From NCBI GenBank assembly GCA_022750295.1, contig JAKIVZ010000019.1:1-39090 (forward strand): a DNA stretch of 39,090 nt. Reading direction: 5' to 3'. Under the pieces are notes generated by a model, which was given only the letters and a program-made list of their open reading frames with translations, made no database searches and had not been told where the DNA came from. Shown here in pieces: positions 1 to 39,090 of this stretch (the stretch's first letter is position 1; the number at the start of each line of letters is the position of its first letter). Both the position numbers and the translations under genes were made by a program. The DNA comes from Candidatus Lutacidiplasma silvani. Its GTDB lineage: Archaea; Thermoplasmatota; Thermoplasmata; Lutacidiplasmatales; UBA184.

Positions 1-32
1 GAGGTCACGCGAACGGAAACCGGGGCGAGAAG

Positions 33-3000
33 TTAGCCCAAGATGTCACAGGACGGATAGTTCGCGAGTTGCGTGAAGCTCGGACAAACGAACTTGAGGC
101 TCTCAATCGGCGGAGCGACAGAGACCTGATTACTGTTCAGAGTAGGCCACCACGAGGGGTTGGCCGATCCCGCCTGAGTCTGAGTAAGCGCGGTAAAGGA
201 GTACGTCCTGCCGACCGGAACACTTTGCAGTCCGCTCCCCTGAACGTATTCGGGAATCTTGTACGTCGTATTCGTCCAAGCCACGTTATAGTGTGTTCCG
301 CTGGAGGTTTGGTTAACCCAGGCGTCGGCGACGGCATAGATCGTGTTCTGCCACGAGATGTTGTCGTTCATAACGGCCGGATTTCCGTTGACCCCGGTGG
401 AATTCAGCGTCACGTTAGAGGGGAAGTAGCCGAGGCCAGTGGTGTAGGTCCCGCTCAGTGTCGTCGTGAACGTCTTGGGCCAACCGGTTGACGGGGTGAC
501 ACTCCGAGTGTAGTTCGTGAATCCGAAAGCACCCGGACAATAGTTTGTGCTTTGTTGCGTATCCTTGTAGGTTACCGTGACCTTCTCGATCCAGGTCCCA
601 TTGCGCAGACCCTTGAGGAGAGTCACGTAGATGTCCATGAGCTGTGTCAACGAGGTAAATGTGCTGACGGCAGTTGTCGTCCCGGCTTGGTTCTTGACGG
701 TCAGGTTCGTGGAGTAGATTGATGGGACATCTAGGTTCGAGGTTACTCCACAAACGGTCGTCGCATTGTACGCATTGTTAGTCGCACTGTACTTCGTCCA
801 GAAGACCCCGGAGGCGTTCAGGAAGATCGATCCCGGGTTGAGCGTCACCGGGAACACCTGAATCGCCGTTCCCTGCCCGTTTTGCCATTTCTGCCCCGTT
901 CCCGGGACGAACGCTCCGCCTTTCAGAGGAGGGGGAGAGTAGAGTCCCGTTACCCATGGCGGGATCGGCATTGAGCCGAGACCAACGGCCTCGAGCAGGT
1001 TGCTCGATTCGACTTCTAAGTAAATGTTGGCAGAAAATGGGCCGGTCGAGTCGAACAGGATTGAGCTGTCCAAACCCTCGGTGACCGTACACGAGGCGAT
1101 CGGAGGTCCCAACGCAACCGGGCCAGGCGCGAGATCTGTGATACTGGGGTACAAGCTGCCGAACGAGACCTGTTGGGAGAGACAAAGTCTGGACACATTT
1201 GTCGTGTCATTTTGTAGCTTCTGCAGCGTTACGTTTATGGATGCCCGGAAGGCGTGTAGCCCTGTCCCGCCGTATCGCTCGTAATCCGCGGGGACCGTGG
1301 CGTTGAACCCGCCGGCGATGGTTCTCAATGCAGAGTAGGCCGAGATGAACGCCCCGGTGTATCGGAAGTAGGACCAACCCCCCGTCGGGAGTGGGCCAGC
1401 GGGAGCGGTGGGTCCACCGCCTCCATAGGCAACAGCGCTAGTCCATCCGAACACGGCCCGCCCGAAAGGGTCGACCATGAGTGTCGGTGGGCCCGTCGCC
1501 AAGATTGTTCCGCCTGCGCTTCCGGAAATCGGCGTGGGCTGCGAAAGGAATACCCCCGAGGGCCAGTAGACTGCCTGATCGACCTGCCAGACCCCACCAG
1601 AATTCTCTCGCCAGGTCGCGTAAACGTAGCCCGCAGGGGAGACCGCAACCTCGGGATCACGGATCGACCCTTGGACATTCGTGGTCGAGTATGGCCCTCC
1701 CCAGGTTACTCCCCCATTTGAGGAACCTAGAGTTTCCGCGACGTACTGGCCGTTCAAGAATGTCGTGAAAAGCCCGAACACGGCCTGACCATAGGAGACG
1801 ACGGCGACTTGGCCGCTGGATCCGTTCGTGACAGACAGGCTGGTTTGCCCGATCGAGTTTCCTGGCGATGACGCGTTGAAAAGCGAGAAGCGGAAGATCT
1901 TCAGGGGAACAAAGGTCGCGGAGGTCGCGTTAAGGTGATAGAAAATGATCTTCGAGTCAGAGACATTGCTGGCCAGGATGCCGGCGGCGATTCCGACCCC
2001 GACCGAGTTGACGCCAGAGTAAGGACTGCCCCCGACAAAGACCGGTGCCGCAGCGACGGCCAAGGGCAGCGTCCAAGACTTTACCGTGAAGTTGACCAAC
2101 GGCGCTGGGTACTGGATCGAGAAGCGGTCCGCGCAAGTGAGGAGGCTCGACCCTGAGCTTTCCGAGACCTGGACTGGCACCGTTCCCTTCCCTAGGGGGA
2201 CCTCGACTTGGAGCAGCGTAGACGTCGAGTAGTAGACTTGCGGCGACGGGACACCGCCGAAAAACACCGTGGCGTTTGGCAGGAAGTTGTAGCCGGCGAT
2301 AATGTCGGACCCGAAGGACTTGTTCGCGGTCGGAGTCACCCACTCGATTTGCGGAGCCGCGGTTGGGGCGGCGGCACCGTACGTGAAATTGTCAGCGCAC
2401 GTAGTCGGGCTTGAGTATCCCGCTTGTCGCACGGTCACATTCACGGTTCCGGACCCCGTCGGTGCCGTGGCGGTTAGGAGAGTGGTGTTCGTGACGGTCA
2501 CGCCTGTCGACGCAGTCGACCCGAAGTAGACGGATGCATTTGGGAGGAAGTTCCTCCCTTCGATGATTGTGGACTGGCCAACCGGTCCCTGGTCCGGAGT
2601 TACTGAGATGATGGTCGGGATGGGTTGAATGGTGAACAGGTCGCAACTAGAGGTGGGGCTAGTCCCAACGGTAGTGGTTACGGTGACGTCGACCGAGCCA
2701 GCCCCGAGAGGGGCCGTTGCGTGTAGAACCCCTGGAGAAATGAGCGAGACCCCAGAGGCTGCTATCCCACCGAATTTGACGGTGGACGTGGCTCGGAAGT
2801 ACGCACCGTTGATTGTTACCGTGGATCCAGTAGCCCCGGTCGTCGGCGAAACCGACGAGACCTCGGGAGTATGGAGGGGCAGGGTGGGACCGTGAGTCAG
2901 GAAGCTGCCGCATATCACTGGGCTCTGTCGCCCGCCTGCGGTAACCTGAACAGGAAGCGTTCCCCACCCCGCGGGAACTGTCGCGCTGATTACGGTGGTG

Positions 3001-4217
3001 GAAATGACCGAGAAGGACGAGAGCACTCCCCCAAACGTGACCATCGTAACGCCAGAAAAGCCGGTCCCGTTGATCAAGACTAAAGTCGAATTTGCCGCTT
3101 GGGACGGAAGGAGGATCGAGACCGTCGGGGCTCCGCCGGATGGTGGATGACCTCCGCCTCCGCTGGGAGGGGACGGAGTAGGAGGCGGTGGCGGCGGATT
3201 CGATGTCTTTCCGCATGGCAGGGCATAGCGAGTGGCGATGAGGTTTGTGGCGGTGATGGTTGTCAATAATGCATAGCACGCGGTCACGGCGAGTTTGGGG
3301 AATCCCCCGCTAACCGGGGCGTTGCCAGTGAGGGTGAACCAGCTTCCGTTAGTTCCGTAATTGTACGAAAAGTAAAGCGAAGTCACGTTGCCCGAGGTCG
3401 CAGCGACGAACAGCCAACTGGCCCAGACGCCAATCGCATCTCCTTGGATGGCGTTGCCACCGTAGGCAGCTACTGGGACGGGCGAATTCCAGACGATTGG
3501 CAAGTGAGAATTACACGTCGTAGCACAAAAGCCAGTTTTGAAGATGCTCTGGGCGACCGAAGCATTGTACTGCCCTGTCTGGGTTTCGAGGATATTGCCA
3601 ATTCCAGGCACGGCGTTGGCGAACGCGAGTTCATAGACTGGAATCGACCCAACGATTTGACTCGCGAGCTGGGGAAATGTCACCGCTCCTGTCTCGTTCG
3701 GAAGCGTGTCGGGGGCCGGGAACGTATTGGTCGTCGCTAGGTAGGGGGCAAAAGCGGGCTTTCCGGAGGTGATCGGCGATGAATCCGAGGTTATCCGGCT
3801 CGACTGGCTCCGTAAACTAACAAGATTGGAGGATGACAGCACCAAGATTAGGACGATGAGGACCGGAACTGCGATCCGGAGTACGGGCCTTTGGAGTGGG
3901 CGTGAGTGGGAAAAGCCGGCAATCCAGCCTCGAGAACGGCCGGGGGTCGAGACCTCTGCAGAAGGCGGCGAACCCGGGGTCCTATCTTGAGTGGGGGGAC
4001 CGTTCGGGATGCGATAATTCCTTAGAAGTCGTCCTTGGCCGGCCAAGCTCTCCCTAACCTCCCCGGATTCCGCAGAAGAGACGGTCTTTGAGTTCGGGCC
4101 GAATGGAGACAAAAGGCCGGGTTGGGCGTGAGCGACAGCAACCTCCACAGGAACCTCAACCCGCGCAAGGGGTATTCGTGGATAAACCTCTGCACGGTCC
4201 GGCACGGCGTAACACAT
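33..4217 (-). CDS. Giant secreted/surface protein with IPT/TIG repeats
   Basis: This 1394-residue protein is predicted to be exported and surface-anchored or secreted; its function is unknown. A hydrophobic segment at about residues 113-132 (core AVPVLIVLILVL), after an arginine-rich stretch, looks like a signal anchor. A proline/glycine-rich linker lies near residue 350. It is followed by four consecutive IPT/TIG-type beta-sandwich repeats (about residues 365-690), each with a pattern like 'P.I..V.P..G..G..V.I.G..F...A.V.FGG', typical of archaeal and bacterial adhesive or carbohydrate-binding surface proteins. The rest is Ser/Thr/Asn-rich with many N-x-S/T sequons, and may contain a beta-propeller-like part around 700-950. 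Stop is TAA at 33-35. The ATG at 4217 gives an unusually long (about 110 residue) cytoplasmic leader, so the true start may be downstream at a non-ATG codon. No partner gene is adjacent. The open frame and repeats are clear; the role is not. Confidence 0.85.
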   Translation of the reverse strand: MCYAVPDRAEVYPRIPLARVEVPVEVAVAHAQPGLLSPFGPNSKTVSSAESGEVRESLAGQGRLLRNYRIPNGPPTQDRTPGSPPSAEVSTPGRSRGWIAGFSHSRPLQRPVLRIAVPVLIVLILVLSSSNLVSLRSQSSRITSDSSPITSGKPAFAPYLATTNTFPAPDTLPNETGAVTFPQLASQIVGSIPVYELAFANAVPGIGNILETQTGQYNASVAQSIFKTGFCATTCNSHLPIVWNSPVPVAAYGGNAIQGDAIGVWASWLFVAATSGNVTSLYFSYNYGTNGSWFTLTGNAPVSGGFPKLAVTACYALLTTITATNLIATRYALPCGKTSNPPPPPPTPSPPSGGGGHPPSGGAPTVSILLPSQAANSTLVLINGTGFSGVTMVTFGGVLSSFSVISTTVISATVPAGWGTLPVQVTAGGRQSPVICGSFLTHGPTLPLHTPEVSSVSPTTGATGSTVTINGAYFRATSTVKFGGIAASGVSLISPGVLHATAPLGAGSVDVTVTTTVGTSPTSSCDLFTIQPIPTIISVTPDQGPVGQSTIIEGRNFLPNASVYFGSTASTGVTVTNTTLLTATAPTGSGTVNVTVRQAGYSSPTTCADNFTYGAAAPTAAPQIEWVTPTANKSFGSDIIAGYNFLPNATVFFGGVPSPQVYYSTSTLLQVEVPLGKGTVPVQVSESSGSSLLTCADRFSIQYPAPLVNFTVKSWTLPLAVAAAPVFVGGSPYSGVNSVGVGIAAGILASNVSDSKIIFYHLNATSATFVPLKIFRFSLFNASSPGNSIGQTSLSVTNGSSGQVAVVSYGQAVFGLFTTFLNGQYVAETLGSSNGGVTWGGPYSTTNVQGSIRDPEVAVSPAGYVYATWRENSGGVWQVDQAVYWPSGVFLSQPTPISGSAGGTILATGPPTLMVDPFGRAVFGWTSAVAYGGGGPTAPAGPLPTGGWSYFRYTGAFISAYSALRTIAGGFNATVPADYERYGGTGLHAFRASINVTLQKLQNDTTNVSRLCLSQQVSFGSLYPSITDLAPGPVALGPPIASCTVTEGLDSSILFDSTGPFSANIYLEVESSNLLEAVGLGSMPIPPWVTGLYSPPPLKGGAFVPGTGQKWQNGQGTAIQVFPVTLNPGSIFLNASGVFWTKYSATNNAYNATTVCGVTSNLDVPSIYSTNLTVKNQAGTTTAVSTFTSLTQLMDIYVTLLKGLRNGTWIEKVTVTYKDTQQSTNYCPGAFGFTNYTRSVTPSTGWPKTFTTTLSGTYTTGLGYFPSNVTLNSTGVNGNPAVMNDNISWQNTIYAVADAWVNQTSSGTHYNVAWTNTTYKIPEYVQGSGLQSVPVGRTYSFTALTQTQAGSANPSWWPTLNSNQVSVAPPIESLKFVCPSFTQLANYPSCDILG

Positions 4218-4606
4218 CGCGGGTTCGGGTGCAAGTCAGAACTTCAGCCCATGATCGTACGGAGCAGTTCGCGACAGAGAAGGTAACCGACCATTGGGGA
4301 ACTAGCTGGTCGATCGAAGCCGGGGGCTGTGGTGACTAAGTGGGTCTGCGCTGTCTCCAACCGTTCGAAATCCCAAGAATCCCAACCGGATACGCATTCT
4401 CTCACGCAAAACAATTACAAACAGTGAAAAACTCGACCGGTCCTTCGAGAGAGAGATGAACCCCCAGCCCGCAACCCGTGCTACGCCGTAGCAAGGTGTT
4501 GGAGGAGGAAATTGGCGATCGAGGCGAAATGCGCGTCCGACGAACGTCGGGAAACGGCCACGGTCGACGTCTTCTGACCTAGGCCGGATCCCTTGGGGCG
4601 GGCGGG
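4218..4606. other. Intergenic stretch, no supported gene
   Basis: About 390 bp between the divergently placed giant surface-protein gene and the broken secreted-protein gene. It includes an A-rich patch near 4405-4435 that could hold promoter elements, but no convincing TATA box at a sensible distance from either start was seen. No coding frame with credible protein features was found. Confidence 0.4.
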
Positions 4607-5307
4607 GTGGTAGCCGTGTTCCTCCTGGCAGGTATGGTGTCGGCGCCTCCAGTACTGACGAAGGCGAACCGGGCCGCAGGTTGCAACGGCAACCCGTACC
4701 GAACGGACAACTGGCCAACACCCACCACCGGCTCCAGCGGGACCCTGCACACCCCGAATGTGGCCACACGGGGACCCTCGATCAGCAGGTGCGAGCCGTC
4801 TCGCCGCCAAGCCCGGGGAACATCCGGGAGGCGAGCTAGTTCATGGTCGGGCCGTCACCGTCGGGATGCTACACGCCTTCGACGACGCACGCCGGTCTCT
4901 TCGTGACGTACACCTGGCAGATCACGCTGACTCCGTACCTTGCAGCGAACTGCAGCGCTGACGGGGCCGCGAGGGCGAAAATCAACGCGACGGTGGCCTC
5001 GAACGTCCATATCGGCACAATCCCGTGGTACGTCGCACCAGGTGCAAGCGCAATCACGTTCACGATCCCAACGCACTCTGTGTCCTGCTCGAGCCCTGGA
5101 AGTGCGGTCTGGACCCCTGGACCCATCGTGTACGGCTCGTTCGTGCAGACCCTCGGACCGTGGACGGCGATCAGTGGAACGTCGTATGATTTCTACTCGT
5201 CCAACTGGGTCAACGCGACCAGGTCGTCCTCGACCACTGGGGCGACTGCGGTCTCCCAGGACACGACCACCGCGACCTTGCTTTTGGTGAACTGCGCGGC
5301 GTGCTGA
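4607..5307 (+). pseudogene. Broken secreted-protein gene (frameshifted remnant)
   Basis: Two overlapping reading frames together look like one exported protein. The first (from GTG 4607) opens with a hydrophobic run resembling the end of a signal peptide (VVAVFLLAGMVSAPP), then a Ser/Thr/Pro-rich stretch, and degenerates after about 60 codons into Arg-rich sequence. The second (ATG 4843, directly behind an in-frame TAG) gives 154 residues of Thr/Ser/Asn-rich extracellular-type sequence with Cys residues (for example SCSSPGSA, VNCAAC) and ends at TGA 5305-5307. The shift lies between about 4780 and 4843. The signal-peptide n-region is also missing, so the 5' end may be truncated. It could alternatively be a short intact gene from 4843 only. 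No family was recognised. Confidence 0.4.
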
Positions 5308-5336
5308 GCGGCCGACCCAGCAACTCCCCAAAGACT

Positions 5337-5370
5337 GCTCCCCCCGATTTCCGCGAGGATCGGGGGGAGC
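5337..5370. terminator. Perfect 12-bp stem-loop after the broken secreted gene
   Basis: Arms GCTCCCCCCGAT (5337-5348) and ATCGGGGGGAGC (5359-5370) are exact reverse complements around a 10-nt loop, starting 29 nt after the TGA at 5307. It could be a transcription end or processing structure for the upstream gene. No T-run follows, and archaeal termination usually depends on T-runs rather than hairpins, so an RNA-stability or protein-binding site is an alternative. Confidence 0.45.
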
Positions 5371-5595
5371 GAACCAATTCCTTGCGTATGCAACAGCAAA
5401 GGCGGTCGGCCGGGGTGGAGCTGACCGCGGTCTGATAAGACCCACCGACGGACCGTCCTGTCCGAAGAACTCCTTGCCGCCTGCCTGCCAAACTATTGGG
5501 CACCTCACCCATCAGCTAGACGGTGAGACAATTCCCCAAAGAGCCCCGGACGGCGTTGAAAACGCAACGGTCCGGGACCTCCCCGGTCGCCCGTC

Positions 5596-6003
5596 GTGAA
5601 GACGACTCGGCGCAGTCTGAAAACGGATCGGGGGACGGCCGTCAACAATCGCGTCACCTTCACCGACCGCTTCGAGGCGGACGATGTGACCGATTTGATT
5701 CGGCAGATTCACCGACCAGGAGTTCCCATCGGCCTTATTGATGTGATTCGATACCGTGCTGTGGGACTCGAAGGGATACCCGTACTGATAGTCGGCATCG
5801 TATCGATTGCGGTGGGAGTGCTCTTTTTCGCCACGCTGCCCGGTTCCCTGATTTTCTTTGTGGGGTTGGGAATTCTGCTCGTTGGGGGAGGAGCGGCTCT
5901 GCTGGGGGCCCTCCCTGTGCTGGAGTTTCTCGGGCCCATGGGAGCAATCGTGCTCCTGATTGGACTGTATATTGCGCACGCAGCCGGAACCCTCCCCTTC
6001 TGA
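5596..6003 (+). CDS. Small membrane protein, three predicted TM helices
   Basis: A 135-residue protein of unknown function. The first 60 residues are soluble and charged (contains RFEADDVTDLIRQIHRPG). They are followed by three close hydrophobic segments at roughly residues 62-80, 82-105 and 113-130 with many Gly/Leu/Val residues. The GTG start at 5596 is the only reasonable upstream start in this frame; the first internal ATG lies in the last helix. It ends 14 nt before the next small membrane protein, so the two are probably co-transcribed. No family was recognised. Confidence 0.6.
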   Translation: MKTTRRSLKTDRGTAVNNRVTFTDRFEADDVTDLIRQIHRPGVPIGLIDVIRYRAVGLEGIPVLIVGIVSIAVGVLFFATLPGSLIFFVGLGILLVGGGAALLGALPVLEFLGPMGAIVLLIGLYIAHAAGTLPF

Positions 6004-6017
6004 CCGGCTACGAGTGA

Positions 6018-6404
6018 ATGGTCGAGCTGAGCCGGAAGGTGCCGGATGCGGAACAACCTGAGCTACGGTGGTTACGGCTCATTCTCGGGCTGATTGGCGG
6101 GGCCTCCCTAGTTTTCAACCTGATGGTGATCATCAACCACCTCCCCGCATTCAAGAACTGGGGGCCACTAGCGATTTCATTGTACAGCGCGGACGCGGAG
6201 ATCGGAATCGTAATCGGCGGACTTTACGCATTGGTGTACGAATTGGGAAAGCGGCCTACGAAGCAAGTCCCTGAGAGACGGTCCGAGATCGCCTCGCGAC
6301 CGGACCCGGTCGTAAGTCAGCCCGCCGAGCTACCCGAGAATCAGACCGAGAGCTATTCGAAGGAGTCCGATGACCACCACGGCTCCGATTCGGGGCCTGG
6401 GTAG
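6018..6404 (+). CDS. Small membrane protein with acidic, polar C-terminal tail
   Basis: A 128-residue protein with two predicted TM segments (about residues 20-43 and 52-76), then a charged, disordered tail rich in Pro, Glu, Ser, Asp and His (for example SDDHHGSDSGPG at the end). It starts at ATG 6018, 14 nt after the stop of the preceding membrane-protein gene, which suggests a two-gene transcript. Function unknown; no motif recognised. Confidence 0.6.
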   Translation: MVELSRKVPDAEQPELRWLRLILGLIGGASLVFNLMVIINHLPAFKNWGPLAISLYSADAEIGIVIGGLYALVYELGKRPTKQVPERRSEIASRPDPVVSQPAELPENQTESYSKESDDHHGSDSGPG

Positions 6405-7026
6405 GGTGGAGGACAAAGTTTTGGTTTGGACTTGCTCACCTTGGATGTTGCGCCTCTCCTCGAGTCAGGCCACCCAGTACTTTCAAGATCCTTTCAGGAA
6501 CGGGCCGTATGCCCCCCCCCCTTTTCGACGGAAAGTGTCCCTTTTCGAGGAATGGCTCAAATACCCTTTCGCTCCTAGAAGGAAATAGCCCGACGGCAGT
6601 CGGGTCAGGACGGCCTCTCACGGGCGGTCCGGGTCGCAACCCGATTCCTGCCCCCCTCCCAAGGGGGTCCGGTGTGGGCGGGTTGCGACCTCTGGGTGTG
6701 TGTGGGTGTGGCTACTCCTAGTACATGAACGATTGGGGCTTAAGCGTATCCCGTCGTAAGCCGGTCTGTCGGGCTGGACGCGACGAGTCTATGATTTCCG
6801 ACGGTGGGCGAGAAGAGTCCCACGCTGGGCGGAGACCCGCCGCCGGGCGAAGGCGATCCGCGGCCCCGCCCTGTCTTCGTCGACTCTGGTCCTGGAGGAT
6901 ATGCCGACCCCGGAGACCGCCTCATGGTCTTAAGGCTGGATTCAGCCCGCGGTGGGTCTCAGGCAGCGAACCCGCCCCTCTACGTAGCGCCACCGGTGCC
7001 CACCATGACCCGCCCGCCGTCGGGAA
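6405..7026. other. Gene-poor stretch
   Basis: No credible protein-coding frame was seen here. It contains a C10 run near 6512-6521, two nearby copies of CCCTTTTCGA (about 6519-6548), and the inverted repeat at 6632-6690 listed separately. The following 300 bp are GC-rich with short open frames on both strands that lack recognisable protein features. It may be decayed accessory DNA. Confidence 0.4.
6632..6690. repeat. Nested inverted repeat, possible structured RNA or mobile-element end
   Basis: GGTCGCAACCCG (6632-6643) and CGGGTTGCGACC (6679-6690) are perfect 12-bp complements separated by 35 nt. Inside the loop, CCCCCT and AGGGGG around CCCA give a second stem. It lies outside any gene in the gene-poor part of the accessory region. 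A structured small RNA, a foldback or an IS-end remnant are possible; nothing decides between them. Confidence 0.45.
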
Positions 7027-7293
7027 TTGTCGTGCACCGAGCGAGTATTTGCGCTCGATATCCTCGAAGATTTGGGTATAGCCGCTGTTCCGGCGTTGAA
7101 TCGACTCGCCGCAGAAAGGCCGAGGTATAATTCGGTTCGGATTGACGCGCTGGAGGCGAATCGGAGGATCCTCAACGGCCACCGGCGCCGTGTGGACCTC
7201 AGATACCAGTCGGTCGACAGGCGTGTCGAAATCGAACCCGCCGCGGTGGTTCCTCGGCTGAAGGTGTCAGGCCACGAGTTGGCCGCAAGTTGA
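7027..7293 (+). CDS. Uncertain small ORF
   Basis: An 88-codon frame with a TTG start and codon usage close to the accessory genes (many ctc, gcg, gac, gtc). It encodes a mixed helical sequence with no hydrophobic segment and no recognised motif. The antisense frames over the same bases are also open, so this is weak. It is listed because it is the only plausible coding stretch between 6405 and 7601. Confidence 0.22.
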   Translation: MSCTERVFALDILEDLGIAAVPALNRLAAERPRYNSVRIDALEANRRILNGHRRRVDLRYQSVDRRVEIEPAAVVPRLKVSGHELAAS

Positions 7294-7565
7294 GGCGCAG
7301 TGGGCCGACTCAACTCGCCCGGCCGACTAGGCGGTGAGGGTCGACCGTCTTCCCTCCGACTTCGGGGCCATCTCCCGCTCGAAGGTTCCGTGAGCGAGGC
7401 GGAGCGCCAGAAGGCGCTTCGAAGCGTGATCGGATACGCGACAGCCTCTGCTCACCCGGAGTCCGCTCTCACGCTCCCCACCCACCAGGCGGCCACGGGT
7501 GACTGCCGGGCGGATGGAGGTCCCTCTATCCTGCACAGACCCAGGCTTCGTTCGCCGGCTGCTAG

Positions 7566-7577
7566 GGGCTTATCGGC
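7566..7577 (+). promoter_or_regulatory. TATA-like box before the DndC-like gene
   Basis: GGGGCTTATCGG, centred about 30 nt upstream of the proposed TTG start at 7602, resembles the boxes seen before other genes here (GCTTATGG at 18761 and GGTTATCA near 30715). The spacing would give a nearly leaderless transcript and supports the 7602 start. Inferred from position only. Confidence 0.35.
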
Positions 7578-7601
7578 AGCCCGACTGATGGCCGAAGTAC
7601 C

Positions 7602-8735
7602 TTGCCGACGCTCGTCCAGCTACGTCCCCTCGAAACTGAGCTGGCGGAGCATTCGATCCTCCGACCCGCCGGTCCGGTCGGCGTGCTCAAGACCCTGGGG
7701 GACGCGGTACGGAGGTCGAAGAACGTCGAGTTGATTCGATTGTACGATGGGACGCACAATTCGCTCGAGAAGATCTACGCGGAGAACTCCGACCGCTGGG
7801 TCATCACGTTCTCGGGCGGAAAGGACAGCACCCTCACGCTGGCCCTCGCCCTCGACTTTCTTCGACTCAAGCCGAAGTGTCCGCGCATTGACGTCGTGTA
7901 CGCGGATACGATGATGGAAATCCCGGCGATGCGCCGAACGGCCAGCTCAATGCTGTCATACATCCGAAAGTTCGCGCGAGAGAATCGGATGCCGATCCGA
8001 GTCCATGAGGTCGTTCCGGCCGTTGAGCGTAGGTACTGGGTTTGCGTCATCGGAAGGGGCTACCCGCCGCCTAAGCCCAAGTTTAGGTGGTGTACCAAGC
8101 GGCTCAAGATCGAGCCGGCGGAGGGTTACGTCGACACTGGGGAGCCTACTGCGGTTCTCACCGGCGTTCGATTCGGTGAAAGTGCCCAGAGGACTGGCCG
8201 CTTGCTCGCTTCATGCGCGACGGGAGGCGAGTGCGGGCAGGACTTTTGGTTCCAGAGGAAGAACGGGTCCGAGTTCGTGACTTACTATGCGCCGATTATC
8301 CAATGGAAGACCTGCAACGTCTGGGACTTCCTAACCTTCGTGGCACCCGGCGCCGCCTGGCCGACCGGTGAAGTCGTCGGACTTTACGGGGATACGAATA
8401 TGCGGTTCGGCTGCTGGACTTGCACCCTTGTCCGCCGGGACAAGACAATGGAGGCGCTTGCTCTGCGAGACCCATCCTCTCCAATCGGGAAGCTGAACGA
8501 GTTCCGTAACCAGATGCTCGAAGAGAGCAAGCTGTGGCGGAATCGTTGGGCCCGGACGAGGGCCGGCGTCCGCCGGAAGGGTCCCCTATCCCTCGCGTTC
8601 AGAATTGACCTCCTCCGCCGACTTAAACTCCTCGAACTCGAGACTGGTCTCGATCTTATCACCGAAGAGGACGAGCATGCGATTAGGCGGCTCTGGGCTC
8701 TCCTCCCTCGTCGAGCTAGGTCCGCACTCGGCTAA
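7602..8735 (+). CDS. DndC-like PAPS-reductase-family protein (candidate DNA sulfur modification/defence)
   Basis: A 377-residue adenine-nucleotide alpha-hydrolase / PAPS-reductase superfamily protein. The PP-loop SGGKDST is at residues 71-77 behind a hydrophobic strand (WVITF). RWCTKRLKI (Cys164) and TGVRFGES (187-194) follow, then RFGCWTCTLVRRDK (Cys271, Cys274), which matches the region of DndC that holds iron-sulfur cysteines. DndC-family enzymes activate the DNA backbone with ATP and pass sulfur to it in phosphorothioation; whether this one modifies DNA is not shown. It uses TTG at 7602; the next in-frame option is a GTG near 7683. Its 3' end overlaps the opposing ATPase gene by 4 nt. No dndB, dndD, dndE, dndA or ssp genes are in the window. 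BREX and other defence systems also use PAPS-reductase homologues, so the exact family needs a profile search. Confidence 0.8.
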   Translation: MPTLVQLRPLETELAEHSILRPAGPVGVLKTLGDAVRRSKNVELIRLYDGTHNSLEKIYAENSDRWVITFSGGKDSTLTLALALDFLRLKPKCPRIDVVYADTMMEIPAMRRTASSMLSYIRKFARENRMPIRVHEVVPAVERRYWVCVIGRGYPPPKPKFRWCTKRLKIEPAEGYVDTGEPTAVLTGVRFGESAQRTGRLLASCATGGECGQDFWFQRKNGSEFVTYYAPIIQWKTCNVWDFLTFVAPGAAWPTGEVVGLYGDTNMRFGCWTCTLVRRDKTMEALALRDPSSPIGKLNEFRNQMLEESKLWRNRWARTRAGVRRKGPLSLAFRIDLLRRLKLLELETGLDLITEEDEHAIRRLWALLPRRARSALG

Positions 8736-10447
8736 ACGATGGACGCGAGGGCGTCCGCGAACATTCGCCGAAGCTCGGCTGGGCGCGAACTCTGGCCCAG
8801 GGCGCGGTGAGCGGCAAGGATAACGCCGGCGAGAACAGGATTGTCCAGTTCAGGCGACATATCGACGGTCTTCGTCGAGTCATTCACCAGCAGGAGGGTG
8901 CGTTTGCCGCTAGGGTAGGCCGAGATGCTACGGTAGTCCGCCTTAATCCCGGAACCGAACGGCTTCGGTCTTGGACTGCCTCGGGGTACTTTGGCCGGAG
9001 TCGACTCGAAGTGAGCAGCGTACGATAGGCCCGCCCGCTTAGCGTAGTGCTCCGTCTTGCGCTCCTGTTCGTCCTTCCTAATCTCTCGCTTGATTCCCCT
9101 CCGACGCTTGGACCTTGCTGTCGATGCGGACTTTGCCTGCTGCGAAAGTCCCGGTTCCCCCGACGTACCCGGTCCGATCCAGGTGAAGACTGCCTTCTGC
9201 AGTTCGCGGTACTCTGGGTCCAACTCCATGAATCCTGACCTGTCGAGGTTAAGGGCGTCATCAAGGCCTGCGTCGATGTACAGTTCTCCGGAGACACTGA
9301 CCCTGAATATGGGATTCTCGGTACGGATTCCTTTGAAGAAGGAGTTCTCGTAGCCCCCGATCCCCACGTCGGATACCCTCGGGTACAGCCCCCTGAGCTC
9401 CAACGGAGTTACTCGGTTGGGTTGGTATAGTAGGTAGCCGGTGGCAGTCACCGGGCGTTCGCTCGTCGCCCCGAGATTGAACTCCCGAGTCCACACCTTC
9501 ACGTCCTCGCCGAGCGAGGCGTCGTATTGGTCCACCGTTGAACTGACCTTCTTTGGAGTCGGAAGCAGGATCGGCTTCCTGACTTCTACACCATCGAAGA
9601 TCAGTTTGAACCCGAGGGTGGCGGCGCGATCCCGAAGACGTCGAATCACCGGCCGTGTCGTTGTGTTGAGAAACTCATCAGCAATTGGCCCGTCTGGGAG
9701 GTACTCCACCGGGCACATCAAACCGAGTTCCCAAAGTATCTGCTCGCGCCCGGGAAGGCTCTCCATAGTCAAGACGCCCGAATCCGCAAACTTCCTCACC
9801 AGCCCCTCCATCGCCTGTCCGCTGTCCTGCTCCGGACCAGACGGCCATGCAACCGACGATTCGCCCGGGCTGGAGATCATCGCGTGGAAGGCCTCGCGAA
9901 GGTCCACACGGTCCAAGATCACGTCAGTCCCGCGCCGGTGATCATCGTTCGTGAGCTTCCTGTACTTGACGGTTCCAAATTGGAACGAGTCCAGGGGATG
10001 CACTTGGTTCACGAATTCGAAATACGGATTAAGATCTAGGGAAACTTCGAGGCCGGGCTTGTCCCGGTCGACGAAGGATTGGATTAGGATGTCCCTGCTC
10101 GCGTGGGCGCAAGAGAGGATGCCGATTCCAAACTTGCCGACCAATCTTCGCGCCCGATTGCCGCCGAACCTCTCCGGAAAGGTAACCTTCTGGCTCGCCC
10201 CGATGCTCCGGAACGATTTCTCCACGGACTCCCGGGTCATCCCGAGTCCATCGTCCCTGATGCGGATCGTACGGAACTCCGGGGCCCCGGTGTCAATCGT
10301 GACCCGCGTCGCCTGCGAGTCGAACGAATTGCTCACCAACTCTCTCAGCGGGCCGGCCGGTCGTCGGTAGATTCCGGAGCTGATGTGCTTAATGATTCGA
10401 AGGGCGACCTCGATGTCGAAGACCTTGTCCCAATCGTCCTTCGTCAT
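8732..10447 (-). CDS. GHKL (HSP90/MutL-like) ATPase
   Basis: A 571-residue protein with an N-terminal GHKL ATPase fold. The N-box LRELVSN gives the catalytic Glu36 and Mg-binding Asn40. RDDGLGM (64-70) is the DxGxG motif, and GKFGIGILS (104-112) is the glycine-rich lid motif. The rest resembles the middle region of HSP90-like ATPases found near restriction and defence genes, ending in a Lys/Arg-rich linker (about 430-470) and a short C-terminal helical part. I chose ATG 10447 because it forms an ATGA overlap with the stop of the upstream gene; an in-frame ATG at 10462 is possible. It should be translated with the DUF4145-like protein, and converges tail to tail with the DndC-like gene. Role inferred: ATP-driven conformational switch or effector partner. 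Confidence 0.8.
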   Translation of the reverse strand: MTKDDWDKVFDIEVALRIIKHISSGIYRRPAGPLRELVSNSFDSQATRVTIDTGAPEFRTIRIRDDGLGMTRESVEKSFRSIGASQKVTFPERFGGNRARRLVGKFGIGILSCAHASRDILIQSFVDRDKPGLEVSLDLNPYFEFVNQVHPLDSFQFGTVKYRKLTNDDHRRGTDVILDRVDLREAFHAMISSPGESSVAWPSGPEQDSGQAMEGLVRKFADSGVLTMESLPGREQILWELGLMCPVEYLPDGPIADEFLNTTTRPVIRRLRDRAATLGFKLIFDGVEVRKPILLPTPKKVSSTVDQYDASLGEDVKVWTREFNLGATSERPVTATGYLLYQPNRVTPLELRGLYPRVSDVGIGGYENSFFKGIRTENPIFRVSVSGELYIDAGLDDALNLDRSGFMELDPEYRELQKAVFTWIGPGTSGEPGLSQQAKSASTARSKRRRGIKREIRKDEQERKTEHYAKRAGLSYAAHFESTPAKVPRGSPRPKPFGSGIKADYRSISAYPSGKRTLLLVNDSTKTVDMSPELDNPVLAGVILAAHRALGQSSRPAELRRMFADALASIV

Positions 10448-11085
10448 TCTGCGCGGCCCCATCCCGTCGTGAGGCGGACGATCTCTTCGAGGTGATCCAG
10501 ATCCTCAAGGACATTCCCAGTCGTGAATGGTCGCTGTCGATTCTGAGGGTAGATCCGGGGGTGAGCCGCGGTATCCCCGAGAGCCATGATATTGCCGAGA
10601 TAATCGCAGATTCTATCACGTACCTCCGTTGCCATCACACCCTCTCCGGCCCGAACTCGATCAATCATCGGCTTAAACCGGTCCAGGCTCTGGTCGTCAG
10701 TGGGATCTCGCAGGATTTGGTGAGCCAGGAACAGCTCGGCCCCGACGCGCACCAGCACTGCCGCTCCCCGGGTCGCGCCCCTATGTAGGTAGTCCGTTGC
10801 CGCCGAAAGAAGGTCCGCAATCTCCGCCGATACTCCTCCCTCGGCACGCATCTCCGAACAGTAGCCATATACGCGGGGCTCAGACTCCTTGACGACCCGG
10901 CCCTTCTCGTAGAGGAATACCCTGGGGCGTCGGCAACCCTCGCACTCGAACTCGAATTTGAGGGCAAAGTCCGACGCCTTAGGGGGAAGGACCTCCTCCA
11001 CCGTCGAACACGGGGGGTACGGGCAAGCGCTGGCGAAGATTTGCCGGCCGGCGGACTCCCGCTCATCGGCTTGGGGCATTGCCAT
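10444..11085 (-). CDS. Zn-finger / DUF4145-like protein, partner of the GHKL ATPase
   Basis: A 213-residue protein. The N-terminal part has Cys21, Cys26, Cys48 and Cys51 (CPYPPC and CEGC), a likely zinc site. The C-terminal 120 residues are helical with the pattern of DUF4145: an 'R.GAELFL' helix, a helix around IDRV..GEGV, and a final GN/GD..AAHP motif (MALGDTAAHP). DUF4145 domains occur as accessory or effector domains in restriction and other defence loci, though their biochemical role is poorly defined. Stop TGA 10446-10444 overlaps the ATPase start (ATGA), so the two proteins probably form one functional unit. Start is ATG 11085, with ATG 11079 as an alternative. No convincing TATA box was found just upstream. 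Confidence 0.68.
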   Translation of the reverse strand: MAMPQADERESAGRQIFASACPYPPCSTVEEVLPPKASDFALKFEFECEGCRRPRVFLYEKGRVVKESEPRVYGYCSEMRAEGGVSAEIADLLSAATDYLHRGATRGAAVLVRVGAELFLAHQILRDPTDDQSLDRFKPMIDRVRAGEGVMATEVRDRICDYLGNIMALGDTAAHPRIYPQNRQRPFTTGNVLEDLDHLEEIVRLTTGWGRAE

Positions 11086-11608
11086 CTACCCAACTCCCCG
11101 GTTCGCTCCCCGAAACTCCCGAGGGTGCCGTCGAGCCCGGTAGCAGCCTAGGGCGGAGCCAGCCGGAGTCAAAGCCGACTCGGCACGAGGGGCAAAGTCC
11201 TCGGGGCGGAGCCCCGCGATGTCGGAAGCTGGCACCCACTGATTGCGCCTTGGGAGCCTGCCTCACTGATTCCGGGAGTGGCCCCCGGGTAATCAGGATT
11301 GGCGTGGCATGTTGTACGCGCGGAAAGGCTCCTCCCGAGGTAGTACCGTTGGTCGAATCTCGACGGTCGTCCCGGTAGGGCCTCCGCGGGTGGGGCCCTC
11401 TTCTGCATCGTCCGGTGACTTGGTCCTACGACCGAGGGGGTGTGGGGCATAGCCGACGATCCGGAGAACCATGTAGTGCCGAGCCGAGTCTGACCGGCTT
11501 GTACGGGTGCCCCCGAACTCCGTCGGGCCCTCCCCTCCTTCTGTCGCGAAGTCAGCGACTAAAGCTTCAAATCATAAGACCTCATGGTCAAGGTGCTAGA
11601 CCGTCGCC
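11086..11608. other. Intergenic stretch with GC-rich hairpins
   Basis: About 520 bp upstream of the divergently transcribed DUF4145/ATPase pair and the 160-residue orphan gene. It contains a perfect 6-bp hairpin CGGGGC-GGA-GCCCCG (11202-11216) and a GAGTC/GACTC hairpin just before it (11166-11181). A 5' leader structure for the minus-strand operon or a small RNA is possible. No credible coding frame was seen. Confidence 0.35.
11567..11577 (+). promoter_or_regulatory. AT-rich box before the orphan 160-residue gene
   Basis: CAAATCATAAG sits in an otherwise GC-rich intergenic region about 35 nt upstream of ATG 11609. This distance predicts a transcript start only a few bases before the ATG. Inferred from position only. 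Confidence 0.35.
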
Positions 11609-12091
11609 ATGACGAAGGTTGTACGCGTGCCCGTACCGGGGCACAGGGGAGAGTTCGTCGAACTCGTCGACCACTCGCCGAGAGAAGTGAGGGAGTTTCT
11701 CCGCGAGTATTTCGGATCAGTGTCAACCCGGCCGTCGGAACCGAGATCCCCCGCCGACCGGATTCCGACGGAGGCGATCGTCGATGCCCTGGCAGAACCG
11801 GATCCTGCCGCGCGAAGGACCGCCCCCAAGTGGCAGTCCGTCCTGATCTACCTCAACCACCTCGATCCGTCGAACGGATCTACTCATACGACCGAGGACG
11901 TCTTCCGGAAGTTCTTCGGCCGCAAGCTCTCGTACGTCACTGAGAAGAGTCTTGCTAAGGCTACAGGCACCACGCTCCGCAAGGCCCACCGACAATTCGC
12001 GATTAACCACCCTGGCGGGAGCTGGATCGGTGAGGGCGTCGGCGCCCGAAACCGAGGGGGAACGACTCGCTGGAGATTCTTGTATGCTTAG
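11609..12091 (+). CDS. Orphan 160-residue protein adjoining a tRNA gene
   Basis: I do not recognise this protein. It begins at ATG 11609 and ends at TAG 12091, only 8 nt before the tRNA-like gene. The N-terminal half is acidic and Pro/Arg-rich, and looks disordered around residues 35-70. The C-terminal 90 residues look like a compact basic helical domain (PKWQSVLIYLNHL, then TTEDVFRKFFGRKL), ending with aromatic and basic residues (TTRWRFLYA). A winged-helix or other DNA-binding fold is possible but no diagnostic motif was seen. Its location against a tRNA gene fits cargo of an integrated element, as inference. Confidence 0.55.
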   Translation: MTKVVRVPVPGHRGEFVELVDHSPREVREFLREYFGSVSTRPSEPRSPADRIPTEAIVDALAEPDPAARRTAPKWQSVLIYLNHLDPSNGSTHTTEDVFRKFFGRKLSYVTEKSLAKATGTTLRKAHRQFAINHPGGSWIGEGVGARNRGGTTRWRFLYA

Positions 12092-12099
12092 GGGAGGAA

Positions 12100-12184
12100 G
12101 GCGGCGTAGCCTAGCTCGGCAGGGCGACTGCCTGAAGAGCAGCTCGTGCACCACACAGCGTGGGTTCAAATCCCACCGCCGCCA
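12100..12184 (+). tRNA. tRNA-Phe(GAA)-like gene with enlarged variable region
   Basis: An 85-nt cloverleaf. The acceptor stem GGCGGCG/CGCCGCC is perfect. The D-arm has GCCT..GGGC with GG in the loop. The anticodon loop CTGAAGA gives anticodon GAA with U33 and G37, as in Phe tRNAs. The T-arm GTGGG-TTCAAAT-CCCAC is perfect, and the discriminator is A. Oddities: position 27-43 is an A-C mismatch, and 16 nt (TCGTGCACCACACAGC) lie between the anticodon stem and T stem where a Phe tRNA should have about 5. This could be a small intron at a non-canonical position (archaeal splicing) or a type-II-like variable arm (GTG-CACCA-CAC can pair). A decayed tRNA is the other possibility. Confidence 0.75.
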
Positions 12185-12678
12185 CCCTCCCCATATGGCG
12201 CGGATCCGACGAATCCGAGTTGCTAGACCGCCGCCCCGTCGGGACCCGCTCCAAGTAACCTGACAACGCCCCAGTTAAAACGAGTTTTTATCCAAATCCA
12301 TTGCCCAAATGCCGAAATCAATTCCGGCGTTCAAGTGTACGTCGCAGTGTACACCCCCAATTGCACATTATGTGTACCGGGCATAACGACCCTTTACTAC
12401 GCGCCTACAGGGAGTCGCCGGCCAGGACCCGAAGCAATCCCACGCTTGCGGATGGCGGGTCTTGACGGTTCGCTCCAGTCTGGACCGCGAGGGTCTCGCG
12501 CCCGACCTTCCGTTCGGCGGAAAAAATCATGGACGATCCCGGAACGGCCCGAACTCGTTGTCAAACCCAGCCGGGTTCGTGGGCCGGTCCCGGATTGGAG
12601 GAACCGTTGAGTCGCTGCATCGATGACGAGAAGAATCCGAGATCTCGTCTTGGAGCCTTCCCGGAAAGTTCGCCACCG
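12185..12678. other. Intergenic stretch with AT-rich promoter-like patch
   Basis: About 490 bp between the tRNA and the ribbon-helix-helix gene, whose 3' end it faces. GTTTTTATCC at 12284-12293 is a good archaeal TATA box in a local A/T-rich patch, predicting a plus-strand transcript from about 12318. Three GTGTAC motifs follow. The open frame beginning at GTG 12335 has no convincing protein features, so a non-coding transcript or a lost gene is possible. Confidence 0.4.
12335..12377. repeat. Cluster of three GTGTAC motifs
   Basis: GTGTAC occurs at 12335-12340, 12347-12352 and 12372-12377. The first two are 12 bp apart start to start, and the second is part of the palindrome GTGTACAC. All lie within 45 bp downstream of a TATA-like box (12284-12293). 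They could be operator half-sites; this is a pattern observation only. Confidence 0.3.
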
Positions 12679-13413
12679 TCAACGTCCGCGGCGCTGTTTT
12701 GGGCTTCGAGAGCGGTGAGGCCTCCGCTTGGAACTGGAAGTCTTTGGGTGCTTCGGACTCGGTCGGTTAGATCCGAAGACGACGGGGAGCGGTAGCCCCA
12801 TGTCCTTCGCATCCGGCGGGGTGCCGAACTTTTTTCGTTGCTCTCGAAGAATGTCGAAGGCGTCGAGTATCTCCTCTGTCGTCCTGCCCCGGAACTCGAA
12901 GAGGGGAATCTCCTGCTGGTCGACCGCGAGGGTGCCGGTATCGGTCCAGGTGAGTTCCTCCTTTTTCGGAGGGATCTTCCCCGTACGCAGGTACCAATCG
13001 AAGACCCGAACCGCCATCTCCTGGTCCCTGATACCGGCCTCCGCGGCGTGGACTCGGGCCGTGGTCAGAAGGTACCGGGGGAGGCGAACCGTGAAGCTGC
13101 GGCCCTTCGAGGAAAGATAGTCGGGTAGGGGCTTGTCCCAGAGTTCGTCGGGCCAGACGTGCCCCCCCAGCAAACTCGGCGGGGGCCGGCCGCCGAGGAA
13201 GAGTAGGAAGGCGTGCTCGGACAGAATCTGAATCGTAGATCGTATGGAACGCAGCTTTAGCTCGATGACGAGCTCGGTCGGAAGTCGTGTTGTGAACGCA
13301 ACTCGTTCGGACTCGTACTTCTCGAATTCGCTCAGGGGGAGAGGGGGGTACGACTCCCCTTCACCTTCGGTAGCGGGCGCGGACTCTGTCTTCGACGCTT
13401 TCGACGGCGGAAT
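12679..13413 (-). CDS. Tandem ribbon-helix-helix protein (apparent 5' frameshift)
   Basis: This frame carries two ribbon-helix-helix-like units. The first (about 13325-13215) reads RVAFTTRLPTELVIELKLRS followed by a second helix ending in AFLLFL; the second (about 13105-12980) contains RSFTVRLPRYLLTTARVHA and ends VFDWYLRTG. Each has the short basic strand (F-T-x-R-L-P) that inserts into the DNA groove, plus two helices. One chain could therefore replace the usual dimer. The C-terminus is Lys/Arg/Ser-rich. No ATG, GTG or TTG lies upstream of TTG 13173 in this frame, and starting there would lose the first unit. An ATG at 13454, in the centre of a 20-bp palindrome, joins the frame if one G is added to the run at 13425-13428. 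The start given here (ATT 13413) is a placeholder for the conserved reading. Likely a DNA-binding autoregulator. Confidence 0.55.
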   Translation of the reverse strand: MPPSKASKTESAPATEGEGESYPPLPLSEFEKYESERVAFTTRLPTELVIELKLRSIRSTIQILSEHAFLLFLGGRPPPSLLGGHVWPDELWDKPLPDYLSSKGRSFTVRLPRYLLTTARVHAAEAGIRDQEMAVRVFDWYLRTGKIPPKKEELTWTDTGTLAVDQQEIPLFEFRGRTTEEILDAFDILREQRKKFGTPPDAKDMGLPLPVVFGSNRPSPKHPKTSSSKRRPHRSRSPKQRRGR

Positions 13414-13443
13414 GACCTCCGATGCCCCTCTGCTAAATCAAGG

Positions 13444-13463
13444 TTTGTAAGCATGCTTACAAA
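13444..13463. promoter_or_regulatory. Perfect 20-bp palindrome, likely operator of the RHH gene
   Basis: TTTGTAAGCATGCTTACAAA is identical on both strands and lies directly upstream of the minus-strand RHH coding region, with an ATG at its exact centre. RHH repressors bind palindromes of this kind over their own promoters. A weak AT-rich element (CATTACGAA, 13471-13479 on the plus strand) is about 25 nt upstream of that ATG on the minus strand, so a bound repressor would cover the transcript start. Assignment of the binder is inference. Confidence 0.6.
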
Positions 13464-13626
13464 GGGGGAACATTACGAATCCGCTCTTCCGGGAGTTCGG
13501 ACTGTAAGACTTCCGGCTCTCGGACAAGTCGGCAATTCGAGCGGGTAATCCCCCGCTGGGCGTCGGTGCGCCGATGAACATGCCCGACGAGCGTGACTCC
13601 GCGGACCCGGGGGAAGCCCCGCTTCC

Positions 13627-13860
13627 CTACGGATCGGCCCGCCGCTTCCCCTTCCCTCGCCCGGACTCAGGCGAATCCGAGTCGACTGCAACGGATCCCC
13701 GTCTGACCGTGGCCGATCGGGACGCGACGTCAACTTCCCAACTCAGCGAGTCCCCGGGCTCTAGCCCCAGTACCGTCGCCACTCCGAGAGGAACCGTCGT
13801 CTTGAGCGACCCCGAAGCCGGTGCCGCTTTGAAAACCTTGGACGCGAACTCTCTCCCCAC
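13627..13860 (-). CDS. AbrB/MazE-like DNA-binding protein
   Basis: A 77-residue protein matching the swapped-hairpin AbrB domain: KTTVPLGVATVLGLEPGD is the typical 'vPk.v...LgLk.GD' core, followed by a strand pair LSWEVDV..RSATVRRG. The tail is acidic then Lys/Arg-rich. Such proteins are transition-state regulators or antitoxins; no toxin gene is adjacent. It starts at GTG 13860, with a strong minus-strand TATA box (CTTATATG, 13895-13902) about 35 nt upstream. A plus-strand frame runs through it in continuity with the transposase, but the AbrB motif and promoter make the minus strand the real gene. Confidence 0.72.
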   Translation of the reverse strand: MGREFASKVFKAAPASGSLKTTVPLGVATVLGLEPGDSLSWEVDVASRSATVRRGSVAVDSDSPESGRGKGKRRADP

Positions 13861-13893
13861 GAACTACGCCCCCGGAAGAGGCAGGTCGATGGG

Positions 13894-13902
13894 GCATATA
13901 AG
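13894..13902 (-). promoter_or_regulatory. TATA box of the AbrB-like gene
   Basis: GCATATAAG on the plus strand reads CTTATATGC on the minus strand, a good archaeal box A centred about 38 nt before GTG 13860. It may also serve the divergent transposase, which has another AT-rich element (ACTTAAGTA) at about 13936-13944. Confidence 0.5.
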
Positions 13903-13975
13903 CGGTCTATCGAGAGGTCGTAGGATAGAACTAACACTTAAGTACTGGGCTACATATGGGCCTAACAATAGACCT

Positions 13976-15277
13976 ATGTCGGGGACGAGGGGACCTTGGG
14001 ACGAAGCGACCGAGGTTCGGGCGATCAATCTGGCGACCTCCCACCGACGCGCAGTGCGCCCGAACGGCCGGGTGAGCTTCAACGTCGAGTCATCCGACGG
14101 AGAGCACGAGTACTCAGTCACGGCGGACGATAGCGGCTGGAGTTGCGATTGTCCGGTTTGGACCGAGCGGAAGAGCCCCTGCAAGCACGTCGTCGCGGTC
14201 GTGAAGTGGCTCGATCCGAACCCTCCGCCCATCATCGACGAGGAGATGGAGGCGGCTCGCAAGACCTACCGGCACCCCGACTGGGGCCGGTACGATGAAG
14301 CTCTCCAGCAAGAGCACCAAGTATTCGACCGTCTCCTCTGGGATCTGCTCGGACTCGTCCGGGAGCCTCTGCGCGAGGTCGGAAGGCCCGGTCGCCCGGC
14401 GATCCCCCTGCGTACGCAGATTCTGGTCGCGACCCGGAAGGTCCACCTGGGCCAATCGAACCGCCGGGCGCGGGGACTTCTCGTCGCCTTGAACCGGGAC
14501 GGGAAAGGGATCCTCCCCCGTGTTCCGAACTACAGTGCACCTTCCCGTTTCTTCAACGCCCCCGGGGCTGGGGAACTCCTACTCGGGCTCGTCGAGCGGA
14601 GCGGACTCGTTCTGAAGGATATCGAAGACCGGGGCACCTCGGCGATCGACTCGTCCGGGTTTTGCACGACGAACCGCGGGGCCTACCTGACCGAAGTCCA
14701 CGATCCCGACCGACGGCACAAGTGGCTGAAAGCGCACGTCATCGTCGGCGTCAAGACCCACATCGTCCTCTCCGCTTCGATCACCGACGAGCACGGGGCG
14801 GACTACTCCCAATTCATCCCGCTGCTCAAGCGAGTCAAATTCGCCGGCCACAATCCGCGCTACATCGTCGCCGACAAAGCCTACCTCGGGAGGTCGAACT
14901 TCGACGCCGCCGCGGGCTTGGGAATCGAGCCGTACATCCCGTTCAAAATCAACAGCCGGGGTCTGTCCAAGGGCGCTCCTCTCTGGAACCGCAAGTACCA
15001 CGAGTTCCTCTCCAAGAGAGACGAGTTCGACGAGCGTTACCATCAGCGGAGCAACGTCGAAGCCACGTTCTCGGCGATCAAGCGGAAGCTCGGCGAGCCG
15101 CTCTTCTCCCGGACTCCCGAGGCCCAGGTTTGCGAGGTTTTGGCAAAGATCCTCGCCTACAACGTTGGGATCGTGATCAAGGAGTCCTGCCTCCACGATC
15201 TGGCTCCGGGTCCGATTGGATACAGCGTTCTCCCCTGGAAAGGGAACGGTGGAGAGTCCGAGGAGGCGGCGGCATGA
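13976..15277 (+). CDS. DDE transposase with N-terminal SWIM zinc finger
   Basis: A 433-residue transposase of the IS4/IS5-like DDE superfamily. An N-terminal SWIM-type zinc finger (CxCx9CxH: Cys57, Cys59, Cys69, His71 in CDCPVWTERKSPCKHV) precedes a helical linker and the RNase-H-like catalytic core: Asp225 in SAIDSSGF, Asp300 in IVADKAYLG, and Glu362 in RSNVEATFSAIKRKLGE. The catalytic triad is complete and the frame intact, so it may be active. I chose ATG 13976 because upstream in-frame codons (ATG 13889 and ATG 13574) run through the AbrB promoter and coding region, and an AT-rich box (ACTTAAGTA, 13936-13944) sits at about the right distance. No terminal inverted repeats were found between 13863 and 15540, so the insertion-sequence limits are undefined. 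Confidence 0.82.
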   Translation: MSGTRGPWDEATEVRAINLATSHRRAVRPNGRVSFNVESSDGEHEYSVTADDSGWSCDCPVWTERKSPCKHVVAVVKWLDPNPPPIIDEEMEAARKTYRHPDWGRYDEALQQEHQVFDRLLWDLLGLVREPLREVGRPGRPAIPLRTQILVATRKVHLGQSNRRARGLLVALNRDGKGILPRVPNYSAPSRFFNAPGAGELLLGLVERSGLVLKDIEDRGTSAIDSSGFCTTNRGAYLTEVHDPDRRHKWLKAHVIVGVKTHIVLSASITDEHGADYSQFIPLLKRVKFAGHNPRYIVADKAYLGRSNFDAAAGLGIEPYIPFKINSRGLSKGAPLWNRKYHEFLSKRDEFDERYHQRSNVEATFSAIKRKLGEPLFSRTPEAQVCEVLAKILAYNVGIVIKESCLHDLAPGPIGYSVLPWKGNGGESEEAAA

Positions 15278-15515
15278 CGTTCGGCAAGCCTGTCCGACCT
15301 CCGGTCCCGGGTACGCGGAAGATGGCCTGCAGGGGCCACGGGGCGATCAGCCTCGGAACGACGAACGACATGCCCCCGCCACCAGACGAGCCGCTCGACG
15401 GCGGCGGCGGATGGCGTCTTTCTCTTGGGAATTAATCGTCGGGAGTGGGAAAGAAAGCCGCCGCCGCTGGGGTCTAGGCTACAATAAATTCCCTAAGCCG
15501 AGCGTATGATAAGCA
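15278..15515. other. Transposase-dnaK intergenic region
   Basis: It holds imperfect GGCGGCGGCGG (about 15399-15411) and CCGCCGCCGC (about 15459-15469) complements around an AT-containing loop, which might be an end or a terminator structure. No gene was seen. The right end of the putative insertion sequence probably falls here. Confidence 0.3.
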
Positions 15516-15523
15516 TTTTATAG
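15516..15523 (+). promoter_or_regulatory. TATA box of dnaK
   Basis: TTTTATAG in a locally AT-rich stretch predicts transcription from about 15545, a leader of about 45 nt, and a GGAGG Shine-Dalgarno-like element (15579-15583) 7 nt before the dnaK ATG. The strong box fits an inducible heat-shock gene, though no specific heat-shock operator was recognised. Confidence 0.5.
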
Positions 15524-15590
15524 AAGGGCAAACTATCTGATATTGAGAGACCGACGGCGGACGCCCGCGTCCTCGTCGGAGGAACCACAC

Positions 15591-17495
15591 ATGGGCAAGA
15601 TCATCGGAATCGACCTCGGGACCAGCAACTCGGCCGCCTCCGTCCTCGAAGCCGGGCGGCCCACGATCATCCCCAGCGCCGAAGGGACGACCGTCGGCGG
15701 CGGGAAGGCGTTCCCGTCGTACGTGGCGTTCTCGAAGGACGGGCAGCTGATCGTGGGCGAGCCGGCCCGTCGCCAGGCGGTCTCCAATCCGGAGAACACC
15801 GTCACCGCGTTCAAGCGGAAGATGGGGACCGACACGAAGTATCGTCTCGCGGGGAAGGAGTACACCCCGCAGCAGCTCTCGGCGTTCCTCCTCCAGAAGA
15901 TCCGACGGGATGCCGAGGCGTTCCTCGGTGAGAAGGTCGAGAAGGCGGTCATCACCGTCCCCGCGTACTTCAACGACAACCAGCGGCAGGCAACCAAAGA
16001 CGCCGGCGCGATCGCCGGCCTCGAGGTCGTCCGGATCATCAACGAGCCGACGGCCGCGTCGCTCGCCTACGGCCTCGACAAGGCGGGGAAGCAGCAGAAG
16101 ATCCTCGTCTTCGACCTCGGCGGGGGGACGCTCGACGTCACGATCATGGAGTTCGGGGACGGGGTCTTCGAGGTCCTTTCGACGAGCGGGGACACCCAGC
16201 TCGGCGGGACCGACATGGACTCGACGGTCACCGAGTACATCGCGGCGGAGTTCCAGAAGGAGTCCGGCGTCAACATCCGATCCGACAAGATGGCGATGCA
16301 GCGGGTCCGCGACGCCGCCGAGAAAGCGAAGATTGAGCTCTCTTCGACGCTCGAGACCCAGCTGAACCTCCCGTTCCTCACGGCGACGAACGACGGGCCG
16401 AAGCATCTCGCCCTCACGCTTTCGCGTGCGAAGCTCGAGGAGCTCATCCGGCCGATCATCCAGCGGTGCCAGGCGCCGCTCGACCAGTCGATCCGGGACG
16501 CGAAGCTCGAGAAGGCGCAGATCGACAAGATCGTCCTCGTCGGGGGCCCGACCCGGATGCCGATCGTCCAGAAGTTCGTCGAGTCGTCCGTCGGCCGCCC
16601 GATCGAACGGGGCGTCGACCCGATGGAGTGCGTCGCGATGGGCGCCGCCGTTCAGGGCGGCGTGCTCGCCGGCGAGGTCAAGGACGTCCTCCTCCTCGAC
16701 GTGACGCCACTCTCGCTCGGGGTCGAGACCCTCGGCGGGGTGTTCACCCGTCTCATCGACCGGAACACGACGATCCCGACCCGGAAGTCGGAGATCTTCA
16801 CGACCCCGTCCGACAACCAGAGCTCCGTCGAGATCAAGGTCTTCCAGGGCGAGCGCGCGCTCGCCGCGGACAACGTCGCGCTCGGCGACTTCATGCTGAC
16901 CGGGATCCCGCCGTCGCCGCGCGGGACGCCGAAGATCGAGGTGTCGTTCGACATCGACGCGAACGGGATCCTCTCGGTCTCCGCGAAGGATCTCGCGACG
17001 TCGAAGAAGCAGGGGATCACGATCACCGCCTCGAACAAGCTCTCGAAGGACGACGTCGAGAAGATGCTGAAGCAGGCCGAGCAGTTCGCCGACCAGGACA
17101 AGGTCCGGGCGAAGCAGGTCGAGGTCCACAACCGGGCCGAGGCGCTCACCTACGAGGCCGAGCGGGTCCTCCAGGAGGCGAAGGGGAAGATCCCCGACGC
17201 CGAGGCGGCCGACGTCACCGAGAAGGTCAAGGCGCTCCGGGACGCGCTCGCGGCGAAGGACGCGCCCGACCTCGAGGCGAAGGTCGGGGCCCTGACGAGC
17301 GCCCTCCACGCGATCGCCGCGAAGCTCTACGCGAGCGCGGGCGAGGGCGCGACGGCGGGAGCCGAATCTCCGCCGACCGCGACCGGTCCGGAGGAGAGTC
17401 CTCCGCCCTCGGAGCCGGCGCGGACCGACGGACCGGTCGACGCCGACTTCAAGGTCGTCGACGATTCGTCGGAGCCGGGGAAGAGCCCCCCGTAG
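15591..17495 (+). CDS. dnaK: Hsp70 chaperone DnaK
   Basis: A 634-residue Hsp70. The ATPase domain shows [13 protein letters not shown] at the N-terminus, [11 protein letters not shown] near residue 165, and LVGGPTRMP near residue 310. A linker with [17 protein letters not shown] leads to the beta-sandwich substrate domain and a helical lid, and the tail ends Glu/Ser/Pro-rich ([11 protein letters not shown]). It folds or protects unfolded proteins in the cytoplasm with DnaJ and GrpE, neither of which is in this window. Start is ATG 15591, 7 nt behind GGAGG; an upstream frame to 15543 is leader. It converges with citrate synthase, stop to stop 5 nt apart. Archaeal DnaK was acquired from bacteria and is found mainly in mesophiles and moderate thermophiles. 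Confidence 0.97.
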
Positions 17496-17500
17496 ACGGC

Positions 17501-18622
17501 CTACGAGGACGACCCCGGCCACAACCGGCCGGGGGCGGGACCGATGTACCGCACGTCCGGCCGGATGAGCCGGTTGTCGGACGACTGCTCGAGGGCATGG
17601 GCGCCCCAGCCGGCGGTCCGGGCGACGGCGAACGTCGGCGTGAACAGCTCGCGCGGAAGGCCGACCGCTTCGAGCACGACGGCCCCGTAAAATTCGACGT
17701 TCAGGAAGAGGCGGGCGTTCGGGTGGGCCCGGCGGAGCGCCGCGACCCCGGCCGTCTCGACGGCCTCGGCGACGGCGAGCCGCTGCGGGTCGGCGATCGT
17801 TTTCGCGATCCGCTTCAGTTGGACCGCCCGCGGGTCCTCGGTCTTGTACGCCCGGTGGCCGAATCCGTAGAGCCGCTCGTGCCGGCCGAGCGCGGACGCG
17901 ACCCACGCCTCGGCGTTTTCCGGCGCCCCGACGCCGTCGAGCATGTCGGAGACCTTGGCCGGAGCCCCGCCGTGGGCCGGCCCCTTGAGCGCGCCGACCG
18001 CGGCGACGGCCGCCGAGATCAGGTCGGATTCGGTGGAGATCACGATCCGCAGCGCGAACGTCGAGGCGTTCATCCCGTGGTCGGCGAGCATGACGAGGTA
18101 CTGCTCGAGCGCCCGGGCCTTCGCCGGCACCGGGACCTCTCCGGTCAGGAGGTAGAGGTAGTGGGCCGCGTGGTCCAGGTCCGGTCGGTCGGGGAGGGCC
18201 GCCTGCCCGGCCGACCGGCGGACGTACCGCGCGAGGAGGGTCGGCGTCTTCGCCACGAGGTCGAGGGCCTGGTCCTGGGTGGGGGGATACGACCACGCCG
18301 GTCCCCCGAGCAAGCTGAGCAGGCTGCGGAGCGCCTCGAGGGGAGGGAGGCCGAGGGGGACCGCGTCGACGAGCTTCGTCGTCGAGGCGTCCAGGACCCG
18401 ACGACGGTGCAGTTCGGCGCTCAATCGCTCGGGCGGATCCGGCGACGGCGCGTCCCCCTGAAGGAGCAGTTGCACGACGCCTTCGTACGTGGCGTTCGGG
18501 ACGAGCTCGTTGATGTCGTACCCCCGGTAGGAGAGTCCCCCGGTCTCGCCGGCCACGAGGGCGATGGCCGAGTCGCCGAGAACGACGTGCTCGAGTCCCT
18601 TCGCGGCGGCGGGCGCGCTCAT
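17501..18622 (-). CDS. Citrate synthase
   Basis: A 373-residue type I/II citrate synthase-family enzyme: acetyl-CoA plus oxaloacetate to citrate. The N-terminal pattern GLSYRGYDINELV is typical. ADHGMNASTF contains the active-site His region and substrate-binding segment, GPAHGGAP is conserved, and GFGHRAYKTEDPRA carries the second catalytic His and an Arg; FYGAVVL follows. ATG 18622 is chosen because the homology starts soon after (KGLEHVVLGDSAIA); ATG 18649 is in frame upstream. 2-methylcitrate synthase cannot be excluded from sequence alone. It is monocistronic, with its 3' end facing dnaK. Confidence 0.93.
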   Translation of the reverse strand: MSAPAAAKGLEHVVLGDSAIALVAGETGGLSYRGYDINELVPNATYEGVVQLLLQGDAPSPDPPERLSAELHRRRVLDASTTKLVDAVPLGLPPLEALRSLLSLLGGPAWSYPPTQDQALDLVAKTPTLLARYVRRSAGQAALPDRPDLDHAAHYLYLLTGEVPVPAKARALEQYLVMLADHGMNASTFALRIVISTESDLISAAVAAVGALKGPAHGGAPAKVSDMLDGVGAPENAEAWVASALGRHERLYGFGHRAYKTEDPRAVQLKRIAKTIADPQRLAVAEAVETAGVAALRRAHPNARLFLNVEFYGAVVLEAVGLPRELFTPTFAVARTAGWGAHALEQSSDNRLIRPDVRYIGPAPGRLWPGSSS

Positions 18623-18703
18623 GGGAGCCCCGGAGGCCGGCGGTCTCATAATCTCCACGCGGGCCGGCGGGCGTGGGTTCCGTTCGAACCCCGCGGAGCG
18701 GGA

Positions 18704-18728
18704 GGCTCCGGTTCGACCGACCGGAGCC
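18704..18728. repeat. 9-bp inverted repeat between citrate synthase and ribK
   Basis: GGCTCCGGT (18704-18712) and ACCGGAGCC (18720-18728) are exact complements with a 7-nt spacer in the divergent citrate synthase/ribK intergenic region. It lies just before a possible TATA-like GCTTATGG (18761-18768) for the plus-strand genes. It could be an operator or mRNA structure; in a 70 percent GC region such a repeat may also be chance. Confidence 0.3.
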
Positions 18729-18870
18729 GGGGGACCGCCGGAGCCGGTCGGTCCGGAAAGGCTTATGGAGCGACCTCGGGTCGGCCGGCTTCGATGCCGA
18801 TCGCCGCCCCGAAACGGCCCGGCGGTCCCGTCAAAACCGACTCGGGCGCACGGCCCCGGGGTCCCCACCG

Positions 18871-19596
18871 ATGCGCCCGCTTCGGAATCCGCGCCCCCTC
18901 GGGAGCGAATCGCCCGTGACGGCCGCGACGAAGGGCGCGAAGGGCCCCGAGATCGTCATCCTCCGATTGTTGGCCGGCCTCGGCGCCGGTCAGTCGCCGG
19001 TCACGATCACGTCGCGCGAGATCGGGGAGCGCGCCGGGACCAGCCAACAGGCGGCCGACCGTCACCTCGTCGCCCTCGCGAAGCGGGGCCTCATCAATCG
19101 TCAACTTGCCGCCCGACGGCAGCGGATCACTCTCGCTCCCCCGGCGATGGAGCTCCTCCGGGTCGAATACGAGCAGTACCGCCGGATCTTCGAGGGCCCG
19201 GGCCGGCTCGCCTTCGAGGGCGAGGTCGCCTCGGGGCTGGGCGAGGGGCGCTACTACCTGAGCCAGCCGGGGTACGTCCTCCAGTTCACGGAGCGACTCG
19301 GGTACACCCCGTACCCGGGGACGCTCAATGTCCGGGTGTCGGCCACCGAACGGGACCGGCTCGATGCCGCCCGCCACTGGAAGGGGATCCGGATCGACGG
19401 GTTCCAGGCGGCGGGACGGACGTTCGGCGGGGCGACCTGCTTCGTGGCCCGGCTCGGGACCCATCCGTGCCATTGGATCGTGCCGGATCGGACCCATCAC
19501 ACGGACGTTGCCGAATTCATCGCGCCCGAGTTCCTCCGGGAGGGGCTCCCCGCGAAGGACGGCGACAAGGTCTCCGTGACGATCGAGGAGGTGTAG
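18871..19596 (+). CDS. ribK: CTP-dependent riboflavin kinase with HTH domain
   Basis: A 241-residue archaeal RibK, which makes FMN from riboflavin using CTP. The N-terminal winged helix-turn-helix (ITSREIGERAGTSQQAADRH, about residues 45-80) may make it also a regulator, as in other archaeal members. The kinase domain has EGRYYLSQPGY, FTERLGYTPYPGTLNVRV and a C-terminal HTDVAEFIAP segment, matching the RibK cradle-loop barrel. Start: ATG 18871 is chosen; GTG 18916 is an in-frame alternative closer to the HTH. The next gene begins immediately after the TAG stop, so ribK, the radical-SAM gene and nadE form one transcript, with a possible TATA box at 18761-18768. Confidence 0.9.
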   Translation: MRPLRNPRPLGSESPVTAATKGAKGPEIVILRLLAGLGAGQSPVTITSREIGERAGTSQQAADRHLVALAKRGLINRQLAARRQRITLAPPAMELLRVEYEQYRRIFEGPGRLAFEGEVASGLGEGRYYLSQPGYVLQFTERLGYTPYPGTLNVRVSATERDRLDAARHWKGIRIDGFQAAGRTFGGATCFVARLGTHPCHWIVPDRTHHTDVAEFIAPEFLREGLPAKDGDKVSVTIEEV

Positions 19597-20616
19597 ATGC
19601 CCGAGTCGGTCGCGCGGACGGTGGCGCGCGAGCGGCGCCCCGCGCCGGGCGCCCCGCCGACGGCCCGCGAGCCCGTGAACATGTGGGTCGAGGACGAGGC
19701 GATCGGCCCCGACCGGGTCCGGGCGTTCGTGGCGATTCTCCGCACCCGCGGATGCTACTGGGCCGACGTCAAGGGCTGCTCGATGTGCGGGTACGCGAAA
19801 GACACCTTGGGGCGGTCGGCGAGCCCCGACGAACTCGGCCAGCAGCTCGACCGGATCTTGGCGCGGTACCGCGACGAACCGTACGTGAAGTTCTACACCT
19901 CCGGGAGCTTCCTCGACGACCGCGAGGTCGACCCGGCGTCCCGGGAGCGGATCGCGAAGGCGTTCGCGGGCCGCGCGCGGCGACTCCTGTTCGAGACGCT
20001 GCCCGAGTTCGCGATCGAGCCGGCGGTCGGAGCAGTCCGCGACTCGTTCGGCGGCGACGTCGAGGTGGCCATGGGTCTCGAGTCGACCCAGCCCGAGGTC
20101 CTTGGCCGGCTCATCAACAAGGGCGAGCCGCCATCGGAGTATCTCGCCGCCGCGGACCGGCTTCGGACGTACGGCGTCCATCCGAAGGCGTACCTGCTGC
20201 TGAAACCCCCGTACCTCACCGAGGTCGAGTCGGTCGCCGACGTCGTGCGGTCGATCGAGGTCGCCCAATCCCGCTTCGAGGCGATCTCGGTGAACCCGGT
20301 CCACATCCAGAACGGCACCGTCGTCGAGTGGCTGTTCCGCCGGGGACGGTACCGGCCCCCCTGGCTGTGGAGCCTCGTCGACGCGATGCGCGCGGGCGCC
20401 GCCGCGCGGGGCTCGACCCGGCTCGTCACGTTCCCGACCGCCGGCGGACTTCCCCGGGGACCGCACAACTGCGGACGTTGCGACACGACCGTCCTCGCCG
20501 CGCTCGAGGAGGCGTCGCTCGCCCAGCGATTCGACGGGCTCGACGCGCTCGACTGCGAATGCCGCGCGGGGTACGCCCGCCGGCGCGACCTCGAGGGGGT
20601 CGGGATCGAGGCGTGA
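19597..20616 (+). CDS. Archaeosine radical-SAM protein (RaSEA type)
   Basis: A 339-residue radical-SAM enzyme of the archaeal RaSEA family (TIGR01210 type), with the unusual cysteine set Cys53, Cys61, Cys64 (CX7CX2C, in GCYWADVKGCSMCGY). With the lysine-transferring enzyme ArcS, RaSEA makes archaeosine at position 15 of tRNA. The segment KFYTSGSFLDDREVD and the C-terminal Cys motif CGRCDTT, followed by LDCECRAGY, are conserved in this family and suggest a second metal site. ATG 19597 touches the ribK stop. The stop TGA overlaps the nadE GTG, indicating translational coupling. ArcS itself is not in the window. MiaB-like tRNA methylthiolases are excluded because the cluster spacing differs. Confidence 0.86.
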   Translation: MPESVARTVARERRPAPGAPPTAREPVNMWVEDEAIGPDRVRAFVAILRTRGCYWADVKGCSMCGYAKDTLGRSASPDELGQQLDRILARYRDEPYVKFYTSGSFLDDREVDPASRERIAKAFAGRARRLLFETLPEFAIEPAVGAVRDSFGGDVEVAMGLESTQPEVLGRLINKGEPPSEYLAAADRLRTYGVHPKAYLLLKPPYLTEVESVADVVRSIEVAQSRFEAISVNPVHIQNGTVVEWLFRRGRYRPPWLWSLVDAMRAGAAARGSTRLVTFPTAGGLPRGPHNCGRCDTTVLAALEEASLAQRFDGLDALDCECRAGYARRRDLEGVGIEA

Positions 20617-21422
20617 GCGTCCTCACCCCCCGACTTCCCAGCTACGCCCACGAGTCGATCGTCCGGTTCCTCCGCTCCCATCTGGACGGACCGCCGGCCC
20701 GTCGGGCGGTTGTGGGCGTTTCCGGCGGCATCGATTCCGCGGTCGTCCTCCGGCTCGCATCGGAGGCGGTCGGTCCGGACCGGGTCGTGGCCGTCCTGTT
20801 GCCCGACTCGCGGTTCCCCGCGCCGCTGCGGGAGGAGACGGCTGCGTTCGCCGGAAGCCTCGCGGGGACCGTCCGGGTCGTCCCGATCGACCCGATCGTC
20901 GCCTCGCTCCGCGGCGCCCTCCCCGAGGTCTGGGAGCCGACGGGGCTCGGCAACCTCGCAGCGCGGGCCCGGATGACCGCACTCTACGCGGTCGCCGGCA
21001 CCACCGGCGGACTCGTCGTCGGGACGGGGAACAAGTCGGAGCTCCTCCTCGGATACTTCACCAAGCACGGCGACGGCGGGGCCGACCTCCTCCCGATCGG
21101 CGACCTGTACAAGACCGAGGTCCGCGCGCTCGCGGCCGACCTCGGGATCCCGGAGGCGATCCGGCTCCGGGCCCCGACCGCCGGGCTCTGGGAAGGGCAG
21201 ACCGACGAGGGCGAACTCGGCCTCCCGTACGAGGCGATCGACCAGGTCCTCCGCGGCCTCGAGGAGCTCCGGGAGCCGTCGGAGATCGCGGCGATCTCGG
21301 GGGTCGAGGAGGCGGCCGTCAAGGGCCTTCTCGAGCGGGTCCGCCGCAACCGCCACAAGCGCCGGTCCGCCCCGGTCCCGAAGCTCGGACTCCGGACCGT
21401 GGGCCTCGACTGGCGGGACTGA
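20613..21422 (+). CDS. nadE: NAD+ synthetase (ammonia-dependent)
   Basis: A 269-residue NH3-dependent NAD synthetase: deamido-NAD plus ammonia plus ATP gives NAD. The P-loop VSGGIDSAVV is near residue 37. GTGNKSELLLGYFTKHGDGG with LPIGDLYKTEV, and PTAGLWEGQTDEGELG, are the substrate and ATP motifs. No glutaminase domain is present, so it uses free ammonia. GTG 20613 overlaps the RaSEA stop (GTGA), fixing the start. It is the last gene of the ribK-RaSEA-nadE operon. Confidence 0.95.
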   Translation: MSVLTPRLPSYAHESIVRFLRSHLDGPPARRAVVGVSGGIDSAVVLRLASEAVGPDRVVAVLLPDSRFPAPLREETAAFAGSLAGTVRVVPIDPIVASLRGALPEVWEPTGLGNLAARARMTALYAVAGTTGGLVVGTGNKSELLLGYFTKHGDGGADLLPIGDLYKTEVRALAADLGIPEAIRLRAPTAGLWEGQTDEGELGLPYEAIDQVLRGLEELREPSEIAAISGVEEAAVKGLLERVRRNRHKRRSAPVPKLGLRTVGLDWRD

Positions 21423-21448
21423 CCCCGCGACGCCGCCCCGGCGGGACG

Positions 21449-21457
21449 AAACCTTTT
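21449..21457 (+). promoter_or_regulatory. TATA-like box of the TPD nuclease gene
   Basis: CCTTTTACG, in the 98-bp gap after nadE, is an AT-rich element about 70 nt before ATG 21521. It would give a leader of about 40 nt. Inferred from position. Confidence 0.35.
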
Positions 21458-21520
21458 ACGAGATGGGCGCTCGGCCGAACCAGAGCCCGCGCGAAACGCG
21501 AGGGTGCGCGAAGGCTTCGG

Positions 21521-22405
21521 ATGGACCGCGAGACGTACCGTCGGCTGTACGACCGTCTCGCGACCGCGGACGACGTCGCCGAGGTCGCGAAGACCGAGGG
21601 CCGCGACCCCGAGCTCCTCTTCGTCATCCACACCCACCGGGTCACCCGCGATGCGACCCGCCGGTTCTACGTCGTGAAGCGCCAGGTCCCCCGGCTCGCC
21701 ACCCAGTGGCGGCACGGCCGGACGATCCTCGACATGGCGACCGAGTGGAAGTTCCCCCCGGTCCTGATGGGCCAGATCCTCCTCCAGGAGCTCGGCGTCC
21801 CCCGCAAGAAGGTCTGGCAGACGTTCCTCCACCCGGAGTCGGCACCGGACGCCCGGATCCGGAAGGAGGTCGAGGAGCTCCTCGCGCACGACACGATCTA
21901 CTCCCCCGCCGGGATGGACCGGCAGCGGGAACGGGGCGTCCTCGGCGAGAGCCGGCTCTACGCCTGGCTCGAGAAGCACGGGATCGGGTACCGGACCGAG
22001 AAGGACCTCCGGGGAAAATACGCGAAGACCCCGGACGCGCTCCTCGACCAGCCGATCATGTTCTACGGCCAGAAGATCACGTGGATCGAGTCGAAGGGGA
22101 ACTTCGGCGACGACGTCGAGCTGAAGCGGAACCTGAAGCGCCAGCTCGGGCCGTACACGGAGATCTTCGGCGAGGGGGCGGTCGTCTACTGGTTCGGGTA
22201 CATCGACGGCGCCGAGTCGCCGCCGGGGATCCTGCTCTGGGACGGCGAGACCCTCGAGGGGCTCACGCCGGTCCCGCCGGACCATCCCGGGGAACCTCCC
22301 GCTGATCCCCCGTCGCCAGGTCCCGTTCGACGATTTGGCCACGGGCGAGCTCCTTCCGCCCCACGATCAGCGCCCGGCGGGCCCGTCGACGCGACGCCTC
22401 CCTGA
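21521..22405 (+). CDS. TPD-type PD-(D/E)xK nuclease, CDIN1 homologue
   Basis: A 294-residue archaeal member of the TPD nuclease family, whose human relative is CDIN1 (C15orf41), mutated in congenital dyserythropoietic anaemia. An N-terminal helical region (about 1-125) is followed by the nuclease core: KTPDALLD (Thr170-Pro171-Asp172), ITWIESKG (Glu190, Lys192), then a strand and helix ending VVYWFGYID. These supply the PD-(D/E)xK metal site. It probably cuts DNA or RNA, perhaps branched DNA, by analogy. Residues after about 250 are a Pro-rich tail that runs antisense to the last 143 nt of hisS. A homologous nuclease domain ends before this tail, so the functional part may be shorter. Confidence 0.85.
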   Translation: MDRETYRRLYDRLATADDVAEVAKTEGRDPELLFVIHTHRVTRDATRRFYVVKRQVPRLATQWRHGRTILDMATEWKFPPVLMGQILLQELGVPRKKVWQTFLHPESAPDARIRKEVEELLAHDTIYSPAGMDRQRERGVLGESRLYAWLEKHGIGYRTEKDLRGKYAKTPDALLDQPIMFYGQKITWIESKGNFGDDVELKRNLKRQLGPYTEIFGEGAVVYWFGYIDGAESPPGILLWDGETLEGLTPVPPDHPGEPPADPPSPGPVRRFGHGRAPSAPRSAPGGPVDATPP

Positions 22406-23564
22406 GCTGGCGCGACATCGACCGCCGCATCGGGTCGAAGTCGGCGGAGACCCCGGACCGGCGCAGCCGCGCCACGATCGCGAGGACGACGGGGAGGACC
22501 TCGGGGCCGGTCGCGACGACGTAGGTGTCGAGCGCCGGCTCCCCCTCGGGCCACTGACCGTGGGCCCGGAGCAGGAGCTCGAGCGTCTGGTCGCCGATCG
22601 CGAGGCCGCACGCGGGGGTCGGGGCGCCGCCGAACAGCTCGATGAGGTGGTCGTACCGACCGCCGCCGAAGAGGGCCCGGAGGTCGCCGTTCCGGTCGTA
22701 CGCCTCGAAGACGATCCCGGTGTAGTACGCGAGTCCCCGGACGACCGTCGGGTCGTACACGACCCGGTCGGCGAGGCCCACGGGGACGAGGAGCGCGGCG
22801 AGTTCGCGGAGCCGGGCGATCCCGGCGTCCGCGACCGGTCCGAGGCCGAGGGCCCCGAGCTCGGCGAGGAGCGGCTCGAGCGCGGCGAGGGATCCGCCGG
22901 AGCCGACCCGGTCGAGGTGACCCCGGAGGAACTCGACCCCCTCCGACGAGACCCCGGCGGCGTCGAGCGCCGAGGCGAACTCGGACCCCGAGACCTTCCG
23001 GTACCGGTCGAGGGCCCGGAAATAGCCGAGCCGGTCGGTCGCGCCGAACCGGCGCCCGAGCCCCTCGGCGAGCTCGCGGTCGTTCAGCCGGAACGCGTAG
23101 AGCCCGGCGGCCCCGGCGTCGTCCATCAGCACCGCGGCCGTCTGCAGGAGCTCGACCTCCGCCTCGACGCCCGGGACCCCGAGGATGTCGAGGTTGAACT
23201 GGGAGAACTCGCGGGTCCGGCCCGACTGCGGCTCCTCGTATCGCCACAGCTTCGCGTGGGTGAACCACTTCACGGGCAGCGGCTCCGCCTTCGCCCGTTC
23301 GACGAAGATCCGGGCGAGCGACGGCGTCGTCTCGGGGACGAGCGCGACCTCGCGGTCGCCCTTGTCGCGGAACGACCACGTCTCCTCGCCGATCTCCTCG
23401 CCGCTCTTCACTTTGAACAGCTCGAGGCTCTCGACCGACGGCGCCTCGAGCTCCTGGAACCCGGACCGCCGGGCGGCGGCCCGGAACCGGCGGAACAGCT
23501 CGCTGCGGGCCCCGGCGTCCGGGGGGACGTAATCGCGGAAACCGCGGAGCGCCCCGAGCGGCAT
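22263..23564 (-). CDS. hisS: Histidyl-tRNA synthetase
   Basis: A 433-residue class II synthetase charging tRNA-His. The N-terminal GFRDYVPPDA and EAPSVESLELF match HisRS. TREFSQFNLDILG, RGLAYYTGIVFEAYD (histidine-specific motif) and GGGRYDHLIELFGG (class II motif 3 region) are conserved. The C-terminal anticodon-binding domain follows (SRQLREASRRRARRALIVG). ATG 23564 is supported by a TATA-like GCTTTAGTA (23587-23595) whose spacing predicts a leaderless mRNA. Its 3' end overlaps the TPD nuclease gene tail by 143 nt in convergent orientation. Confidence 0.95.
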   Translation of the reverse strand: MPLGALRGFRDYVPPDAGARSELFRRFRAAARRSGFQELEAPSVESLELFKVKSGEEIGEETWSFRDKGDREVALVPETTPSLARIFVERAKAEPLPVKWFTHAKLWRYEEPQSGRTREFSQFNLDILGVPGVEAEVELLQTAAVLMDDAGAAGLYAFRLNDRELAEGLGRRFGATDRLGYFRALDRYRKVSGSEFASALDAAGVSSEGVEFLRGHLDRVGSGGSLAALEPLLAELGALGLGPVADAGIARLRELAALLVPVGLADRVVYDPTVVRGLAYYTGIVFEAYDRNGDLRALFGGGRYDHLIELFGGAPTPACGLAIGDQTLELLLRAHGQWPEGEPALDTYVVATGPEVLPVVLAIVARLRRSGVSADFDPMRRSMSRQLREASRRRARRALIVGRKELARGQIVERDLATGDQREVPRDGPAGPA

Positions 23565-23586
23565 CGGCCGCCGACCGGAGCGGGAG

Positions 23587-23595
23587 TACTAAAGC
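23587..23595 (-). promoter_or_regulatory. TATA-like box of hisS
   Basis: TACTAAAGC reads GCTTTAGTA on the minus strand, centred 27 nt before hisS ATG 23564. It overlaps the stop region of the upstream zinc-ribbon gene (TAG at 23591-23589). Confidence 0.45.
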
Positions 23596-24659
23596 TTCGG
23601 GCCGGCGACGGCCGACGACGGGCTCGCGGCCGGGGGCACGAGGTCGCGGAGCCGTCGGTACGACCCGACGACCGACACGAAACTCCGGCGGCGGAGGTCC
23701 GGCGCGATCTCGCGAAGCTCGGCGAGCGCGGGCCCGACGTCGGCCCCGGTCGCCCGGGACGCGAGCAGACGGTCCTTCAGCCGGGCCAGGTCGGCGAGGA
23801 ACGACGGTTCTAGGATGGACCAGAGGGCGAGGCCGGCGCGGGCCAGGACCGGCTCGGCCGCGCCCCGCTCACCGGCGCGGGCCAGCCGACGGCCCTCCGC
23901 GAGCGGACCGAGCGCCGGCGCCGGGTCCCCACCGAGCTCCCGGATCGTTTCGGCGAGAAGCTCGGCCTGGGCGACGAGGACCTGCACCGTCGACCAGTCG
24001 TCCTCGAGCCGGGTCAACGTCGCGTCCAGGTGGCGGAGCCGGCGTTGGGCCCCGCCGAGGTCGCCGAGGGCGAGCGCCGCCCGGCAGCTCTCGAACTCGA
24101 CGTCGGGGCCGGACGTCGGGGCGTACGCGGCGAGCTCGTTGCGGCGCGCGACGAGACCCTCGAACTCCTCCGTGAAGTTCGCCGCGATGTGGATGAACAG
24201 CGAGCGGCCCAGGACCTCGAACGAAGGACCGTCCTCCGCCGCGACCGCCGCGCGGGCCCGGTCGGCGAACTCGGACGTGTCGAGCCCCTGCCGTCGGGCG
24301 ATCGCGAGGTACTCCTCGACCTGGTGACGCGCGGCGGCGATCCCCTGCGCCGGGGGGAGCGCCGGCAACCCGTCGATCGGACGGGGTGCGTCCGGTCCGG
24401 CGGCCGCACCGGCCGGGGTCGGCGACGGGAATCCGCTCGGGTAGGACCCCCCACCTCCGCCGTGCGGGGGAGGAACGGGCGGACCCTCTCCGCCGAGGGC
24501 ATCGACGATCTCCTGGACCGACCGGGCGAACTCCGGATCCGACTCGGGGAGCCCGACGGCGGCCCGGACGGGCTCGAAGAGTTCGGTCGCGAGGCCGCAG
24601 CGGCCGCACGCCCGTTGCTCGTTCGGATTCTCGAACCCGCACGCGGGGCAGACCGGCAC
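23589..24659 (-). CDS. Zinc-ribbon protein with long helical region
   Basis: A 356-residue protein of unknown function. An N-terminal zinc ribbon (CPACGFENPNEQRACGRCG, CX2C and CX2C) precedes a Gly/Pro-rich linker (about residues 65-95). The remainder, rich in Ala, Arg, Glu and Leu, is predicted long helix or coiled coil with repeated ALA-type heptads, and resembles archaeal zinc-ribbon proteins of no assigned role. It begins 11 nt after the htpX stop, so the two genes are probably co-transcribed. No enzyme motif was seen. Confidence 0.75.
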   Translation of the reverse strand: MPVCPACGFENPNEQRACGRCGLATELFEPVRAAVGLPESDPEFARSVQEIVDALGGEGPPVPPPHGGGGGSYPSGFPSPTPAGAAAGPDAPRPIDGLPALPPAQGIAAARHQVEEYLAIARRQGLDTSEFADRARAAVAAEDGPSFEVLGRSLFIHIAANFTEEFEGLVARRNELAAYAPTSGPDVEFESCRAALALGDLGGAQRRLRHLDATLTRLEDDWSTVQVLVAQAELLAETIRELGGDPAPALGPLAEGRRLARAGERGAAEPVLARAGLALWSILEPSFLADLARLKDRLLASRATGADVGPALAELREIAPDLRRRSFVSVVGSYRRLRDLVPPAASPSSAVAGPKL

Positions 24660-24670
24660 GGACCTCCGCT

Positions 24671-25606
24671 CTAGGTCTGCTGGCTACGGCCGAACGACCC
24701 GGAGCGAGGGATCGAGGGGGATCGGATCGACGGCCGATAGGTCATGTCGGCCGCCATCGCGCGGAGGGCGCGGATCCGGTCCTCGATCGGGGGGTGCGTC
24801 GAGAACCAGTTGAGCATCGACCGACCGCGGAACGGGTTGACGATGTACAGGCTCGACGCCGCGGCCGAACCCGACTGCATCGGCCGCGCCGCATTCCCCT
24901 GCTCGAGCTTGGCGAGCGCGCTCGCCAGGGCGAGCGGGTCGCCGATGGTCCGCGCGCCGACCTCGTCGGCCTTGCTCTCCCGGGTCCGGGAGATCGCGAG
25001 CTGAATCAACATCGCGGCGATGGCCGCCGGGATCGCGGCGAGGAGGGCCCCGATCCCGGCGTTGTTCCGGCCTCCGCCGCCGCCGAGAAGTGCGCCGAAC
25101 ATGGCGAACTCCGCGAGGTAGGTGATCGCCCCCGCGAGCGTGGCGGCGAGGGTCATGACCAGGATGTCGCGGTCCTTGACGTGGGCGAGCTCGTGGGCGA
25201 GGACGCCCCGGAGCTCGCGGTCGTCGAGCAGGTGCAGGATCCCCTCGGTCGCGGCGACGACGGCATGCCGGGGGTTCCGACCCGTGGCGAAGGCGTTCGG
25301 GGTCATCGAGGGGACGATCGCGATCCGGGGGGCGATGATCCCGAACTTCGGGGCGAGCTCCTCGACGATCATGGCCAGTCGGGGGGCTTCGGACGGGGCT
25401 ACGATCTTGGCGCCCGACGACCAGAGGACGAACCGGTCGCAGAGGAAGTACGAGAACAGGTTGAACCCGAGGGAGAAGACCAACGCGACGATCAGGCCGC
25501 CGAGGAAGCTCCCGAAAAGGTACCACCCGGCGATGGCGCCGATGACCAGGAACAGCCCGATGATGGCCGCGAACAGCGCCGCGGTGCGGAGTGTAGTGTT
25601 GGACAC
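24671..25606 (-). CDS. htpX: Membrane zinc protease HtpX
   Basis: A 311-residue M48 metallopeptidase. Two N-terminal TM segments (about 8-28 and 33-57) are followed by the soluble domain with HELAH (138-142, metal ligands His138 and His142, catalytic Glu139), two further hydrophobic segments (about 148-170 and 185-210), and an RESKADE motif that supplies the third zinc ligand. It degrades misfolded membrane proteins. GTG 25606 is supported by GGAGG just upstream and a perfect box A TATAAAG in the 40 bp before it. The gene has its own promoter after the tiaS stop, and the zinc-ribbon gene follows directly. Confidence 0.93.
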   Translation of the reverse strand: MSNTTLRTAALFAAIIGLFLVIGAIAGWYLFGSFLGGLIVALVFSLGFNLFSYFLCDRFVLWSSGAKIVAPSEAPRLAMIVEELAPKFGIIAPRIAIVPSMTPNAFATGRNPRHAVVAATEGILHLLDDRELRGVLAHELAHVKDRDILVMTLAATLAGAITYLAEFAMFGALLGGGGGRNNAGIGALLAAIPAAIAAMLIQLAISRTRESKADEVGARTIGDPLALASALAKLEQGNAARPMQSGSAAASSLYIVNPFRGRSMLNWFSTHPPIEDRIRALRAMAADMTYRPSIRSPSIPRSGSFGRSQQT

Positions 25607-25636
25607 GCTCGTCCTCCCAACTTCGAGCCCGTCGCG

Positions 25637-25644
25637 GTATAAAG
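25637..25644 (-). promoter_or_regulatory. TATA box of htpX
   Basis: CTTTATAC on the minus strand (plus strand GTATAAAG) lies in the gap between the tiaS stop (25647) and the htpX GTG (25606). It predicts a short leader carrying the GGAGG element. Confidence 0.6.
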
Positions 25645-25646
25645 GA

Positions 25647-26963
25647 TTAGTCGGACCCGGGGGATCGTTCCGGTCCCCGCGGCGCGAGGTGCCGTCGGGC
25701 GGATGGGGTCGGGTGGTACGTCCCCAGCGGCACGATGGGCGGTTGCCGAACCGGTCGGCCGGCTTCGGGGGGCCACCGCCGGTGGCACCCGGGGCACTTG
25801 TACCCTCGGGCCGTCCCGAGCGAGCGGGCGCGGCGCTCGCACGTCGGGCACCGGGGGGGGAGGCGCGCGGTCGGGGCGAGGGAGTGGGCGACGAGTCGGA
25901 TCCCCTCGACCCGGAACACGGGGTCCGCGCCCGTTCCCCCCCAGACCACGAGCGCATCCCCCGGTCGGAGGGAGCGGGCGATCGGGGGCAGCACCTTCGT
26001 CGGCTCGAAGACCCGGCACTCCGTCGTACCTCCCGGACCGGAGAGGGAGAACGCGACGTGTCCCCCCCGGAGCGACTGGGGCGGAGCGAGGACCACGCCC
26101 TGGAATCGGGCCGGCGTGAACTTCGCGAGCGGAAACGTCGGGTCTCCCCGAAGGTGGTCGCCGGTCGCCTGGTTGGTTCGGAAGAGCAGCCAACGGTCCA
26201 CCGGCTCGGACCGGATCTGAGGTCGGGCTCGCACCGCCGCTTCCGGGGTGGTCGCGCGGAGACCGAACAGGATCGGGCACGGGGTATGGGGAGCGACCAT
26301 CAGTCGGCGCGTGCGGGGGTCGTGGCAGAGGAACAGCGAGGGCTCCCGTCGGGCGGCCGCCCGGACCGACGCCGCATCGACGTTGCGGGGGCCCGACGCG
26401 GTGGGGGACCGGTACGCGATGAGTTCCCACGTCCGCCGCCGTCCGGGCCACGCCGCGGCCGCGGCCGCGCCGACGATGCCCCGATTGGAGCGATGGGTTC
26501 TCCACCACGCCCCGACCGAGGCGAGACGACGCTCGACCGATTCCGGGTCGACCACGCTCGTCACGGCCGCCCGGTACAGGTCGGCGGGAAGGGCTCGCGA
26601 GACCACGACGAGCGCGGGGTCGGTCGCCTCGTCCGGCCGCGCCGTCGACCGAACGAGTTCCCAGGCCGCCTCCCGGAACTCCGAGACGACCCGGTCGGCG
26701 GGCGCGCGTCCCGAGGAGAAGGCCCGGACCGGCCGTCCGTGGAGCTCGCCGATCGTGCGGCTCCGGCCGCGCCCGCTCCCGAAACGGACGGAGAGGGCGG
26801 CGTTGCCGCGGGTCTTCCACGGGACGTTGGGGTTCAGCCGGACGAGCCGGGGGTCGCCGAGGACGTCGAGGCCGTGGTCCTCGGCCAATCCGACGAGGTC
26901 GGTCAGGAGATGGGTCGTGCAGCCGCCCGACGGGGAGTCGGTGTCGTCAACTCCGAGGAGCAT
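25647..26963 (-). CDS. tiaS: tRNA(Ile2) agmatidine synthetase TiaS
   Basis: A 438-residue archaea-specific enzyme that attaches agmatine to C34 of tRNA-Ile2 so it reads AUA instead of AUG. The signature GVDDTDSPSGGCTTHL is at residues 4-19. The central segment KTRGNAALSVRFG, an OB-fold-like part, and a C-terminal zinc ribbon (CPTCERRARSLGTARGYKC, CX2C and CX2C) complete the expected order. Start ATG 26963 overlaps the 3' end of the upstream secreted-protein gene by 17 nt. Essential in archaea lacking bacterial TilS. Length agrees with family members. Confidence 0.93.
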   Translation of the reverse strand: MLLGVDDTDSPSGGCTTHLLTDLVGLAEDHGLDVLGDPRLVRLNPNVPWKTRGNAALSVRFGSGRGRSRTIGELHGRPVRAFSSGRAPADRVVSEFREAAWELVRSTARPDEATDPALVVVSRALPADLYRAAVTSVVDPESVERRLASVGAWWRTHRSNRGIVGAAAAAAWPGRRRTWELIAYRSPTASGPRNVDAASVRAAARREPSLFLCHDPRTRRLMVAPHTPCPILFGLRATTPEAAVRARPQIRSEPVDRWLLFRTNQATGDHLRGDPTFPLAKFTPARFQGVVLAPPQSLRGGHVAFSLSGPGGTTECRVFEPTKVLPPIARSLRPGDALVVWGGTGADPVFRVEGIRLVAHSLAPTARLPPRCPTCERRARSLGTARGYKCPGCHRRWPPEAGRPVRQPPIVPLGTYHPTPSARRHLAPRGPERSPGSD

Positions 26964-27846
26964 CGGGGGCCCCCGGGGGACTGCGCCGGTGGCGGCGCCA
27001 CCAGAGAACTCCGCCGACCGCCGCGACCACCCCCACCGCCACCACGATGAGGACGTCTCCGAGCGGAAACGCCGGATGGAACGTCACCGACGCGGAACCG
27101 GTCGGATGCGTGCCGAGGCTGCCGGAAGCGGTCGGGGCGCTGTACCCGAGGAGATCGTTCGACACCGCGGCCGATTGGAATCCGGAGGTCGAGGTGATCG
27201 TCGTCCCCGCGGGCGTCGTCACGGTGACGGAGGCGTTCGGCCCGGGGATCGCGAGGCCGAGCCCGACCGACCCGAGCGAGAGGTTCCAGGCGATCCCGAC
27301 GGTGCCGCTCGTTCCCGTCGGGAGGAACTGCTCGGTCGTCGACGTCGTGGCCGTGATCGGAGCGCTCGAGGAATCCGGTCCCGGGGCGCCGGAGAAGCCG
27401 ACGCTGTCGAACGTCGCCGAACCGGGAGGGACCCCATTGAGCGTCATGTTGAGGAGCCCGTCGCCGGTGAGCGTCGCCGTCGGGACGGTGCCCACCTCGC
27501 TTTCGAGCAGGCTCTCGAACATGCCGACCTCGGCGGGCTCGACCGTCCCGTCGTGGTTCCCGAAGAGGCCGGAGAAGAGCGGGTTCGACTCGGCGACCTC
27601 GATCCCCGCGAGGAGCTCCGCATGGCTGCTCGCGTTCCCCGGAAGCGCGTCGACGAGCGGGGAGAAGTTCCCGTCCATCGCGTACCGGAGGGCCGACCCG
27701 TTCGGGTCGGCGACCGAGAGCGCAACGGTGATCGCGCCGTTGGTGCCCACCGTGAGCGCGGCCGAGGGGCCGGCCGTGGCGGTCCCGGCGGTCAGGACGA
27801 CGGCGAGGACCACGACCAGCGGGACGAGCCGCGCCGACCGGGGCAT
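26947..27846 (-). CDS. Secreted protein with C-terminal membrane anchor
   Basis: A 299-residue protein of unknown function. It has an N-terminal signal peptide (LVPLVVVLAVVLTAGTATAG) and one C-terminal TM helix (about 262-284) followed by a basic Arg/Lys tail, so the bulk faces outside the cell. The extracellular part is Thr/Ser/Gly-rich. An EF-hand-like loop (NHDGTVEPAE) near residue 97 could bind calcium; the first Asp is replaced, so this is uncertain. The start is 12 nt after the korB stop and the end overlaps tiaS, so it lies within a tight minus-strand run. Confidence 0.75.
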   Translation of the reverse strand: MPRSARLVPLVVVLAVVLTAGTATAGPSAALTVGTNGAITVALSVADPNGSALRYAMDGNFSPLVDALPGNASSHAELLAGIEVAESNPLFSGLFGNHDGTVEPAEVGMFESLLESEVGTVPTATLTGDGLLNMTLNGVPPGSATFDSVGFSGAPGPDSSSAPITATTSTTEQFLPTGTSGTVGIAWNLSLGSVGLGLAIPGPNASVTVTTPAGTTITSTSGFQSAAVSNDLLGYSAPTASGSLGTHPTGSASVTFHPAFPLGDVLIVVAVGVVAAVGGVLWWRRHRRSPPGAPDAPRS

Positions 27847-27858
27847 CCGACCTTCGGC

Positions 27859-28731
27859 CTACGCGACGGCGCGCAGGAGCTTCTCGTAGGCGGCGCGGTT
27901 CGATTCGACGCCGATGTCGGCCCGCGCCGGCCCGATCTTGTCCGGGAGGAGCTTCAGTTCGAGGCCGGGCTCCTTCGGGTCGACCGCGGGCGGCCGGTGC
28001 ATGATCCCGACCGGGATCTTGCCGGCCTGCATCGTCTCGACGCAAAGGCGGAACGTCGTCTGACGGTCCGACGGATTGTAACCGGGGAGGGTCGCGACGT
28101 CGACGACCCGGGCCCGCCAATCCTTGAACGTATCGTTGTAGGTCACGCACGGCGACAGGTCCTCGACGAACGCGAACCCGCGGTTCGCACGGTTGAACCG
28201 GATCGCCTCGACGAACACCTGCGTCATCGTCTTCGGGTCGCCCGAGAACGTCCGCGCGATGAAATTCGGAACCGGGATCGAGAGCGCGGTGAGGATGGCG
28301 TCGAACGGCGCCTCGACGTTCCCCTCGAACCCGACCTGGCTCGTCGGCGACGCCTGGCCCTTCGTCAGGCCGTACGTCTCGTTGTTCATCACGATGTAGA
28401 GGAGCGACGCGTTCTTCTTGAACGCGTGCATGAAATGGCCCATCCCGATCGCGTACCCGTCCCCGTCGCCGCCGGCGGCGATGACCGTCAGCTCCGGATT
28501 CGCCAGCTTGACGCCGACCGCCTGCGCGAGGAGACGGCCGTGGAGGGCGTGGATCCCGTTCGTCTCGATGAAGTTGTGAATCCCGCCCGAGCAGCCGATC
28601 CCGCCGACGAGGACGACCTCGTGGGGGGGAATCCCCACCTCGGCGACCGCCTTCTTGACCGCGGCGAGGGTTCCAAAGTCCCCGCATCCCGGGCACCACG
28701 TGGACGCCACGGGTTTGACGGACGTCGTCAT
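27859..28731 (-). CDS. korB: 2-oxoacid:ferredoxin oxidoreductase beta subunit
   Basis: A 290-residue TPP-binding beta subunit of a 2-oxoglutarate or related 2-oxoacid:ferredoxin oxidoreductase (oxidative decarboxylation to acyl-CoA with ferredoxin reduction). STWCPGCGDFG near the N-terminus, GGIGCSGG, and CVTYND near residue 197 hold the iron-sulfur cysteines. AAGGDGDGYAIGMGHFMHAF is the TPP motif. ATG 28731 overlaps the korA stop by ATGA. The missing piece is a separate gamma chain: it is fused to the alpha subunit, as in many archaea. Which 2-oxoacid is used is not decided by sequence. Confidence 0.93.
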   Translation of the reverse strand: MTTSVKPVASTWCPGCGDFGTLAAVKKAVAEVGIPPHEVVLVGGIGCSGGIHNFIETNGIHALHGRLLAQAVGVKLANPELTVIAAGGDGDGYAIGMGHFMHAFKKNASLLYIVMNNETYGLTKGQASPTSQVGFEGNVEAPFDAILTALSIPVPNFIARTFSGDPKTMTQVFVEAIRFNRANRGFAFVEDLSPCVTYNDTFKDWRARVVDVATLPGYNPSDRQTTFRLCVETMQAGKIPVGIMHRPPAVDPKEPGLELKLLPDKIGPARADIGVESNRAAYEKLLRAVA

Positions 28732-30530
28732 GCCTTGGACCCTCCCCGGATCGCACGAACGATCTCGGGCGCCCGGAACGAATTGCCGTCGAACTTCCGG
28801 ATCGACCGAAGCTTCTGGTAGTGCTGGGGCAACGCGCCGCGCACGAGGTCCTCGAACTGGCCGGTGTAGTTGTGCTCGACGACGTAGGCGGCCCCGACCG
28901 AGGCGAGGAACGGTTCGAGGGTCTTCGTCGGGACCGGGAAGAGGGTTCGGGCGTTGTAGAACCGGGTCGGGATCCCCTCTCGCTCCAGGATCCCCTGCGC
29001 CTCGCGGATCGGGCCGAACGTCGAACCGTACCCGATGATGCCGATCTTCGCCTGGGGGTCGCCGAACATGTGCGGTACGGGAAGCTCGGGCTCGACGTGG
29101 AGGAGCTTGCCCATCCGCTTGTCCATCATCTTGACCCGGTTCACCGGGTTGACGGAGACGTGGCCCATCTCGTTGTGCTCGTTCCCCGTGACCTGGGCGA
29201 GGACCCCGGGGGTCCCCGGCGGGACGTACGGGGAGACCCCATTCGGGGTGAACTTGTAGTGGGCGTACGTCTCGAGCTTCAGGACCTCTTCCGGGGAGAG
29301 CCGAACGCCCCGGTCGACCTCCACGCCCTTCAGGACGTACGGCTCGGCCGTCGTCGTGTTCTGACAGAGCGCCTGGTCGAGGAGGAGGATGACGGGGAGT
29401 CGCCACCGTTCGGCGAGGTTGAGTGCCTGGACGGTCATCTCGAAGCAGTCCTCGACGGTCCCGGGGGCCAGGATGAGGCGCGGGTACTCCCCGTGCCCCA
29501 GATGGGCGAGGTGCGCGAGGTCCGACTGCTCGTGCCGAGTCGGTTCTCCGGTGGACGGCCCGACCCGCTGGCAGTCGGCGACGACGATTGGCACCTCCGC
29601 GGTCCCCGCGTGCCCGATTCCCTCCGTCATGAGGGAAAGTCCGGGGCCGCTCGTCGACGTCATGACCCGGGCGCCGGCGTACGAGGCGCCGATGATCATG
29701 TTGATCGCGGCGAGCTCGTCCTCCGCCTGGCGGACGACGCCGTGGAACGCCGGGAGGTAACGCATCAAGTACTCCATCACTTCCGTCGCCGGAGTGATCG
29801 GGTAGCCCGCGAAGAATCGTCCCCCGCCGACGACGAACCCCAGGGCCACTGCCTGGTTTCCGATCGTCAGGATCTGGTGTTGGGCGTCCCCATCGGCCAC
29901 GTGCCACCGGTCGGCGAGCCCGGGCGTCTCGAGCGCGGCCTTTCGCCCGATCTCGAGGGCGGTGAGGTTCTTCTGGAGCGCCTCGCCGCCCCGCTTGGCG
30001 AACCGCTCCTCGATCACGGCCCGGGTCTGGGCGTGGTCGAACCCCATCATCACGGAGATCGCGCCGTACGCGGCGGTGTTCTTGAAGATCGGTTGCCCAA
30101 CAGCGCCGCCGACGAGCGTCGCGAACGGGAAGCCCACGGTGTCAGCGCCTTCGAGCTGGAACGACGACGAATCGTACAGGATCGCGCCGTCCGGGGCCAG
30201 TTCGGCCCGGCCGATCTCGGCCGCTTCCTTGTCGAACGCGACGATGAGATTGACGTCGGCCTTCACGGCCGCGGTCGGCTCGCGCGAGGCGCGGATCGAG
30301 GCGTCGGCGTGGCCACCGCGGATCCGGGAGAGGACGTTGCGCGACGTGTAGACGTACAGCCCGCGCTTCCGGAAGTACCGGCCGAGCAGGTCGGAGACGG
30401 TCAGGGTACCGTCGCCGCCCTGCCCGCCAATCATGACCGCAAGGTCGCTCAATTCCTTCGGAGGGGAGGGGGTTCCCGGGGCCCCGGTCGTGCCGGGAAC
30501 GGCGGTCGTATGCGCGGCCGGAGTGGTCAT
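28728..30530 (-). CDS. korA: 2-oxoacid:ferredoxin oxidoreductase, fused gamma/alpha subunit
   Basis: A 600-residue chain. The N-terminal gamma domain (about residues 28-200; GGQGGDGTLTVSDLLGRYF, and RIRGGHADASIR) is fused to the alpha domain (GNQAVALGFVVGGGRFFAGY and YPITPATEVMEYL, then TSTSGPGLSLMTEGIGHAG). It forms the KorAB complex with the coupled beta subunit and reduces ferredoxin. A minus-strand TATA box (GTTAAATAG, 30586-30594) predicts transcription about 30 nt before ATG 30530. It is divergent from the citramalate/leucine-type operon, sharing a 200-bp control region. The first 20 residues (Ala/Pro/Thr-rich) are a leader extension. Confidence 0.94.
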   Translation of the reverse strand: MTTPAAHTTAVPGTTGAPGTPSPPKELSDLAVMIGGQGGDGTLTVSDLLGRYFRKRGLYVYTSRNVLSRIRGGHADASIRASREPTAAVKADVNLIVAFDKEAAEIGRAELAPDGAILYDSSSFQLEGADTVGFPFATLVGGAVGQPIFKNTAAYGAISVMMGFDHAQTRAVIEERFAKRGGEALQKNLTALEIGRKAALETPGLADRWHVADGDAQHQILTIGNQAVALGFVVGGGRFFAGYPITPATEVMEYLMRYLPAFHGVVRQAEDELAAINMIIGASYAGARVMTSTSGPGLSLMTEGIGHAGTAEVPIVVADCQRVGPSTGEPTRHEQSDLAHLAHLGHGEYPRLILAPGTVEDCFEMTVQALNLAERWRLPVILLLDQALCQNTTTAEPYVLKGVEVDRGVRLSPEEVLKLETYAHYKFTPNGVSPYVPPGTPGVLAQVTGNEHNEMGHVSVNPVNRVKMMDKRMGKLLHVEPELPVPHMFGDPQAKIGIIGYGSTFGPIREAQGILEREGIPTRFYNARTLFPVPTKTLEPFLASVGAAYVVEHNYTGQFEDLVRGALPQHYQKLRSIRKFDGNSFRAPEIVRAIRGGSKA

Positions 30531-30585
30531 GGAAGTTCCGTCGGACGCGTGGCGTGTGCGTTCGTACCGATTCGAGGTTGCGGTG

Positions 30586-30594
30586 CTATTTAAC
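30586..30594 (-). promoter_or_regulatory. TATA box of korAB
   Basis: CTATTTAAC on the plus strand reads GTTAAATAG on the minus strand, an AT-rich box in a GC-rich intergenic region about 60 nt before korA ATG 30530. Confidence 0.55.
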
Positions 30595-30673
30595 GGTGGG
30601 GAGCGCCGCCGGTTTTCGGACGTCGCACCGAGAGGAAAACGAACTCCGGCCCGCGCGGAATCCGGGCCTCCGA

Positions 30674-30699
30674 ACGGTCGTACGTTAGCGTACGAACGT
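30674..30699. promoter_or_regulatory. Inverted-repeat operator between korAB and the 2-oxoacid operon
   Basis: Perfect arms TCGTACG (30678-30684) and CGTACGA (30689-30695) flank a 4-nt spacer TTAG. The symmetry extends outward by ACG/CGT with one mismatch, giving about 11-bp arms. It sits about 12 nt upstream of the TATA-like box of the plus-strand operon and 80 nt from that of korAB, so it could be a binding site for a Lrp/AsnC-like or similar dimeric regulator acting on both. The regulator is unknown. Confidence 0.5.
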
Positions 30700-30710
30700 C
30701 GAGGCGTCTG

Positions 30711-30720
30711 GAAAGGTTAT
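30711..30720 (+). promoter_or_regulatory. TATA-like box of the synthase operon
   Basis: GAAAGGTTAT, centred about 25 nt before the ATG at 30738, would give a leaderless mRNA starting near that ATG (or ATG 30747). Confidence 0.45.
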
Positions 30721-30737
30721 CACGACGGCGCCGCTCG

Positions 30738-31994
30738 ATGCGCCCGATGCCGGAGCGGCCCCTCGTCGAGAACTACCACGCGGCGACGGCGCCGCAACGG
30801 AAGTTCGCCGACCCGCTGCAGTTCTGGGACGAAACGCTCCGCGACGGGGAGCAGACCCCCGGCGTCCATTTCTCCCCGGAGGAGAAGCTCCGGATCGCCA
30901 CGGTCCTGAGCGAGATCGGAATCTCGGTCATCGACGCCGGGATCCCGGTCGTCTCCGCCGACGAGGCGGCGGCCGTCAAGCGGGTCGCCGGGGCCGGATT
31001 GAGGGCGAAGATCCTGGCCTCCGCCCGAACGGTCCCTGCGGACGTTGACGCCGTGATCCGCAGCGGGGTCTCTCACATCGCGATCTTCGTCGCCGCGAGC
31101 GAGGTCCACCTGCGCTACAAACTGAAGCTGACCCAGGACGAGGTCCTGGCCGCGTCGACCGCGACCGTCCGCCAGGCGAAGGACGCCGGGCTCCATGTGG
31201 CGTTCGTCACCGAGGACACGGTCCGCGCGCCCTTCGACTTCGTCGAGCGGCTCTACACCGCGGTCCGCGACGCCGGGGCCGACCGCCTCGTGATCTCGGA
31301 CACGGTCGGGATCATGACGCCGCTCACCTTCCGATGGTACCTCGAGGAGTTCGCGCGCCGGATCCGCCCGCGCGACTGGTCGGTCCACTGCCACAACGAC
31401 TTTGGCTTGGCCGTGGCGAACACGGTGACGGCCTGCGAGGTCGGCGTCACGGCGCCCCACGTCTGCGTGAACGGTCTCGGCGAGCGCGCCGGGAACGCGT
31501 CGCTCGAGGAGGTCGTGGTCGCGCTCGAATCGCTCTACCAGGTCCGGACCGGGATTCGGACCGACCGTCTCTACGAACTCTCGCAGCTCGTGGAGGAAAT
31601 CTCCGGGGTCCCGCTCCCCCCCAACAAGGCGCTCGTCGGATACAATTCGTTCAGCCACGAGGCCGGGATCCACACCCACGGGGTCCTCGCCCACACGCTC
31701 ACCTACGAACCCCTCCAACCGGAGGTCGTCGGGCGGCACCGCCAGATGATCCTCGGCAAGCACACGGGGAAGGCGGCGATCGCCGAGAAGCTGAAGGAGC
31801 GCCAGATCGCGGCCACCGACCCGCTCCTCGCCGAGCTGCTCCGTCGCGTGAAGGAAGGCGGCGAGGCGCGGAGCAAGGACCAGCTCCGGGCGTTCCTCGC
31901 GGAGTACCGGGCGCTCTTCGAGCATCCGGGGATCTCGGACACCGAGTTCTGGAAGATGGTCCACGACGCGGGGATCCGCGCGGAGGCAGCATGA
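30738..31994 (+). CDS. Homocitrate/isopropylmalate synthase-family enzyme
   Basis: A 418-residue enzyme of the DRE-TIM metallolyase group that condenses acetyl-CoA with a 2-oxoacid. DETLRDGEQTPGV is the metal and active-site motif, HCHNDFGLAVANT supplies the metal-binding His pair, and GERAGNASLEEVV is the family signature. HTHGVLAHTLTYEPL follows. It has no C-terminal LeuA regulatory domain (a full LeuA is about 510 residues), which fits a homocitrate, citramalate or AksA-type synthase at least as well as leucine synthesis; the substrate is not determined. Start ATG 30738 suits the TATA-like box; ATG 30747 is possible. Stop overlaps the next start (ATGA). Confidence 0.88.
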   Translation: MRPMPERPLVENYHAATAPQRKFADPLQFWDETLRDGEQTPGVHFSPEEKLRIATVLSEIGISVIDAGIPVVSADEAAAVKRVAGAGLRAKILASARTVPADVDAVIRSGVSHIAIFVAASEVHLRYKLKLTQDEVLAASTATVRQAKDAGLHVAFVTEDTVRAPFDFVERLYTAVRDAGADRLVISDTVGIMTPLTFRWYLEEFARRIRPRDWSVHCHNDFGLAVANTVTACEVGVTAPHVCVNGLGERAGNASLEEVVVALESLYQVRTGIRTDRLYELSQLVEEISGVPLPPNKALVGYNSFSHEAGIHTHGVLAHTLTYEPLQPEVVGRHRQMILGKHTGKAAIAEKLKERQIAATDPLLAELLRRVKEGGEARSKDQLRAFLAEYRALFEHPGISDTEFWKMVHDAGIRAEAA

Positions 31995-33277
31995 GCACAC
32001 AACGAGGCCACGGAGCGACCCTTGCCGAGAAAATCCTCGCCCGGTCGAGCGGGCTCGACGAGGTCGAGCCGGGCCAGATCATCGAGGGGAAAGTCGACCT
32101 CGCGATGATGCACGAGCAGGGCGCCCAGACGGTCGGTCCGTTCCATGAGATGGGCGCGACCGAGGTCTGGGACCCGGAGCGCGTCGTGATCGCGATCGAC
32201 CACTGGGTGCCGGCCTCGACCGAGGGCGCGGCGGTCCTGCACCGGATCTTGCGGAAATTCGCCGCCGAACAGAACCTGCCCCACTTCTACGACGTGGGGA
32301 ACCACGGGATCTGCCACCAGATCCTCGCAGAGAACGGCTGGGTCGTGCCCGGCGACCTCGCCGTCGGAACCGACTCCCACACGAACATGCTCGGCGCGAT
32401 GGGCGCCGTCGCCGCCGGCATCGGGCCGACCGAGATGGCCGCGGTGCTCGCGCTCGGCCGCTTGTGGCTGAAGGTGCCCCCAACGATCCGGATCAACGTC
32501 AAGGGGACCCTCGGACCGGGCGTCGTCGCGAAGGACCTCGTCCTCCGCGTGCTCGGGGAGGTGAAGACCACCGGCGCGACGTACAAGTCCGTCGAGTACG
32601 GGGGCCCGGCGGTCGCGGGGCTCTCGATGCCCGAGCGGTTCACGATCTGCAACATGACGACCGAGATGGGCGCAAAGTGCGGGATGGTCGCGCCCGACCA
32701 GACGACGTACGAGTACCTCGCGAAGATCGCGAAGCACCCGATGCACCCGCTCCAGCCGGACGGGGATGCGGCGTACGAGCGCACCGTCGATATCGACCTT
32801 ACCGACATGGAACCGATGGTGGCGTGCCCGTACTCCCCGGACAACGTTCGGCCGCTGCCCGACGTCGTCCGCGAGCACATCAAGGTCGACCAGGCGTTCC
32901 TCGGCTCCTGCACGAACGCGCGGATCGAGGACCTGCGCGAGGGCGCGGCGCTGATGCGCGGCCACAAGGTCCACGCTGGGGTTCGGTTCATCGTCTCGCC
33001 GGCGTCGACGGCGATCTACCAGCAGGCGCTCCAGGAAGGGCTCCTCGAGCTGTTCACGGACGCCGGAGCCGTGTTCACCAACTCGAGCTGCTCCGCCTGC
33101 TTCGGCGGCAACATGGGGATCATCGCCCCCGACGAGGTGTGCGCCTCGTCGTCGAACCGGAACTTCCCGGGCCGGATGGGCCCGAAGGAGGGACGGATCT
33201 ACCTGATGAGCCCGGCCGCGGTCGCCGCGAGCGCGATCAAGGGCGAGATCGCCGACCCCCGCGAGGTCGCGGCCTAG
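31991..33277 (+). CDS. leuC: Large subunit of 3-isopropylmalate/homoaconitate dehydratase
   Basis: A 428-residue aconitase-superfamily large subunit. GTDSHTNMLGAMG, SCTNAR (Fe-S Cys), and NSSCSACFGG (two Fe-S Cys) hold the 4Fe-4S cluster, and SNRNFPGRMG carries catalytic residues. It is the archaeal two-subunit LeuC/HacA type. ATG 31991 overlaps the stop of the synthase, so it is translationally coupled. It isomerises the product of that synthase with its small subunit, encoded next. leuC is given as a family name; the real substrate may be homoaconitate or citraconate/methylmalate. Confidence 0.92.
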   Translation: MSTQRGHGATLAEKILARSSGLDEVEPGQIIEGKVDLAMMHEQGAQTVGPFHEMGATEVWDPERVVIAIDHWVPASTEGAAVLHRILRKFAAEQNLPHFYDVGNHGICHQILAENGWVVPGDLAVGTDSHTNMLGAMGAVAAGIGPTEMAAVLALGRLWLKVPPTIRINVKGTLGPGVVAKDLVLRVLGEVKTTGATYKSVEYGGPAVAGLSMPERFTICNMTTEMGAKCGMVAPDQTTYEYLAKIAKHPMHPLQPDGDAAYERTVDIDLTDMEPMVACPYSPDNVRPLPDVVREHIKVDQAFLGSCTNARIEDLREGAALMRGHKVHAGVRFIVSPASTAIYQQALQEGLLELFTDAGAVFTNSSCSACFGGNMGIIAPDEVCASSSNRNFPGRMGPKEGRIYLMSPAAVAASAIKGEIADPREVAA

Positions 33278-33285
33278 GAGCGCCG

Positions 33286-33807
33286 ATGCAGGACGTCATC
33301 GAAGGTCGGGTCTGGGTCCTCGGGGCCGACGTCGACACCGACGGGATCATCGGCGGGAAGTACCTCACGATCATCGACCCGAACGAGCTCAAGAAGCACG
33401 TCTTCGAGATCGCCCTCCCCGAGTTCGCGAAGGGCGCGCTCCCGGGCGACATCATCGTCGCGGGCGAGAACTTCGGGTGCGGCTCGAGCCGCGAGCACGC
33501 CCCGCAGGCGCTCCGCGCGATCGGCGTCGGCGCCGTCGTCGCCGACTCGTTCGCCCGGATCTTCTTCCGCAATTCGATCAACCTCGGTCTCCCGACGGTG
33601 GAGGCGAGCGGCGTCCGGGCGATCTTCGAGAAGGGCGACACCGCCCGGATCGCGATGCGGGCCGGGACGATCACCAACGTCCGGACCGGCGCCTCGGTCC
33701 GGTTCCCCCCGCTCCCGCACCACCTCCTCGAGCTCCTCGAGGTCGGCGGACTCGTTCCGAAGGTCCGCCAGGAGCTCGAGGCGAGGGCCCGCGGGGCCTC
33801 GGCATGA
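33286..33807 (+). CDS. leuD: Small subunit of 3-isopropylmalate/homoaconitate dehydratase
   Basis: A 173-residue small subunit with DVDTDGIIGGKYL and the catalytic-loop motif GENFGCGSSREHAPQAL. The substrate loop after KY reads LTIIDP; homoaconitases described from methanogens carry an Arg in the corresponding YLR segment, which is absent here, so an isopropylmalate- or methylmalate-type substrate seems more likely (inference). Starts 8 nt after leuC; stop overlaps the next ATG by ATGA. Confidence 0.9.
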   Translation: MQDVIEGRVWVLGADVDTDGIIGGKYLTIIDPNELKKHVFEIALPEFAKGALPGDIIVAGENFGCGSSREHAPQALRAIGVGAVVADSFARIFFRNSINLGLPTVEASGVRAIFEKGDTARIAMRAGTITNVRTGASVRFPPLPHHLLELLEVGGLVPKVRQELEARARGASA

Positions 33808-34937
33808 GCTCGGCCCGATACCGGATCGTCGCCCTCCCGGGGGACGGGACCGGACCCGAGGTGATCCGGGAAGGCCGCAAGGTCCTCGACGCGCTGGCCG
33901 AGAACGGACCGGCCCCCTGGACGGTCGACGAGCGACCGGGAGGAGCCCAGTACTACCTCCAGACCGGGAAGGAACTCGACCCGGAGACGCTCACCGCGGC
34001 GAAGGACGCCGACGCGCTCCTCCTCGGTGCTGTCGGATGGCCGGGCGCCTCCCTGCCGAACGGCGACATCGCCGGAGCGGCGCTCGTCCTCGGGATGCGC
34101 CAAAACCTCGACCTGTACGCGAACGTACGACCGTGCAAGCTCTACCCGGGGGTGCTCCACCGGATCGGCAAGGAGTACAAGACCGTCTGGCCGTCGGAAC
34201 TCGTCGACATGGTGATCATCCGCGAGAACACCGAGGGGCTCTACACCCCGGCCCGCGGTCGGCTGCGTCGGGCCGAGGACACCGAGGTCGCCATCGACAC
34301 GCGCGTGATCACCCGGAAGGGGGCCGAGCGCGTGATCCGGTACGCCTTCGAGCTCGCGACCCGGCGGACGCGGGGGGCGCCGGAGGACGGCGTGAAGCGG
34401 GTCACGTGCGTTGACAAGTCGAACGTCCTCGAGGGGTGCCGGTTCTTCCGGGAGACGTTCGACCGGGTCGCCAAGGACTATCCGGCCATCGAGAAGGATT
34501 ACGCGCTCGTCGACGCGTTCACCCAGTGGCTCGTCCGGAACCCGGAGCACTACAATGTCGTCGTGTCGACCAACATGATGGGCGACATCATCACCGACCT
34601 CGCGAGCGTCCTGCAGGGCGGGATGGGGTTCGCGGCCGGGGGGAACATCGGGGACCACCACGCGATGTTCGAGCCGGTCCACGGGAGCGCGCCGAAGTAC
34701 GCCGGGAAGAACCAGGTGAACCCGTTCGCCACGTTCGCGGCCGTGGAGATGATGCTCCGCTGGCTCGGGGAACGGAAGTCGGACCCGGCGCTCCTTCGCC
34801 AGGCGGACCGACTCGGGACCGCCGTGGCAACGACGATCGCGGCGGGGACCGCCCGGACGTACGACCAGGGCGGTCACGTTTCCACGAGCGAGGCCGGCGA
34901 CGTCGTCGCGGCCGCCGTTCGGGCGGTGGCCGCATGA
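33804..34937 (+). CDS. leuB: Isopropylmalate/isocitrate dehydrogenase-family enzyme
   Basis: A 377-residue beta-decarboxylating dehydrogenase (NAD(P)-dependent oxidation and decarboxylation of a 3-substituted malate). IVALPGDGTGPEVI opens the fold. The substrate loop RQNLDLYANVRPCKLYPG resembles the isopropylmalate dehydrogenase LYANLRP motif. IIRENTEGLYTP and DKSNVLEG are conserved, then NMMGDIITDLAS metal-binding Asp region, and HGSAPKYAGKNQVNP for nucleotide binding. ATG 33804 is set by the ATGA overlap with leuD, and its stop overlaps the thiolase ATG. Homoisocitrate or 3-methylmalate could equally be the substrate. leuB is a family name only. Confidence 0.88.
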   Translation: MSSARYRIVALPGDGTGPEVIREGRKVLDALAENGPAPWTVDERPGGAQYYLQTGKELDPETLTAAKDADALLLGAVGWPGASLPNGDIAGAALVLGMRQNLDLYANVRPCKLYPGVLHRIGKEYKTVWPSELVDMVIIRENTEGLYTPARGRLRRAEDTEVAIDTRVITRKGAERVIRYAFELATRRTRGAPEDGVKRVTCVDKSNVLEGCRFFRETFDRVAKDYPAIEKDYALVDAFTQWLVRNPEHYNVVVSTNMMGDIITDLASVLQGGMGFAAGGNIGDHHAMFEPVHGSAPKYAGKNQVNPFATFAAVEMMLRWLGERKSDPALLRQADRLGTAVATTIAAGTARTYDQGGHVSTSEAGDVVAAAVRAVAA

Positions 34938-36115
34938 ACCTCGGCCGGGGCGTCTCTCTCGTCGGGGGCGCCACGACGAAGTTCGGTGTCCGCGCCGCCA
35001 CGTGGGCCGAGATCGCTCAGGAAGCGGGGGAAGCGCTCTTCCGGTCGATGCCCACCCTGACGAGCGCGGACGTCGACAGCCTCTTCGTGGGCGCGGCGGA
35101 ACCCGAACGGTTCGCCTTCCAATCGCACGTCGCGCCGTTCGTCGCCGAACAGTTGGGCCTCGCGCCGCGACGCGTCGTGCAGCGGACCGAGCTGGCGTGC
35201 GCCTCCGGGCAATCGGCGATCCGGTCGGCGTACGCCGCGATCGCCTCCGGACTCTCCGACGTCGCGGTCGCGGTCGGCGTCGAGAAGATGAACATCCCGT
35301 CGATGGCCGAGGCGAACACCTCGATGGCCTGCGTCATGGACCGGGCGTGGGATGGGGCCCACGGGGCGACCGCCCCGCCGTTCTTCGCCATGGTCGCCCA
35401 GCGCCACATGCTCGAGTACGGGACGACGGAGGAGGCGTTCGCGGCCGTCTCGGAAAAGAATCACACGTACGCGAACTCGAACCCGAACGCCCAGTTCGCG
35501 GAGAAGACGTTCGACCGGGCGAAGCTCGGTCGGCTCCCCGTCGTCGCCCCCCCGCTTCGACTCGGGGATTGCTCGTCGATGACCGACGGCGGAGCCGCGG
35601 TGGTCCTGGTCGCCGAGGAGCTGGCGTCCAAGTACACCGACCGCCCGGTCCACGTCCGAGGGACGGGCCAGTACGCGGACTTCCACAACCTCGCGAACGC
35701 CGGGTCGCTCACCGATTGGGTCGGCTTGAAGCACGCGTCGCGCGAGGCGTTCCGCTCGGCTGGGATCGGCCCGTCGGACCTTGACTTCGCCGAAGTCCAC
35801 GACTGCTTCACGATCTCCGAGATCGTCGAGTACGAGGCGATCGGGCTGTGCGAGCCCGGCGAGGGCGGGAAGTTCGTCCTCGACGGTCGCTCGTCGATCG
35901 GCGGCGACGTGGCCGTCAACACCCGGGGCGGCCTCCTTGGGTGCGGTCACCCGCTCGGCGCCACCGGCATCGCGCAGGCGGTCGAGGTGTTCGACCAGTT
36001 CGCGGGCCGGGTGCCCTCGGCCCGCCAGGTGCCGAGCCCGGAGTGGGCCCTCGTCCACAACCTGAGCGGGAGCGCGAACGTCCACTCCGTCATGATCTAC
36101 CAGGGGGCGTCGTAA
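34934..36115 (+). CDS. Thiolase (acetyl-CoA acetyltransferase, archaeal type)
   Basis: A 393-residue SCP2-type thiolase. ELACASGQSAIRSA holds the acylated Cys89, VHDCFTISE the catalytic His region, and LLGCGHPLGATG the terminal Cys/His motif. It condenses two acetyl-CoA to acetoacetyl-CoA, usually for the mevalonate pathway, and in archaea functions in a complex with the DUF35 protein encoded next and HMG-CoA synthase (absent here). ATG 34934 overlaps the dehydrogenase stop (ATGA); the DUF35 gene starts 2 nt after its TAA. Why it sits in the 2-oxoacid operon is unclear. Confidence 0.92.
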   Translation: MNLGRGVSLVGGATTKFGVRAATWAEIAQEAGEALFRSMPTLTSADVDSLFVGAAEPERFAFQSHVAPFVAEQLGLAPRRVVQRTELACASGQSAIRSAYAAIASGLSDVAVAVGVEKMNIPSMAEANTSMACVMDRAWDGAHGATAPPFFAMVAQRHMLEYGTTEEAFAAVSEKNHTYANSNPNAQFAEKTFDRAKLGRLPVVAPPLRLGDCSSMTDGGAAVVLVAEELASKYTDRPVHVRGTGQYADFHNLANAGSLTDWVGLKHASREAFRSAGIGPSDLDFAEVHDCFTISEIVEYEAIGLCEPGEGGKFVLDGRSSIGGDVAVNTRGGLLGCGHPLGATGIAQAVEVFDQFAGRVPSARQVPSPEWALVHNLSGSANVHSVMIYQGAS

Positions 36116-36116
36116 G

Positions 36117-36650
36117 ATGGGCGCCGAGATCGCGCGGGAGCGGCGGCGACCACCGGTGTCCGAGCCGTCCCCAAGTCCCCCCGAGGCGACGCCGGGCGAA
36201 CCGCCCGCCAAGAAGGCGGTCGCGCCGCCGCCGTTCCTCCTCGATTTCTTCCCGCTCGAGGACGCCAAACAGACCCGGCTGTCTCCGTTTTTCGACCACC
36301 TTCGGGCCGGTCGGCTCACGACGACCCGGTGCCGCCGCGACGGCCGGATGAGTTGGCCCCCGCGGGTGGTCTGCCCGGATTGCCACACGAGCGAGCTCGA
36401 CTGGGTCGACCTTCCCGCCGCGGGGCGGATCTACGCGTTCAGCGCGGTCCTGATGGGGGCCCCCCTCGGGATGGAAGCGGACGTTCCGTTCGTCGTCGGC
36501 CTCGTCGAGATGGACGGGGTCCCGTTCCGCCTCTTCGGCCGGATCGTCGGGACTCCGTGGGAAACGTGCCGCATCGGGATGCCGGTCCGGCCGGAACCGT
36601 ACGACCTCGGGGATGGCCGCGTCTTCTACCGCTTCCGGACCGTCACGTAG
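36117..36650 (+). CDS. DUF35 OB-fold/zinc-ribbon protein, thiolase partner
   Basis: A 177-residue protein whose C-terminal part has the DUF35 rubredoxin-like zinc ribbon and OB fold (TTTRCRRDGRMSWPPRVVC, then WVDLPAAGRIYAF and MPVRPEP). Family members hold thiolase and HMG-CoA synthase together. The usual zinc ribbon is CX2C..CX2C; here the second Cys of the first pair is Asp75 (CRRD), leaving Cys72, Cys86, Cys89, so zinc binding may be altered. The first 38 residues are Pro/Glu-rich and disordered. Start is fixed by spacing 2 nt after the thiolase TAA. Confidence 0.85.
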   Translation: MGAEIARERRRPPVSEPSPSPPEATPGEPPAKKAVAPPPFLLDFFPLEDAKQTRLSPFFDHLRAGRLTTTRCRRDGRMSWPPRVVCPDCHTSELDWVDLPAAGRIYAFSAVLMGAPLGMEADVPFVVGLVEMDGVPFRLFGRIVGTPWETCRIGMPVRPEPYDLGDGRVFYRFRTVT

Positions 36651-37101
36651 GGACGACGAAGCCTGCGGGCCTTCGTCGAGCTCGGCCCCGCGTTCGCCGG
36701 ACCTTGGCCCGCACCGGGGCCCCCGGAACGCGGTTCGGACGCCTCCCGGCCCACCGAGCGGAACGGTACCCGTCCATTCGTCCGGCTTTGTAACGAAATC
36801 TCAAAACTGAAACGCAATCCTCGTTGGTGAAGCAGAATCCCCCCACACAGGGGACGCGCCAGAAAATCGAGGAGGATTCGAACGCCAATCCCGTTCGGCG
36901 GCCTAAGGGATGTCGGGAGTCAATTCTCGACAGGGGGTCGGCGCGGGAACTCCAGTCTTGCTACGCGCTAAGTTCCGCCGGATCGCGTCTCGTAGTTCTC
37001 TATCAGAAATCTTGGATGGATGCGCATTTTGGTCTGCCGGGGCATCTAAAAACCAAGCCCCTGGTTGCTCGGTGAGACGACGCGAGGCATCGGAATATTG
37101 A
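36651..37101. other. Gene-poor stretch
   Basis: About 450 bp between the end of the metabolic operon and the promoter of the next gene. The base composition drops in GC after about 36780. A minus-strand open frame (36903-37199) has a helical look (SDRELRDAIRRNL) but no support from any motif, so I do not call it. A transcription end for the operon is probably in the A/T-rich bases 36788-36812. Confidence 0.35.
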
Positions 37102-37110
37102 TTAAGTATT
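37102..37110 (+). promoter_or_regulatory. TATA box of the secreted-protein gene
   Basis: TTAAGTATT, centred about 22 nt upstream of ATG 37128, predicts a transcript beginning at or near that ATG and supports it over the upstream in-frame codon at 37065. Confidence 0.5.
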
Positions 37111-37127
37111 TCGCGACACGCCCCGGT

Positions 37128-38204
37128 ATGGCCCGAGTCGCCGAAAGCGGAACCACACAGCCGAGAGCGCGCATGGGTCACTTCAGCCTGACGCGCCATC
37201 GTGCGCGCATTGCTGTTCTGGCCGGATTGGCCGTAGCAGCCCTGGTGGCCCTCGTGCTAGTACTTCCCCAGGAGGTCAGCGCCACGGGCATCACAGGCGG
37301 CGATGGGGTGAACTACGTCGGGTTGTACACGTTCAACAATCACGGCTCGCCGAGCAGCGAGTCGTTCCCGAGCCCCACAGCGCCAAAGAACTATACCGTT
37401 ACTCTCGACAATCAATCGTTCACCAACGTTTCGGATGGTTCGACCGCTGCCCTTTCGATTCTCAAGACAAAGGCCAACAGCACAGATCAGTGCTACTATG
37501 TCGGCGGAATGTACAACGGGACGACCGTCGATGTGACCGTGTACGGCGCGATGTGCGAGCTGCCGGACGACAACTACGGTTTCCTCGGCCATGTGACCTA
37601 TCTGGTTGCCCCGACGGGAACCGAGCAGTACGGCGTGGGAAACGTCCTGAATGGCGACATGGAGGGGTCGCTCGCGGCTCAGTTCAGGAACGCATCCGCG
37701 GCGCTGTCGTCGGTTGGCAGCACAAACGAGGGCAGCGGCAACGCCACAATCCGCGCCTGGGGCGTGGAGGAAAGCACCATCGTCGCCGGTCTTACGACAT
37801 TGGCCTCGATGATCCCCAGCGCTGTGAACGCGCTTGAAGTTCAGGGCAGCTACTTCGTCGTCTCGTCGGAATACCTGACGGGGGATGCGTACGACTCCGC
37901 GGCGCCCGTCTTCGGGCCGCTACCGGTTGCGCACGGACCGGCCTCAGCGGGAAAGAACGGATGCACTCCCTTCTACGCGATTGGGGCGAATCCGGGGGAG
38001 GAAGCGTATTACGTTCTCATTTGCGTCGAGATCGTCGCTACCGCGCTTCTTCTCATCTACGAATCACTAGTCCTGGCGTCATTGCTCGGTTGCGCTGCGA
38101 CGGTGGGTCTCGGGTGCTTGGTCGCGGCAGTCATCGGCATCGTCGGGAGCGACATTTTCTTGACCTATACTGAGAAATGTTACGAGCAGCTTATAGCGCG
38201 GTAA
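37128..38204 (+). CDS. Secreted protein with hydrophobic Cys-containing C-terminus (bacteriocin-like?)
   Basis: A 358-residue exported protein of unknown function. The N-terminus has a signal sequence after basic residues (RIAVLAGLAVAALVALVLVL, then a SATG-type cleavage region). The middle is Asn/Ser/Thr-rich with N-glycosylation sequons (NYTV, NQSF, NATI) and about four Cys. The last 70 residues are very hydrophobic, with Cys in GCAATVGLGCLVAA and a final KCYEQLIAR, giving either two TM segments or a halocin-C8-like peptide. A small 4-TM protein follows after 16 nt, the arrangement of a precursor plus immunity protein (speculative). Start supported by TATA spacing. Confidence 0.75.
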   Translation: MARVAESGTTQPRARMGHFSLTRHRARIAVLAGLAVAALVALVLVLPQEVSATGITGGDGVNYVGLYTFNNHGSPSSESFPSPTAPKNYTVTLDNQSFTNVSDGSTAALSILKTKANSTDQCYYVGGMYNGTTVDVTVYGAMCELPDDNYGFLGHVTYLVAPTGTEQYGVGNVLNGDMEGSLAAQFRNASAALSSVGSTNEGSGNATIRAWGVEESTIVAGLTTLASMIPSAVNALEVQGSYFVVSSEYLTGDAYDSAAPVFGPLPVAHGPASAGKNGCTPFYAIGANPGEEAYYVLICVEIVATALLLIYESLVLASLLGCAATVGLGCLVAAVIGIVGSDIFLTYTEKCYEQLIAR

Positions 38205-38220
38205 ATCAGAAGGGGTACGG

Positions 38221-38613
38221 ATGGTAGGCTCGAGCCAACGGACCATCCCGGATCGCCGAATCGTGGCGGCTCTGACGTTCGCGGGAGTTGCCGCGGGCGC
38301 CGCCGTTGCCGTAGGGGTCGACTCATCGATTACGTCTCTCGAGGCTCTCACATTGGCAACGTTCGCACTCGCGATGGGGGCTCTCGCCGCCTGGGTAGTC
38401 AGGCGTACACCGTCTGGGTCGAAGGTGGCCCTGTCTTGGCGGACCACTGTGTTCACGGGAGTGATCGCTCTCGGCGGGATTGTAGTGGCGTTGCTGCTGG
38501 GCGTGTCGATCTGGTTCATGCCACTGCTAATCTTGGTGATTTTCGGACTCGACTTCCTCGTAGTCCAACCCAACTTCCGGCCCCCCGTCCCGGCGGGGCA
38601 GGGCCGACAATAA
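38221..38613 (+). CDS. Small membrane protein, four predicted TM helices
   Basis: A 130-residue protein with four hydrophobic segments (about 15-33, 42-60, 73-93, 97-116) and a short polar, Pro-rich tail. It starts at ATG 38221, 16 nt after the stop of the secreted-protein gene, so they are likely co-transcribed. No family motif was recognised; in context it could be an immunity or anchoring partner. Confidence 0.65.
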   Translation: MVGSSQRTIPDRRIVAALTFAGVAAGAAVAVGVDSSITSLEALTLATFALAMGALAAWVVRRTPSGSKVALSWRTTVFTGVIALGGIVVALLLGVSIWFMPLLILVIFGLDFLVVQPNFRPPVPAGQGRQ

Positions 38614-39090
38614 TTCGGTAGATTCCGCGTCGTCGGACCTATTCTAGTGGGCTGTAAGAGCCAGATGCCGTATTTTGGCGACCTTGCGTAGGATCTCGTC
38701 GGTGTCCTTCGTCCAGGTGAACGGCATCTGTAGGACAACGGGGGGGGGTGCCCCCACCTCGACCGGCTGACGGTACCGGCGGTCATCCCCGTGTCGAATC
38801 TGGGTCTGGGCTCGCGTGGGCTTTCCCGATGGTCGGCTCCCCACGACTCCTACGGGGCGAGTTCGCAGGGCTACGAGTGCGTCTGCCCGACCCACTTCGG
38901 AAAAATCACAGCGAATGAGAAAAGTCACGGTCCACCGCATTCCGCCGAAAAAATCCCACAGCCCATTCGTCCGGCTGTGTCCCATAATTCCGGACTCGGA
39001 GCCGGTTCCCGACGAGGGCCGACTCCGCTTCCACGGGAGCGGGCTCGGGTCTAAATGACCAGATTCTCTCTTCGAGATGCCCGCCGACCG
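38614..39090. other. Gene-poor window end
   Basis: No gene is supported. A minus-strand frame from ATG 38985 to 38644 (113 codons) is basic and contains KPTRAQTQIRHGDDRRY, but lacks a recognised motif and may be a decayed mobile-element fragment. A G9 run lies at 38740-38748. Confidence 0.3.

Follow-up and report, generated by a model that had tools for sequence, protein, structure and literature searches.

The window, that is, the whole stretch of 39,090 nucleotides of a Candidatus Lutacidiplasma silvani contig that was analysed, contains a three-gene unit, with the following features in it and to its right.

7602..8735, + strand: DndC-like PP-loop sulfurtransferase gene of the 'SC...ECG' cysteine type (377 aa, with TTG as start codon)
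8732..8735: tail-to-tail overlap (4 nt) of the 3' ends of the DndC-like and GHKL genes
8732..10462, - strand: GHKL (MORC/paraMORC-like) ATPase gene (576 aa if read from the longest start, 571 aa if from the likely one at 10447)
10444..10447, - strand: ATGA junction from the small gene into the GHKL gene, the start being backed by alignment
10444..11085, - strand: small-protein gene (213 aa; two zinc-ribbon-like Cys pairs and a helical C-terminal part that may be HEPN-like)
12100-12186: tRNA-Phe, right of the three-gene unit
13574-15277: SWIM/DDE transposase (Pfam), right of the three-gene unit

An earlier note on this DNA had described an intact gene with the motifs SGGKDST and RFGCWTCT that converges by 4 nt on a GHKL ATPase gene, and its coordinates, stops and motifs hold: the DndC-like reading frame has an intact SGGKDST PP-loop and RFGCWTCT, and its stop codon TAA (8733-8735) overlaps the stop codon TAG of the GHKL gene (8732-8734, - strand). 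The longest GHKL reading frame starts at 10462, giving a 19-nt overlap with the upstream small gene, and a start at 10447 forms an exact ATGA with the stop codon of the small gene. This second start is favoured because the homologues from two other genomes, G248 and G1369, both have its Met (M6) at the aligned position, and with that start the ATGA junction already claimed for these genes is exact. Both elements of the proposed tRNA/transposase-flanked island are present, but they lie on one side only, so that the unit stands beside them and not between them. Integration at tRNA-Phe was set aside, as no second copy of the tRNA 3' end was found in the window with up to three mismatches allowed, and the only repeats in the 4-16 kb region were two direct pairs (26-30 nt, 77%) and two short inverted pairs.

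The DndC-like protein matched Pfam PF01507 (6.3e-10), the PADLOC DndC model (3.9e-57) and PRK06850 (5.6e-56). Its score against TIGR03183, 181.7 bits, fell below the curated equivalog cut-off of 290.4, as did that of the G248 copy (169.4 bits). Sulfate assimilation, an origin that would have spoken against the earlier proposal, was rejected for this DndC-related enzyme, the CysD matches being only 0.00093 and 0.024 compared with 2.2e-53 for DndC. SGGKDST, C164, C271 and C274 are invariant across the three module rows of the alignment (window, G248 and G1369), and the three cysteines align with DndC Cys146/280/283, described as 4Fe-4S ligands in the available part of PMC12193691. The columns of the DndC cysteine dyad, which we equated with Cys262/Cys273 of E. 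coli B7A DndC by our own reading of that paper and of the alignment, are both non-Cys in all three module rows and both Cys in 33 of the 61 alignment rows; in place of the dyad the module enzymes carry another cysteine pair, SC...ECG. None of the 24 rows with this pair adjoins DndD, compared with 17/33 dyad rows, and the dyad is also missing in two DndD-adjacent rows (L165 and L168). In a quick tree the three module rows group as a single clade with an SH-aLRT of 95, and the window enzyme lies outside the branch containing the DndD-adjacent rows. Before the first tree, 16 ids were removed as duplicates or near-identical; the second tree and alignment hold 61 of 63 possible rows, without L178, which had been taken in a wrong frame, and L187, whose extracted ORF was <200 aa. 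Of 68 viral loci with a DndC-like gene, the 38 that lacked a match at E 1e-12 were excluded. The SC...ECG rows do not form a single clade in the second tree, where ten archaeal rows stand apart. Canonical DndC was rejected on the TIGR03183 score, the tree branch and the cysteines. The DndC-like label given previously is borne out as to relatedness by the PADLOC, PRK06850 and TIGR03183 matches, but not as to type: judged by its sequence, the window enzyme is related to DndC but belongs to another cysteine type and is not DndC proper.

The GHKL protein matched HATPase_c_3 (Pfam, 2.9e-11), and its N-terminus resembles the BbrUII/HgiDII restriction enzyme model NF050001 (1.2e-17), over residues 15-185 only and with a score (63.7 bits) below the cut-off of 550. 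The ATP-binding residues, in what we take to be motifs N, G1 and G2, are invariant in the window, G248 and G1369 copies. No nuclease domain was matched in the window protein up to E 1 in Pfam, nor any S5-type domain, and the structure model was too poor for use (pLDDT 39.3). Relatives were found in G248, G1369, L034, L035, L132 and L133; a search of genome contigs gave 17 loci, in which only L034, L035 and L036 (the G248 locus) match past the N-terminal domain, and the plasmid and phage records (9 and 2) match in the N-terminal part only. The four relatives outside the class that match over most of the length all adjoin a PP_RS20740-type gene, and Pfam-confirmed DNA methylases adjoin three of them (C5 in L132 and L133, N6/N4 in L035); L133 also adjoins Vsr, and L034 has no methylase in its ORF list. 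Since GHKL relatives stand beside DNA methylases in three of these four loci, the window unit may be read as restriction-modification-like. According to the available part of PMC2292703, MORC-like GHKL proteins belong to restriction-modification systems that also have cytosine methylases and Vsr nucleases. Among the three window genes themselves, no DNA methylase, nuclease or helicase was recognised by Pfam or PADLOC.

The product of the small gene had been called a DUF4145-like zinc protein. Its cysteine pairs, CPYPPC and CEGC, are there, but Pfam DUF4145 did not match up to E 1, the sole Pfam match being DUF4844 at E 0.0054, under its cut-off. The G248 homologue shares 26-28% identity (E 1.8e-9 in one search direction, 6.9e-6 in the other); for the gene at that place in G1369 homology could not be shown, and it too had no Pfam DUF4145 match. 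The top three Foldseek matches in the PDB are all HEPN proteins (1o3u, and twice 3o10, the sacsin HEPN; E 0.53-1.3, or 0.5-1.8 over all the best matches to these two, from a model of pLDDT 58.6), which points only weakly to a HEPN-like fold, and a fold search of a viral library gave nothing of use. The catalytic HEPN motif Rx4-6H, as given in an excerpt of PMC3710099, does not occur: the sequence is IMALGDTAAH in the window and IHNLGDSAAH in G248, the catalytic Arg being absent from both.

Whether the three genes belong together had been left to a comparison of archaeal genomes, and the GHKL/DndC-like pair does recur. It is convergent in all three genomes that carry this DndC-like clade among 390 genomes of the class (window included), which makes two independent cases. 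The three genomes belong to two families, G1369 lying outside the window's family. Within that family the DndC-like profile matched 2 of 103 genomes, and the GHKL profile matched over most of its length in those same two; a third, G508, matched only profile positions 15-137. The window's own genome accounts for one of these two, which leaves G248 as the independent case in the family, with G1369 as the second. The small gene is demonstrably homologous in two of the three genomes, so that the proposed three-gene module stands for the pair throughout and for all three genes in two. Beyond the pair, comparison of the window with 40 kb of the G248 contig and 18 kb from G1369 showed no shared ORF save the small gene in G248. 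The G248 copy adjoins a Type I R-M set, with a weakly matching PD-(D/E)xK-like ORF (E 0.02, under cut-off) found in G248 only, and the G1369 copy adjoins SIR2-like and NB-ARC/TPR genes; the neighbours in these two loci are likely defence genes. The same pair in three genomes with differing surroundings suggests a mobile unit for defence or DNA marking, as yet unnamed and without the customary partners of phosphorothioation nearby, and we found no paper describing the three instances.

Wider searches gave the following. At E 1e-10 the window's DndC-like protein was matched in seven of the 389 genomes of its phylum, only the window's own falling in the module clade. G248 and G1369 were not among the matches of that search. 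In the phylum of G566 (398 genomes), 17 genomes had a DndC-like match (best 144.8 bits), and none of the 18 loci had this GHKL within 1.5 kb; in that of G567 (350 genomes), the GHKL profile matched at E 1e-25 only in G567 itself. The genomes of L034, L035, L041 and L044 gave no DndC-like match at E 1e-10. Viral contigs searched with two-row GHKL and DndC-like alignments gave nothing, and wider alignments gave 68 DndC-like and 25 GHKL loci, with the module pair in none of those compared. The viral contig L071, on which a BbrUII-type GHKL (186 bits) accompanies a C5 methylase and a DndC-like gene, was rejected as a fourth case, its DndC-like protein being of the dyad type and its GHKL matching in the N-terminal domain only.

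The reported lack of Dnd components near the genes was confirmed by tblastn (E 1e-3, with proteins from up to three Dnd loci; control locus L173 gave a match): DndA, B, D and E had no hit in the window, in 40 kb of contig sequence from G248 or in 18 kb from G1369. Genome-wide, the DndD model gave only sub-cut-off matches in the window's genome and G248 (best 26.5 bits, compared with a cut-off of 245.85), as it did in 9/14 control genomes, and the DndE model matched in neither genome nor in the controls. The window's genome has six matches to class V aminotransferases (the superfamily to which cysteine desulfurases belong), five over cut-off and two very strong. The enzyme's homology to DndC, the state of the genome (a 91% complete draft, from which partners could be missing) and the failure of the DndE model in the controls as well would all fit a Dnd/Ssp phosphorothioation system that is a remnant or is split, with its remaining genes at some other place in the genome. 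With a cysteine type and tree branch that differ from those of DndC, and DndD matched only below the cut-off, as in most controls, we consider such a remnant highly improbable. In known systems, as far as the excerpt of PMC12707154 goes, the partner of DndC or SspD is of the DndD/DndE or SspB/SspC type.

A different acceptor has also to be weighed, in which the unit would be defence or toxin-antitoxin-like, the DndC-like enzyme thiolating RNA (tRNA) or a nucleotide, not DNA, and the GHKL/HEPN-like pair sensing or responding. PP-loop enzymes include tRNA thiolases, and the NcsA and TtcA models match the enzyme weakly (E 0.091 and 0.21). The best fold matches of the small protein are HEPN, most families of which have RNase activity (PMC3710099, in the part available). 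However, DndC-type models are by far the best family matches, the catalytic Arg is missing from both small proteins and the GHKL relatives keep company with DNA methylases in three of four loci, which together make RNA thiolation unlikely. The nearest outside relatives found of the DndC-like enzyme raise a further alternative. These are gene 3 of Thermus phage Tsatsa (44% over 73% of the length) and genes on related viral contigs (43%), and the enzyme matches phrog_12882 (1.4e-39). Such phage and plasmid 'PAPS reductases' share the SC...ECG cysteines and fall in the same set in the tree, but a GHKL of the window's family is absent from their fetched stretches, so that the enzyme can serve some function without one. 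In the neighbouring phage/plasmid clade a methylase lies within 5 kb in 4/8 rows (from a limited query set, three of the four being query-source loci). The DndC-like gene might therefore be a passenger or phage-derived single gene with its own role, such as shielding the element's DNA, set by chance next to a separate GHKL/small-gene defence system. Against this, the tail-to-tail pair is kept in two families while its surroundings differ, and the GHKL-partnered enzymes are one clade; we doubt this explanation too.

The convergent pair is kept with its motifs intact and its distinct cysteine type in all three copies, whatever surrounds it. The reading we prefer, which we hold tentatively and at somewhat less than even odds, is of a mobile nucleic-acid-conflict unit that works like restriction-modification, the DndC-like enzyme marking with sulfur and the GHKL and small proteins restricting or controlling an effector. 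The enzyme would activate its substrate with ATP at the PP-loop and pass sulfur, held near a 4Fe-4S cluster and the SC/ECG cysteines, to nucleic acid, most likely DNA; the sulfur would come from a cellular cysteine desulfurase. The GHKL protein may be a clamp, driven by ATP and coupled to the small zinc protein, that acts against unmarked DNA or controls an effector encoded elsewhere, the sulfurtransferase taking the place of a methylase. We counted against this restriction-modification-like reading that no nuclease was recognised in the three genes, that no partner of the DndD/DndE or SspB/SspC type was seen, that the phage relatives are without the GHKL and L034 without a methylase, that a small-gene homologue was not shown in G1369, that the SC...ECG rows split in the second tree and that there are three instances only.

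Should the pair prove to be a modification and restriction set, sulfur-based DNA marking would have a further route besides Dnd, Ssp and Type-4 BREX, and the phage 'PAPS reductases' with the same cysteine signature would gain a concrete, testable role. A bolder and rather doubtful version has a Dnd- and Ssp-independent sulfur system, in which the SC...ECG enzyme would need neither an ABC ATPase nor DndE to mark DNA, and the mark would be read by a MORC-type GHKL together with a zinc adaptor derived from HEPN; if true, archaea would have a sulfur-based self/non-self system with GHKL as its engine. We found no paper linking DndC-like sulfurtransferases with MORC-type GHKL ATPases.

Compared with DndC (TIGR03183), the window enzyme has the same SGGKDST PP-loop, equivalents of C164/C271/C274, RFGCWTCT and a G(K/R)GYP...FRWCT block; it differs in length (377 aa, compared with 375-538 aa in 13 DndD-adjacent rows), in having SC...ECG instead of the dyad, in its branch and in the lack of a DndD/DndE match nearby. 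The GHKL Shedu protein VcSduA, an anti-phage protein according to the part of PMC12137116 available, likewise has a GHKL ATPase; no nuclease domain was matched in that of the window. With the MORC/paraMORC GHKL proteins of restriction-modification systems and NF050001 the unit shares the N-terminal GHKL domain and relatives that adjoin C5 or N6/N4 methylases and once Vsr, but it is a sulfurtransferase, not a methylase, that stands beside the window GHKL. In this it resembles Type-4 BREX and SspABCD, where a PAPS-reductase-like enzyme (BrxP, SspD) stands where a methylase would be, although the window enzyme matches the SspD and BrxP models weakly (4.8e-11 and 1.2e-9). BrxP is likewise without the DndC dyad, and Type-4 BREX is a precedent for a PAPS-reductase apparatus replacing a methylase (both from the available part of PMC12839542).

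The module lay within positions 7602-11085 of the window, in a draft genome (G000) of 2.1 Mb and 91% completeness, and its genes were arranged as follows:

within 7602-11085, + strand, gene for the DndC-like protein
within 7602-11085, - strand, gene for the small cysteine-rich protein, followed by the GHKL ATPase gene

An earlier note had reported that the DndC-like and GHKL genes converge by 4 nt and that the GHKL gene and the small gene share an ATGA junction, and both features were present: the 4-nt overlap is tail to tail, and ATGA is common to the two genes provided that the GHKL gene starts at 10447, a start favoured because alignment with two homologues supports it.

The DndC-like protein matched PAPS_reduct in Pfam (6.3e-10), DndC in PADLOC (3.9e-57) and PRK06850 (5.6e-56, below the cut-off of that model), and scored 181.7 bits against TIGR03183, below the cut-off of 290.4. 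The GHKL protein matched HATPase_c_3 (2.9e-11), and its residues 15-185 matched the model for BbrUII/HgiDII restriction enzymes (1.2e-17). For the small protein, Pfam gave a weak match to DUF4844 (E 0.0054, below cut-off), PADLOC gave none, and the NCBIfam and PHROGs matches had E values of only 0.06 or worse. A structure model of this protein, built from two sequences (pLDDT 58.6), combined a beta N-terminal part with a helical bundle, and its best PDB matches in Foldseek were HEPN proteins (1o3u, E 0.53; 3o10, E 0.92-1.8). As none of these matches reached significance, a HEPN-like identity is taken as a lead only; the catalytic Arg of HEPN was missing from both copies, that of the window and that of the same-genus relative Thermoplasmata archaeon UBA61 (G248).

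Among the 103 genomes of the family, two had a match to the DndC-like profile and three to the GHKL profile, one of them at positions 15-137 only, and the same two genomes carried both. When 250 genomes of the class were searched with the GHKL protein, 109 gave some match at E 0.001, but only in G000 and G248 did the match extend over most of the protein. Seven of 390 class genomes matched the DndC-like profile at E 1e-20; the two top scorers, G000 (803.9 bits) and G248 (907.8 bits), were those from which the profile had been built, followed by G1369, from another family of the class (269.0 bits), and by four genomes at 104-132 bits, whose DndC-like rows were placed elsewhere in the trees. The G1369 proteins were 45% (DndC-like, over 304 columns) and 26% (GHKL, E 6e-35) identical to those of the window. 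Its two genes converge, 17 nt apart (ends at 8363 and 8381 of L202, its module locus), and those of G248 have reading frames whose ends share 101 nt, so that the pair was convergent in all three genomes holding this DndC-like clade, the window's own included. The small gene had a homologue in G248 (26% identity; E 1.8e-9 in one direction, 6.9e-6 in the other); the G1369 gene in the same place, the start region of which falls in two overlapping frames, had no detectable homology to it. Of the three genes whose co-occurrence the earlier note had proposed to check, the pair was found together in both G248 and G1369, and the small gene had a detectable homologue beside it in G248 only.

The surroundings of the three copies differed. 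Across 40 kb of the G248 contig, no match at E 1e-5 was found to any window ORF of at least 80 aa outside the module, and among G1369 ORFs of at least 90 aa (18 kb) only GHKL and DndC-like matched the window or the G248 stretch. The G248 neighbours were a Type I restriction-modification set; an ORF just upstream of that copy (L032:6369-7151) gave a weak PD-(D/E)xK match (E 0.02) and could be the missing nuclease, although the window yielded no matching counterpart. In G1369 the neighbours were a SIR2-like/TPR protein, an NB-ARC/TPR protein, an integrase-like gene and a transposase-like gene. The G1369 copy stood between the latter two (L202:3389-17156), and the locus is perhaps a small defence island.

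The module in the window had a GC content of 0.603 and a third-position GC of 0.69-0.74, compared with a third-position GC of 0.945 for the DnaK gene (15.5-17.5 kb of the window) and a total GC of 0.66-0.73 at eight further loci sampled from the genome, values which, for this sampling, fit an acquired segment. Within 15500-37000 the GC content rose near the DnaK gene, from about 0.61 to about 0.71, and the leftmost 15 kb of the contig may therefore have been acquired. A tRNA-Phe (12100-12186) was 87 nt, above the usual length, and possibly contains an intron; its 3' end was not repeated elsewhere in the window. Two ORFs between the module and the transposase (11609-12091, 160 aa; 12679-13173, 164 aa) had no Pfam, PADLOC or NCBIfam match at E 1. 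A 1394-aa ORF at 33-4217, with four IPT/TIG domain stretches (PF01833, 3e-23), probably encodes a surface protein.

In a first, unrooted tree of 44 rows, all 13 DndD-adjacent rows fell on one side of a 97/90 branch and the window and G248 rows on the opposite side. A second tree (61 rows, quick method, unrooted) placed the three module rows in one clade (support 95), within a 14-row set (97) that also included Thermus phage and phage/plasmid rows, and all DndD-adjacent rows in a different set of 35 (85). Thermus phage Tsatsa carried the closest outside relative found, a gene matching at 44% across 73% of the length. The enzymes also differed in their cysteines. In an alignment of 61 rows (62 minus one misread), 24 rows had the SC...ECG pattern (Cys at both 205 and 211 of the window protein) and 33 had both cysteines of the DndC dyad; no row combined the two patterns, and four had neither pair. 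L182, one of the 24, had a cysteine in a single dyad column. Another ten SC...ECG rows, all from archaea, lay apart in the second tree, and the pattern is therefore not one clade there. C238 was conserved as Cys in 13 of the 24 SC...ECG rows, that of G1369 not among them, and the columns of C164, C271 and C274 were Cys in every row; from column order and the text of PMC12193691, the B7A sequence lying outside the alignment, these three are the counterparts of Cys146, Cys280 and Cys283 in DndC of E. coli B7A. DndD adjoined 17/33 dyad rows, 2/4 rows with neither pair and 0/24 SC...ECG rows; of these 24, eight were viewed with only 1.5 kb per side, and some of the viral stretches stop close to the gene.

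Outside the class, relatives of the GHKL ATPase matching over most of its length were found in two genomes and two viral contigs, and in all four the following gene matched the PP_RS20740 family (two above cut-off, two below):

L034:7968-10603, Bathyarchaeota locus
L035:6023-14765, Chloroflexota locus
L132:5407-9725, viral contig
L133:4850-9766, viral contig

By Pfam, both viral contigs have a C5 methylase beside the genes, one of them with a Vsr endonuclease as well, and the Chloroflexota locus has a ResIII helicase and two N6/N4 methylases; among the ORFs listed for the Bathyarchaeota locus no methylase was noticed. The four loci look like a separate restriction-modification-like system. Neither of the two cellular genomes had a DndC-like match at E 1e-10. 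Members of this one GHKL family thus pair either with a PP_RS20740-type gene, in most cases accompanied by a methylase, or with a DndC-like gene. Another viral contig (L071:2088-6999) carried in a row a BbrUII/HgiDII-type GHKL gene (186 bits to that model; C-terminal Shedu match below cut-off), genes for a C5 methylase and a small protein, and a DndC-like gene of the dyad type.

Gene content, motifs, cysteine type, the conserved pairing and the differing surroundings are observations; beyond these, we propose a mechanism in which a cellular cysteine desulfurase would supply sulfur to the DndC-like enzyme, which would pass it to DNA, and the GHKL and small proteins would act on unmarked DNA. 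G000 contained two very strong class V aminotransferase matches, candidates for that desulfurase. The proposed steps are suggested by the methylases adjoining kin of the GHKL protein, by the restriction-modification role ascribed to MORC-like GHKL proteins in PMC2292703, by the defence genes adjoining the module, and by Type-4 BREX, which, according to PMC12839542, offers a precedent for a PAPS-reductase apparatus in the place of a methylase. Against the mechanism, no nuclease was recognised in the window's three genes, and no DndD or DndE match was found nearby. A literature search, the scope of which left out most subscription papers and bioRxiv preprints, found neither a description of the pair nor a paper joining PAPS reductase with GHKL or DndC with MORC; in the literature found, then, the pair is undescribed.

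As far as seen, the module lacks the DndD-DndE pair, whereas that pair forms the core of Dnd systems according to PMC10853773.
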